From: Ligula intestinalis
Taxonomy: Eukaryota; Platyhelminthes; Cestoda; Diphyllobothriidea; Diphyllobothriidae
DNA: 64,000 bases
Assembly (NCBI GenBank): GCA_036362985.1
Contig: JAYGXS010000004.1
Location: 39,283,626-39,347,625 of the forward strand
Reading direction: 5' to 3'
Part shown: positions 1 through 64,000 of the stretch, one piece after another
Position numbering within the stretch: the stretch's first letter is position 1
Layout: every line of letters starts with the position of its first letter
Notes under the pieces: model-generated
Databases searched by the model: none
What the model saw: only the letters and a program-made list of their open reading frames with translations
What the model was told of the DNA's origin: nothing
Translations under genes and position numbers: made by a program

Positions 1-689
1 ACCATAAAGGTCACATGTCACATGGTCACATGTCACTATTTGATCGAAAAGATAGATCATTAGAATTTCGCCTAGAGGATAACGAACACACTTCAGAATG
101 CCGAACTCTTTCATTTTCACTTAGCTCATGTGTGACTCATTGAATCAGCTTCTTCGCCGTACCAACTGGTATCAGAGAGTTGGATATCGCTTAAATACTG
201 ACAGCAAGTACCACAGACGTTGGTTTTTTTTATCAACAATTGCTTTTTCAAGAGTGCATGGCCGATCTCTACCTTGTTTATCTTGCACATACGCGCGTGT
301 CCTTTTATGACAGGATACAAAGCTAGACTCGAGTGTTTTACTACATGGAGTTTGCTCCACTTAGAAAAAGGGTTCTCCACGTAAATAAGATGAAACAAGA
401 TGTAGGAAAGCAACTTATTTCAGTTGTGCAAGGCTGTGTGCTTTCGTGCCCTCAAATGCAGCAATAAAATCGACTGATAATCCTCTATTTTGGACTTCCT
501 GACAACTTTCTGTCCTTTTCGAATCCTGAATAACTTAAACAATTAGCCTTTACTAAGCACCTACGTTAACTTCTAAGCATATTTTAGAGTACTTTGATTA
601 TCTAGTTTTGCAATCGATTGGAAACACGGAAAATCATGAAATATTCACTAATATTTCAACGATGATCCAAAACCCATAGTACTCCAATG

Positions 690-850
690 TCAGAAATACC
701 TATAAAGGGATCTGACGAGAGGAATTTCCCTAAATTGACATCAAATTTGAGTCCCGGATGATCCACACCTGAGATTGGGTATGACTGGCTGATGACAGCT
801 TATAAACCAGAAATAGTCATTCTGGTCTCCGTTGTTTTTGTCGGTTCCAC
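690..850 (+). repeat. SINE-like dispersed repeat copy
   Basis: The stretch contains the series GGGTATGACTGGCTGATGAC, then ATTCTGGTCTCC and TTTTTGTCGG. The same series recurs at 6870-7035 in plus orientation and at 8555-8725 and 6540-6665 in minus orientation, so this is one copy of a dispersed family. The copy at 6870 has a tRNA-like head; here the head is eroded. Boundaries are approximate because copies were compared by eye. Confidence 0.55.
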
Positions 851-1004
851 TCCACCCTATTTTATTCCATGTTTTCCAAAAATATATTTGAAGTTATAAG
901 TGCAAGAAAAATCAATGAGAAAATGAAGACTACTTAGGTGGATATTTTTTACAAAATATACTTTTTGTAGGTTGTCGCAAAGAAACTTACTTAAAAGCTA
1001 ACAT

Positions 1005-1140
1005 CCAGACGTGACTTTCATATCTCCAGACTAGGCCATAAGATAATCAGTATTATAACCCTAATTTTCTAATTTAAAACACAATTCGGAATTTCGGTTG
1101 GCGTTCTATCAGATAGGGAATTGACTATATGATCACGGTA
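1005..1140 (+). repeat. Dispersed repeat, related to 63,540-63,670
   Basis: The run TATTATAACCCTAATTTTCT, followed by a TTTCGGTTGGCGTTC-like block and a GATAGGGAATTGAC-like block, is matched in the same order at 63,570-63,655. The two copies differ at many positions, which suggests an old repeat. No coding capacity was seen. It lies just downstream of the candidate exon at 1180-1428 on the minus strand. Confidence 0.4.
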
Positions 1141-1179
1141 ACGAAAAGGGCAAGCGAGCGCTCAGTGCCAGGAACTCAC

Positions 1180-1428
1180 TGCAGCATCGTCGGTGATAAC
1201 GGAAAGAATGGCCAATTGAACCTCGTGTGATTGACGGCCTGAATCAACGAAATCGCAGCAGCGAAGAGCAGCCTCATCTTGGAGTTGCTCGAATTTACGT
1301 CTCACGTCGTCCGGCTCCAGACGCTTTCGCATTAAACTAATTTCGACCAGAAGACTTGAGGTTCGAGCGGACTCTTTGGTGAGAAGACAGTGCAATTCTG
1401 CCAATTTGGTCTGTTCATCTGATTGGTT
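1180..1428 (-). CDS. Exon 9 of the minus-strand coiled-coil gene
   Basis: Exactly 249 nt (83 codons, phase 0 to 0). The acceptor is a T-rich tract ending TTTTTTAG before AACCAATCAG; the donor is GCA then GTGAGT, a near-consensus site. The peptide is rich in Leu, Glu, Arg and Lys (for example LAELHCLLTKESAR and KFEQLQDEAALRCC) and would form amphipathic helix. Reading on past the donor meets a stop after five codons, so the exon probably ends at the donor. A following exon must lie outside the window. Confidence 0.55.
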
Positions 1429-4400
1429 CTAAAAAATGAACAATTAATCATTTTTTATAAATAAAGATAAGTTACCACATCCGCCTATCGTTAAGTGAGC
1501 TGAAATAGCATAGTGGGCTGATTAGCTCCATTGAAGGATTCAGTTTAAGTCAGTATTCGATAGACTGACAGTCTCGGAAAAACCCTTGTTACAGGTGCTG
1601 TGGTAACACCCATCTCATCCACCCGACCTGCTGCTTAACTCCGACCTGAGTCGGTGGAACTGCGCTGAATGCAGCCGCACCTTACGGACTTGCTTAAACA
1701 CGACGTCTTGGCAATGACAATTTTCGCATTGGCAATAGCAGCAAATGTCTGTCTTCTGAACTCTGTCACTCTGACCTTTTATCTGGGAGTCTTCTCGCTG
1801 GTCCTACTTCATCAATTAGTGACCCCAACGTCATACGCACAGGCTCGTTTAATGCAGTTAAACTTCGTGATTAACAAAAATGTGAAAAAGTCTTATGGCC
1901 TCGCAACAGTGAATTTCTGTTTTCCTATTAAATGCCAGTTTTAAACAACTTCTGTTTATTAAAAATAACACTTAATACGAAATCTCCGTACACACACCGT
2001 GCCTAAAAAGGAAAAATGCGTGATATCCACCATCAGCTTACGGATAGCTCATCTATTCCTCCTCGCAAACTTTGCAACAAAGCGAAAGGATTGATGACAT
2101 CTGTGAAGAATTGTATGGCAGCTTTAGGGAGGCGTAGCCCTCAACTGCCCTGAAGCCGTGAGCTTTCACCACTTTGCATGTCGACGTGACAGTTAGACCG
2201 TCGATTTTGACTATGTTCACTGCGTGCTCCACAGCAGAGTGGTGCAGGGTCGGTGACTTGCGCTGGATTATAGTGAAAGACGAAATGCGCGGTATTAACC
2301 TCACTCCCTCTTTCATCATCCACCAGGGCACGGTGTCAAGACATTGTCAAGAAGACTAAAAGTGGAATCGGCCGTGAGGCCGCCTATCCAATGCGTGCCA
2401 CCATATCTGCCTAGGATCCTAGATATGTGGGAATGCCATAACCAGCACATTAAGAAAGAGCCATTGCAGCCTCGCTCTCATTCCGTCAGCCAGCCACTCC
2501 ACACAAGCATACATTGGACTGACAGCGCAATCCGCGCTACTCTTCAGTTGGCAACCTTCTAAGCTACGGCTTTTAGGGCTCCGTGATAGCTTCATGTGCG
2601 CCAGATTTTTTATAGTGAGAAGAATGCGCTGCGTCGTCGATCTCACTCTCTCCTCCACCTGTAACATCAAACCACCATCCAAATCGGTCAGTTTTCTGAT
2701 ATGGGATGGGCTGAGTGACTACCAACGCTTGCAAACCTGTCTGCGCGCGCCACACCACGACCTGATCCTCTTGGCCCATACGTAAACACCACGATTTACA
2801 CGACCCCAGGAATTAGAAGTATCCTTCGCCGCCTGACTCCCAGTCCACTCATCAGCCATTAAACACACAGCACCTTGGGCTGATGGTGCGTGTACTAAGT
2901 ACGTCAACTGACAGCCTTCTCGGTCACGGTAAACTGTGATGGTCTCAGACTCGTACCACACATTTAGTAGGAGCTGCATGCGGAAGTAATATTGACGTAA
3001 CAACAGAGTCACACGCAAGATTATTGTTGTCCATATTTCGCGCAGCGAACAGTGTAATCAGTCAGCTAAGACCTTTGCACGGTGAAGAACAGCCCTCATC
3101 GGGCGTACGAGGAATTATTTATTAGTAGCAGATATACGTACACTGATCTGTCAGAGGATCCACTCGTCCGTCCATATTGCCATTAGAGCTCTCTCTCGAG
3201 CATCCACCGCGAGGCGGCTAGGATATAGACAGAAGGAAATTACCAGCAAAGACATAGGACGCTAGGAAGGCCTTTTCTGCTACTTTTCCCTTCAAAGTAT
3301 GGACCTCCCTTCACGTGCTGTCCCTTAGATTATACGGACTTGCCTGACGCGTTTTCAGTCTTTGAAGTATTTTTTTTTTAATCCTAAACTTATGCTGTTA
3401 AGTGCCTCCCACAACTTTTGAATCAAACTTTTCTACCATCTGTAAATGTGTTCCTTTTAGGTTTTCCTTTATTCTTAGAAGTAAAAGTAAGTTTCTGGGG
3501 GTAAGGTCGGGCAAACAAGGGTGGGAAGAGACCATTTTCACGCTGTTTTCGTCCAAACCTGGTTCATTTAAGAACGCCATGTGGGTGGGCACGTTGCCAT
3601 GCTGAAACAACCAAGCCCTAATCACCATAATTAAGGACTTTTTTCTCGCAGCCTCACACGATCACGTAAGCAGTTTCAGATAGAAATGTTGGTTCACCGT
3701 GATGTCATAAGGAACAAACTGAACATGAACGACTCCTATGATGTCGGAAAATAAATCATCCTGGGCGCGTTGCTCCTTAAAGTTGGTTACCACAAAATCG
3801 CCGCGACCGTCAGAGGATCAGGGGGTAATAAAACAGTCACTCTGTCCGCTGCGATGGTTTTTTATGGAAGCTACTTGGCTAACTGCTCAGGAAAAGTGTC
3901 TAGTAAACGGACCTAACGAGAAAGAGACCAGCACTGCCAATCCACTTGCCTGTAGAAAATAATTCTCGATTTTGGTGTTACCTCGTATTTTTCATCTGCG
4001 GTTTTGCCACCACATCAAAGATATCTGTGTGGTTGTAGCTTGTGCTCCCTGTCACTGTTCTTGTGTGGGGATTGACATAGTAGAGAAGCACATGCCTCTT
4101 GGACCTCCCTGGATTCGGCTTCGCATTATGTGGTAATGCTGTCATGTAGACAGCAGATAGCCCGTAAATTTACTGAATTTTATGTCAGTGGCCACCTCTC
4201 CTGGGGCTACCTAATTGTGTGGTTGTCACCTTGGCCTACCATCTGGACTGCATGGACAGTGAGCACTTAACTCGCCCAGACGGTATGGGCTGCCACGGTG
4301 ACCTTGGATCCAAACTTCACTACATCAATTGATGCCCCCGTATAGTCGTATGGTTAGATTCTCTAGACAAGTCGTGTTCTCCTTAACGAAATTATCACGG

Positions 4401-7400
4401 AGTAACTTCTCTCCATCACAAAATTAAGTCCTCATTAAAAGGCTTTGGTTAAAAGCATAACGGCCAGAGCGAAGAAGGAAGGTGTCCAGAGCGACTGCAG
4501 CCTCTGTCTTACTTCTCATTGTCAGTTTTCTGCGGTTACTGGTTAACATTCTTCTCGTGGACTCGTAATTATTCGCTTAAATCCAAGGCTTATCACCGGA
4601 ATTCAACACTTTTGTACTCTAGAAAGTCAAGTGTGCAGGGTTTTGCTATTTAATATGCTTTCACAGTTTTTTTTCTCCTCAGCAGAATTCATAGTTATCT
4701 TCTAAACGTTGAGACGAAAGGCACATGCAATACTTTACGTAATTTAAGCTCCAGAAACCGAAAGTTGGTCCACTGACCAACATGGAGAGCGACTACCTAC
4801 TCTGATGACTCAATATCAGTTTGCCGATTTGGCCTATATTGACGTGATAAAAATTGTAGGGACTGGGTAGTAGTCAGTTTGTCGTTGCACCTCCCTTAAG
4901 CAGTACTTATTCGCTGAAGTCTCGCTAAATTTACAAGTATTAGCCGAAAATGACGATAAAAATACATTTAAATTTGGAGACGATAAAAATTGTGGAATTT
5001 TACTGGACGAGACAGTATGTAGCAGTCAATGCCTAGGCTTGCCGCTGTCACGTTCTTTTGTCTGTCAAACGATCCTGCTCGAGGCAGTCCACGCTCCGTG
5101 GTCACAACGACCATTTTCCTGATAAGGTAATTACTTATTTCTTTTACCAACTCGATCGAAAACTCGATCACTCTCCCAGCAATTGAGTTGTCTTCTTCTC
5201 AATTACTTCCTGGGGCTCGTATGTTCACTTGTATTGGCTATCTATGCCCCCTTCTGTGACTTGACCGCTTCTTTTAGGGAACGTGAGCAACCTTTGTTCG
5301 AAGGCTCGCACGCAGCGTGTGTTGGCTATTCGGGTCGTCTGAATTTTAAGTATTACTCCATGCATAGCTCGTATCTTATTCTGATATTGTTGTTTTCAGC
5401 CTAAAGCTCCTACTCGAAGCAGTCCATTCGCGTGATCGCCAGCGCTAATATTCACTTGTGCTCACTTTGACAGTTACTTCTCTTGGGGTGCGTCCGCGTC
5501 TCAAGCAAAATCACTTCTTCCTATAGGAAGCGACTGACAAATCTGTTCACCCTCCCTTAAGAGTAACTTACTGAACACTATTTGATTCAGAGATTGTCAG
5601 TAGGCCATACACACTCGCAATAGCTGTTACCAGCGTCAAGAATATGAGTAAAGCTTAAATGCAGCGATAGCGAGGGTGCCTGCTAGGCAGACACATAATA
5701 AACATGCAGGTACCAGCGATTCCTCCCAAGCCGCAAGACACGTGATGCCTGAGGGCGGCGGCAACAGATCACGTATTCAGATATTGTAAGGCTTAATTAA
5801 AGGGCTGTGAAAAAAGGTGTGCTCGCTTATACCTCTCCAGATTATTGACCTGAGAACTGCACTTTAACCATTGTCCCCCAAATAATGTGATGGAATACTT
5901 CGAAATGCTACGCAATTAGAGGGCCCAAAAGGCACTCCGTCATCTTTTAAAACCAAAAAGCTAAAAGAAAATTCTCAAGGATTCAATTCTTTTCAAAATT
6001 TGAGTAATGACAATGTGATAGGCCTTAACAAAAACCTAAAAAAATAAAGACCGTTTTCAGGAAATACAAAAGCCCCTTTTCTTGCAAGAAATCAGGGACA
6101 TTTGAAACGGTACAGTTCGCCCATATTTCAAGGGCGTGTTGATTCTCCGAAGTTTATTTAATCTAAACTTTTTCGGGCAATAACCACCGTCTCCACTTGA
6201 GGCTTTATTTGAATAATTTATATTTTGGAGACTAGCCGCGTCCCTAATACATACTAAGAACCTCTTCTCTTACGTAAAAAGTAAGCCCCATAATTCGAGA
6301 ATGGCATTTATTTTTTTCCTAAAATAGACTATGTGCGTTAAAAAAATCATTTTTCAGCATTTCCATAAGGATCTCACTCCTAGTTCACTAATTCCCATGC
6401 CAGCACAATAAGTCGGGAAGCAATACAAACGCTTTATTTTTATTTGTTGATAAATGCATGCCGATCGCTGAGGGAATTCACTCTTCCTTTTCCGCCTTCG
6501 AGCTCATTCTCGAGCCCTGCCATCAGCCGCACAGGGCTAGTATTCTAGGCAAATTAACATTCCCGGCAAAGACAAGAGACACTGGAATGGCCGTTTCTGA
6601 CTCATTAGCCGCCTTTGTCAAATTATACTCAACTTCAGGTAGAACAACACCTGTCGCCAACTCATGACGGCTAAGAAGTCAGAGTAAGCCATTCTAGTCT
6701 CCCTTGTCTTTGTCAGCAATGTTCATCTGTCTGCAATACTAGCTGCTGTGTAGCTGCTAGTGGAACTTGAAGGTGAGCCCCAAAGCATAACGGGAGGAGT
6801 GAGTTCCGTTAGCAATCGATGAGCGTTTTTTAACGAACTTCAATATTTCTGATTGACACTGGCAAGACAATGAGCCTCGGGCTCAAGGGTAAAGCGCTGG
6901 ACTCCTGATCAACGAGTCGGGGAGTTGAACCTCGGATGGTGCACCATCTGGGGTTGGATATAACTGGCTGACTACAGTTAATTTGCCAGAAAATATCATT
7001 CCGGTCTCCTTTTGTCTTTGCCGGGAATATTCGACTGCTTGATTTTCGCATTTTTAATTCAATATTCTCAATTTTTTCTGATTGCTTCCTTAGATATCTG
7101 AATTACAGTCCACTAAGTTACGTGAAATGTACATAAGTTCAGTTTTCTGTTCTCCAAGAGAATTGTAAGTTCCCTAAACATAACGTTGGGATTTATAGCT
7201 TTTTTGAGTTTCGGACAATGCTTTGAACAAAGTTTATGAGTTTCTTTTAATGTTTGGGATTCTTGGAATGCACCATGCACTACGGCGGATACTGTGGGTT
7301 AGTGCATGTGCAATAAGTCTACTACGTTAAACCGTCTAACCTTATCTGGTCTACTGATTTAGGGATAGGAATAATTGCGCTTGCTAAAAATTACGGCGAG

Positions 7401-10400
7401 TTCTCTGCCTACACTGACGAGACCGTCATCCTACCTTCATTTTATAGGTGGCGTCAACTTAAACGTCATTCGTAATTCTCGGTGTTGCTCAGACGCTGAT
7501 TGGTGCAAACGCAACGAAGGCTAGGCACAGTTTGGTTTTGTGCAAATCAATTGCGCTAATTTAGGTGCAGTTGATTTGTGAGTTGCTGAGAGCGTGTGAG
7601 GCAACAGGTACTCCGAATTTTGTTCAATTTGGATACTTAACAAAAAGGATTCTTCATATTTATCTCATTGTTAATGTTGAAACCTAATAGGTTACGAGTA
7701 GTTCGGTAGGCAAAACAAAGTGAGCCAGCTTTAAATCAATTGCGCAACATGTCGACGACGCACGGGCGCATACTGGTGTGGAGCCTGCTTAACTCAGCGA
7801 CCTTGACTAATAGGTCTTACGCTACTTTTTTGTGAATCAATGACATCGTTTGCCTCTCCCATTGAGGCCTTCATAAGTCACTCAAACCGGAAACTTATTT
7901 GTGGGGCTATTCCCAAGTCTCGAATTTTCCAGGCTCCATTTGCATGGAGGAAATGCTTTTTAACTTTCCTATTCAAAAAATAATATCAACGGAGGACAGA
8001 GTTAACTTCATCACCTAGTTTTTTGAACTCTCAAAACCAAGATCTACGTGGAGTTGACAGGAACGTGTGGTTTTTTTGCCGTCTCAGAGTCCTTTTTTCG
8101 CCGAACATAGTGCCAGGAATGCAACATAAAGCACAGTTCACAAAAAAAGGAACGGCAATAGAGTACTACTTACCACTGCGTCTTTTGTAGGCCTCGCTTC
8201 TCGCGCCCTCTCTAACAGGCCCTCCTTGAGCCTTTTAATAACAAGATAAAAACGGAATAAGTAATATTGTTTCAAAGGAATGATTAAGTGCATCATTTAG
8301 GTTAACAAGCAGGCAGTTAAGAATGTATCACCTCTGTTAAGTAATCATGCAGACGGATGCTAGGTCGAAAGGATTTTAGATAAAGAGCTAACGTACGCAG
8401 GTGGCACATGGCTATCTATGCTGGCTGGACAGCCGAGACAGGCATTCCGTCCTGCAATTGGACTAGACCGGTGAACCACACTCCAATGCTACTTAGTGTA
8501 GTTTGATGCGGGCATCTTCCGCAATCAATGACGAAGGTGCTCTCAATAACTAATGGAACTCGAACTCAAACGCCGGTTCCTGGTGGGTCGGAAGATGGTG
8601 TATGCATATAGCACTGGCAGCAAATCCAAGGAGCTAGAATGGCCATTTCTAGCTTATAATCAGTCACCAGCTAGTCATACTCAACCCCGAGTAGTGCAGC
8701 ATCAAAAGCTCGAAGCTGCAAACTTTTTATCAGAAGTCTTAAGCTATAACCTTTGAGCCACGAATTCATAGTCTGGTCGGTTTAGATCGGGTGATATTGG
8801 CGCTCGTTGATAAACGTTAACAGATGGCTGTCGGAACTCACTCGTATCGCTCTATCTTAGGCCTCATTCTTGGGCCCCGCAAGCACCTACACAGCTGGTG
8901 TATGGCTGCCTGGCAATGACAATCGACCCAGAAAATTGTCACTCAGCCTCCTCCCTCTTCTCACTTAAAGCGCAGATCGTCTGTTAAAACTGAACACATT
9001 TATGGCACTCATATTATACTGAAGTATCCAAATGTCTCCCAGTTGTTTGGAAATTATCACGGTCGCTACAATGTTTCAATCCTTCCCGCTCATAAGCAAA
9101 ATCTTTATTGCAAAGACCACTCAGATTAGAGACGAGGGTTTGGTCGTAGTTGAGAAATGATACTACAGTTTGGACTGAAAGAAAACGATTGATATAAAAT
9201 ATGGAAAATAAAACTGAAAGTTTTGATTTTCTTTTTAACACCAGACATGCTTGGAAGTGTACGATTAACTAGAACAAAGGCAGCGAGAAAACCAATAAAA
9301 AATGCAACACTCCTTGGTGAAACAAGTTTAACCCGAACGAAAGAAACGAAGTCGAAAAAGAAATTTTCAGGCACTATCAGAGTGGAGTGGAAGTCGAAAC
9401 TCCGGGATGAGGGGACAGGGAGGAAGAAAAAAATTGTAGGATCAGGAAAAGAAGTAGGCCCTTTCAGAAAGAGAGAGAGAGAACACTTCTATTTTAATAT
9501 AAGCAACATTTTTAGCAGAAATTCTCCTCTCAACGCAGTCGAGAAGGACGGAATCTTGAAAGACTTTATTAAAACAGGGTAGATCCTCTCACTTCGGAGA
9601 AGTATCCAAACATTTTTTTTAAATATGGTTCTCTCTATCTTGAGGTCATTGTAAATTAAAATCGAACTCCAATGCTGCAATATGCATGGACTGAAACCTA
9701 GGACTAATTACATTTTTCTCTGATTCGAGCTGTACTTTTGGAGTCAACACCACATAATCACTACAAAAAACGGGAAACCGCGTGACGTGATCAAAATATT
9801 AGTGTTAAGTTAGTTCGATTTTTCCACCTTCGCGGAACCATCTATGCTGTTTTCGTTATTATTACTCGATGGACTTAAAATCATTAGATCATTTCGACTG
9901 AGTTTCGAACTACAAAGGGATGCAGATCATACTAGTAGGAAATTTATTCATGCTAAGTTTTGAAAATCCAGAACTTTTAAGGGCGCCCGTCTTCCACCGC
10001 TTGTCAGCGAGGAACAGTTTGAAAATATTATATCTTTATAGCTCTTTCATAAGGAATTGCGCATTTTTTTCAAAAAGTCGTAGTATAAAAGACGGGAAAA
10101 CCCAATTTCAAAAGAGTGATGCCCTTTATTCTAAAACAAAACCCGCATTTTCGTCTTTTCTTAAGGTTTACAAAAGTATTGTTTGGAAGCCATCAGCCGA
10201 GGTGCCGTCTCTTCGGGGTTATCCTGTCTTTGCTCAGCAAATCCTACCTTCGACCACTGTTTGTGATAAAAAAAAAACAGAAGTGGGCACGGAGCGTGGC
10301 TGGCTTTCAAACGGCTTGTATCAGCTGGGTCGGAGAAACCTGATGTGTCCGATAGGTAGTTGATTGTTTGTGACCTCCGTTAGGTATTCGCAGTTCCTTT

Positions 10401-13400
10401 GTTTGTGGAAGCTAATGAGTCCGTGTGCGTCTATTCCTGCACACAAAACCCCACCCCACTCCTTTCGCATGTAGCCCCTACTAAATGTGTGGTACGAGTC
10501 TGAGACTATCACAGTTTACCGTGACCGAGAAGGCTGTCAGTTGACGTACTTAGTACACGCACCATCAGCCCAAGGTGCTGTGTGTTTAATGGCTGATGAG
10601 TGGACTGGGAGTCAGGCGGCGAAGGCTACTTCTAATTCCTGGGGTCGTGTAAATCGTGGTGTTTACGTATGGGCCAAGAGGATCAGGTCGTGGTGTGGCG
10701 CGCGCAGACAGGTTTGCCAGCGCTGGTAGTCACTCAGCCCATCCCATATCAGAAAACTGACCGATTTGGATGGTGGTTTGATGCTACAGGTGGAGGAGAG
10801 AGTGAGATCGACGACGCAGCGCATTCTTCTCACTCTAAACAATCTGGCACACATGAAGCTATCACTTAGCCCTAAAAGCCGTAGCTTAGAAGGTTGCCAA
10901 CTGACGAGTAACGCGGATTGCGCTGTCAGTCCAATGTATGCTTTTGTGGAGTGGCTGACTGACGGACTGAGAGCGAGGCTGCAATGGCTCCTTCTTAATG
11001 TGACCTTTATGCTATTTCTGCTCAGCTGGGATCCGAGCCAAGTTTGACGGCACGCGTAGGGGCAGCTTCGGCCGCGCCAGCCACCTGCGTCCGAGTCCGC
11101 TTCCGGTCTTTTTGACTCTGTCTTGGCATCGGGGCATGTTGGTGAGGAAAGAGAGTGTGTACTAGATACCGCGAAATCTACTATTACTTCAAACTAATTC
11201 ACGCGCAAGTAACTGTCCCTGCAGCACCCTGTTTTTAAGCATGCGATGAATATCATCAAAATCTATGGTCAAACTTTCGGGCATATAACACGCGTCTGTG
11301 CCCTTCTCCGGTATTCTTGACTCCGAAATGACACTGAGCTTATAATGGGGCCAGCGACGGAAATCTTTGTTTCCGAGGGTTGAACCTGTTTTATAGAATA
11401 CTGCGACAGGTATAAACCTACCTAGCTTTACTCAACCTGCAGATACCTGGTTAAATCAATACGAACGTGTTTCCAGAATGTTAAATTTTTTAAATCCCAA
11501 GCGTTTCACTTCGTTTAGTACGCATTGTAAAGAACACTAAATTTCGCATACAATATGTGCAAAACCTAAGTGTTTTCATCATCTTTACTTCAAAATAAGG
11601 CTTATATTACGTCGGAATCACACAAACAGATGGAGAATATTTACACTGTTTAGGTAGTCAGTGCTTCGCGAGCGGATGGAGTGATGCTTCAACTGAAATC
11701 AACACATCAAGAATCGTCTTGGAAGTATCTTCCCTACAAAGCGTCTTTATAACCCACCTACTAAAAAAGTTTGCCCTTACAGCTGGCCACGCGGCAGATG
11801 CGCTGGACAAAGGCAGAGCGCGGCAGGTGTTGTTGGAAATGCACACATCATAACGAGTGGCACACTCAGGTGCAGGCCCACACAGCAGTAACCACTTGCG
11901 TCTGATTCCGTTTGCGGTCTGCTTTATTCTCTTTTGACACCGGTTGGTGAACCCAGAGTACGGTAGATGTCACGCAAAGCTAATATCACTATGCACTAAT
12001 TCACACACAAATCGCCGTCTCTGAGCGCACATATGGGACACACGTTGGACTATATTGAAAACGCCGATCGAGCTGTAAGTCAGTAACTGCGTCGAAAGTT
12101 AACGATTTATGTGAACAACCCTTTGTATTTGATATCGCAAGCATAAGACAGAGCACACTGTCAATTTGTGTTTGTGCCGGAAAATACGCAATAATTGCCG
12201 TTTAATGATGCGCACATTGACGCTAGCGCACAGCAGTTCTCTCTAAGGTCGCTATGGGACAGGTTAAGAAGTTTGCCTAAAGGCGGCTTTGAAATAGAAA
12301 CATTGTTAGCAAGTGAACTCTCGATTAAAAGGTTATTTGCATGCACATGAGTACCAATTAGCGTCAAGGACACCTTCTTGGGGGTGCAGCGGTATGTAAA
12401 TTAATTCAGTGGCAGAGAGAAATCAGTGACTGCTTGATTATTTACTGCAATGGCGATCTCTTTTACAAAATGTTCACGCTTGTTTTAATGTTGAGTTTCT
12501 TTGGGTCTCAATGTAAGGATTTTGAGTTGTAAAAACTGGTAATGTGTGGGATAGTGTTGTCCGATGTCTATGTGTCTTGTTTTCCAGTTTTGAAAATGCA
12601 CTTGAAGCCTAGATAGAACACATGCGTATTTGACTGCACGAGACACACAATGACCACAGGTTGGGAAAAATATGGGTCGAAGGAGTTTTAGTTCTCTCCG
12701 GTAATAATAGCTGGTGAAATAACGGAATTAAAGACAGAACCTAACCTGATAGTTAAGACAATTTAGTTAATCTTAAGGAAGAACTAAAGTTGGAAGGGTA
12801 AAAACAAAGATCCGTAGAAAAAGCTTCAACCAAAGCCTGGTCTGAGTTGGAGCTCAGGGGCTTACGTCAGCTAATATCTTCCTCGTCTTAACTCACCATC
12901 ATCAGGATCATTGACAATTTTGCTTGGCATAGTTTGCAAGAGGGGGTGGTTAAAATTTACTTTAAATTGTAAAGGGAGCATCATTCAAAAACTAATAGGC
13001 CTACTCTTTGGTGCGTTCGAGTTGAATTTCTAAATCCTGTCGTTCGTACTGCAGTGTTTCGAACAAAGCGCGCAGTCTAGTTAGTTCTTGATGGAGTTCA
13101 ACAGCTTTGAGAGCCGACGGCGATTGACCATCCGACTGTTCTTCAGTACGGGCATCTTGAGTAAAGTGTCTTGGGGAGATTAGGTGTGTCGGGGACTCGG
13201 TTGGACAAGAAATTGATGACATGCTGGCAGGGTCCACGGAATTACAGCCAGCAAATCCAGAGTCCTTTTCAAGTGGGTAAAAATTAAAAGTGCGGGTTAG
13301 ATGCGTATAAATTCACGACTCATAAAGGAAACCTTGGCTTAACGTAGTGACCTATAGCAATGTATAAAGAAAGATAAGGCGGTCTCAATGGTCTTTTGAG

Positions 13401-16400
13401 CCAAGAAATGTCTTCGGGTATGAGATTTAGCCAGTTTTTACTTGCTTACGGCCTGTAAATTTTTTTAATCTTCGGTTTTTGCGTAAGAATTATCTTCCTT
13501 TTTAATATTTTGGTTCAGCGAAATAAAAAAGTCAGTGTTTAATAGAAAGTCCTTTGCATAGAGAAAAATCTATAAAGAAACTTCTTTGCCCCCCACTTGT
13601 GCGAGATGTCAACCTCTTATTTCGGACAATGCGCTCATATTAATAACTGAGAATGCTGTGCTTGTAACTGGAAAACTCTAAAAGTCCATAGTACCTCACA
13701 AACTATGTTTTAATCCTAGAAAATCGGCATAGAACACTTTCCTGCGGAAAAAACTGTGATTAAGGATAATATTTCAGTTGACGAACTTCACACAAACCGT
13801 CAGCAGCGAAAAAAAAAACTTTCGCCTGGCAGATGCTTGACTTGGCTTTAACTAAAGAATGTGAACAGTGAACCCGAGTTTGGTTGACAGCGACGAGTGT
13901 GTCTACATTTTATGTTTCTCAGTGCTGCATTTGAATACTTCGAAAAACGGACCAGCTCAAAAGTAACTGATTTAGTTCTAAGTGGGGCTCAAAGATTCGG
14001 TCTCGACTTTTATTCGAAATTACGACTATTCCCTATGGACTTATTCTTATTTCTACCGCAGAGAGAATATTCAAGAAGATATAACTGAAAGGAAAATGCA
14101 TTGTCTTTTTTTTTAGATCGTTCAAGTTTTCTCGACTGCTGTCACTTACACCTAACGAAGCAGGGGAAGTTTAAGATATAAAGCTAAGAAAGTTTTTTGA
14201 TTCGTTTTACTGATACTCGATGGGGAAAGGACCCCAAAAGTTTTCTGACGTACTTAGGAAGGTCGTACTAAAGTAGGTACCGAACCATTTTGAACCATAA
14301 TGACAGTACTGCGGAAATGTATTACCAAACTGAGCTAACGTGATATAAACCATGTTCATAGTCTCCAAAATACGTAACAACGCCAATATAGCAAAATAAG
14401 ATAAATGGGGATTATTCTGTTCGAGGATTAAGAACTTGTTCATTGATTAATCAAATTACTGGTAAGACACTAGAATACGAGCCCACTCTTGAACCTTGCG
14501 CTAATTTCTGAGAAGATTAGTGTTAGCGTTCAGCTTGGAGGTAGGGTTAGGCTAGGTTTTTGTTTATTGTTGGGGTTAAGGTCAGCGTTAGAGTAAGCTC
14601 GAAAATAAAGACTTAAGTTAAGTTTAGAGCAAAAATGAAGGTGAAAATTAGGGTTAATGTTCAGGTTATCTTTAGGACTCGGGAATATTTGCATTAACTG
14701 GACTCTTAAGGTTACCACTGGTGCCTACTCCCAGGCCTTACCGAAATGCTTTCCGGAAAAAGGCTTAAAAGGCCTTCAAATATAGATCGTTACAAACTCT
14801 ATTTTGTATTCCCATGGGTTTTGAGATAAGATAATGCTAGAGGGTGTAAACTAAGGTGAGGGGTCCGCATTATCTCTCGCCAATGAAAAAGTCCAGCGTA
14901 GGGATTACTCGTACAGCATTGATGGTTGTTTCCATATTGAAAAGGTAAGGCATTAAGGCATAAAATCAAAGCTACCCTAGGTAAAATACTTGTTTGCATG
15001 TATATTTGTCAAACGACAAACACTTACGTATCAACTTCGGTTTCAACCTGAGGTGGCTTTTCGGCATGCCTTTTCTGAGTGCGCTTGAGCTGATTAACGG
15101 GTGCAGAACGCAATGTCTTTATTTCAGCTCTTACTTGTGACGAACCTATTCCACAATTAGTAAGTTGCTGAACGTGCAAGTTTAGCTATCATACTTAGCC
15201 AATAAGACCTTTCCTGTATGTCTACCTTCGATTACTGCTAAAGCAGGATATGGGAATTTATGTGAATCTCTGTCCTTCTTTCTCTTATTGTCATTTTTCA
15301 ATTTTTCAACTATTTTTGACTATCGCCTTAGTTTATCGTAGTTTAGTCACTACATTCTAGGTTTGCGTTACGTTTTTTTCTAACACATTTTGTTCAATTT
15401 TAAGGCATTGACTGTTGTTTACATTACATACTTCATCAAACTTCTCTTCAATAATGTTGACAGATAAAAATTACTGAAGAAAAGTTTGATAAAGTATGTA
15501 ACGTTAACAACAGTCAATGCCTTAAAATCGAACAAAATGTGTTAAAAAACGTAACGCAAACCTAGAATATAGTGAGTGGACTACGATAAACTAAGGCGAT
15601 AATCAAAAATGGTTAAAAAATGAAAAAATGACAAGAAGGGAGAGAAGGACACAGAGAGATATATATCTCATCTACCTTGAATGGAGGGACAACGAAGAAA
15701 TTAAATTTAAAAGCGACAGCTTATCGGTGAGCTAGGTGAAACTTACTCAGAGCTTTCCGGAATTTTTCATATTTAATATTTTGAGAAAATACGCAGCGAT
15801 CAATTTTAAGTTAAACACATAATGAAAAGTAAATGTGCACTTTTAATTCATTTTAATGGTCATATCAAATTTAACTGGAAGCAATAACTCACCGTAACCG
15901 TGAGATCCTGCATTAGCACATTGTGTTCTATTTGAGGGACTTGTAGGGCAAGTAGATTCGAGCCAATACTTGCAGGCCTAGTAACCCCCACACAAACGGT
16001 CATTAATCGATTAAAACTGGTTATCATATTAGCTCCTTTTCAAAAAGCAAATAATCAGTTTAACACTTGTGAGGTTATTTTCTTTAAAGTTGTATATTTT
16101 ACAAATAATGTTGAGTTAATTTTATTCATTTAAAGGATGGAAGGACAATGAAATGAAAAGGACAAAATCTGTCATTTGACCTGACAAACAGCCAATTTAA
16201 ATATTAATCATGAAAAGATGTTCAGTAACTTTTACGCGGTTTGTATTACCTTTGATTCAGAACGTTCGGTTTGGTTAATTCATTTTCTCTTGCATTCATG
16301 GCTCCTGTTTAAATTTCAAAAAACGGTAAGTTCAATAACAATTCAATATTAACAAGTGTAGAAACATCGTATCGGTTTAATTTGATTTTGATTTTTTTAT

Positions 16401-19018
16401 AACCCCGGTAAAAAAATCTGCTAGAAAATATATGAAAATGCCAAACGTTCCATATATCCTTGACGTGTGATCGAATTAAGCAGACTTTCCTTTACTTCGG
16501 ACAAAGTAACTGAACTATTATGCATGCGATCGAGTGCAGTATTAACAAAAAAAGTATTCAAAAAGCTACTGTGTTATATATTTTTGCAGACTTATGCGTA
16601 ATTGGAGTCCAAATTTGCGAAAATATGATTGTGTTTCGTCCAAGAAGAGTCGTACAAAAATACGGAAGATTGAAAAATGAAATAAATTACTCTTTAATGA
16701 TATAAAACTATTGTCTTTATTTCTTTCTATTTTGATCATACTAATTTGAGGCAGCGACAAATCCTTAAGACGCTTCTGCAAAGTTGGACCTGGTGGAATA
16801 ATAGCCCCACAATGCAGTGCGTTGTATTAAAGCTAAACCACATGTTCGCAGAAAATGCACTTGACGCAAAAACAATGATGTTCGTCACCTGACCAACATG
16901 TTGGTCAGGTGACAAACATCATTATAGACTTTTAGAAAAAACACTATCCGGAGGTACTTTACAGTGAATTGGAAAAAAATTAGGTTGAACTTGTGTTTTT
17001 ATAATGAAATGGGAAAATTGAAGTCCAGGGATGCCTTTTATATATGTGAATTTGATACTTGCCCAAATCTTCCAGAGTTAGCGTATCGCGTCTACGACTA
17101 AGACAATCGCGCTTATATCCTGAAACGGATGATTGAGAAGGCTCCTCCGTTTTTTGACTCGATAAACTCGACTGACTGATGGTTTGTTCGAAGGAATCTG
17201 AGACCGTATTGCTGTGACCGCCGTATAACTCTGAGCGATCATAGTCATTTATTGAGTAGGTTGCTGTACGAATATCCAAAAAATATTAATGTTCTAACCT
17301 TGTAAGATAGTATGTCGAGGATTATTTGTTACGCAATCGCCGACAGGTGAAGTACACCGTCGTATCTCCGGTACGTCAAAAAAATCTGACATCAAATATG
17401 AGATTCAAAATGCTACGGAAAACTGTTTCAAGGTTATTTTTAGTGCAGACAAATGCTTGGCATCCATCAAGTTGGAGGCTCATATTATAAATTTAAAAAT
17501 TCAAATAATTCTGGGTCTCCACTTATATCCGAAGGGATTAAAGGTAAAACTTAACCCTCATCAGTCACATAAAAGCAGAGATTTGCAAGTGGCATTGGGA
17601 TATCAGTAATGCTGTGCGCCATGGACGAATTGATGGACGCGTTACGATAACCATGTTCTACTTAATATCCCTAAACCTTTGTTTAGGCTAACAAATTACA
17701 ATTAAACAATCCTCAAGTGTTGTTCGCGCACGCCAAACACTGAGGAATTACATGGGAGTAGACTGTCTTCTTCAGGTGGCTGAGTTCGTTGAATTGGCAG
17801 AAACGACACACCTCCGAGGTCACCCATGCAAAATTTAGAATCAGCATGCCAAACTAGAAGTGTCGGCCATATTCTTCTCCCACCGGGTCATTGAAACCTG
17901 GAAAAAACTTCCTTCGTCAGTTGTCCTTGCTGAAGCCCTAATAGCAAGTGGGATTCTACGGGAGTTCTACGGGAATCCTAGATTTCCACAAAATGGGATC
18001 CTACGGGAAGTCTACGTGCAACAATTGTAGGCTTCTACGGGAATCCTTCATTGGCTCCACAATGTATACCCTCAATTTTCCGCCGGAAAGGGGGTACCTA
18101 CTTCATCGCGAAAACCCCCCATTTTCGAAACGCGGCAATATATAACTTTTTTAAGACAGTTGATATTAGAAAAGTGTATGATATGTAAAAAAAATAGGGT
18201 AAAAAATATTAATGTACAATAAGTAGGTTTGAAGGCGCGTTATACAGTCTTCTTAATTAAGAATTGTGCTGTGGAGAGTTGGTGGCGAAAAGAAGGCTGT
18301 ACTAGCGGACGTTCCCGGCCCACCGTCGTCGTCCGGGTCATGCTCATCTATAAAACATTGACTATTAATGCAAAGTTTATGATGGGTGAAATCAGTTCTG
18401 GAGGTTAAAGCGTTTAAGTAACTCACTCAGAAACCGGGAACGTTTGGGGATTACGGATTTCCCCCTGTTCAGTCGCTTGTAGGCCTTCTTGAAAGTCTTA
18501 ATGAAGGCTTTCTTAATTCCAGCCCTGTCATAATTGTTTGAAAGACACCAGGTGGAAGAGACTTCTGCGTTAGGAAGTGTTTCATCAGAATACAGTAATA
18601 CTTATCTGTTACGAGGTAGTGCAGTGGCGATTTTTCGAAAGCCCTCTTGGGGCTGTCGAAGTAAGTGCCCGTGTAATTAAGTTCGGCTGTGATACTATAA
18701 GCAAACAGGGCCTTGATTCCTCTTTAGAGTCTGAGCTGGTGTCCGAATTTCCATATGTTGCAGTGCAGATTGAATCACTATATACCGAATCTTCGTCAGA
18801 TTCCGATGTGGTCGACCAAGCTTTTCTGTCGGCCTCCTCAATTTTTTGCAATAATGCATGATAATTGCGTTTAGCTCTCCTCCAAACGGTACTCCTGTGT
18901 GTAGGTTTCCACATACTACAAAAAATTCCATATAAGACTTTAGGCCACATAAAAATCGAGAGCATTCACAGCCAACTTACGCGTCCAGCAGTGCACGTGC
19001 GATATGACAGAATACCAT
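1180..19018 (-). CDS. Multi-exon coiled-coil protein gene (partial, runs off left edge)
   Basis: I reconstructed this gene from splice sites, not from similarity, and I do not recognise the family. On the minus strand, exons at 17263-17063, 15145-15028, 13223-13005, 8231-8174 and 1428-1180 stay open. Their phases fit at every join (1, 2, 2, 0), and the last exon ends in phase 0 on a GTGAGT donor, so more exons lie beyond the window. Four weaker exons upstream (19018-18981, 18915-~18623, 18564-18427, 18347-18303) could supply the start. The predicted protein is Ser/Asp-rich and then basic at the N-terminus, Ser/Thr-rich in the middle, and Glu/Leu/Arg-rich with heptad-like spacing in exons 7-9, which suggests a coiled coil. 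Introns reach 6.7 kb and are full of transposon relics. Function unknown. The exon chain is inference; the splice motifs and open frames are seen directly. Confidence 0.5.
2430..2985 (-). repeat. ~550 bp dispersed repeat, minus copy (inverted partner at 10,465-11,010)
   Basis: The reverse complement of this stretch matches 10,465-11,010 almost base for base; for example TGTGGTACGAGTCTGAGAC and the CpG-rich GGCGCGCGCAGACAGG appear in both. An 80-codon frame is open in both copies, but its peptide matches nothing I know and the opposite strand is also open, so I read it as a repeat rather than a gene. Weaker similarity continues past both ends. A shorter motif from it (GCGTGCCACACACGACCTGG and variants) recurs near 38,185, 41,572, 41,868, 56,708 and 63,268. 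Confidence 0.75.
3130..3295 (-). repeat. SINE-like dispersed repeat copy
   Basis: This stretch is closely similar to 44,915-45,085: both contain CCACTC(A/G)TCCGTCCAT, TTGCCATTAGAGC, CTCGAGC and a CGGCT(G/A)GGATATA block, then a GGCAAAGACAT-like block. Part of the same series is in 6450-6665. Orientation is inferred from the tRNA-like member at 6870. Non-coding. Confidence 0.6.
3395..3790 (-). pseudogene. Mariner-type transposase fragment (degenerate)
   Basis: Read on the minus strand, the segment gives GVVHVQFVPYDITVNQHFYL, then a stop, then LFQHGNVPTHMAF and a PCLPDLTPRNLLLLLRIKENL-like tail. These correspond to the middle and C-terminal catalytic blocks of mariner transposases (GVVHxEFVPxGxTVNQ, then HDNAPAHTA, then PYSPDLAPCDFFLFPxLK). 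The HDNAP aspartate is replaced (HGNVP), the third catalytic position (APCD) reads TPRN, and a stop splits the frame near 3665. The protein would be inactive. The N-terminal half and terminal repeats were not found. It sits in an intron of the minus-strand gene. Confidence 0.8.
3800..6440. other. Intronic stretch without recognisable genes
   Basis: This lies within the large intron between candidate exons at 8174 and 1428. Open frames are short and of random composition. I see no RNA gene, no clear repeat unit and no transposon domain. A CG-richer patch is present around 5,640-5,780, with no function I can assign. Confidence 0.5.
6450..6665 (-). repeat. SINE-like dispersed repeat copy
   Basis: Contains GATCGCTGAGGGAATTCACT, CTCGAGCCCTGCC, CCCGGCAAAGACAAGAGACA and GGAATGGCC followed by a T-rich block. 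The last part is the reverse complement of the ATTCCGGTCTCC...TTTGCCGGG block at 7000-7025. It ends about 200 bp before that opposite-oriented copy, so the two form a head-to-head pair in the intron. Confidence 0.6.
6870..7035 (+). repeat. tRNA-derived SINE copy (best preserved head)
   Basis: The 5' part reads GGCTCAAGGGTAAAGCGCTG, then ~35 bases, then GAGTTGAACCTCGG. This layout resembles the A box (TRGCNNAGYNGG) and B box (GGTTCGANNCC) of an RNA polymerase III promoter in a tRNA-related SINE. The body continues with GGTTGGATATAACTGGCTGA and ATTCCGGTCTCC. It is not a functional tRNA: the acceptor stem does not close. Poor match to the B box suggests an old, probably silent copy. Confidence 0.6.
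7040..8170. other. Intronic stretch without recognisable genes
   Basis: AT-rich sequence in the same intron, immediately downstream (on the minus strand) of the 58 nt exon at 8174-8231. No open frame with convincing composition, no repeat family recognised, and no RNA gene seen. Confidence 0.45.
8174..8231 (-). CDS. Exon 8 (58 nt microexon-like) of the coiled-coil gene
   Basis: The donor GTG then GTAAGT is a full consensus; the acceptor is a T-rich tract ending ATTAAAAG. The 58 nt read as the last base of a codon plus 19 codons: L-K-E-G-L-L-E-R-A-R-E-A-R-P-T-K-D-A-V. Phase matches the exon at 13223-13005 (ends in two bases of a codon) and the exon at 1428 (starts at a codon). Because 58 is not divisible by three, skipping it would shift the frame. 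Dispersed inverted repeats lie in both flanking introns. Confidence 0.55.
8555..8725 (-). repeat. SINE-like dispersed repeat copy
   Basis: AGAATGGCCATTTCTAGCTT, then CAGTCACCAGCTAGTCATAC, are the reverse complement of the body at 690-850 and 6960-7030. The 67-codon frame through it is incidental. It lies in the intron upstream (on the minus strand) of the 58 nt exon. Confidence 0.55.
8805..8945 (-). repeat. Diverged SINE-like repeat copy
   Basis: GGAACTCACTCGTATCGCTC followed by CCTCATTCTTGGGCCC is a diverged version of the series at 6455-6520 (GGAATTCACTCTTCC, then CTCATTCTCGAGCCC). The rest of the family sequence fades out. Boundaries are approximate. Confidence 0.4.
8950..10460. other. 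Intronic AT-rich stretch
   Basis: Two plus-strand open frames (9223-9582, 119 codons; 9920-10363, 147 codons) cross this stretch. The first is Lys/Arg-rich because the DNA is purine-rich (a GA-rich run at 9470-9481). The second has no recognisable domain. Both lie antisense inside the intron of the minus-strand gene, and neither is flanked by convincing gene signals. I treat them as chance frames. Confidence 0.4.
10465..11010 (+). repeat. ~550 bp dispersed repeat, plus copy (inverted partner at 2430-2985)
   Basis: This is the opposite-oriented copy of 2430-2985. Shared landmarks include TGTGGTACGAGTCTGAGAC near the start and GAGCGAGGCTGCAATGGCTC near the end. An 80-codon frame from 10487 is preserved in both copies with few changes, but both strands are open and no known domain is present. 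It lies in the intron between the exons at 13005 and 8231. Confidence 0.75.
11075..11260 (+). repeat. Dispersed repeat (CACGCGCAAGT family)
   Basis: Landmarks are CCACCTGCGTCCGAGTCCGC, then AATCTACTATTACTTCAAAC, then TAATTCACGCGCAAGTAAC. The same order is seen at 11,880-12,040, partly at 19,680-19,770 and 44,040-44,110, and inverted at 41,400-41,460. It follows directly on the 550 bp repeat and may be part of one longer element. Confidence 0.55.
11880..12040 (+). repeat. Dispersed repeat (CACGCGCAAGT family), diverged copy
   Basis: ACCACTTGCGTCTGATTCCG, then GTTGGTGAACCCAGAG, then CACTAATTCACACACAAATC parallel the copy at 11,075-11,260 about 800 bp upstream. Divergence is substantial. No coding capacity. 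Confidence 0.5.
12050..13000. other. Intronic stretch without recognisable genes
   Basis: No plausible exon, repeat unit or RNA gene seen. It immediately follows (on the minus strand) the donor of the exon ending at 13005. Confidence 0.4.
13005..13223 (-). CDS. Exon 7 of the coiled-coil gene
   Basis: 219 nt. The acceptor used is CCTGCCAG before CATGTC, because its phase completes the codon left open by the exon at 15145-15028. An upstream alternative acceptor (near 13,263) is also open but out of phase with that exon. The peptide begins Ser/Pro/Thr-rich and ends with VELHQELTRLRALFE and a YERQDLEIQLERTKE stretch, a clear heptad-like coiled-coil pattern. The donor GTAGGC is weak. The join to the exon at 8231 keeps the frame. 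Confidence 0.5.
13265..14530. other. Intronic stretch without recognisable genes
   Basis: AT-rich sequence between the exons at 13,223 and 15,028. Short open frames at 13897-14088 and 14207-14443 have no recognisable domain. Nothing supportable. Confidence 0.4.
14535..14710 (+). repeat. Degenerate telomere-like (GGGTTA) repeats
   Basis: The run holds GTAGGGTTAGGCTAGG, GGGGTTAAGGTCAGCGTTAG and AATTAGGGTTAATGTTCAGG. These look like decayed GGGTTA hexamers. Stretches of the opposite sense are present at 61,252-61,445 and 62,275-62,345. Flatworm telomeres use TTAGGG, so this could be an interstitial telomeric remnant or a minisatellite that resembles one. Confidence 0.45.
15028..15145 (-). CDS. 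Exon 6 of the coiled-coil gene
   Basis: 118 nt: two bases, 38 codons, two bases. The acceptor ends GTGGAATAG before GTTCGTCAC; the donor is GATAC then GTAAGTG, very strong. The peptide is basic and polar (RAEIKTLRSAPVNQ, then KRTQKRHAEKPP). The start phase matches a GC-type donor on the exon ending at 17063, and the end phase matches the exon starting at 13223. Confidence 0.5.
15270..15655. repeat. Foldback element (long near-perfect inverted repeat, MITE-like)
   Basis: The left arm (about 15,270-15,455) and right arm (about 15,468-15,653) are reverse complements with few mismatches. For example GGTTTGCGTTACG on the left pairs with CGTAACGCAAACC on the right, and GCATTGACTGTTGTT with AACAACAGTCAATGC. 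The loop is about a dozen bases. It has no coding capacity. It resembles a foldback or palindromic MITE. It lies in the intron 125 bp upstream of the exon at 15,145. Confidence 0.85.
15660..16870. other. Intronic AT-rich stretch
   Basis: Strongly AT-rich, with no convincing exon on either strand. Open frames at 16520-16705 (plus) and 16566-16781 (minus) overlap each other and have random composition. Confidence 0.4.
16874..16923. repeat. 50 bp near-perfect palindrome
   Basis: The centre lies between 16,898 and 16,899. The inner arms GTCACCTGACCAACA and its complement are perfect with no spacer, and the outer arms extend to 25 bp with one mismatched pair (16,883 against 16,914). In RNA it would make a hairpin; in DNA a cruciform. 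It lies about 140 bp past the donor of the exon ending at 17,063. Confidence 0.95.
17063..17263 (-). CDS. Exon 5 of the coiled-coil gene (GC donor)
   Basis: 201 nt. The acceptor TTCGTACAG is preceded by a T-rich tract. The peptide is Ser/Thr-rich (SFEQTISQSSLSSQKTEEP) and ends DTLTLEDLG. The exon can end on GG then GCAAGT, the usual form of a rare GC-AG intron, which gives the right phase for the exon at 15,145. An alternative GTATCA donor 4 bases further would break the phase. Not a known domain. Confidence 0.5.
17948..18052 (+). repeat. Short imperfect tandem repeat (TTCTACGGGAATCC)
   Basis: The core TTCTACGGGA recurs about four times (17,953; 17,964; near 18,000; 18,033), interleaved with GGGAATCCTA or GGGATCCTAC forms. 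Units are irregular. Non-coding, inside an intron. Confidence 0.55.
18303..18347 (-). CDS. Exon 4 candidate (acidic segment)
   Basis: The acceptor TGTTTTATAG precedes ATGAGCATG, and phase 1 matches the exon ending at 18,427. The peptide is EHDPDDDGGPGTSA. Two donors (after 18,324 or 18,303) keep phase 1 for the exon at 17,263. If neither is used, the frame stops about 15 codons on. Small and uncertain. Confidence 0.35.
18427..18564 (-). CDS. Exon 3 candidate (basic segment)
   Basis: The acceptor CTAACGCAG precedes AAGTCTC and the donor is CTGA then GTGAGT. The peptide is strongly basic (KKAFIKTFKKAYKRLNRGKS), possibly a nuclear or nucleic-acid contact segment, though that is a guess. The frame upstream is closed by a stop, so the acceptor must lie here. 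Phase to the exon before is unresolved. Confidence 0.4.
18623..18915 (-). CDS. Exon 2 candidate (Ser/Asp/Glu-rich)
   Basis: The acceptor TTTTTTGTAG before TATGTGG is strong. The peptide has a basic start (TVWRRAKRNYHALLQKIEEA) and then an acidic serine-rich run typical of casein-kinase-2 type sites (STTSESDEDSVYSDS). I could not find a donor that fits the exon at 18,564, so the 3' boundary (here placed near the frame's end) is not certain. A missing small exon is possible. Confidence 0.4.
18981..19018 (-). CDS. Possible first coding exon of the coiled-coil gene
   Basis: ATG at 19,018, then 12 codons (MVFCHIARALLD) and two bases, ending on the strong donor GCGTAAGT. Phase 2 fits the exon at 18,915 (one base to finish the codon), with a 65 bp intron between. 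The start is a choice by frame and phase only. Upstream frames are closed by stops. Confidence 0.35.
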
Positions 19019-19049
19019 CCAAACTTGCCACCACCGACAGCGGTTAAAT

Positions 19050-21555
19050 TAGCCAATCAGATTCAACGTATTGAAGATCAAACGCAGTGACCAATCCTTT
19101 TGCTGACATTTAAGCCAATGAAACATGAGATATTGTGTGTGCATGAGTTGACGGGACCACAGGGCTACAAATTGCTATTAGGGAGGCGTTAGCGCATGTA
19201 AAAGAGGACTCTATAATAATTTACTTGCTGGTCATATATTTGGTAGACAGCAATGATTTATGCAATGTGTACATAACTTTGAAGCAATTGCATTATTTAA
19301 CATCATCTAGCCATTAATAGAGTTTTCAAAGGCTCTGCCTATTTCCCTTATATGTACTGAATTATAACAAAGATAGAAAATAGCTCCTGCAGGGACAGGA
19401 ATCGAGACAAAGCTGGACAATTTCATGTGCAAAAATGATAGCATAAGTAAACAGGGATGTAGGCATGTGATACAGAAGTATGGTGGGGGAACGCTTATGG
19501 CAAAACCATTTTCGAAAGGAAAACATTTGGTTTGGGGTGGACATTCGGTTCAGTAAATTTCACCCGTGCCCTTAAGAGCATTTTTTACTTTCTGGGACCC
19601 AGTCAGGCTTTTTAGCTGCAACCGACGGTGCCAAAGCACAACTTGGGTCTTCTCCGCTCTATTTTGATGCTAGGATCAGCTGGGTAGATGTAACACAAGT
19701 CTACCATCATTTTAAACTAATCCACGCCAAAGTCACCGTTTCCACACCACCAGTCCTAGGAGCACGCGATTAGTCTCGTTGAACTTGACGATCAAACTCT
19801 TGCGTCGTATCCCACAGAAATGAAAATGAATGTATATTAACGTTTGCTCTGTGTTTTAAGTACTTATATGGTCATCAATAATATACTATATTTTTTCTTG
19901 ATGTGAAGGATCTGGTAAGCTTTTTATATTATTTTGCACACTCCCCCCTTCAGGTTTAATATATGTGCCTTATTAACGAAGTATCACGCCTACAAATTAG
20001 ACGACAGAATAATCTTTAATCTCCTTTACTGTGTCTTCATAAAGACCCTCTTTGCGTACAATATTGTCCCCAACTTAAAAAAGCTCGGTGATCTATTATC
20101 GCAAATAAAGGACTTCTGACAGGCCGATCATTATTTGAGAAAATGGACAAGGCGAAGTCAATTGCAATAGAGGTTGTGATTTAAGTCCCTCTGGAATTTC
20201 CATTCAGACCCCTTACTATTAAGTTTTTAATCAGTTGTCTCAGAAGAGTCGTGTGCTATGACGCGAAATTAGGCCTGAAAAAGATGACTGGCCACAGAAC
20301 CGTAGCTTTTTAGCTTGCTTCGCGTGCTTTTTTCATTACCGAATACTGGACTGGCACTCTAATTTCCGATTTGACGCCCGCTATCGATAATTTTAGTTTA
20401 AACCGACAAGATCGCGTTGAAAAACGTGACGGTGTTTTTCTTCTTGGTATCCATTCTTTGGATCAAACAGTTTTCAGTTTACTATATATAGTTACAGTAG
20501 GTGTTCTTACTCATGAAATTTAATAATTTTCTCAATAAACTCCCTGTTATGCCCAATCAGCCCAAGCCACGGCCCGTAAAGTTTGCTGAAATAAGCTAAT
20601 GACTGTTCCTCAAAATAGGACATATTGCGATTTATCAAGTAATACAACGTGGTTTAGAAATACCAGCTTATTAAGAAAGGCGAAAAATAAAAATCGGGTA
20701 TGCTAGGTAGACTTTAACTTTAACTGTAGAGCAAACTTGGTCATACAATAAACCGCGTGAATAAAGCAACACGAGTATACTTACGCTGGAAAATAATCGT
20801 TTTGTAAAATTTTCGGTTATATGCTTACATATTACGTACATTGTAATGTGTGGCTGTTACCGAACAGCCCAAATTTCGAGTATGTATTCCAAAACAGTTT
20901 CATGGGGATTGTCGGTTGTTTCTTCTGTTTATAAATTTCCTGATTTAGGTTGGACTAAGGCAACCAGACTTTCGTTTGATTTTATCGACCAGGAGTAAGA
21001 TGTTTCGTAAGATTACATGTTGACATGCCGATCATTGACTTATAAATTTAAATGGGATTTTCAGGTGCGATCATAAACACATCATTTTGTTTACACTAAA
21101 AGAACTTTCCTTTTGTCAGATTTCTTTGTAATTATTTTGGGGTTTCAATTACGATGAAGTTCAGATTGTTCTTGAAATTGTGATTAACACTTTACGATTT
21201 TCTCTGCCTTTTGTCGATTGGCCCTACCTAAGGAATAAATTCCATGTGCTTACCAAAGCCTTCCAAATAAGTTATTAACTAAACGCATTAACCTTAATAA
21301 TGATTTTTCAAACAGACGTTCTTATGCAGCCGTCTTTTTGGGTCGTGGGTTTAGAATCACCCCACAAATGTCAAGTCATTGCCGAGAAAATGAACGTCAC
21401 AGTAAAAGTCGCGAATGAATATGCTTAAGATTGATTTAAAAATTTTCTATGACAAGTTACCCCTTCAAAGGCGCTTTAGTTAAATATTTCGGCATCGAAA
21501 ATTAGTGTTCCCCACCCACACCGCCTGCCTACGTTGAGAGTGGTGGGCATCGGAG
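19050..21555. other. AT-rich stretch without recognisable genes
   Basis: No open frame here is persuasive. One old repeat is present (19,680-19,800). The rest is AT-rich and shows no repeats or domains I can name. It could hold the promoter of the minus-strand gene (if its start is at 19,018), but no motif stands out. Confidence 0.4.
19680..19800 (+). repeat. Dispersed repeat (CACGCGCAAGT family), diverged copy
   Basis: ACAAGTCTACCATCATTTTA, then AACTAATCCACGCCAAAGTC and AGCACGCGAT, parallel the copies at 11,180-11,250 and 44,060-44,135. Non-coding. Confidence 0.5.
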
Positions 21556-21892
21556 GCGAACCTTTTACATGGATTGATCATTTCCTCGCCCGTCATTGCC
21601 AAGTTGCGTGACAAAGATTAAGCCCCACAGCCACCGAGAGTGGATTTCTTCAGGGTCCAGTGCTCGTACCAACACACTCTCTCTTGCTAACTTACGATTG
21701 TGTACTGGAATTCGACTGTGAGTGTGCCACTTTTGTGAACCAAAATCTAACCCTCGACCTCCCAGTCGGTGGTTTGCGGGCAACGCAAGGAAGCTCACGG
21801 CAAACAGACGGCAATGGCAGGTAACACCGGGGACGTCATCTGTAACAAAATTCCAAAGAAACTTCATGGACAATACGAATATCATGGATCTC

Positions 21893-22152
21893 AATATTGC
21901 TATGGCGTCCCCGGGAAGCGACGCGCTTCGTGGTCTTCTGGTGCCTGGAGTGCCGAATATGCAAGCCAGTGCTCTTAACTTGAACAACGCTACGGCGTCC
22001 TTGGGAAGCGGTGCGCTCCGTGGTCGTCGGGTGCCCGGAATGTCAAATATGCAAGCCAGGACTGTCAGCCTGAGCAATGCTACGGCGTCCTGGGAAGAAA
22101 TGCGCCCATGGTCGTCTGGTGCCCGGAATGTTGAATATGCAAGCCAGTCGCC
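21893..22152 (+). repeat. Three ~90 bp tandem repeats in the RTE-like 5' part
   Basis: TA(C/T)GGCGTCC begins units at 21,900, 21,989 and 22,080. Each unit continues through a TGGTGCC(T/C)GGA-like block and AATATGCAAGCCAG. The period is 89-91 bp, so copies fall in different frames and the repeat would not keep a protein repeat in phase. It directly precedes the endonuclease start. Confidence 0.85.
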
Positions 22153-22164
22153 TAAATTCGCGAC

Positions 22165-22425
22165 ATACTTTGAACATCGGTTGCTGGAATATGCGGACAT
22201 TGTTTGATCCAGGCTGTCAAGCACTTCTAGCACGCGCATTATGGGACTATAAAGTAGATGTTGTCTGTCTGTCAGAAGTTCGTCTCCCAGACTCTGGAAC
22301 GAGAGAAATCAAGGTCCCAGAAGAAAATACTGAGAACGTGCTCCTCCACAGCGGACCACAAGCGAATACAGGACTGCATGGGGTGGCAAAAGCCATGACG
22401 AAGAAGGTTTTGTCCTTGGTGGCGT
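22165..22425 (+). pseudogene. RTE-like endonuclease, N-terminal part
   Basis: The frame runs through LNIGCWNMRTLFDPG, VDVVCLSEVRLPDSGTREIK and GPQANTGLHGVAKAMTKKV. These are the first metal-binding (N in GCWN) and glutamate (SEV) blocks of the exonuclease-endonuclease-phosphatase fold. It stops matching the family at about 22,430, where the CR1-like insertion begins. The remainder resumes at 25,530. Confidence 0.8.
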
Positions 22426-22759
22426 GGCTTTCAAATTTGAGCCACCCATTTTTTTGCTCTCCATTCAAGTGGGAATTTACTATCCTATACCATCCTTTCT
22501 AATCTTTTGCTTTGTTCGTCTGCATTTGTGATCACGAGATAATATCTTCAGTACACTGCTACCTTTTTAAGTGCACGAAAAGAAGTTATTTAATCTACAA
22601 CATATCAACATTCCAATATTTGTCAAATGAGGCCAATCTGTCGCATTTCCAATTCAATGTCTTCGACAATTCTCCGCATCACACGTAAAAGAACACACAG
22701 ATCAGGTTGGCAACAGGGAAACAAACGTAAGCCTCTACAGGAACTTTCACTTCCAGGTT

Positions 22760-23400
22760 TCATGTCGACAAATTGCAGATCCCTGTTTAAGAAGATTGTC
22801 GAATTATCGGCACTCATGTTGAAACGAGAACATAAGAACTCTGCAGTCATCTGTCTACAAGAAACGGCTTAACAGCGACATTGAGTCGGAATTCATCACC
22901 CCACGATAGTTTTATGCCTATCGTTTGGACAGAAAATCCTTAATTAGCGGCAGAGGTGATAGAGTGGCTGTCTTTGTAAGCCAGCAATGGTGCACAAATT
23001 GTAAGTCCTTATTTTCTTATTCAGACGACTTAATAGACGCCATTGCTGTAATATGCAAGCCTAGATATTTAAGCAATTCTAAAGGCATCATTTTGGTTGG
23101 TATTTACATGCCAACGTGCTTTAGGCACCTTTTTTGATTTTCTTTCCCAAAAACTTGCTGCACTGTCTTGCGAGCATGTTATAATTTTAAGCAATGATTT
23201 CAACCGTGTTAATCTTTGTCTTCTTACACTGTTAGGTTTTAACGACTTAGTTTCCTTCAATACTCGTTCCGACGCCGCTCTGAATCATACATTGACCAAC
23301 CATTCCAAACTTTTTGTCGTCAAAAATAGAGCACCGTTGGCAGGCTCAGATCATTCTGTGTTATTGGCCTTACTACCCATCTATTGTAGCTCTAACAAGG
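22760..23400 (+). pseudogene. CR1-like apurinic endonuclease (degenerate)
   Basis: Recognisable blocks are STNCRSLFKKIVELS, VICLQETA (catalytic Glu in QET), GDRVAVFVSQQW, IILVGIYMPTC, LSNDFN (usually GDFN) and AGSDHSVLLALLP (the SDH histidine block). Several frame changes, near 22,870, 23,115 and 23,250, separate them. The catalytic positions E, DxN and SDH remain legible, but the reading frame is broken. Confidence 0.75.
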
Positions 23401-23633
23401 GGCTGTTAGTAATTCCCGAGAGGAAAATAATGGTTTGAGACACCTACCCACATAATATTTCTTTGCTCCAGACCGTCATATCTGGCAATATGTCTACCCT
23501 TCTAGAGTAATCGGATGTCGATTCATGCTGTAGTCATCTCACTTCTTTTTTAAACAATATCTTTAATGTCTGCTGTCCTCTTGACGCTGTCATAGTTAGA
23601 CCTGACAGAATATCTTCTCACCACCTAAAAACT

Positions 23634-25120
23634 TTGGGACATCAAAAGGAATTGTTCTATAAACTAGGTCTACGAAATAGACTAAAGGATCTGAACATCC
23701 AGATAAAGCATGAGATTTACAGGCTGAATGACCATTTTATAAGTCAGCTTTTTACATTTTCTACATCATCCGCTCCTCTTACTTCCTCCGAAATATGGAA
23801 GAGTTTCAAATATCTCACTGGTCAACGCAATACACTGGCACATGTTGATACCTACCTAGACAGCTTAAACGTAAACTTTATCCACACTCCCACCGACTCC
23901 TATCTCCCGGCAAATGATATTTCTTTACCACCAAGTGATTTCTCTCCAGTGTCCGTGGCAACAGTCATGAAACTCCTAAACAAGGTAAAAGGTACAACAG
24001 CTGCCGGACCTGATGGCGTCTCCCCATTTCTCCTTAAATCTTGCTTTTTTCAATATGCTCCTGTCTTGGCACATCTTATTAATTTATCTTTCATGGGGTC
24101 CAAGATTCCTGACGGCTGGCGTTCGGTCCTCCTATCCCAAAAAAAACCACTTCAGCGGGTCCCAAATCCTTTCGCCCAATTGCCTGCTCTTCTGCACTCC
24201 TCAAACTTACAGAACGAGCAGCTTTGGACATCATAAAGCCATTTTCATCCAATTTTTTTCTGATTCCTTGCAGCTTACGTATAAGGCTAGCCTTAGTACA
24301 CTAGATGCTGTTACTCTGGTAGTCCACTCTGCTCCTCGAGACATGGACAATGGATGTCGTTCATACGCATATGCCTTTCTCAACTACTCCTCAGCCTTCA
24401 ACACGATCCTGCGAAATCTTCTTAATAAAACCTCTGCATGTGGCTCTCCTGGCTTGGCCGTCTCTTGGCTTGGGAAATATTTTACTTCCCGCACCCAATT
24501 CGTTCAGAGCGGGAAGCAAAAATCAACGACCCTTCCCAACAATTGTGGAGTTCTGTAGGGGTCTATATTATCTCCTCATTTTTTTCCCTCCATACTGATG
24601 ACCTACGATCTCCAAACGCATGTTTGTTTGTCAAATATGCTGATGACATGGTTGTTGGCCATCTTCTCAAAAGCCAGACCCATCTCCAAACACTAAAGGA
24701 TGGACTGAACCATGCCACAGTGTGGTCGTCAGGAAATGGCCTTTTACTTAATGAGCGGAAGTCAGTCCTCTGTATCTTCAGGCTGCGACCCTTCTCTAGT
24801 CCCAAAGCTATTGACTTTCTGCCGAACAATGTATCTTTCTTTCGATACCTTGGTGTAACAATAGCTTCCAACCTCTCATCTACTCTTCATATTGAAGACC
24901 TTTTTAATTAAAAGCCGGGTGCGTTCTTATTGCACCCCGCAAGCCCTCATCTGGCGTTTTATAGACACTTGTATCCTCCCTCTCATTCTTTACTGCTCTT
25001 TAGTTACCTTTCCAGCACTACTCAAGAAAGATTTTAGTATTATTAAACGTATTCTCTGCACACTCTTTTCAGCTGCCGGCTATTCCTATGCTTTATTAGC
25101 TGACCTTATAATTCATTGAC
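23634..25120 (+). pseudogene. CR1-like reverse transcriptase (degenerate, motif A mutated)
   Basis: Blocks in order: KVKGTTAAGPDGVSPFLLKS (fingers), IPDGWRSVLL, FLNYSSAFNTIL (motif A, with Asn at 24,382-24,384 where Asp is expected), a GSILSP-like motif B that must be read across frames, YADDMVVGHLL (motif C), ERKSVLCIF and FRYLGVTIASNLSS. Four or more frame shifts are needed. Loss of the motif A aspartate alone would abolish catalysis. Confidence 0.8.
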
Positions 25121-25534
25121 ATTCCAAATCGGTCAAGAATTTCGTGGACCGTATTCTTAGTGAGGACACTCACTCTCCCCAATCCGAACTAATGGCTGCG
25201 AAGTCTTTTCGTACGACGAGCCGAAACTTCCTACATATGACATGTTGTCAACCGGCCTACTAGAACTCTACACTCCCATTCTTAGCATGCTTCCTCACGT
25301 GTAAAGAAATGTAAATCGAGAAGCTGAAGGCAGACCTGATTCCATAACTGATTTGGTAACCGTGTCGACTTCTTACTTTGAGTTTTTTGTGAACTTTGAC
25401 CGTTTACTCTTTAGTTTTGGACCCCTTAATTTACTTGAGTTCTGGCTCTCCGTTAATGGAGCTATTTTTTTGCTAAAAGTTTGATATTACCATCAAAATA
25501 AATTTCTCATCATCATCCTCATCTCTTAGCGTTA

Positions 25535-26040
25535 GAGCCTATCTCAGAGCGGATTTCCACAGCCCGCCTCAAAGGCACCATAGCAAATGTGTCCGCAGTT
25601 GCCGTTTATGCACCCAACATCGCAAGTGGATGAAGGTGTTAAGACAGAGTTCTATGAACGCCTTCAAGCTACAGTGGCGAGAATACGCCCTAGAGACTTG
25701 TTATTCGTCGCCGGAGACTGAAATGCCAGGACTAGCCCGTTCAATGAGACCACGAAACACATCATCGGAAAAAAACGGACTGGGTGAACGTTGCGACAAC
25801 GAAGAACGATTGGTAAAATTTGCTGATTATAATCATCTCGTTGTTACAAACACTCGCTTTCAACACCCCCATCGGCAGTTGCTGACATGGTATTCAAACG
25901 ATGGTCAAACGGCAAACCAGATAGACTACATCTTAGTACGCTGAAGGTGGACCACCTCAGTATCTGACAGCCGATCGTTTCGAAGTGCGGAAGTTGGGTC
26001 ATATCATGTTCTTGTCTGTGCACGCTTTAAGCTCCGTTTG
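25535..26040 (+). pseudogene. RTE-like endonuclease, C-terminal part
   Basis: Starts with LALEPISERISTARLKGT and continues with AVAVYAPN. After frame changes come ERLVKFADYNHLVVTNTRFQ and WYSNDGQTANQIDYILVR (the QIDY block). It completes the endonuclease whose first part ends at 22,425. The histidine block follows near 26,000 in another frame (GSYHVLV). Confidence 0.75.
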
Positions 26041-26429
26041 TCGAATTGAAGTAAGAAACTACCCCAAAACATATCAACGTTATGGCACTTTCAAGCACAA
26101 AAACATGTGTAGTGTTAAACGGAAGTCTCACTGCACGGATCTGAGATCAATACACCGCTCGCATCGAACCTCGAGATAACGCCGATGATCAAACTTCGCA
26201 CGATACTCAGTGGCCACACTTGAGAGACGCACTACAATGTACGATGAATTCGAGCTTGCAACAACAGGAAGTATCGAGGAAGGACTGCATCTACACAACC
26301 ACCCTCCATCTCTCGGCACAAGCTAGAATCGCTCGGTTGTCAAACTCAGAGAACTACCGCTCATTGAGACGTTAAACTACGCGATCAGCAAGATGCGACC
26401 GTTAGAACCATTGGCACGAGTTTGCTGGC

Positions 26430-28240
26430 TCCGTGGAATCAGCTTCAAACTCTGGTAACTTCCACCAGCTCTATTACATTCTACGTAAAGCCGTTGGCAA
26501 ATATAAACCGCCTTGCATTACTTTTCGGGATAACTTGGGTCAAGTGATAACTGATATGGTTGGCAAATCGATCAATCGCGAGAGCACTTTAGTGAGCTAC
26601 TGGATCCGCCTGTACGTTCACCTGCGAACCTACAGCTATCAACTGGAATTTCATACGGTAGTAACTGCGAACCACCTACGAGAACTGAACTGGAATCGGT
26701 ATTACAACAATTTGAACGTCGGAAGGCAGCGGGTGAAGATGTTATCCCAGCAGAAGCCTACAAAACAAATTGTTCTGATTTGACGGAATCACTGCACTGA
26801 CTGTACTCGACTTTATGGACTTTTGAATTCATCTCGACTGACTGGTCACTGCCATTATTTTACCGATACCGAAGCGCGGTGACATGAAACTATGCTCAAA
26901 TTATCGCGGCATCAACCTCTTAGATATAGCCACCAAAGTCTTTGCGACCATCCATCTCCATAGATTTTCAACTGAGCTCAATCGTCACACTCCTCCTTAC
27001 CAAGGAAAAGTTCGTCCAGGTTCAGGATGTATTGACCAGATCTTCATTCTACGCCTCATACTAGAGCACAGACGTCAAAACCAACAGATCACCACCGCCT
27101 GTTTCATTGACTTCAATACCGCTTTTGATTCTATCGAACGAGAAGCTTTGTGGCAAATCTTGCTTGCTGAGGTCTCCCACCAAAGTTGCTCAATCTGATC
27201 AAGGCTTTCTATAGTACAACATCAGCCCGGGTAAGAACCCTTGCAGAAGAGTCAAATTTTTCCCTCTAACTTGTGAAGTTCGACAAAGGTGCCCTTTTTC
27301 TCCAGTTCTCTTCAAATTCTTGGTCGACTGGGTAATGCATCAGCCAATATAACCTTACAGCGGATGTGAAATCAGCCCTAAATTGGGAATACCTGACCTG
27401 GAATATGCCGATGACATTGTGGTTCTCGGAAAAAATTCCTCAATCACTACAGCCAACGCTAGACCGAATCAAAAGCTTCGCTGCAACTGTTGGTCTGTCA
27501 ATTAATGTGCGCAAGACGAAGCTCCTGACTGTATATCTGGGCACAGCACAACCACCGTTTATTAGCGGTCAACCCATTGAAGAATTTGGCTGCTTCCGCT
27601 ATTTGGACTTGAGTATGCTAGGCAATGGACAGGCCAAAGACGAAATCAAGAACCAAATCGCGCAGGCCAGAAATGCATTAAGGCTGCTAGCCAGACCACT
27701 CTGGTCTCGCTCAGACATCACCTTACGTACTAAGCTGCTAATATACAAAGCATCAATCAGGCCGGTGTTATTATATGCCTGCAAAACATGGCCAGTGAGA
27801 AAGGCCAATATCCTATCGCTCGAAGTCTTCGATCGTTGGTGTCTTCGATGCCTCTTAAGAATCTTCTGGCAGGATTTAATCTCCAATATTGAGCTATACC
27901 GCAGATGTTTCAAACTACCAAGTCTAGCATCGTACATCCAGCATCGACGATTGCAATGGTTTGGCCATGTTCTGCGAAAACCATCGACGGACCTCTGCAG
28001 ATTGATCGTGAACCCCACTCGTAGTGCAAGGTGGTCATCTGAAGGTGGTCATCTGAAGACATGACTCACCACCGTTAAGTTGGACGTTGAATGGATGGGC
28101 CTCGTTACCGTTTACGGCTTGCGACATTTGAACAAACAATGAATTTACATCTGTGAAGAGCTCACTTCCGACCGTCGCCAATGGGCCGCCACTATTCGTG
28201 ATATCCATGAAGCCGATTCATCCAACAACAGGAGATAATC
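26430..28240 (+). pseudogene. RTE-like reverse transcriptase and C-terminal region
   Basis: Motifs: KLCSNYRGINLLDIATKVFA, GSGCIDQIF, CFIDFNTAFDSIEREALW (motif A), a VRQRCPFSPVLFKF-like motif B, LEYADDIVVL (motif C) and a 232-codon open stretch from 27,366. That stretch ends VLLYACKTWPVRKAN, then FDRWCLRCLLRIFWQD and RRLQWFGHVLRKPS. This last region is typical of the C-terminal tail of RTE-type proteins. The element keeps homology to DRRQWAATIRDIHEA at about 28,165-28,210. Multiple frameshifts are present. Confidence 0.8.
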
Positions 28241-28289
28241 GGATCAAGTACAACTACAAGTAAGTACTTTTGCAAATGATCTAAAAATA

Positions 28290-29620
28290 TAGAAGGTTTT
28301 CAATAGTGCTGCCGATGAGGCTGATTTCCAGAAAATTCTTTGTGGATTAAACGAGGGGTCACAGAAATGGCTTCTGTCCTCAAACTTGAATAAATATACT
28401 CTGCTGCTTCTGGAAAATCGAAATCCGGTCTCTGATACGCGGCCCTACTATCTGAGTGGAATTCTCTTCCAAGAGGCTAAAATACAGAAAAATGTCAACA
28501 TTTGGATCATATATAGCCGTAAACCTTCTTCAAAATGTTGTTAAGTGGCTAAATCTGTAACTTCAATCTTATACATCACCAAGCGGACATTTACCATTTT
28601 CTATGAAGAAATGTTTTCCTAAAATATTTGGAAATTTTATAAGGCCAAAGCTTCAGTATGCGATCAAAACCTGGAGATCGTAGATGCAGTAGGATTACAA
28701 CTCACGTGAAAGACTGCAGCAGCGGACTATGCAATTAGTCAGGGTTCGAGGCGAACTCCAATATGAGATCCACCTCAATAACCTTTATCTCTATCTTCTG
28801 CATTATAGGCAGTTTCGCGGAGACTTGATTCAAACTTCCTCTACCGTGTGTGGCTTGAAGTTGCCCTCCTTTGCAAGTAGTTCTTCAAACTCGCAACTAA
28901 AACTAATATTTGTGGACATTTGTAGGTCCTTTTCCTATCCTTGTACCTCTTACGTTTTTGTTGAAATCGTACGTACTTTTGCTTTTGCCAAACGCAACCC
29001 GAAATACACACATTTACAGCTACCACTGCACGTGGCGTGTTTTGATTATTCCTGCTTACTCTCTTACATTTCCTGCAGCATACCATCTCACCGGTCTCTG
29101 TTATCTTCGCCTGTCAATGACACCATTCTCTGGTGATCATCTCTGGGCTCAGGATCAACTGATGGTGATTCGAACACGAGCTTTCCTTGCAACTATTCAG
29201 ACTTTGGCCGGACGAACGTTATAAATCCATCCTTCAGTAAGCCAATTCTCTGACTACTGTAACCAAGGATCGTGGGGATCTACTGAGTCATATCGTTTAC
29301 TTTTATTGCCATTTTTCCCCTTTTTCCACTAGCGTAGTGTGGAAGTTTAGTTACTGCGAGTAAGCTCTACACTAGGAAGTTTTTGTTGCGCCTATTCTAA
29401 TACGTTTTTTACCTGTTTTAGGTCTAGCCACTACACATTTTTTTCAAATTATGTGCTCCAAGGACGATTGGATGTGAGCAAGTATTTTTTTCTAACAGAG
29501 TCGTGGAAACTTGGAATAACCTATCCAAAGAAATTGTTATTTCTTAATCTGTTGAGACATTAAAACGCTGATTTGATATCCATCTGCTGCAGTACAGTGT
29601 GAACCATGTGCCATATTGAT
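28290..29620 (+). pseudogene. CR1-like LINE 3' fragment, interrupted near 28,920-29,450
   Basis: Fragments from the C-terminal half of a CR1-like reverse transcriptase: NSAADEADFQKILCGLN, KWLLSSNLNKYTLLLLENRN, LYPLHYRQFRGDLIQT-like (at 28,795), then an unrelated ~530 bp segment. The protein tail resumes at 29,455 (RLDVSKYF, then ETWNNLSKEIV, read across frames). The inserted segment has no recognised domain. The nucleic acid and stop pattern show an old, dead copy. Confidence 0.65.
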
Positions 29621-30540
29621 CTTGAAACACCAATGCGGTATGTGACTCTGTTTACATTCAGCTTATTGTTATTTCTTTGTATAGTTTCTAGTTTTTGATA
29701 TTTTGACCTGCCAAAGAGAGGATTCAAATGCGTTAGCTTATTTTCCTCAAAAACACTCTCTAAGCGACTGAAAATCCTTATTCAAGGGCTTTATAGAAAC
29801 GTTTTATATAATTCTGAGGATAAAAGTTAGTACACCACCTAATGCTGGTTGCCACTTTTGACTATGCGCCAAATGACAAAGTTGCAAACTCCGTAATCTA
29901 ATGGCACAATGACCACGCACTTTCATTAACTAACTCAAGCACCCATAGGGCTACCTGCTTTCAACCTGAAAAATTGCAGTCAATTTCATTTCGGAGAGAA
30001 GCTGGCATATTTGCAGTGGTTTTTCAGATACAGTGGTGCCGTTTTCGGGCTGGGCGCAATGTTAATACAAATAAAAATAGCGCCGTTAGGGAGAGAGCAC
30101 TAAGGTAATTTTTTGCACATTCAAGGAATTACGGACAGTAATCACAACTACCTACGCACACTAGCAGATTTACCGACTGATAGACTACGAAAACACCAAA
30201 ATCCCCAGGAATTTCTTGATTATTGTGAACTTCCAAAAATAGTAAATCACTGATTAGAAAATAAACTGCACCCACGACTACCTGATGAAAAATGTTATTA
30301 ATGCTTAGACAAACTCAGTCGCCGTTCTTCGGTCTGATAGTTGAAACTAACTCATCAAGTGAGTTATGATACTGCAGAATAACCAAGATCATCTGACTTA
30401 TATCATCATGGTTTATGTGGAGCACAGAAAAAGTAAATCGCTTATGATTAAGCCAGTTCTCTAACGAGCAAGCCAGGAATATTTGGAATAGTTATTCCTT
30501 AGGGCATGCTCCGAAAGTATTTTTTCGACAGAAAAAATGT
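29620..30540. other. AT-rich stretch without recognisable genes
   Basis: Between two LINE fragments. No convincing frame, RNA or repeat seen. Confidence 0.4.
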
Positions 30541-30639
30541 TATCCATTGCAATTCTATAAATTTCTGATAAGATTTATCTGGTTAGCTCTGTGCTGCCCA
30601 TGGTTGGAAGTTAATACCAGGCAGCCTAAGATCATTTTA

Positions 30640-31620
30640 CTTCAGGTGGCTACTGTTCAAACTGTAGGTGGCTCCTTTTCAGAGTGGGCACCTGTCAAAA
30701 CTGGAGTTCCACAAGGGTCAGTTCTTGGGTCACTCTTTTTCATCATCTACGTAGATGACATCGTACGAGACGTCAAATCTGACCTAGTAATCTTTGCAGA
30801 TGATCTCAAAATGCGGAAGGAGATAAAAGACTAAAGGTACTTTCAAATTCTACAAGAGGATATAGACGGCCCGCACTCTTGGAGCAACAGTTGGTGTATG
30901 AATTTCAACCCCAAAAAATGTGTATTAATGCACATGCTATCTGTAAGACGACGCAGAACTGCGATCTCACGACATTTTATCTTGGGAGGCCAACCACTCA
31001 AACCTGTAAGTATAGCAAAGAGCTGTTCTTATTGGAGATAACCGAAGGGTCACCGCACTGTGCTCCAAAGCCGCAACAAGAGCAATGTCGGGCATGGGCG
31101 TCATTCGAAAGACGTTCGTTAACCTAAATACTGATATCTTCGGAAAAGTATATGGAACGTTCGTGCGGCAGGATCTGGAATACATGGGGATTCCGGAAGG
31201 TGTTCAACATCGTGCTACCAAGGCGGCCCCTGAATTAAAGCAGTTCACATATGAACAAGGTTTGACTGCTTGTATCAATTTCCCTTGATTATAGACAAGA
31301 CAGAGGTGACCTTATAGCAACTTTTCAGTAACTAAGTGGAACTGGTCTGGCTGTCACGTGGGAGGATCTTTTCCAAATGGCCCCAAGAAGAAGCTTCAGA
31401 AGAAATTACTGCCAGATGAAGAGAAAACTAAGCCGAATAAACCAACGTTACTCCATCTTCTCCCAAAGGGTCATTCGAAAGTGAAATTCCTCGCCAGAAT
31501 CTGTTGTGCATTCACCCAAATCGAACGTCTTCAAGAGACGTTTGGATAATCATCTTTTAAAACCCAGCACTCGCCTAACATAAATGATAGCGAACGCTAC
31601 CAAAAACGCACTACTTGCTC
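30640..31620 (+). pseudogene. CR1-like LINE 3' fragment (second lineage)
   Basis: Begins with SEWAPVKTGVPQGSVLGSLF (motif B) and IIYVDDIVRDVKSDLVIFADD (motif C), an unusually clear block. It continues in shifted frames with DGPHSWSNSWCMNFNPKKC, GVIRKTFVNLNTDIFGKVYG, YMGIPEGVQHRATKA and a final block with the sense FFSQRVIRKWNSLPE, here mostly eroded (RICCAFTQIERLQETF). It is a different lineage from the fragment at 28,290. Full 5' parts are absent, as is usual for CR1 copies truncated at the 5' end. Confidence 0.75.
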
Positions 31621-31624
31621 GATT

Positions 31625-32585
31625 TCAATAGAGTTTTTATTTACACTAAGGATGTCCAGACGAATATGTCATACTAGATCTACAGTGAACGTTTTATACG
31701 CTGCCGTTCCGCACACGCCTCATCTCATCAACCATTCATGTTTCCAAAATATTGCTTATGCACTTCTGTGCCTATATTTCGCCACAATTTATGCATTCAT
31801 GTACCGTGTCAATGGAGTTTTAAGGGCTCCAATCATTTACTCCAAATATACTGACTGATACTGACTTATGTTCGTTGGTTTAGTACAGTTCAGCTACGAG
31901 AACGAGACGATATTCAGACGGCTGATTAAGCTAACAGTGTGCCACTTGGATATGACACTTCGCGGCGAAGACATCTGCCAATTAACCATATAAAATTGGC
32001 TGGGGGAACTGCGTGCGCTGCCGCATCTAGTTAGGCTTCGACTCTGAGCTTCTTCGTGGAGAGACCAACCATCACGAGAATGGACCGGTAACCTTTTCGA
32101 GATGAGGCTACCGGTCCGAGTAAGTGGACACCAATACGGACGCCGGGATATCCAGTCAAGATTGACTCAAACGGGGTTGTTGTGACTTTAGCTGTTTAGT
32201 TGAGTTGCAGTGCCGAATTTGATTACACACCGAACGTTTTAAACCTTTGCTTTGCACGTACGGACGAAAAGCGATAGGTAGAAGGAGGTAATGGGGAGTG
32301 TTCTTAGGTGATAGGTGTATGAGAATGGTCAGCGTTAAAGCTTTCAGCAAGTCGATTACACGCACGCAGGTCGTGATTGCTGGAGACCTTGAATGAACTC
32401 CCTCTGTCAAAGCAATTCTTCTAAGGGTAAACCCGCGACCCTTCGAAAATCTCACGACCATCTTTAATCAAAATACATTAAAATTCGAATTCTTACCAGT
32501 GGTTGTCAGAACCTGGGGTTTCTCATTAGAGAAAACTACAGTCAAAAGAATGTTACCAATTCGGAAAGGGGAAAAAGACGACACA
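31625..32585. other. Stretch without recognisable genes
   Basis: Contains short frames only (for example 31652-31858 and 32156-32461). None has a known domain or splice context that I would trust. Confidence 0.4.
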
Positions 32586-32589
32586 AGTG

Positions 32590-33242
32590 CATTTTGTATG
32601 GTTTTTATCATCCCCAAAGAAAATAAAAGAAGAAGAAGAAAAAGAAAAAGAAAAAGTAGGTCCATGGACATGGACTGAGTTATATTTTGACTGACGTTTG
32701 AGACACTCACTTATTTTCATCGTCAGAGTAACGCGGTGGTTGTTCCTGTTTGCCGGAACTGTGTCAGCCCCGCTGTATGCCTGTTATTATATCCGTGCTC
32801 TGCGCATGAACTTTGACCTGCTTGTTCGCTACTGACTGTCCGTGAGATTGACCGCTGGGGTGGGTTCGTGTGACCTTTGTCACACGTCAGTGTGCTTACT
32901 GGCCTGTCCCTCATCCACCGACGGACTAATCACTTGTTGCCGCTCGCATGAGTTCATGTCAAGCTCATGAGCGCGGTAGCGTTGAGGTAGCGTTCCACGC
33001 TGGTCATGGGGTTGTTCTCCACTTTTGTGTCTGCTTCACCGTCCTGTTGGCCTTGTTCGAACTGACTCGAGCCGTTTGCGTACCACCTGGTAGGCACGAT
33101 GATTGTCTATAAATCTGTTAAGTGTGCCAGTCGAAGACCAACTTTCCAGCAGAAGTCTAGCCATCTTGTCATTGGCTCGGCCTATTACTTTTGCATTGCC
33201 GAAGAAAAACTGTGTTCATAGACCATAGACAGCTTATCCTTG
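32590..33242 (-). mobile_element. Penelope-like element 3' end, minus copy
   Basis: Left arm of a large inverted repeat. On the minus strand it encodes the remnant of the C-terminal part of a Penelope-like protein (NAKVIGRAN, then MARLLLESWSSTGTLNRFID), then a frame ending QTGTTTALL, then the CTGACGA ... AAACGTC motif at 32,726-32,693, and a pyrimidine-rich tail expansion near 32,628-32,656. Family assignment is from memory of such C-terminal motifs and the adjoining reverse transcriptase fragment. Confidence 0.6.
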
Positions 33243-33546
33243 GGGTTTATTTCAAACCGTTGGCTTCAAAGAGGGCATGCGAGTATTAAACCTACTCCTT
33301 CTTCCTACTGTCGTCGGTTCAGTATGTTTGAACGCGTTAGAAGAGGGTCGTTACACAACTGCGTTTGTGCCCAACGTGGTGGTGTCTTCTGAGGTGGCTG
33401 ATGCGCATGGTGTTGGTTGCCTTACGATAAACCGTTGTCCTTATCGTTCCGTCTTCTAGCTCTGTCTCCTGAACGTTGAGGAAGGGTAACTGATTGTTGT
33501 CCTCTTCTTCCATAGGGTGTATGAACATCGGCTCGCAAGCAACCGC
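33243..33546 (-). pseudogene. Penelope-like reverse transcriptase fragment (spacer of the inverted repeat)
   Basis: On the minus strand the spacer reads NNQLPFLNVQETELEDGTIR, then TTVYRKATNTM and RRHHHVGHKRSCVTTLF, and, after a shift, LFEANG. LPFLDV, YRKxTxT and the ANGY block are landmarks of the thumb of Penelope-like reverse transcriptases. The segment between this thumb and the following C-terminal part of the left arm is deleted, so the copy is not functional. Confidence 0.65.
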
Positions 33547-34185
33547 AAGGATAAGCTGTCTATGGTCTATCGACACAGCTTCGTCTTAGACAATGCAAAG
33601 GTAATAGGCCGAGCCAATGAAAAGATGGCTAGACTTCTGCTGGAAAGTTGGTCTTCGACTGGCACACTTAACAGATTTATAGACAATCATTGTGCCTACC
33701 AGGTGGTACGCAAACGGCTCGAGTCAGTTCGAACAAGGCCAACAGGACGGTGAAGCAGACACAAACGTGGAGTACAACCCCATGACCAGCGTGGAACGCT
33801 ACCTCAACGCTACCACGCACATGAGCTTGACATGAACACATGCGAGTGGCAAAAAGTGATTAGTCCGTCGGTGGATGAGGGACAGGCCAGTAAGCATACT
33901 GACGCGCCAAAAATTACGACAGCCACAAAGGGAACAAAGGTCACACGAGCCTCCCCACAGCGGTCAATCTCACGGACAGTCAGCAGCGAACAAGCAGGTC
34001 AAAGTTCGTGCGCAGAGCATGGATATAATAACAGGCATACAGCGGGGCTGACACAGTTCCGGCAAACAGGAACAACCACCGTGTTACTCTGACGATGGAA
34101 ACAAGTGAGTGTCCCAAAAGTCAGTCCAAATATAACTCGTTTCATGTCCTTTGACCTTCTTCTTCGTTGGGGGATGATGAAAACG
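33547..34185 (+). mobile_element. Penelope-like element 3' end, plus copy
   Basis: Right arm of the inverted repeat. It starts AAGGATAAGCTGTCTATGGT, which is the complement of 33,242-33,223. It has the same C-terminal fragment (NAKVIGRANEKMARLLLESW), the same QTGTTTVLL frame and the CTGACGA ... AAAAGTC motif at 34,089-34,122. Similarity fades after about 34,185. The two arms differ at a scatter of positions and indels, so the palindrome is not recent. Confidence 0.6.
34089..34122 (+). ncRNA. Hammerhead-ribozyme-like motif (Penelope 3' region)
   Basis: The core CTGACGA is followed, after a stem-like GGAAAC ... GTGTCC pair, by CCCAAAAGTC. A mirror copy at 32,726-32,693 has CTGACGA ... CAAACGTC. 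A hammerhead core needs CUGANGA and GAAA with a UH cleavage site; here GAAA has decayed. Such ribozymes are known in Penelope-like elements. Activity is unlikely. Confidence 0.35.
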
Positions 34186-34431
34186 ATAAAATATCTGGAC
34201 CTCAAATCTTTGCACATAATGGATGGTGTATTTATTCTCCTTTCAATTTTTATGTTACTTGGATTCTGCATGAAACATTGTGCATGAGTGCACGGTTGAT
34301 CGCTGTCGACCGGAGAATTCACTGGTTACAAACTACGTACTTAACACCAACTCTCTTAAGAGGAAACCTGGCACAAGGCCTAGAGAACGAGAACGCCACC
34401 GGCAGACATTTCCTACCGTGTCGGCATATAA

Positions 34432-34462
34432 TATTCAATATATTCAATATATTCAATATTCA
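34432..34462 (+). repeat. Short tandem repeat (ATTCAATAT)n
   Basis: About three units of a 10 bp ATATTCAATA repeat. It is a simple microsatellite-like tract with no other meaning apparent. Confidence 0.8.
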
Positions 34463-34469
34463 CCAATTA

Positions 34470-35600
34470 AGTAACCTTGTAATTGTTTTCTTAATCGTAG
34501 AGCAGGTTTGCATAATTGTTATATTTTGAGGTAGCATATTCCACGCTAGAGTGGCGTTTACCGAAACGAACTGGCGATACATGACTGTACATACCAAAGA
34601 AAGAATAAAAAGACATCACGGTGGCCGGTGGGTTGAGAGTGGTCAACCTACTTCTGAATGATAACGGAAGTAAAAGCTACGACTTTTTAAAATCGTAGAC
34701 AATGGAAATAGTCCCTTCTGTAATCAGAGCAACAAGCTAAACCATACATAGAGCAGGCAAAAATTCGCCAGAAGTGTCGGTGTTCGTACTAATATGGGAC
34801 ATTATTTGACTTTTTACACGGGAAAGGTTTTGATGGCTGACCGAACAATAAGTTTTCAGCTTACTTTCGCTCATTCGAAGGAACTTTAGGTGTGCGCATA
34901 TATTTCAATATATTTGAAGATAAAAGGGTACTCTAAAATGTTGAGTATTATCTTCACGCAGCAAGCTTTTTTGTAACAGTGGTATGAATGATTACAAATC
35001 ATATATTTTATACGCATATGTATATTTGTATATTTCAAATAATACATGTCAATGTTTTCTGTAGGTATGCGAAATGAGTTGGTATGCTTTACCAGCAACT
35101 TAAAAATTGGATGTTCTGCATCTTTTAAGTAAATATACATTCAACGTACGCTTGAACGCGCCTGTCGTTTCTGACCTCTGTCCTCTGTATATTCATGAAA
35201 GACACCAAACACTTGCTGTGAAAAAGAATGGTAAAGTAGCTTGAGAGAGAGGAATCCCACAAGTATACATACTATTTTTCCTATTATTTGAGTCTACTGC
35301 ACTGCCGTTGCATTTATTCCCTTTATAAGTATAGTACTTCCTCCTTTAGATATTATTTGATTAGATAGTCTAGCCGTTAGAAAGCTCGCCCCTTTATATA
35401 TGCCTGCTGGACATCCCGTCATTATTTGTTGTTTTCCATGGTTTATATTTCAGCAAACAGCGATCGGATATTCAACAGCCGTTGGTTCCTGCATAAATCC
35501 TATACTCATACTTTCGGTTGAGAATTTCGATGCCGCAACCTTTGAAACGATTGTTTGAATGCACTAAATTTAGTTTAAGCGTCCGCCATTCTGAGAAGTT
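34470..35600. other. AT-rich upstream region of the 14-3-3 gene
   Basis: Holds the presumed promoter and 5' UTR of the 14-3-3 gene. Several TATATA-like tracts are present (for example 34,895-34,920 and 35,005-35,035), but the region is so AT-rich that none can be chosen. No second gene seen. Confidence 0.4.
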
Positions 35601-35612
35601 ATTAGGGTAAAG

Positions 35613-36508
35613 ATGTCCACTGCCGCCGAACAAAAACTTACTCGCCGGGAGGAATATCTGTTTAAGGCCAAACTTGCCGAACAGACTGAAAGATATGATG
35701 GTATGTTTTATAAACAGAATTTACCCTTTTGCAGATATGGCTGTCTGGATGCGGAAAATTGTGGAACTCAACGACGAAAATTCTCCGGAACTCACCGTTG
35801 AGGAGCGTAATCTGTTGTCTGTAGCATATAAAAATGTGATTGGTGCTCGTCGGTCGTCTTGGCGTGTTGTGAGTGCCATTGAACAAAAGGAGGAAAGCCG
35901 AGGGAAGCAGGAGTGCTGTAAGAACATCAAATTTGCCCGGGAGCAGATCGAAAAGGAGCTGCGCGAGATGGCGGCCGAGATCCTTAACTTGCTGCAGACA
36001 AAATTGATTTCTAATGCAAAAACGGCGGACTCTATTGTTTTCTACTATAAAATGTAAGTCTTTCGATCGTTGGCTTGACTTGTTCCAGGCAAGGTGACTA
36101 CAACAGGTATTTGGCCGAAATTGCTACGGGCGCCGAGCGCGAAGATGTCGCAAAGCAGAGTTTGAAGGCTTATTCCCAAGCCACGGAGAAGGCCACTACT
36201 GAACTTCAGCCGACTCACCCTATCCGTCTTGGGCTTGCCCTCAATTTCTCTGTCTTCCATTATGAGATCATGAACAGTCCACAAAAGGCCTGTGATATTG
36301 CCAAACAGGCTTTTGATGATGCTATTGCAGAACTTGACACCCTTAATGAGGAGAGCTACAAGGACTCCACCCTTATTATGCAGCTCCTCCGCGATAACCT
36401 GACTTTATGGAAGTCCGACCTGGACACCGATGGTATGCTGTTTTGTGACTAACTGCTTTCATTCTAGAGCCCGAGAGGAACTCCCCCGAGGGTGATAAGC
36501 GAGAATAG
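35613..36508 (+). CDS. 14-3-3 protein, epsilon-like, four exons with very short introns
   Basis: Exons 35613-35700, 35735-36053, 36089-36432 and 36468-36508 join to 792 nt (263 codons plus stop) without frame error. The introns are 34, 35 and 35 bp, all GT-AG. The product is a 14-3-3 adaptor, a dimeric cytoplasmic protein that binds phosphoserine/threonine motifs. Both family signatures are present: [11 protein letters not shown] with IGARR behind it, and [18 protein letters not shown]. The phosphate-binding residues of the family (the Lys of AYKN, the Arg of GARR, and RY in NRYLAE) are kept. The short, acidic-basic tail after LDTD differs from other members. The start ATG begins MSTAAEQKL, in good context; an in-frame upstream ATG was not seen. 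The epsilon-like label rests on [13 protein letters not shown] and YKMxGDY features and is tentative. Introns argue against a processed copy. Confidence 0.95.
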
Positions 36509-36509
36509 T

Positions 36510-38150
36510 TTACGGATTCTTGGCATGGCTGGTAACACGATTATACTTGCACCTCAAATTTGCAGGGCACTTACCATATTTTCCTGCCTACTGCGCATTT
36601 TGTCAGTCGAGCAGATATCCCCACAACTGCTCACCGGTGAATCATGAGATAAGCTGGACAGTGTGTGTTGTCTTAAAGTTCTGTTCTGCCCCAGGTTGTC
36701 CTATCAAATGCCTCCATACTTTTTTCTTCAGAACACTTTCCCTACCTATCAGCTTTGATGTAACGTCTGACTTTCCAATTACATGGTCCCAGCAATCCAC
36801 ATGTCTTAAAGAAGTTTTTTCATTGTTTCGGGCACAGCACCCGCTTACTTTTCGATTGTACTTAGTGGTTATCAAAGATGTGGGCTCGTAGTTCTTGAAT
36901 AACTGACCATATTTTTGGCCACCGACAACCGAAAAACCGATTTCACGATCCATCAGACTTTCGGCAAGTGGAGCACCCGCTATCCCCGAGTATGTGCTTT
37001 CACAATTGGCAATTCTGACCTCAATGCCAGGTTAGTGTCTCCGACTCCACCGGGTTTTGACCTCGCGTGTTGAAGAAGTAGGCACTGGCAACGCCAAGTC
37101 AGCATGGATTGTCTGTGTTTCCGCCAACTGGGTTCGTGCTTATTTTTTTACAATCGCAAATGTACCTTACCGCCCATTTTGCACTTTGGCCATTCAAGCG
37201 TCGCAATAGGCGTTAACCATTTACACCTTTGACACAATTTACACCAACATGTGCAGGCATTAAGAACACCTCGTTACCCTGCAGGCATACTGGTATGCTC
37301 ATGAGTAGGCTGTCTCATCTATGGTCGTCACGATATAGCATGCGGTGTTGCTAAAAATTTAAGGCCCCCGCATTCGTCATCTAGGTTATTAATATCAATG
37401 GTTATTTGTTCAAGATCGAATTGCAGTAAGCGGGTTTAGCGCACTGTTGTTATGAACATTCGCCATGTTGTTAATGTAACAATTGACTAATTTTCTGGCC
37501 CTTTCTGCGTTTGCTTGTCTTCTGTGGAAACTGCTAACCTTAGAGCTGCCAAGGTTGAATTGTTGACTTTTATTGTCTAGAGCGCTGGCCCGATGGGAGT
37601 TCATGAGCTGATACCAAGATTTACGCCATTGTCCGACATCAGTTACCTTCGAAGTCGGGCTCGCGCGCGGCCGCCGCGTTCAAAAGTCTGGTCCTAAAAT
37701 CGGAAAGAGCCCTCTGTCGTAGATTAAGACCAAAAATTGGCCTGGAGGATTATTGGGCCCTCCCAGCCACTGCTTAATGTGCGGCGGTGTCGCTTCCATC
37801 TGCAACAATTACGTCCTACTTATATCAACTAGATTTTTATGAGACAGAAGGGGGTCTCGTAGGTTCACAATTGTCATAGAGGAAAGAGCCATTCAAGCGT
37901 ATTTCGCTTCTTCGAGACAGTTAGCTCATACGAACAGAGTACTTACCACGAAGACCGCTTTATGCAGTCCGTTGGCAACCTTCACAGTCAAGACATCGTA
38001 ACGGTTTCGAGGCGCGCCATGTTTATTACAGCGAGGAACTCAACAGTGTGCTGTAGGGGTGAGTTGCCCAGAGATGTCATCCCTCTATTCCTTATCCCTA
38101 TGCAACAGCCGACTTCCGGGACCTGTCAGTCATCCAGTGGTGGGGTTGAG
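36510..38150. other. Downstream of 14-3-3: no secure gene
   Basis: This includes the 3' UTR of the 14-3-3 gene (no clear AATAAA near the stop). A minus-strand frame at about 37,685-37,410 reads VGQWRKSWYQLMNSHRASAL and ends NPLTAIRS, with a plausible acceptor at ATCTTGGTATCAG. I cannot say whether it is an exon or part of a repeat, and no partner exon was found. A GC-rich patch lies at 37,660-37,680. Confidence 0.3.
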
Positions 38151-38159
38151 CGTTATGAC

Positions 38160-38345
38160 TGAAAAACCTATGAAGCCTCTGCGCGTGCCACACACGACCT
38201 GGTCGGGCACCAATTTGCACTAAAGAACACGTTTCCCATTGGCGTGAACCATGCACGTTCTGCCCGTGCGTCCGGTGTGGAGCCGGGTTCATGTGTGGTG
38301 TATGGGCTGATGGGGCGAAGTCTGCGGAATTTTACTACAGATTTT
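38160..38345 (+). repeat. Dispersed repeat fragment (GCGTGCCACACACGACCTGG family)
   Basis: CTGCGCGTGCCACACACGAC followed by CTGGTCGGGCACC is a short match to the 550 bp repeat at 2745-2790 (CTGCGCGCGCCACACCACGA). Similar cores are at 41,572, 41,868 and 56,708. Bounds unknown. Confidence 0.45.
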
Positions 38346-38349
38346 CAAG

Positions 38350-41300
38350 AAGACGCATATAGCCAAAACGGCTCATGTGATGATTGAGTGCCCTTCGGCA
38401 GGTGAAATGAGTGTGACATGTATGTATTGGGCTTAATCGCAGTGGTACGTCAGTGTCCATGCGGTGGATTACCAAGTATTCGAAGAGGTTGAAGCTTGAC
38501 GCAAATGTGTGATAACCGTAAAAACAGGCTGGAGCTGTGACTAATGAGTTAGCGGTGTCGAGTTTTTAGGAGTAAAAGGTAGGTTTTTCAGTGGATTCTG
38601 CTGCTATGCCAAGCATACGACCAGTAAGGCTTACCCGGGGTCTGAATTTCCCGGAGAATTATAAGCAGGTTAGGTGTGTATGCCGGGATTACATGTAATT
38701 GTTCGCCGGTCTCTGTACGACCGGCATGCGGTTCGGATGGTGGCATGGCAACATTGTTGATGGTAGTGGCTGAAGTGTTCTATAGGTCGGCAGAAATCTC
38801 ATATAGATAGTGGTGGTGGTTATATTGGGAGATGAAGGGTCGGGCTGATTGCGTTGACATTGTACTGGGTCTGCAGATCCTGTGCTCAAAACGTCCATGG
38901 ACAGGAAGCCAGGGTTTGGGGCCTGACGTCATTAGTCAGTAACACTACGGGTCTTACGGGTCTCCTTGCTTTGACTGTGGCTATTGGGCTGCCTTCGAGG
39001 ATGGCTGTTTGAATGTTTACGGCACGAGCCCTACCTGCCACTTATATTCGAAACTCCGTGTTGATTTGGAGGCGCCCGAGTGAGGTATTTAAGGTGGCCC
39101 TGGGGTGACGCTTCGATCCACCTTCCATGCGTAGCTCTGTCGCCGTAGAACAGTTTCTTTGGACGTCCATATTCGCGAAGTGATTGAAGTTGTATCTGCT
39201 CCAGAATTGCGTGGATGCCAAGGGCGCCGACTCTTTCCAGGATGTCAATATCTCGTACTTCTTTATTGCCATTCCATCTCGTCGTATATTGTCGACATGT
39301 GGTTGAGAACGCTCTGAATATACACAGTCCAGCACTCCAGGATTTGTTACTTCTGCATTAGGAGAGTTGCTCCAACCTGGGTCAGCAGTTACGCAGTCGT
39401 TTTGGTTTGTAGACCATAGACGGTTCTGATAGCAATTAATAGGTTCTTAATCTCACCACGGTCGGCATGTCCTCGGATCTCCTTTTTTGGTCAACCAGTG
39501 GTTCTGCGTATTTGCTAACGTGGCTGCTGTTGAGGATGTAGGCTGCATTGCTATTAATCAGAGGTGAACATGCGGATTGCTTTGTCATTGTCATGAAACC
39601 TATCCTAGTGCTGAAAGTATATGTGACCGAATGATTGCATCGCAGCGACCTGAATGGTATCCCGCAGCTCCCTCCACCAGATTTCCACATTGAGATGCAT
39701 CTTCGAGATGCGTATTTATTCCAGTTCGGTGTTTATACAGCTGTTAAAATTCAATCGGCCTTCAGCTGTACCAAGTAATACAGTGTTTACCTTATTTGAT
39801 ATTGACCCTTTTTGTGGTCGCTCGAACGGTTGCATCTGGGGCCTTATTGCTGAAATAACAAAGTAGAAATTTTTGCAACTCCACACATCTTCGTCACAAC
39901 CACCTCATACAGACCACGCCTCCTAACTAGGATGCGCTCCAGCCAGTGACGCGAGCGAAGCTGCATCCACGTTGCCTTCTATCGCATCGGAAGACGAAAG
40001 AAGCTTGTATTCGACACAGGCCAACAGGAGGAAAAGGCCATCGCTGTTGCAGCTGCCGATTCCACGGCCCTGGAGTGCCCTCTCCCAGACAGGATGGCCT
40101 GTGCCGAAGCGGAAGGTTAGGTGATAAAATAGAACCATTTGTCTGCCCTCGACACAGTGGGTGGGAGGACGTGCAGGTCTCCGTAGAATCTGCTTATCTC
40201 ATCTGATGGACATCACTGGAGGAGCTTAGGCGCTGACGATGGTGGCGAATTTTATCACGCACATTGACAGCTTCATAGTCAGGAGAAAATCATTTACACC
40301 ATGTGAAAGGCAGAAAAACCGCCTCACTACATCGTTTCTGATGGTAAAGGTGACTCTGGCTTCTCCTCGCTCTATTCTAGGAAGTCTGCTATAGAAGGTA
40401 TTTCTGGCAACTACTTTCCACGTTCATATAGGCGGCCTCACCTTTGCAGCGGGCCAGTTCGCGGGCAACCAGAGCCGTCCTCCTTACCGGGCAGTTTTTC
40501 ACCGGCCTGCCTTAGGTGAAAGGACCATTCCGGGCTGCTAGAGTGAGCGGTGTTAATCTGTTAGCCCGTGGGAAGGCATAGAGATGGCGAAGGGGTTGTT
40601 GTTCATTGTATTGTTTCCGCCTCCATATACTACGATCAACTTGCTGACGGCTTCTTTATATGCAATTTTAGGCCACCTTTTCTAGAACTCTCTTCCGTTA
40701 GAGACAGGCAGCGCTACCTCTTAGTAGGGTTGCATTTAAATTCCAGGTGGCTGGCGATGTCATGGCTTGTGGTTAGTGGGAAGATGACGCGAATTAGCTT
40801 GAACTACCCGTCGCCATCTCCATAGGATCATTTTGTTTGAAGGTGGAGAGGGGGAGGTCGGAGATTTGTTCGGGGCTGCTGGGTGTGGAGACACACACCA
40901 AACCTCCTCATCTGATTTGCTCCGTCGGTCAAGAATGGTTACCGGGTGTGGTCGCCGTGCTCAGTACGGTTTCGTGGAGCCACAGACGCTAGCACGGTGC
41001 CGAAATGGAACAAAAGAGAAATACCCATAAGTTTCATCAATGCGTTCAGTGAAGCCTGCAAGTGCATTACTTTTAAGTCTTTGTCGGACCTGCACAACCA
41101 GACCCAGTTAGCGTCTCCTTTGCGACATCGTGCGGGGTAGTTGTTGGCAGGATATCAGTATCAGTATATTGAGGGTATGTAGGAAAAATTCCTTTTAGTG
41201 CCCTATTTGTACATATGTGCAGTGGTAGCAAAAAATTTGTTGCTCAGACTGTTGGCGAGGCCAGTTGTCCTGTGTCATAGGATGAAATATGCTCATTAAT

Positions 41301-41380
41301 GTAAAGATGTATCGACGAACCTGCTGTGATTAAACAACAAAAATGTGGATCCTTGCCCACAGCGCCCCCTATACCCCACT
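38350..41380. other. Stretch without recognisable genes
   Basis: Several open frames of 60-100 codons on both strands (for example 39042-39335 minus and 39946-40206 plus) lack domains, splice context or repeats that I can identify. The base composition is less AT-rich than the left half. Nothing can be supported. Confidence 0.4.
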
Positions 41381-41389
41381 AGCCACTCA

Positions 41390-41470
41390 AAATTCGCCAG
41401 CGACGACCTCCACCACGTGTCCCATTGAGTGGGCGCAGCAGTGACTTGCGCGTGAATCAGTGCAGTATCT
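41390..41470 (-). repeat. Dispersed repeat fragment (CACGCGCAAGT family, inverted)
   Basis: The reverse complement contains TCACGCGCAAGTCACTGCTG, matching the core at 44,087-44,100 and 11,202-11,217. Flanking similarity is poor. Confidence 0.4.
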
Positions 41471-41564
41471 ACCGTGCTCTCACCTTCCTCACCTACGTTG
41501 CTCCGATGGCTAGACAAGCTTTAGATGACGGGGAGCTGGCGCAATGACGGACAAAGCTAAACAA

Positions 41565-41740
41565 CCTGTCTATGCGTGCTCCACACACGACCTGGATGTC
41601 CCAGACTGCACTGAAGGCAGTTAGGATATTACATGGGTGATAATTCCATAAGGATCACAGTATAGTGAAGCCGTTGCAATCTGGTTCTCTGTCCCGATAG
41701 GGACTGAGTGACCACGTCAGTTGGCCAATTCCCAAGTCAC
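41565..41740 (+). repeat. Dispersed repeat fragment (CGTGCCACACACGACCTGG family)
   Basis: TATGCGTGCTCCACACACGA is the same core as at 38,185. A related core, TATGCGTGCCACACTTTATT, recurs at 41,864. Non-coding. Confidence 0.4.
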
Positions 41741-42098
41741 GAGAGAGTCAAAGATGTTAGAGGTGTTTTCCCCAGTGATGGCCTCATTTGCGTACACCAG
41801 TCGACTTTCAAACATCTAGTGATGTTATTGAGCGCTGTGGCCCCAAGAAGGAACGATCCGCCTATGCGTGCCACACTTTATTAGGCTCCGTCGTTGTGTA
41901 CCAGGCTAGACAGAATAAGTACTCCTGTGCATGCTTTGGTACGTGACATTTTGCTGGCCACGGTCGTCGCTAACATAGTCGCATGCTTGCCGCAGAGATG
42001 ATGTGCCGTTTAAGCCTCAAGTACTATCTTCGTTGACCAGGCAAGTAAACATGTAAACACGGTTGAGGGATTTTCGTCGGACACTCTGTAGAACATAC

Positions 42099-42281
42099 TG
42101 ATATATCTTCTGAAACGTTCAATTAAGCCCTCAAACACTTGCGATTTTTCCGTCCGGAGGGTCGTTTCATTGAAATTCGGTTCCAGTGTCCTTGGAGTCA
42201 GTCTAAATGAGTCATCAAGCGAACCTTCTGGTGCAGTCAAAATTTGGGCGAAACGTGTGTAGACGTTTTCTCTTACTTGAC
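42099..42281 (-). CDS. Candidate exon of an unidentified minus-strand gene
   Basis: 183 nt: two bases, 60 codons, one base. The acceptor CCTGCGATAG precedes GTCAAGTAAG, and the donor is ATCA then GTATGT. The peptide looks natural (VRENVYTRFAQILTAPEGSL, then VFEGLIERFRRYI). Its starting phase fits the candidate exon that ends at 44,733. If the donor is not used, the frame runs to a stop at about 42,010. No family recognised. Confidence 0.4.
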
Positions 42282-42497
42282 CTATCGCAGGGGATAAAGT
42301 GAGTTAAACCCAGCAACTGCGATCTTCAGACCATGTTTAATTGGTGCAGAAGAGAACAGAAGGCCAAGGTAGAGGGAAGAGTACATTATGTACACAAAGG
42401 AACGGAAAATAGAGGAAGTCTGAATTGGGAGTACACGTCCGCTCAGAAGATTGACCGGGTCCCAATTGCGGTTTTAGTAGCACTCAGGACAGTAAAC

Positions 42498-42514
42498 AGA
42501 GAGAGAGAGAGAGC
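42498..42514 (+). repeat. (GA)n microsatellite
   Basis: A run of eight GA dinucleotides. Simple repeat. Confidence 0.9.
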
Positions 42515-42519
42515 GCGTT

Positions 42520-44010
42520 AATTGGCTAGGTCGGCCTGTGATTGGTTGGACGGCGTGTTGGGTGGTCCACGTCTCGTGCGCTAGTAAGTCTGGCGACCGC
42601 AACGACCTTGAGCTCCAAACAGATTGAGGCCATGACAGGAAAGTCAGATGTCAGAAGGCAAGGGCCCACTACAGGTCGTCCCGCATATGAGGAGGGTTGA
42701 TTTAGTGACTGATGGGAGGCAATATCGGTTTTGATGAAGAGATTGTTTATGAAAAGCATGGTTGGGGGAAGGCTGCATTCAATCAGTTCCTGCCTATATC
42801 TGCGGGATGCTGTTTCGTTTATTGAATGTCATACCGTGTTATGCATCGAGGACGTTTTTAATGACTAATTTATCTTACGACTATGCTCACCAGGACAGTA
42901 AAAGTCACTAAGAGAAGTTACCCACTTCTGACAGTCGTTTGGAGAGAAAAACACGAGCGGTTGTAAGTATGGTAGTTACTGAAGCCAACAGCCTTGAAAT
43001 ATGCCTTTCAGTGCAAGGCTTACGCGCTTTTTTGAAAGAATCCGAATTGCTTACAAGCTAAAGCATTTGCTGGGTGTGTGAGGAGGCCAGGCCTTCCTTT
43101 TGGCTTGGCCTTTGGCTTCCAGATGCGTCTGCAGGCGATGGATGATGAAACAGCCTTTAACGAAGGCCAGCTTCGAGATGACTGGGCTGTGGCGTCGGGC
43201 AACGTAGCGGTTACGAAGCATGCAGCGAGACTACCAGCTGGGTCTTTCTGGTTACCGATTTTACATTTCGAAATTCCCAATCTCTAGCGGTATCAGGGCA
43301 AGGTGAAAAGTTGCCCGCCCCCAAGTAAGTCCTCATTTTCGCTGTTTTTTGTGTGTTCACATTCCTGGAAGCGCGAAATGGGTGCCGCTGCAGCGGATGG
43401 AGACGTTCATAATTGAATCCCTAAGCGTTGTCCGACTAGCTCACGCTTAACCGAGTTTTAGGACACGACAGTTCTGTGCCACATACTGGTTGTACTTAAC
43501 GAAGACCAAAGGCACGAATAAAAGCAATTTTCCTGCCCAAATATCGCACGTAATATTCAAAACATGGAATGTGGTAGCAAGCCTATGCACAGGCTTTCGC
43601 CGCAAGCGCCCCTTGCGTCCCATTCCCGCATAATATGGCTTACTAGACCGGACAGTGGATTGGTGCATGAGAAAAAGAGTGAAGTAGGCTATGGGCTCTC
43701 AGTCGCATCGGCATTTCAGTGTATTCTTTACTCTAAACAGTCTGACGTGTTTAAATCTATCACGGGAAACGGAAAGCCATGGCTTGCAAGACTGTCAATT
43801 AACGAGACAACTCGTTCCTTCTTTCAGAACAGACTATCAGATTGCAGTGACGCCTTCTGAATGTAGCCTCTATGACACCCACACGCAGATAAGGTCCGAG
43901 CCGCCCCTTTCCTATCTCTGTTAAAACCTGGTACGTGGACCAGACCTGTGTGGAACGCGTAGACGGGCTGTTAAGGTCTGTTGATCACTGTGCCCGATCC
44001 TGTCGCCAGT
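42520..44010. other. Stretch without recognisable genes
   Basis: Overlapping frames on both strands at 43,020-43,287 and 43,447-43,924 mutually shadow each other. I see no decisive exon and no named repeat. Confidence 0.35.
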
Positions 44011-44019
44011 CGTCTGGGA

Positions 44020-44150
44020 CCATGTAGGTGAGGTAGGAGAGAATACAACAAATGTTACGCAAGTCTGCTATCATTATAAACTTAACCACGCGCAAGTCAC
44101 CATATTAGACCCTCCGTGCCCTGAGGCACACGATGGACGTCGTCGTTCGC
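44020..44150 (+). repeat. Dispersed repeat (CACGCGCAAGT family)
   Basis: GTTACGCAAGTCTGCTATCA, then TAACCACGCGCAAGTCACCA, then GCACACGATGGACGTCGTC. It matches the copies at 11,160-11,260 and 19,695-19,790. Confidence 0.55.
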
Positions 44151-44732
44151 GACAGCCGAACTGATAGCACGAGCGCTGCAAGAGGGCATACCGAGGTTTA
44201 TTCAACTCGGACAGTTTCCCAATGTTGTAGCGCTCGAAGCAATTTCTACAGAAATCGCCCTCTTTTGATTTTTTGGTGCTAATCTGCCGCTTGATATTTG
44301 CATATATAAGAAGAATTACACAATAATGAAATCTAGTCGACTTTCGCTTTTCACTTTTATCAGCGAGTCCCCTGTGGGATACGTTTTTAATAAAACACAT
44401 TATTCCGCACGACATTTTTGGTTCACACTATTCTCATAGCTTCGTGAGCAACCACGCATGCCTCTCATGCGCATTTCTGTTGACAATCTGTTCTAGCCTC
44501 ATCTGGTTCATTTAATCGCTTAAGGGTGCTTTACAGCGGTCAGGCAGTTCGTCGGCAAAACCTTTCAACACGACAACATTCGCACTGCTTTGATCCAACG
44601 GCAACTCCGGCAATTCAACCTCACGTGCTTTCTGCACGTGTCCAACGTCTGCACGTATAAATATCTCACTCCTTTCCCAATTTTATCTTCTGTCATGCAG
44701 GGCACAAAACTGTAGAAATAAATAATACTTAC

Positions 44733-44840
44733 CTAATGGCTCTAATGGCTTTTGTTCATTCGACTTTTTATATTTGACTTCACTTGTGTGCCTTTTTTTA
44801 GGGGACGCTTGCTCGTTGCAACTTGTGGTTCCAGTAATCT
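44733..44840 (-). CDS. Candidate exon of an unidentified minus-strand gene
   Basis: The donor CCATTAG then GTAAGTATT is very strong. The exon reads a polar, basic peptide (CNEQASPKKRHTSEVKYKKS) ending NEQKPLEPL plus one base. The frame is closed by a stop near 44,859, so the acceptor must lie between; CGAG or CGAGAG just before ATTACTGG are options. Phase 1 fits the exon at 42,281. No known domain. Confidence 0.4.
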
Positions 44841-44914
44841 CTCGAATAAAACGGGGTTACGATCTGAGACCCCCGCCAAATTAAGATTTCTGCGCAGTAG
44901 TATATATACATATG

Positions 44915-45085
44915 TATGGCATATATGCGTACACCGATCTGTTAAAGGACCCACTCATCCGTCCATGTTGCCATTAGAGCCCTCACTCGAGCCTCCACCA
45001 CGAAGCGGCTGGGATATAAGCAGAAACACATTACCGGCAACGACATCGGACACAAAAAAGGCCCTTTCTGCCGCTAAATATACCC
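44915..45085 (-). repeat. SINE-like dispersed repeat copy at the satellite edge
   Basis: CCACTCATCCGTCCATGTTG, then CACGAAGCGGCTGGGATATA, matches 3130-3295. It lies about 70 bp before the first satellite unit, so it is the left neighbour of the array. Confidence 0.6.
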
Positions 45086-45154
45086 GATCTAATACCGGCG
45101 AGAACGCGAGGTCGATGTTTAAATGTTAGGACGTTCAGCTTACAGGAAAGATCG

Positions 45155-48100
45155 CGAGTTCGATATATTCGCTCAGAAATGTGCGAACACTGATCATATT
45201 GGCTTCCGAAATAAACAAAGTTCATGTGGTGGTCAGAGGTCCCAAACGGGTGACCGCCTGCCAGGCCGATTCCGGCCAAATCATAATAGCAGCAAGAGGG
45301 GTATGACAGCGTCTGGGCGTAACTAGAAACAGAACTATTTTGGGCTTATTAGCCTTCATCAGCCAATATTAACACTGAACAACAAATGGTAAGAAAACAC
45401 AAACAAACGCACTTAGAGACATCGCAGTTGGTTTACTACTTGGGACTACCAGATGGGGCATAAGCACTTAATCGAACCGCAGTTCATCAGCGCCTCGCCA
45501 CCTGCCATTTGCTGTCACTGCAGATCAGGTATATATTCACTCAGAAATGTGCAAGCACCGAGCATATGGGCTTTTGAACTAAACAAAGTTCATGTGGTGG
45601 TCAGAGGTTCCTAACGGGTGACCGCCTGCCAGGCGGATTCCGGCCAAGTCATAATAGCAGTAAGAGGGGTATGACATCGACTGGGGTAACTTGATACAGA
45701 ACTCTCTTGGGCTTATAAGCCTTCATCAGCCAAGCTTAACCATGAACACCAGCTGGACAGACAACACAAGCAAACGCACTTACGGACATCGCAGTTGGTT
45801 TACTACTGGAGACTACCATATGGGGTATTAGCCCTTAATCGAACCGCAGTTCATCAGCGCCTCGCCGCCTGCCATTTGCTGTCACTGTAAATCAGGTATA
45901 TATTGACTCAGAAATGTGCGAACACCGATCATATGGGCTAGCGAACTAATTATAGATCATATGGTGGTCGGAGGTCCCAAACGGGTGACCGCCTGCCAGG
46001 CCTATTCATGCCAAGTCATAATAGCAGTAAGAGGGATATGACAGCGTCAGGGGGTTACTTGATTCAGACATGTTTTGGGCTCATTAGCCTTTGTCAGCCA
46101 TGCATGACCTTGAACACCAACTAGTCAGACAACACAAACAAACGCACTTACAGATGGCGCAGTTGGTCTACCATTGGGGTCTATGAGATGTTTCATAAGC
46201 AATTAATTGAAACGCAGTTCATCAGCGCCTCACCACCTGCCATTTCCTGGCACTGCGGATCAGGTTTATACTCACTTAGAAATGTGCAAGCACCGGGCAT
46301 ATGGGCTTTTGAACTAAACAAGGTTCATGTGGTCGTCGGAGGTCCCCAACGGGTGACCGTTTCCAGGCCGATGCGGGCCAAGTAATAAAAGCAGTAAGAG
46401 GGGTATGACATCGACTGGGGTAACTTGATGCAGAACTTTTTTGGGCTTGTTAGCCTTTATCAGCCAAGCTTAACCCTGAACGCCAGCTGGACAGACAACA
46501 CAAACAAACGCACTTACAGACGGCGCAGTGGGTCTTCCACTTGGGTCTGCCAGATGGGACGAAAGCGCTTAATCGAACCGCAGTTAATCAGCGCCTCGCC
46601 GCCTGCCATTTGCTGTCACTGCAAATCAGGTATATATTCACCCAGAAATGTGCGAACGCCGATCATATGGGCTTCCAAACTAAACATAGTTCATGTTGTC
46701 GGCAGAGGTCCCCAACGGGTGACCACCTGCCAGGCTGATTCCGGCCAAGTCATAATAGCAATAAGAGGGGTATGACAGCGTCTGGGGGTTACGTGATACA
46801 TATATGTTTTGGGCTCATTAGCCTTTGTCAGCCAAGCACAACCTTGAACACCAGCTGGTCAGACAACACAAACCAACGCACTTACAGATGGTGCAGTTGG
46901 TCTACCACTGGGGTCTATGAGATGTTTCATAAGCAATTAATTGAAACGCAGTTCATCAGCGCCTCACCACCTGCCATTTCCTGGCACTGCGGATCAGGTT
47001 TATACTCACTTAGAAATGTGCAAGCACCGGGCATATGGGCTTTTGAACTAAACAAGGTTCATGTGGTCGTCGGAGGTCCCCAACGGGTGACCGTTTCCAG
47101 GCCGATGCGGGCCAAGTAATAATAGCAGTAAGAGGGGTATGACATCGACTGGGGTAACTTGATGCAGAACTTTTTTGGGCTTATAAGCCTTAATCAGCCA
47201 AGCTTAACCATGAACACCAGCTGGACAGACAACAAAAGCAAACGCACTTACAGACGAGGCAGTTGGTTTTCCACTGGGGCCTGCCAGATGGGACGAAAGA
47301 GCTTAATCGAACCGCAGTTCATCAGCGCCTCGCCGCCTGCCATTTGCTGTCACTGCATATCGGGTATATATTCACTCAGAAATGTGCAAACACCGGGCAT
47401 ATTGGGTTTGAACTCAACAAAGTTCATGTGGTCGTCAGAGGTTCCTAACGGGTGACCGCCTGCAAGGCCGATGCCAGCCAAGTAATAATAGCAATAAGAG
47501 GGGTATGACAGCGTCTGGGGGTTACGTGATACATATATGTTTTGGGCTCATTAGCCTTTGTCAGCCAAGCACAACCTTGAACACCAGCTTGTTAGACAAC
47601 ACAAAAAAATGCACTTAGAGTTGGCGTAGTTGGTCTACCACTGGTGTCTATAAGATGTTTCATAAGCAATTTATCGCAACGCAGTTCATCAGCGCCTCAC
47701 CACCTGTCATTTCCTGGCACTGCGGATCACGTATATATACACTAAGAAATGTGCAAGCACCGGGCATAACGGCTTTTGAACTAAGCAAAGTTCATGTGGT
47801 AGTCAGAGGTCCCCAACGGGTGACCGCCTGCCAGGCCGATTCCGGCCAAGCCATAATATCAGTAAGAGGGGTATGACAGCGTCTGGGGGTAACTTGAAAG
47901 AGAACTGTTTTGGGCTTATTAGCCTTCATCAGCTAAGCGTTACCGTGAACAACAGCTGTTAAGACAACAAAAACAAACGCACTTACAGACGACGTAGTTT
48001 GTTTACGACTGGTGTCTACCAGATGTTTCATAAGCACTTGATCGAAAGCAGTTCATCAGCGCCTGACCACCTGCCATTGGCTGTCACTGCAGATCAGGTA

Positions 48101-51100
48101 TATATTCACTCAGAAATGTGTGAAAACCGGTCATATGGTCTTCCAAACTAAACCTAGTTCATGTTGTCAGCAGAGGTCCCAAATGGATGACCACCTTCCC
48201 GGCCGATTCCGGCCAAGTCAAAATAGCAGTAGAAGGGGGAATGACATCGTCTGGGGTAACTTGATACAGAACTTTTTTGGGCTTATTAGCCTTCATGAGC
48301 AAAGCTTAACCCTGAGCACCAGTTGGTCAGACAACACAAACCAATGCACTTAGAGACGATGCAGTCGGTCTTCCACTTGGGTCTACCAGATGGGCCGTAA
48401 GCACTTAATCGAACCGCAGTTCATCAGCGCCTCGCCGCCTGCCATTTGCTGTCACTGCAGATCAGGTATATATTCACTCAGAAATGTGCAAACACCCGGT
48501 ATATTGGCTTTTGAACTAAACAAAGTTCATGTGCTGATCAGAGGTCCCCAACGGGTGACCGCCTGCCAGGCCGATTCCGGCCAAGTCAAAATAGCAGTAG
48601 AAGGGGGAATGACATCGTCTGGGGTAACTTGATACAGAACTTTTTTGGGCTTATTAGCCTTCAGGAGCAAAGTTTAACCCTGAGCACCAGTTGGTCAGAC
48701 AACACAAACCAATGCACTTAGAGACGACGCAGTTGGTCTTCCACTTGGGCCTTCCAGATGGGGCATAAGCACTTTATCGATCCGCAGTTCATCAACGCCT
48801 CGCCGCCTGCCATTTGCTATCACTGCATATCAGTTATCTATTCACTCAAAAATGTGCGAACACCGATCATATGCGCTACCGAACTAATTATATATCATAT
48901 GGTGGTCGGAGGTCCCCAACGGGTGACCGCCTGCCAGGCCGATACCGGCCCAGTCATAATAGCAGTAAGAGGGGAATGACAACGTCTGGGGGTAACTTGA
49001 TAGAGAACTGTTTATGGCTTATTGGCCTTCATCAGCCACACATAACCCTGAACACCATTTGATCAGACAAAACAAAGAAACGCACTTACAGACGACGCAG
49101 TTGGTCTTCCACTGGGGTCTGCCAGATGGGATGAAAGCACTTAATCGAACCGCAGTTAATCAGCGCCTCGCCGCCTGCCATTTGCTGTCACTGCAGATCA
49201 GGTATATATTCACTCAGAAATGTGCAAACACCGATCATATGGGCTACCGAACTTATTATAGATCATATGGTGTTCGGATGTGCCAAACGGGTGACCGCCT
49301 GCCAGGCCTATTCATGCCAAGTCATAATAGCAGTAAGAGGGATATGACAGCGTCAGGGGGTTACTTGATTCAGACATGTTTTGGGCTCATTAGCCTTTGT
49401 CAGCCATGCATGACCTTGAACACCAACTAGTCAGACAACACAAACAAACGCACTTACAGATGGCGCAGTTGGTCTACCATTGGGGTCTATGAGATGTTTC
49501 ATTAGCAATTAGTCGAAACGCATTTCATCAGCGCCTCAGCACCTGCCATTTCCTCGCACTGCGGATTAGGTATATATTCACTAAGAAATGTGCGAGCACC
49601 GTGCATATGGGCTTTTGAACTCAACAAAGTTCATGTGGTCGTCAGAGGTCCACAGCGAGGGACCGTTGCCAGGCCGATTCCGGCCAAGTCATAATACGAG
49701 TAAGAGGAGTATGACATAGTCTGGAAGTAACTTGATACAGCATTTTTTGGGCTTGTTAGCCTTTATCAGCTAAGCTTAACCCCGAACACCAGCTGGTCAG
49801 ACAACACAAACAAACGCACTTACAGACGAAGCAGTTGATCTTCCACTTGGGCCTAACAGATGGGGCATAAGCATTTTATCGAACCGCAGTTCATCAGCGC
49901 CTCGCCGCCTGCCATTTGCTGTCACTGCATATCAGGTATATATTCACTCAGAAATGTGCGAACACCGATCATATGGGCTTCCGAACTAAACATAGTTCAT
50001 ATTGTCGGCAGAGGTCCCCAACGGGTTACCACCTGCCAGGCCGATTCCGACGAAGTAATAATAGCAGTAAGAGGGGTATGACATCGTCTGGGGTAACTTG
50101 ATACAGAACGTTTTTGGGCTTATTAGCCTTCATCAGGCAAGCTTAACCCTGAGCACCAGTTGGTCAGACAACCCAAACAAACGCACTTACTGGCGGTGCA
50201 GGTGTTTTACCACTGGGGTCTACCAGATATTTCATAAGCACTTAATCGAAAGCAGTTACTCAGCGCCTCACCACCTNNNNNNNNNNAACTAAACCTAGTC
50301 CATGTGGTCGTCAGAGGTCCACATCGGGTGACCACGTGCAAGGCCGATTCCAACCAAGTCAAAATAGTAGTAAGAGGGGTATGACAGCGTCTGGGGGTAA
50401 CTTGATAGAGAAATGTTTCGGGCTTATTAGCCTTCATCAGCCAAGCATAACCGAGAACACCAGCTGCTCAGACAACACAAACAAACGCAATTATAGACGA
50501 CGAAGTTGTTCTTTCACTGGAGTGTACCAGATGGGACGTAAGCACTTAATGGAAACGCAGTTAATCAGCGCCTCACCACCTGGCATTTGCTGTCACTGGA
50601 GATCAGGTATATATTCACTCAGATATGTGTGAATACCGATCATATGGGCTTCCGAACTAAACATAGTTCATGTGGTTGTCAGAGGTTCCCAACGGGTGAC
50701 GGTGTGCAAGGCCGATTCCAGCCAAGTCATAATAGTAGTAAGAGGGGTATGAGAACGTCTGGGGGTAACTTGATACAGAATTCTTTTGGGCTTATGGGCC
50801 TTCAGCAGCCAAGAAAAACCCTGAACACCAGCTGATCAGACAAAACAAAGAAACGCACTTACTGACGGCGCAGTTGTTTTACCACTGGGGTCTACCAGAT
50901 GTTTTATAAGCACATAATCGAAAGCAGTTAATCAGTGCCTCACCACCTGCCATTGGCTGTCACTGCAGACCAGTACATATTCACTCAGAAATGTGCGAAC
51001 ACCGATCATATGGGCTTCCAAACTAAACATATTTCATGTTGTTGGTGGAGGTCCCCAACCGGTGCCCGCCTGCCAGGCCTATTCGGGCCAAATCATAATA

Positions 51101-53008
51101 GCAGTACGAGGGGTATGACAGAGTCTGGGGGTAACTTGATACAGAACTCTATTTGGCTTATAAGCCTTCATCAGCCAACCATAACCCTGAACACCAGATG
51201 CTCAGACAACACAAACAAACGCACTTACAGACGGTGCAGTTGGTCTACCACTGGGAACTTCTAGCTGTGGCATAAGCACTTAATCAAACCACAGTTCATC
51301 AGCACGTCGGTACCTGCCATTTCTTCTGTCACTGCAGATCAGGTATATATTAACTCAGAAATGTGTGAATACCGATCATATGGGCTTCAGAACTAAATAT
51401 TGTTCGTGTGGTGGTCAGAGGTCACCAACGTATTCCCTCCTGCAAGGCCGATTCCGGCAAAGCGATAAAAGCAGTAAGAGGGGTATGATAGCTTCTGGAG
51501 GTAGCTTGGTACAGAACTCTCTTGGGTTTATTAGCCTTCGTCAGCCAAGCATAACCCTGAACGCCAGCTCTTCAGACAACACAAACAAACGCACTTACAG
51601 ACAGTGCAGTTGTCCTACCACTTGGGTCTAGCAGATGGTTCATAAGCACTTAATTGTACCGCAGTTCATCAGCACCTCGGCACCTGCCATTTGCAGTCAC
51701 TGCAGATCAGGTATATATTCACTCAGAAATGTGCGAACACCGATCATATGGGCTTCCGAACTGCACGTAGTTCATGTGGTGGTCAAAGGGCCCCAACGGG
51801 TGTTCGCCTGCCAGGCCTATTCGGGCCAAGTCATAAAAGCGTACGAGATGTATGACAACGTCTGGGGGCAACTTTATACAGAACTCGTTTGGGTTTATTA
51901 GCCTTCATCAGCCAAGTATAACACTGAACACCATCTGATCAGACAACAAAAACAAACCCACTTACAGACGGCGCAGTTGGTGTACCACTGCGGTCTAGCG
52001 GATGGGTCATAAGCACTTAATAGAACAGCAGTTCATCAACGCCTCACCACCTGCCATTTGCTGTCACTGCAGATCAGGTGTATATTAACTCAGAAATGTA
52101 TGAACACAGATGATATGGGCATCCAAACTAAACAAAGTTCATGTGGTGGACAGAGGTGCCAACGGGTGACCGCCTGCCATGCCTATTCGGGCCAAATCAT
52201 AATAGCAGTACGAGGGGTATGACAGCGTCTGGGAGTAACTTAATACAGAAATCTTTTGGGCTTATTAGCTTTCATCAGCCAAGCATAACCCTGAACACCA
52301 GCTGTTCAGACAACACAAACAAACGCACTTACAGACGGCGCGGTTGGTCTTCCACTGGGGTCTACCAGGTCGGCCATAAGCACTTAATCGAACCGCAGTT
52401 CATCAGCGCTTCGCCTCTTGTTATATGCTATAACTGCAGATCAGGTATATATTCACTAAGAAATTCGCGCACCCTGATCATATGGGCTTGCGAACTAAAC
52501 AAGGTTCATGCGGTGGTCAGGGCTTTCCAACGGGCGACCGCCTGCAAGGCCGATTCTGGCCGTGTCATTATATCAGTACGAGGGGTATGACAGCGTTTGG
52601 TGATTATTTGATACGGAACTGATTCAAGCTTATTAGCCTTAATCAGCCACACATAACTTTGAACACAAGCTGCTCAGACAACACAAATAAAAGCACTTAA
52701 AGACGGCGTAGTTGGTCTTCCACTGGGGTCTTTCAGATGATTCATAAGCACTTAATCGAACCGCAGTTCATAAGCGCCTCGCCATCTGCCATTTGCTGTC
52801 ACTGCATATCAGGTATATTTTCACTCAGAAATGTGCGAACACCGATCATATGGGCTTCCAAACTAAACATAGTTCATGTTGTCGGCAGAGGTCCCCAACG
52901 GGTGACCATTTCCAGGCCAATTCCGGTCAAGTCATAATAGGAGTAAGAGGGGTATGACATCGTCTGGGGGTAAATTGATACAGAACTTTTTTGGGCTTGT
53001 TAGCCTTC
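45155..53008 (+). repeat. Satellite array, ~367 bp monomer, plus orientation (~21 units)
   Basis: The landmark CAGTTCATCAGCGCCT (and variants) recurs at about 45478, 45847, 46216, 46581, 46950, 47315, 47683, 48049, 48417, 48786, 49153, 49520, 49888, 50254, 50560, 50929, 51294, 51663, 52030, 52397 and 52766. The spacing is 365-369 bp, except 306 across the N gap. Each monomer also carries CACTCAGAAATGTG, GGTGACCGCCTGCCAGGC, GGGGTATGACA and AACACAAACAAACGCACTTA. Open frames of 60-150 codons through it are by-products of the repeat. Monomers differ by several per cent up to about 15 per cent by eye. Confidence 0.95.
50277..50286. other. Assembly gap (10 N)
   Basis: Ten N inside the satellite array. 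The flanking monomer is about 60 bp short of the normal spacing, so the true gap is larger, or a collapse has occurred. Unit counts near it are not reliable. Confidence 0.99.
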
Positions 53009-54872
53009 ATCTGAGTGAATATATACCTGATATGCAGTGACAGCAAATGGCAGGCGGCGAGGCGCTGATTAACTGCGTTTCCATTAAGTGCTTACGTCCC
53101 ATCTGGTACACCCCAGTGAAAGAACAACTTCGTCGTCTATAATTGCGTTTGTTTGTGTTGTTTGACCAGCGGCTGTTAATGGTTATGCTTGGCTGATGAA
53201 GGCTAATAAGCCCGAAACAGTGCTCTATCAAGTTACCCCCAGATGCTGTCATAACGCTCTTACTGCTCTTATGACTTGGCCAGAAACGGCCTGGCAGGTG
53301 GTCACCCATTCAGGACCTCTGACCACCACATGAACTTTTTTTATTTCGAAAGCCCATATGATCTGTGTTCGCACATTTCTGAGTGCAAATATAAACCTGA
53401 TCCGAAGTGACAGCAAATGGCAGGTGGCGAGGCGCTAATAAACTGTGGTTAGATTAAGTGCTCATTACCAATCTGGTAGAAACCAAGTGGAAGACCAAAT
53501 GCGACGCCTGTGAGTGCTTTTGTTTGTGTTGTCCGATCCGCTGGTTTTCGGGGTTATGCTTGGCTGATGAAGGTTAGTAAGTCTGAAACAGTGCTGTATG
53601 AAGTTACCCCCAAATGCTGTCATACCCAACTTACTGCTATTATGACTTGGCCGGAAACGGCCTGGCAGTTGGTCACCCATTGAGATCCTGTCACCACCGC
53701 ATTTCTTAGTGAATATATACCGGATCCGCAGTGACAGCAAATCGCAGGTGGCGAGGCGCTGATGAATGGCAGTTCGATGAAGTGCTTATGCCCCATCTGG
53801 TAGATCCCTGTGGTAGATCAACTACGCAGTCTGTAAGTGCGTTTGTTTGTGTTGTCTGACTAGCTGGTGTTCAGGATTATGCTTGGCTGATGAAGGTTTA
53901 TAAGCCTGAAACAATTCTGTATTATTTTACCAACAGAATCTGTAATATACCTTTTACTTCTATGATGACATTGCAGGAAATGTCCTGGCCGGTGGTCACC
54001 CATCGGTAACCTCTAACCACCACATGATCTTTGCTTAATTCGGAAGCCCATATGATCTGTGTTCGCAAATTTCTGAGTGAATAAATACCTGATCTGCAGT
54101 CACGAGAAATGGCAGGTGTCGAGGCGTGATTAATTGCTTTTCGATGAAGTGCGTATGACCCGTGTGATTGACTCCAGTGGTGGAGCAACTGTGCCGCCTG
54201 TTAGTGCGTTCGTTTGTGTTGCCTGACCAGCTGTTGTTCAAGGTTATGCTTGGTTGATGAAGGTAGATACGCCAGAAAATGTTCTGTACCAAACTACCCC
54301 CGAATGCTGTCATACCCAACTTACTGCTTTTATGACTTGGCCGGCATCGGCATGGTATGTGGTCACCCGTCCGAGACCGCTGACCATCACATGACCTTTG
54401 TTTTGTTCGGAAGCCTATTCGATCGGTGTTCGCACATTTCTGAGTGAATATATACCTGACCTTCAGTGGCAGCAAATGGCAGGTGGCAAGGCGCTGATGA
54501 ACTGCGGTTCGATGAAGTGTTTGTGACCCATCTGTTAGACACCAGTGGTGGACCATCTGCGCCGTCTGTGAACTCGTTTGTTTGTGTTGTTCGAGCAGCT
54601 GGTGTTCAGGGTTATGCTTGGCTGATGAAGGCTAATAAACCATAAACACTGCTGTACCAAGTTACACCTAGATGCTCTCATACCCCACTTACTGCTATTA
54701 TGATTCGGCGGGCATCGGCCTGGCAGGAGGTCACCCTTTACGGGACCTCTGACCACGACATAAAATTTGTGAAGTCCTGGCAGGAGGTCACCCTTTACGG
54801 GACCTCTGACCACGACATGAAATTTGTGAAGTTTGGAAGCCTATTCGATTGCACATTTCTGAGTGAATATAT
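53009..54872 (-). repeat. Satellite array continued in minus orientation (5 units)
   Basis: From 53,009 the same monomer reads in reverse: GCAAATGGCAGGCGGCGAGG and its variants appear with GGCGCTGAT-like marks at 53,062, 53,425, 53,755, 54,120 and 54,490. The spacing is 363, 330, 365 and 370 bp; the short unit lacks about 35 bp near 53,700. The block ends at 54,872 with GAGTGAATATATAT. Divergence from the plus units is somewhat higher than among neighbours of the plus block. Confidence 0.92.
54719..54832 (+). repeat. 57 bp direct duplication inside the last satellite unit
   Basis: Two copies of 57 bp (54719-54775 and 54776-54832) with a single difference (CATAAAA against CATGAAA). This looks like a recent slippage or unequal exchange in the terminal monomer. 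Confidence 0.95.
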
Positions 54873-55443
54873 ATGTAGTTATTTTCCTAATAGAAACGAA
54901 AATGCGTGTTTTCGACCATAATTGAGAATGCAAGGCGATCACAGTAACCAAAGTTTTATCGTCCTCGCGTTCGGAAATTATGCAAGCTCCAACATTCAAA
55001 GTTAATAGTCACACGAATTGTCACAGTATTTATGAGTAAATTTATCTAGGCAGGCCAATGACTGTCGTTGGAATGCGGCCATGGGCATGTCTCCTCAGGG
55101 GGCGGTGGTGGCCGGCCGGTCATGTTCTTTGCTAAGCATATATCTGTAAGCTTTGAGTGACAGATTTCGCGGACCATATGAACCAATAGGGCTGTAACGA
55201 ACTCTTATAGACCCACTGCCAAGAAAATCAAATATATCTACGTTGCTGTTTCCCTTTTGCAGTTTCTACAGTAGTAATGAAACGGAAATTGGTAAGTATC
55301 TATTCCAACCTTTTTAGACAAGGAAATGGCAAGTTTAAGCTGGTGTGATAATGGTAGGTGACGGGTGAGTTGGGGCCAGGTGAAGTTGGTTAGAATTGCC
55401 GGGTAGATGACCTTTGCGAGCTCTCAGATGAAGGGTTGCTCAC

Positions 55444-55667
55444 TTTTGAAAATAAGCTACATACGCGGTACGCTGCACACTCGCAGCTTTCAGATCTGAG
55501 AGTGGAAACACAGAAGCAACTGAAGGAGTGGATAGTGTGGCAAGTGGTGGCTTGACAAAGCCATAATTCTGCATCAGCCTTTCGGTTAATCGACAAAATG
55601 TTGCGGCACAAGTGCTGTCAGAAACAGGCGCTAAAATGTGGTGAACTTCTACTGGAAAGCTGTCCAT
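55444..55667 (-). CDS. Candidate first coding exon of an unidentified minus-strand gene
   Basis: ATG at 55,667, then 74 codons and two bases to the donor CAAAA then GTGAGC. The peptide begins MDSFPVEVHHILAPVSDS and contains CAATFCRLTERLMQNYGFV and ATLSTPSVASVFPLSDLKAA. It looks like real protein and has no repeats. If the donor is not used, a TGA follows at once. No domain is recognised. A link across the satellite to the exons at 44,733 and 42,281 is possible but not shown: phases need at least one more exon. Confidence 0.4.
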
Positions 55668-55679
55668 GCTCAGTAGTTA

Positions 55680-56680
55680 ACTATACCGTAGACTTGACGA
55701 AGAACGTTTTCGGAATAAGTCACCAGTGTCGAAAGGTGGAATAGTCGACTACAGAAGTTTTCTCAAGTCAGAAGTCAGTAAGACCAATTAGGTAGGACAG
55801 TGTACTGTAGAAAAAGGAGCTAACAAAGGACTCTGTAGAAAAGAGCGGCTCACAGTATGCAAACCAGTTGTTGTGTTTGTGTTCTGTGCTCTGCGCAGGG
55901 TTGGAGGCGACCCCTGACCTGTCCTACCACCAATCAGGAAATGGGTCACGCTGATTGGGGGACGTCATTTACGATAAGTCGAACAAGATCGTCCGGGGTG
56001 GGTATGAGCCCGCAGGACTGACAGGCTCCGCGGCGAAAACACGATGAGTAACGGACAGTCACATGTGGGCCTGCAGTCTGGCAGAGGAGAAAAAGTGTCC
56101 GCACAGGGCTGATCGCAGGACCGCCGCAAGTCTCACGCGACGCAGGATATCATATTCTAATGAGATTTGTACAATCGTCTTGCAAATGCGTGTATAGGGA
56201 AGAAGAATTGTATTGAATAAAAAGATACCATGTAGTACTTATAAAATTCGCACTGGATGAAGTCTATGCTGCGTACATTATGAGTGGTATTTATAAACAT
56301 GCAAAGACGATGTTTTTGAAATGAATATTGTACGTTCTTCAAGAATTACATAATAAGAAGCCTTTTAAATACTAAAATATACCCTTCTAGTGAATACAAA
56401 ATTGGAAAAGGAAGTGATTTGTTATAAAGTGAATATGCATATTCATATTTCGGATCATATTTTCTTTTGACCATATTTGAAATTGTAAGCGCATAAAAAA
56501 TCAGTTTAAAAATGCATACAACTTAAATAGTCAGTTTTTTGTCTTTGCAGGCGACTGAAAAGGCGAACACTCAAACGCTGGTAGTTTGGCGTGTCGGTAA
56601 TATGTTAAGATTATGTAGCAGGTTTCTAAATATTACAACTCGACGTAAATAATTCTTCCTAATCGATCGGAGGTTGAGGT
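55680..56680. other. Stretch without recognisable genes
   Basis: A CpG-bearing part (55,860-56,140) is followed by AT-rich sequence. No frame or repeat that I can support. Confidence 0.4.
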
Positions 56681-56689
56681 GTGCTAAGT

Positions 56690-56760
56690 GTCTGGCAAAG
56701 TTAAATGGCACGCCTACGCGTACCACACTCGCCCTGGCTCCTTTATCCTAAATGTTTTGG
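56690..56760 (+). repeat. Dispersed repeat fragment (GGCACGCCTACGCGTACCAC)
   Basis: GGCACGCCTACGCGTACCAC, then TCGCCCTGG, resembles the core at 38,185 and 41,572. A 140-codon frame begins here (56688-57110), but its composition is not protein-like. Confidence 0.35.
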
Positions 56761-57114
56761 CCTTATTCAAGTATTATCGAATCTCACATAAAGGGGATTG
56801 CAATAAAGGTTACACACGACCGGACGCCCAGTCCGAAGTACATGCGACTTCCCACGTCATCTTGCAACCTTCTGAGTCCCCACTATTAATTTGCCATGAT
56901 AGTCTAGAAACAAATTTGCTGGCTGCGCGTGCGGTAAGTAAAGTAAGCGTTGGACCGACCCTTCTTTTTTCCCGTTCTTCTTGCCCCAGCCGTCTGACCG
57001 AGGTTCATTTCTGCCAAATGCGTTTGAACGCAGTCGCAGCTGCGATTTGGAGCTGCCGCACAACGCGCGCCCAGCGGGCGCGTCTGCCTGTTTTAAAGTT
57101 CCGCGCGTAACTTG

Positions 57115-58295
57115 GGATTAACTTAATCGCTTTGGTTATGCCATGCATGTTAAACTCGCACAGGCCCCAATAACTGTTTATTGCATATTAACAAGCTGAC
57201 TTCCACAGACCTTCTAGAAGTATTGATTGTTCATCGCAAAATAGCAGAATAACATTGCGCCTATAATCATTAAAGTAACTAGGACGATCGTAAGGAGGAC
57301 TAAAACACCAAGGCTCACCTGTGATGTTTGCTACAAGTTTTCAAATGCGAACTTTTTGGCCGTTTAACGATTCAATATTCCTCACCTTAATCCTACGGCA
57401 GTCCTTCGGCTAACTTCGACTGCAGTCGTAAACTGCGCAAAAGTCAGTGTAAAAAGGTTCAGCGCAGACTTTGAGATAATGTAAGGTGCAGGCAGTAAGA
57501 AATGGGGCTTTTACTTGCGCGATGTGAGGATCTCCCTTTACATTTAATTTAATTTTAATTTTGATTTAAAAGTGTGATGCCAATAAGGGGGAGAGGGGCA
57601 TTTAAGAACAGTCACCTTGCGCAGAGATTGCCAAAAGGGGCTCAGTCAAAAGGGAGTTTCTCCGGTTCGCTCTGTTACGTTACAAAGGGATAGTTACTTC
57701 GATTTTTCAGGTAATTGTCGTCATCTGAGTCAGTTACCAGGATCTTAGCTTTAGTACAATTTCTAAGTTCTACCCCCAGCTTTTCAGAGTTTACACACTC
57801 CAGTCTACCAGGGCGTCTATCGTCAGTTCAACTGTTCCCACGAGAAGGCACGCTAGCGAGCGTCGGCTTACCAACATAACAGTTTAGCGTATGTGGGCGT
57901 AGCCGCTCGAGCGGAGGATCGCGGTTCAGCGAGTCAAGCTTATCGGAAAATCGATGGCTCAATGCTGATCAACGCTCTCCTGACCTCGACGGCTACAGCA
58001 TCGCGCTTTCTTTCGCATTTCAGGCAACCTCTTACCTACAAACCGCCCAGGGCGCAAAATAAAGCCCTCATCTACTATTGATTCTCTCGCCTCTCCTGTT
58101 TCATGTGTCGTGGTTTTATTGTTGGCTTTTAATTTCTTCAGAAATAAATCGCTATCTTGGAGTAAATAAGTAAAGACGAAGCTTTATAGGCGCTGACTGA
58201 AAGTGAATGTAACTAGTTGGGTCGATGTCTATTCAATACAGCGAAATAATCACGTAAACTATCAACAGGCAGCCAGTATTATATATCTAGGGATT
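57115..58295. other. Stretch without recognisable genes
   Basis: No convincing exon, repeat or RNA seen. An AT-rich tract lies at 57,540-57,570. Confidence 0.4.
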
Positions 58296-58313
58296 ACATA
58301 GTTCACCATACTG

Positions 58314-58990
58314 ATGGCACGAGAGCTGACTAAGAACTCAGACGCGTTTTCGCCGATATTTTGTCACTGCATGACACAGCTTCGAATGGTTCGGTTAATT
58401 AGGATCTCCTTTGTGCTGTCTGGTAAAAACTCAACTCTTAGAAGCTACGCCAAGAACGAAATGGAAAGCACTCGCGTAAAGATTTATGAACTGGAGTGTC
58501 ACGTGTGTCAACGCGCTGCCATTCTAGACACTTTGAACAAGGAAGAAAAACAGGAATTTAGCAATTACTTGCATATTATAGGAATAAAACGTGGGGATGC
58601 CAAGAGATCGTCATTCCTTCAAAAGGTACAGGAAATCAAACCACAGTCAAGATTCCCAAAAATCCACAGCGCTATGTCCACGACTACTCTGCTCTAACAC
58701 TTGATACAACTCTACTCGAAGCATTATCACTGGGTCCAAAATTCTGTATACCTAGGCAAAAGATTATTCAGTTAGAACTAGAAACCCAGTTTGAGAATCT
58801 CTACAATCAAGTTTATGACCCCAAGCCGATCTCCGCTGATAGTGCCCAGCGCTTCAAATCAACACTGGTGAATTGTAGTTACCAGTACTTGAACCGGAGA
58901 CTAATAAATCGCGGAATGCTGACAAAAACACACAGACAAGTTAAAACGGCTGAGAGCAAACAAGGAGATATCGGTTACTAAACCAGACAA
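58314..58990 (+). pseudogene. Penelope-like ORF, N-terminal part
   Basis: A frame from 58,314 contains ELECHVCQRAAILDTLNKEE and FLQKVQEIKPQSRFP. The family reading then shifts near 58,670 to a frame with YSALTLDTTLLEALSLGPKF and LETQFENLYNQVYD, and near 58,935 to a frame with LRANKEISVTKPDKGTGVVL. KPDKGxGVV is a constant block just ahead of the Penelope reverse transcriptase. Confidence 0.75.
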
Positions 58991-59179
58991 AGGAACAGGC
59001 GTCGTTCTAATGAACAGATCGGACTATGTTACCAAGATGCAGACCATACTATCAGATCCGACGAAATTTAAGAAGGTAGACAAAGTAAAAGATTGTACAG
59101 ATGAAGCAGAGGTACACCTGACCAGCTGCTTAAGAAGACTACACACAGCAGGATTTCTAGTGACCAAGACCTCGAACAT

Positions 59180-60163
59180 TTGCGACCATTAGGCACGCAC
59201 ATTCCCCGTTTATGTGGTCTAACTAAGATGCACAAGAATGGACTGCCAGTTCACCCGATTTTAGACATGAAAAACTCGCCGTATCATGCAATAGCGAAGT
59301 GTTTGGGAGAGAAACTCAAGCCCATACAGCAACAGCTGGCACGACATAGCTATCAAGATACGTTCCAATTTATCGATGGTATCAAAGACATAAACTTAAA
59401 CGGTATGATGATCTCCCTAGACGTCTCATCGCTGGTTACAAACGTTCCAGTAACAGAAACAGTCTACTATATCTGCGACTTCGTAGTGGCAAATCAAAAA
59501 GACGTAAGAATACCACCTGACGTATTAAGGGAACTATTACTCAAATGCACATTAAATGTGCGATTCCTTTTTGACAACCAACTATATAGATAAATAGACG
59601 GTGTCCCTATGGGCTCGCCTTTTGGGCCTCTCTTGGCCAACATCTTCATGGGCAAACTGGAAAAATTTCAACTTAGTAAGCAGATCCATGATTTAAAACA
59701 CTTTGGCCGATGTGTCGATGATATCTTCGCCCTCACCCCAGCAGATACTGATGTAAATGCGCTTCTACATACTGTTAATCAAACACACCCCTCCATTAAG
59801 TTCACCTTGGAGGTGGAGATGGCAGGTTCGCTTCCTTTCTTGGATGTCCTCCTAAATCGAAGACCTGACGGTAGCATCCGAAGGAGCGTTTACCGAAGGA
59901 AAACTTGGTCCGGACAGTATACAAACTTTAACAGTTTTGCAGCCATCCAAAAGAAGCGTAACTTGGCCCGCCGCTTAACGCAAAGAGCCAGAAAAATCTG
60001 CTCAGCTGACACTATTGAAATGGAACTCCAGAGACTCCAGGACGTGCTTCGAGAGAATGGATATCCAGCCAGATTCATCATAAAGAATATGATGGAGAAA
60101 GGAACAAAGCCCAACACAACTACAGTGAAAAAGAAGACGCTATTCCTTAAATTCCCCTTTTAA
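59180..60163 (+). pseudogene. Penelope-like reverse transcriptase (one stop, altered motif C)
   Basis: One open frame with a single TAA at 59,591-59,593. Motifs in order: LTKMHKNGLPVHPILD, MMISLDVSSLVTNVP (motif A, catalytic Asp), the stop, VPMGSPFGPLLANIFM (motif B), HFGRCVDDIFAL (motif C, with Cys where Tyr is usual before VDD), SLPFLDVLLNRRPDGS, VYRRKTWSGQYTNF and ENGYPARFI. The length and order fit the family. The Asp pair is kept, so apart from the stop the core is well preserved, which suggests a fairly young copy. Confidence 0.9.
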
Positions 60164-60314
60164 TGGATGCAGCAAGCGAACTCTTAAGCAGACGCCTCAA
60201 GCAAGCCGTAGCACAAACCTTTTCAGCAGCGAAAATTCACGTGTTATTTTCGACCAACCCGATACTGCACGGTGAGGGTAAGATAAGCTGCCAACTCAGA
60301 CCACTTCTATGTGT

Positions 60315-60640
60315 ATCTACTCATTTACTTGCTCCTGTGGAGCTGGTTATATCGGTCGCACGAGTAGGCGCTTATCTAAAAGAATACGGAAAACCTCCTG
60401 GCATGGCTAGCCAAAGGCGAGACCAAAAGCATAAACAGTTCTATCCTCGCACACATGGTTGACACCGGACATCGTGTCCCACCTAACTACCCAAAGTCCC
60501 TCGGTCAATTTCTGCTGGCAACAGCAGAAACAACCGCAATCCGATTGAGGAAACCGGTTTTGTGTGGACAAAAGAATCTCGTGCAAGCCCCCAACTTGGC
60601 ATGACCAACGATTACCTAACTGGCAGCACATTTCCGCGCT
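60315..60640 (+). pseudogene. Penelope-like GIY-YIG endonuclease (frameshifted)
   Basis: The signature CSCGAGYIGRTSRRLSKRIR is read from about 60,325. The preceding frame (from 60,163) is out of phase by one, so a shift occurs near 60,310. A stop in TSWHG then a second shift leads to INSSILAHMVDTGHRV and IRLRKPVLCGQKNLVQAPN near 60,540-60,590, the tail block. The GYIG part and the following Arg are present; the catalytic Glu further on is not resolved. Confidence 0.85.
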
Positions 60641-60699
60641 CTGATTGGACCCTGCATGTAAAGAAAGACAAACTATCAATTTTTAAATTAAAACCTCCT

Positions 60700-61250
60700 T
60701 TGTAACTGTTTGGCCTGATGAGAAGTTACTGAAGGCGTTCGCTCGCCAAAATTGTGTTCTGAATTATTTAATGGGAATTTTCACAATTTTTAAACAATTA
60801 TGCGGTTATCCAACTGTTACTGATAGACGTCGACCAAATTATTCATGCTAACTTTCAGTCTAGGGCTACAAATCCTCATGCAAACTGATTTACTCCAAGG
60901 TCGCGATTAATTTCTGAGGAGAGTACAAACTCGAGTATCTACCAAAAAGCACACAGTGAACGCTGGGGGACCCATTAATGAACAGGGTCCCTCGTAGATG
61001 CGTCACACAGCAGCAGAATATCGGCAAAACACATGTCTGGGCATTAAGATAGCACCGATGTATCATGCAGCATCGCCTAACTTGGGCCATGCAGGCAGTT
61101 AGTCCTCAGGAGTTGTCTTAACAAGTCATCCTTTGGTAAGAATGACTTGTTTGTCCGCCTAATCAGGACACGGGAATAGGAGCGCTTCGCCCACTTAAAT
61201 AGGTCACCTTGCGATGAAATGCAAGAAGATTAACTATCATCTTTTCTTAA
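60700..61250. other. 3' flank of the Penelope-like element
   Basis: CCTGATGAGAAGTTACTGAA at 60,715 resembles the start of a hammerhead core (CUGAUGAG and GAA), but stem II would have three pairs and one loop base, so it is not convincing. The stretch 61,155-61,205 is a diverged inverted copy of the repeat at 61,960-62,010 (GGACACGGGAATAG against GGACCCGGGAATAG). Confidence 0.4.
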
Positions 61251-61251
61251 C

Positions 61252-61445
61252 CCTTACCTTAAACCTGATATGAAACTAAACTGTAACATTAATTTTATCC
61301 CTAGCCTTACTCTAAACATAAACTCCACACGAACCCAAGCCTTAATCGTTAACATAATACTGAGTCCAACCTCAACTCTGACCCTAACCCCAATCTTAAA
61401 AAGAATCCTAAACTTAACACTAAGCGACCCTTTAATCGTAAACTT
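61252..61445 (+). repeat. Degenerate telomere-like (CCCTAA) repeats
   Basis: CTTAACCCTTACCTTAAACC, TTTTATCCCTAGCCTTACTC, CTGACCCTAACCCC and AATCCTAAACTTAACAC are decayed CCCTAA-like hexamers at roughly 6 bp beat. It is the opposite orientation to 14,535-14,710. Telomere-derived or merely similar: both are possible. Confidence 0.5.
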
Positions 61446-61449
61446 CGGT

Positions 61450-61560
61450 TCCCTGGAGTTTGGCGCAAAGCCACATGTATTATGGACGGTCCCTCCTCCA
61501 GTGTCTTGTTTAGGCGGCCACACAAGTAATTATTATCCCTCTCTCTGCTATGATTGACTA
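61450..61560 (+). repeat. Dispersed repeat, related to 63,685-63,775
   Basis: GCGCAAAGCCACATGTATTA, then CAGTGTCTTGTTTAGGCGGC, then TAATTATTATCCC, match the series GGCACACAGTCACCTGTATT and AAGAGGTCATATAAGTTATC at 63,690-63,765 in order. It follows the telomere-like tract directly. Confidence 0.45.
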
Positions 61561-61959
61561 GAAAGGAAGATGCTTGACAATGTTCCTTTAGCTGGTCACT
61601 TAGTATGCAGATTAATTTCCAGTAAGCAATCGGAGGAGGGTAGCCTTTCGAGTTCCATCATATCATAGAGGATGCACGCGAAGTCTATGCCGTGTAAGTT
61701 CTACTGGCGACTCAAGAACTATTAGTGAAAGTAGTCCTATACTCAGCCGCACAATGCCTCACCTTTGATAAATATTACAGAAAATTTAAGAAATAAACAG
61801 ACAGTTTGTTATCCTAGCGTACACTACAATCTTAACTGGATATATTTTTATTTCGTAACTTGTGAATAATCTATTTTTTTCGCTGGTAATTGTTCCAACA
61901 ATCTTCCACACTTTTAGCAGAGATTTTTGGCAAAGATTACTTATATCCTTGTCCTTCCC

Positions 61960-62130
61960 AAACAGGACCCGGGAATAGCAAAGCCACGCCCAAGTAATAT
62001 AGTTGGTACTAGAAGCAAACAAGCGAGTTTCAGAAGGCAGTTAAGAAGGAGACGATATAATCGATGGAGTTAGAAGCTTATTCGCTTGACGTTTCGGATT
62101 CTGGCTTGAACCCATCGTCAGAGATAACCG
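61960..62130 (-). repeat. Repeat with hammerhead-like motif (Penelope 3' end?)
   Basis: On the minus strand this reads the CTGACGA ... GAAACGTC motif (62,121-62,088), then about 80 bp, then a CTATTCCCGGGTCCTGTTTG block at 61,980-61,960. That last block recurs diverged at 61,205-61,155. The layout, motif then tail, is the same as at the ends of the Penelope-like pair at 32.6-34.2 kb. Family unknown. Confidence 0.45.
62088..62121 (-). ncRNA. Hammerhead-ribozyme-like motif
   Basis: On the minus strand, CTGACGA is followed by T, a GGGTT/AATCC stem (62,113-62,109 with 62,100-62,096) with a 8-base loop, then GAAAC and GTC. This keeps CUGANGA, stem II and GAAA of the hammerhead core, with the cleavage triplet GUC. 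Stem III would be one pair at best, as in the minimal forms found in Penelope-like elements, which act as dimers. Stem I is weak. Plausible but not shown. Confidence 0.45.
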
Positions 62131-62274
62131 CAGAATATGGTGATAAATGAACAGATTACACATTATTTATAGTTCGTATTGGCCACGCAACCGCATGCGA
62201 AAATAAACATCTTGTTCCAGCGATCGCATCTTCTATTTCTAATGTAGTTAGTTCAGCGCATATATATCCCGTGT

Positions 62275-62345
62275 CGCAACCCTAACATTAGCCGTAATTC
62301 AACCCTAAACCTAAGCCATGACCTAGTTCTAACACTACAGTTAAC
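62275..62345 (+). repeat. Short telomere-like (CCCTAA) tract
   Basis: CAACCCTAACATTAGCC, then TTCAACCCTAAACCTAAGCC. Two exact CCCTAA hexamers and several decayed ones, about 1 kb from the larger tract at 61,252-61,445. Confidence 0.45.
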
Positions 62346-62349
62346 GCAA

Positions 62350-63530
62350 AGCCCAACTTATCTTTGTGTTAGATTTCCTGTGTCGTGAAACGTCAACCGA
62401 AATTCTGAAGTATTTTCGATTCCAACAAATTACTTAAGTAGGGCCATAATTTTGATTATCGTGCCGCCTAATCTCAGGATATTTCAGTCACACCAGGATG
62501 TCGGTCTTTGAAGGAGCTTCTTTCTGACTGACCGTAGAAAGCGTCTGACGAAACAGATAGCTATTAAAGTAGTATCCATTTTTCTCATTGGCTTTCACTG
62601 CCCTTATGAATTCAACCATATTTTATAGAAAATATACACAAAATATTCTTCCTTGTTCCTTTTTGGTAGCAAATTACACTTTCTTAAAATTGTATACGTG
62701 AAGAAAGAATGTCTTCTAAATTGCCGAATAATTTTGAATCCTACTAAGCGTTACACCTTAATTCAAGGTTTCCAAACTATATGGTGTATACATTCTGTCT
62801 GAGGGAAAGTATGCATTTCCTTATGGTTTAAGGAAGAGATCAGATAGTTCTCATAAAATGTTGCAATGGATGTGGATCCTGTTGTATAAATTATAGGCAA
62901 CATAATTCAATTGACGGGTACGATTCATTATGAATGAACATTTCACGGTCGTAAAAAATCTCCTGATTAGACACTGTTCTTAAACCCAGTGATATCCTTC
63001 CTTCAAGTATAACATTTAAAGAAAAAGCTATTTTCTACGAAACGAGTAAAAGAGAGAATAATTTTGTGCACATTTTCTATAAGGTGTATTTGAAGATGAA
63101 CGTAAAAAATGCATACAACTCAAGTAGCCCTTCTTAAGACCACATTTTTTGCGGACGGTCAGGAGGAGGCTTTTAGTGACCCAAATCTGCGTGCAATGCT
63201 CAACCTCTCCCCTCTCGCACCTGTGTCTACCGACCCTTAATCCGGCCTGACCAGTCATCTCACTGCGTTTGACTCACACATGACCTGGCTGGAGGTGCTG
63301 AACGACTCCCGCGTTCTCACACTTTTGACGCTGACCCTTGCGGCTCCGGACGCGCGCTCGTCTAGCTGCCAACTTCCTCAAACCTAGTTCCCACTAGCTG
63401 TTTACTATTCCTTCCACCTGACATCCCATTTCTTCTCTTCCCACGCGGAACAGGACATGAAGATCCCAGCGGCACAGGTTCTTTCTGTTAACTTAAGCCA
63501 CCGTGATAAGCTTTTTAAAAAGCGGGCATC
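62350..63530. other. AT-rich stretch without recognisable genes
   Basis: No exon or named repeat is supported. The frame at 63,028-63,258 (minus) has no domain. TGACTCACACATGACCTGGC at 63,266 is a weak match to the dispersed core at 41,572. Confidence 0.4.
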
Positions 63531-63539
63531 CTAAGTGAC

Positions 63540-63775
63540 TTGCATTTGTAGCTTAGGCTGTACGATAGTCAATATTACAAACCTAATTAAGAAATTTGTT
63601 CGAGTCGGAAACACATTCTAGAATTTTGGTTGGCATTTCCTGTGATAGGGGATCAACCGTACACTACTCTTAACCATAACACTCATAGAAGTTGGCACAC
63701 AGTCACCTGTATTACTGGTGGTTCCTTTTTATGCCCTATTTAAGAGGTCATATAAGTTATCCCTACCAGATATTT
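63540..63775 (+). repeat. Dispersed repeat, related to 1005-1140 and 61,450-61,560
   Basis: The first half (GTCAATATTACAAACCTAAT, then TTTTGGTTGGCATTTCC, then GATAGGGGATCAACC) matches 1030-1125. The second half (GGCACACAGTCACCTGTATT, then TTAAGAGGTCATATAAG) matches 61,450-61,560. So the two shorter copies are likely parts of one family, seen here at greater length. Confidence 0.45.
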
Positions 63776-64000
63776 AAGTGACGGCTGAGGGGAGTCCAAA
63801 ATGTGTATTCAATCTCGGTCAATTAGGCACTTACGCCTTAGTGGTCAAGATCATTAGGAATGTATTTCTTATGGGCTACGCTAGGCTGGCGCTTGGCTAA
63901 AACCGTGGTGGCTATTGTACGGCGTATTTCGCTGGCCTCTGATACACGACCCGAGTGCGCGCACCAAGCGCTCATCTGTGTAAGTGTATGCATGCGTGCG

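Follow-up and report, generated by a model that had tools for sequence, protein, structure and literature searches.

An orientation-switching satellite array in Ligula intestinalis as a probable insertion of a small hammerhead-bearing retroelement

A tandem array with a unit of ~368 bp was identified by Tandem Repeats Finder and BLAST at positions 45,163 to 54,872 of the window, which is the whole 64,000-nucleotide stretch of the Ligula intestinalis genome analyzed here (contig JAYGXS010000004.1). Judged from its sequence and from related copies across the assembly, the array most probably derives from an old insertion of a nonautonomous, retrozyme-like retroelement of small size, which expanded locally afterward. 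Multimeric or circular RNA of the ~368-nucleotide unit would be reverse transcribed at a cut in genomic DNA, usually at a TA-rich site or a (TA)n run. Copying would mostly begin within the RNA, at either phase 1 (...GAAUAUAU) or phase 124 (...CUGCUAU), and the ribozyme-sense 3' edge would therefore be fixed and the 5' edge variable. Both target strands would be able to prime, and two cDNAs would then be joined 5' to 5' at short microhomology, leaving an orientation switch between fixed outer edges. Unequal exchange would later have enlarged the plus block and also propagated a mutation that should inactivate the ribozyme. Such an origin would account for a satellite array that starts and ends at one phase and flips orientation.

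Array layout and hammerhead motif

Phases were counted within the unit, with the ATATATTCACTCAG site as phase 1, and edge positions were taken from BLAST, with a precision of a few bases. The original prediction, made from the window alone, had described a satellite of ~367 bp that runs in plus and then in minus orientation, and this arrangement is real. The plus-orientation block (45,163 to 53,011; ribozyme-sense strand, minus) contained 22 aligned rows and ran from phase 1 to phase ~198, and the minus-orientation block (53,010 to 54,872; ribozyme-sense strand, plus) contained ~5 units, with its outer edge at phase 1, and ran to phase ~15. The predicted right edge (54,872) was recovered exactly, and the left edge was placed at 45,163 rather than 45,158. 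All three borders had been predicted to fall at one point of the monomer. Both outer edges did so, each lying at phase 1 (ATATATTCACTCAG) in its own block's orientation; the switch (53,010 to 53,011) did not, as it joined phase ~198 to phase ~15 with a 2-bp microhomology (TC) in a junction that is 5' to 5' in the ribozyme sense. At the switch, the plus block ended in ...TTCATC within the ribozyme core (phase ~198 of 368; an alternative BLAST end was 53,007, phase 193), and the minus block stopped ~14 bases beyond the phase-1 site. The outermost minus unit contained a 57-bp tandem duplication (54,719 to 54,832, plus strand). An assembly gap of 10 N, absent from the original prediction, interrupted the plus block at 50,277 to 50,286 (phase 339 before the gap and ~46 after it), so the number of units and the contig order depend on scaffolding; the switch was 2.7 kb from this gap and within one contig. 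Array units were 84 to 92% identical to the array consensus and are old. Two independent edges would agree in phase to within ±2 by chance with a probability of ~1.4% (5/368), and the genome-wide edge counts reported below are far stronger support than this coincidence in the window.

At the level of sequence motif, with Rfam scores below the gathering score, the unit bears a hammerhead-like ribozyme (type I), read on the plus strand in the minus block and on the minus strand in the plus block. The intact consensus in the ribozyme sense was GCUUGG-CUGAUGA-AGGCUAAUAAGCCC-GAAA-CAGUUCUG-UA/UCAAGU, with 6 pairs in stem I, 4 pairs beyond an A-C mismatch in stem II, and 4 pairs (or 3 with a tetraloop) in stem III. 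The hammerhead descriptor (at least 5, 3, and 3 pairs) was matched by 0 of 20,000 shuffled versions of the unit. Rfam returned no match in the window at the gathering score; the two best hammerhead matches in the array, both to HH9 (gathering score, 52) and both with intact core residues, were located at 53,177 to 53,250 (plus strand; 17.3 bits, E = 3.5) and 50,386 to 50,455 (minus strand; 17.2 bits, E = 3.9). Matches to HH9 in the loci fetched from the assembly reached 21.7 to 24.9 bits (E = 0.056 to 0.6) in 6 of 7, below the gathering score and not significant. A chance-level match to COG3860 RNA outscored the hammerhead matches in the Rfam search of the window, and a single RNA fold of the unit did not return the hammerhead as the minimum-energy structure. 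All core residues were kept in 4 of 27 aligned window units, and G12 was lost in 20 of the 22 plus-block rows; the whole core was kept in 23 of 27 dispersed full units. The predicted cleavage site was at phase ~166. The sense strand also includes GGTTCGATGAA, which by eye only is similar to a B box (Pol III promoter).

Several window units were nearly identical in pairs (p03 and p12, 96%; p04 and p06, 95%), and plus-block units clustered in the tree. These pairs, the clustering, and the shared loss of G12 argue that the plus block was later enlarged. Minus unit m05 grouped with plus unit p15, and the two blocks therefore have a common origin or have traded sequence. The placement of three other minus units, on the side of the dispersed copies, was weak.

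Dispersed copies and their edges

The assembly searched comprised 644 Mb in 2,377 contigs. The unit was dispersed in it (1,829 first-look candidates, 40 of which were scored), with copies outside long arrays and with single pieces of 27 to 1,196 bp in the loci that were read. The 27 full dispersed units were 93 to 99% identical to their own consensus, which suggests that the family of ribozyme units moved fairly recently. Edges were counted in two samples. Sample A comprised 27 loci (L002 to L028), the top 24 by full-unit similarity after the window and three lower ones, and was not chosen by edges. Sample B comprised 20 loci (L029 to L048), which were phase-1::TA places on one contig (C1) taken in listing order, excluding places that were in sample A or fell within a region already taken; because these loci were chosen by a phase-1::TA edge, only their 5' edges are informative. 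Edges cut by a locus end and matches that were both <90% identical and <50 bp were excluded before counting.

Ribozyme-sense 3' edges in sample A were at phase 1 in 32 of 52 cases, at phases 119 to 131 in 10, and elsewhere in 10, and those in the edge-chosen sample B were at phase 1 in 30 of 44, at 119 to 131 in 11, and elsewhere in 3. The 5' edges were distributed differently, with 2 of 30 at phases 364 to 10, 2 at 119 to 131, and 26 elsewhere (two abutting N) in sample A and with 1 of 16, 3, and 12 (one abutting N), respectively, in sample B. Among the 5' edges of both samples, 0 of 46 were at phases 364 to 4, a range that is too narrow for 5' edges at the phase-1 site because the ATATAT spans phases 1 to 6, and 3 of 46 were at phases 364 to 10 (3 of 43 without the N edges). 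The original prediction had offered two accounts of a shared border, a monomer with defined ends, as in a mobile element, and a breakage hot spot, and had proposed a check of isolated monomers and other arrays across the genome. The search favored a defined end, with ribozyme-sense 3' edges of dispersed copies mostly at phase 1 or near phase 124 and 5' edges not so placed.

Exact patterns in the assembly joined phase 1 to (TA)n on the ribozyme-sense 3' side at 565 sites (reversed-pattern control, 0) compared with 10 sites (control, 0) at which (TA)n lay on the sense-5' side of the same ATATAT, counts that on both sides favor young copies, with the letters of the 5'-side pattern differing in an older subfamily. 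Phase 124 was joined to (TA)n at 148 sites (control, 0). The imbalance between the two sides of the ATATAT disfavors the idea that the monomer contains a hot spot of breakage acting on both sides. It also bears on an origin at the DNA level, in which satellite circles or fragments would recombine into (TA)n through the ATATAT of the monomer and inversions would arise from double-strand-break repair. The monomer does have ATATAT at phase 1, and a few copies (L004, L025, and L039) had a 5' edge at phases 6 to 9 against TA. Recombination through ATATAT should, however, fuse both sides about equally; moreover, TA homology is weak at phase 124, the other fixed end, and the existence of copies up to 99% identical to the consensus already points away from such an origin, which is considered quite improbable.

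The same counts weigh on the reading of the array as an ordinary satellite, produced by unequal crossing-over and one inversion, with outer edges that match by coincidence. The related unit pairs and clustered subfamilies in the tree do indicate local exchange, as does the G12 loss common to most plus-block rows; fixed edges at the same phase throughout the genome, with zero in the control, and dispersed copies outside long arrays strongly disfavor this reading, which is hardly credible.

A TA flank, under a strict 12-bp rule, was found at 20 of 31 usable phase-1 3' edges in sample A (11 of 31 were without one) and at 12 of 43 usable 5' edges in both samples. Usable 5' edges were at phases 6 to 9 in 3 of 43 cases and at phases 119 to 131 in 5 of 43 (1.5 expected). 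As 5' edges were slightly overrepresented near phase 124, TA homology seems to act at, and to help, the 5' joint also.

The 5' ends did not accumulate around the predicted cleavage site (2 of 93 at phases 156 to 176, compared with 5.3 expected), and many copies crossed it. On these grounds, a template with its end at the ribozyme cut was rejected, and the template was more plausibly circular or an uncut multimer, as copies span phase ~166 with no 5'-end pileup there. In a range chosen after looking, phases 190 to 235, there were 19 of 93 5' ends, compared with 11.6 expected (P = 0.02); copying may be slowed there by the ribozyme fold. The range includes the window switch.

Inverted inserts and the proposed reaction

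Inserts were counted in the 47 loci of samples A and B, and 47 of 72 were in one piece, 24 in two pieces, and 1 in four pieces, with the two-piece count depending on a scoring rule by which minus-then-plus contact was taken as two insertions. All 24 two-piece inserts were joined 5' to 5' in the ribozyme sense, and their outer edges were at phases 1 and 124 in 12 inserts, at phase 1 on both sides in 5, and in other combinations in 7. Overlap at the 25 inner junctions averaged 4.4 bp, compared with 1.6 bp in 300 simulated junctions (P = 4.5e-7), and reached 2 bp or more at 20 of the 25 junctions, compared with 27% of the 300 simulated junctions in the same search. A piece of <40 bp was present at 5 of the 25 inner junctions. 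One locus (L044), a young miniature of the window array, ran from phase 1 to 214 and then, reversed, from 118 to 1.

Microhomology at inner junctions is also a point in favor of the DNA-level origin set out above. A simple inversion within the window array, however, would be expected to put the minus outer edge near phase 199 and not at phase 1. The fixed and variable edges, the fusions to TA, the inverted joints, and the core conserved in dispersed copies are directly visible in the sequences. A constant 3' edge, a changing 5' edge, insertion at TA, and reversed pairs bounded by two fixed outer edges are consistent with priming of reverse transcription by both strands of the target, and from them we infer an RNA intermediate, its circularity, and an enzyme of the Penelope type.

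The window array fits the inverted-insert form, with outer edges at phases 1 and 1, a junction of ~198 and ~15, and a right edge on a TA-rich tail. This tail, which is degenerate, belongs to an old copy (~71 to 74% identical) of repeat R, a Penelope-like 3' region at 54,880 to 55,108 (minus strand), and it adjoins the array edge. Several observations count against an origin by target-primed insertion of a ribozyme-bearing unit. Among these are the low Rfam scores and the outcome of the RNA fold, the 10 of 52 sample A 3' edges outside both fixed points, the 11 phase-1 3' edges that lack a TA flank, and the 5' edges, which depart somewhat from randomness. Two more concern the array itself. The left array edge is now not at (TA)n, either through a TA-independent start, as by the Anolis protein described below, or through later deletion of the tail. 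The longest dispersed single piece was 1,196 bp, and the window array is 9.7 kb; because the array is far longer than the dispersed pieces, local expansion must be added.

Related elements and candidate partners

By its anatomy, the unit appears to belong with the animal retrozymes, as a variant in which the details of insertion are readable. Like animal retrozymes as presented in passages of PMC7229834, it lacks LTR features and consists of short units in tandem, each a few hundred base pairs long and each with a hammerhead. Its hammerhead is of type I at the motif level (core and three stems), its 368 bp fall within the 150 to 450 bp of animal retrozyme units, and it is a dispersed nonautonomous retroelement (565 and 148 fixed-end sites). 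Unlike the animal retrozymes described in those passages, it displays a (TA)n target, 3' ends that are mainly of two kinds, 5' ends that vary, and inverted joints that are 5' to 5'. Circular RNA has been demonstrated for animal retrozymes (passages of PMC7229834) and is putative for the present unit. The same passages leave the mobilizing enzyme open, propose the reverse transcriptase of another element, and name Penelope-like elements as a strong candidate mobilizer (Cervera & de la Pena 2020, PMC7229834). At 368 bp, the present unit is too short for a polymerase-sized frame.

Sm-alpha of Schistosoma is a flatworm repeat grouped with hammerhead-bearing satellites. The Schistosoma W-elements are likewise flatworm satellites that bear a hammerhead, as here, but in the passages of PMC8490949 the anatomy of their insertion edges is not described. 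Among the literature matches listed for tapeworms and the hammerhead, no title concerned the family of the unit, and no title or abstract opening among the literature matches listed described the proposed mechanism.

The purified protein of Poseidon, a Penelope-like element of Anolis, cleaves both strands of AT-rich DNA and extends them, uses two internal RNA start sites that match the ends of genomic copies, and can start copying without TA homology (PMC11167929). The hammerhead of the Anolis element, a motif shared with the present unit, is dispensable for insertion in vitro (PMC11167929). Penelope of Adineta has head-to-head terminal repeats and an optional tail (passages of PMC3846280). 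Two internal reverse transcription starts, extension of both strands, AT-rich targets, and inverted repeats are thus, as far as these passages go, common to the unit and to Penelope-like elements, and the two starts, inverted joints, and AT-rich targets found here agree with the reaction of PMC11167929. The spacing of the starts differs (~123 bp in the unit, compared with a tail of 30 to 40 bp in Penelope-like elements), and the target of the unit is a dinucleotide microsatellite. No ORF with reverse transcriptase and GIY-YIG endonuclease was found in the 368-bp unit, and because it has no such coding region, the unit was not filed as a Penelope-like element.

Repeat R recurred at (TA)n flanks in the fetched loci, and its alternative 3' ends met (TA)n; these flanks come from loci fetched for the unit, which itself accounted for 84 of 159 flanks. 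One locus (L014) contained an R copy with reversed terminal pieces, both at (TA)n; the fragment between these pieces matched GIY-YIG weakly (E = 0.0021, below the cutoff). In another (L022), the insert between (TA)n runs consisted of R and the unit joined 5' to 5', the one clear case of such a chimeric joint among the 43 single-piece inserts listed, and it is suggestive only as a sign of partnership. Repeat R, being TA associated and Penelope-like, is a candidate partner of the unit. Further repeats also ended at (TA)n in the fetched loci.

LINEs produce fixed 3' ends, variable 5' ends, and inverted pieces, and the same retroelement could in principle have been moved by a LINE with classical twin priming and not by a Penelope-like enzyme. 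The behavior published for Penelope-like elements (PMC11167929) agrees with two internal starts, AT targets, and the frequency with which both strands are used, Penelope elements have been described with head-to-head inverted repeats and an optional tail (passages of PMC3846280), and the present analysis found a Penelope-like 3' region whose alternative ends lie at (TA)n, as well as one insert in which this region is chimeric with the unit; mobilization by a LINE is accordingly regarded as rather unlikely. A more specific form of the Penelope-like reading is tentatively put forward as a possibility: a TA-targeting Penelope-like enzyme may act in trans to mobilize an animal retrozyme; with circular ribozyme RNA as the template, it would extend each strand of a self-complementary (TA)n target, so that head-to-head arrays would arise in one step. 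If this is true, hammerhead satellites of other animals could originate likewise. In a family that, like this one, includes young copies, the edges preserve a record of the insertion reaction, including the target, start points, strand use, and joints. With this record, it becomes possible to test directly which enzyme moves animal retrozymes and what RNA it starts from.

The window also contained a decayed Penelope-like element (58,127 to 60,928, plus strand; reverse transcriptase fragment at 59,609 to 60,163), and comparison of five window ORFs with protein families gave one weak reverse transcriptase match. The proteins nearest to this fragment among those named were from Spirometra and Dibothriocephalus. 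The family of the element is very large in the Ligula intestinalis genome, with two alternative 3' ends ~25 bp apart as judged from BLAST ends. It is probably not the partner of the unit, with a (TA)7 run in 0 of 12 loci (L049 to L060, 3.6 kb each) and no BLAST match between the unit and the family in these 12 loci. The left flank of the array consisted of repeat Q, partly inverted (44,901 to 45,162), and the array starts inside Q, which it interrupts at ...GAGTTCG, and not at (TA)n. Other copies of Q contained a hammerhead-like motif.

Other arrangements of unit copies

At positions 4703 to 9901 of L024, a locus chosen by similarity to the full unit, the unit with the hammerhead-like ribozyme formed additional arrays, in which the orientation switched and younger stretches occurred together with older ones. 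Among the listed sites at which phase 1 of the unit is fused to a TA run, copies were also paired 3' to 3', facing each other across a single short TA run (host assembly G000, contig C1, positions 6977028/6977039, 14699803/14699812, 53492057/53492068, and 65777486/65777497).

Additional hammerhead-like sequences

A second hammerhead-like family, with the motif ACTGGCTGATGACGGCTAATAAGCCAGAAATGGCCATTCCGGTC, was represented in the window (784 to 830, +) and in other loci fetched by unit similarity, namely, L007 (1943, −), L009 (4107), L012 (5452), L013 (6200, −), L015 (two copies, 6355 and 6262 −), and L018 (9675). In several copies, a GGTTCRAATC stretch was located ahead of the motif. L015 also contained, beyond the unit, a subthreshold match to Rfam Hammerhead_1 (4967 to 5042, −; 23.9 bits; gathering threshold, 34).

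Penelope-like family and other window repeats

The family of the decayed Penelope-like element (window 58127 to 60928, +; L049 to L060) was very large, with 19,970 first-look candidates, 150 of which were scored. The family had two alternative 3' ends and carried a ribozyme-like motif close to the 3' end, and it included head-to-head pairs (e.g., C7, 31016297 [−]/31017540 [+]).

Frames resembling decayed reverse transcriptases were located at window positions 23634 to 24911 and 27366 to 28064; one (24438 to 24911) had a weak, below-cutoff match to RVT_1, and the remaining frames there had no Pfam match. The window also contained long inverted repeats of 628 bp (89%; 32647 to 33247/33541 to 34168) and 818 bp (86%; 2188 to 2986/10462 to 11278) and a minisatellite of ~90 bp in 2.8 copies (21899 to 22148).
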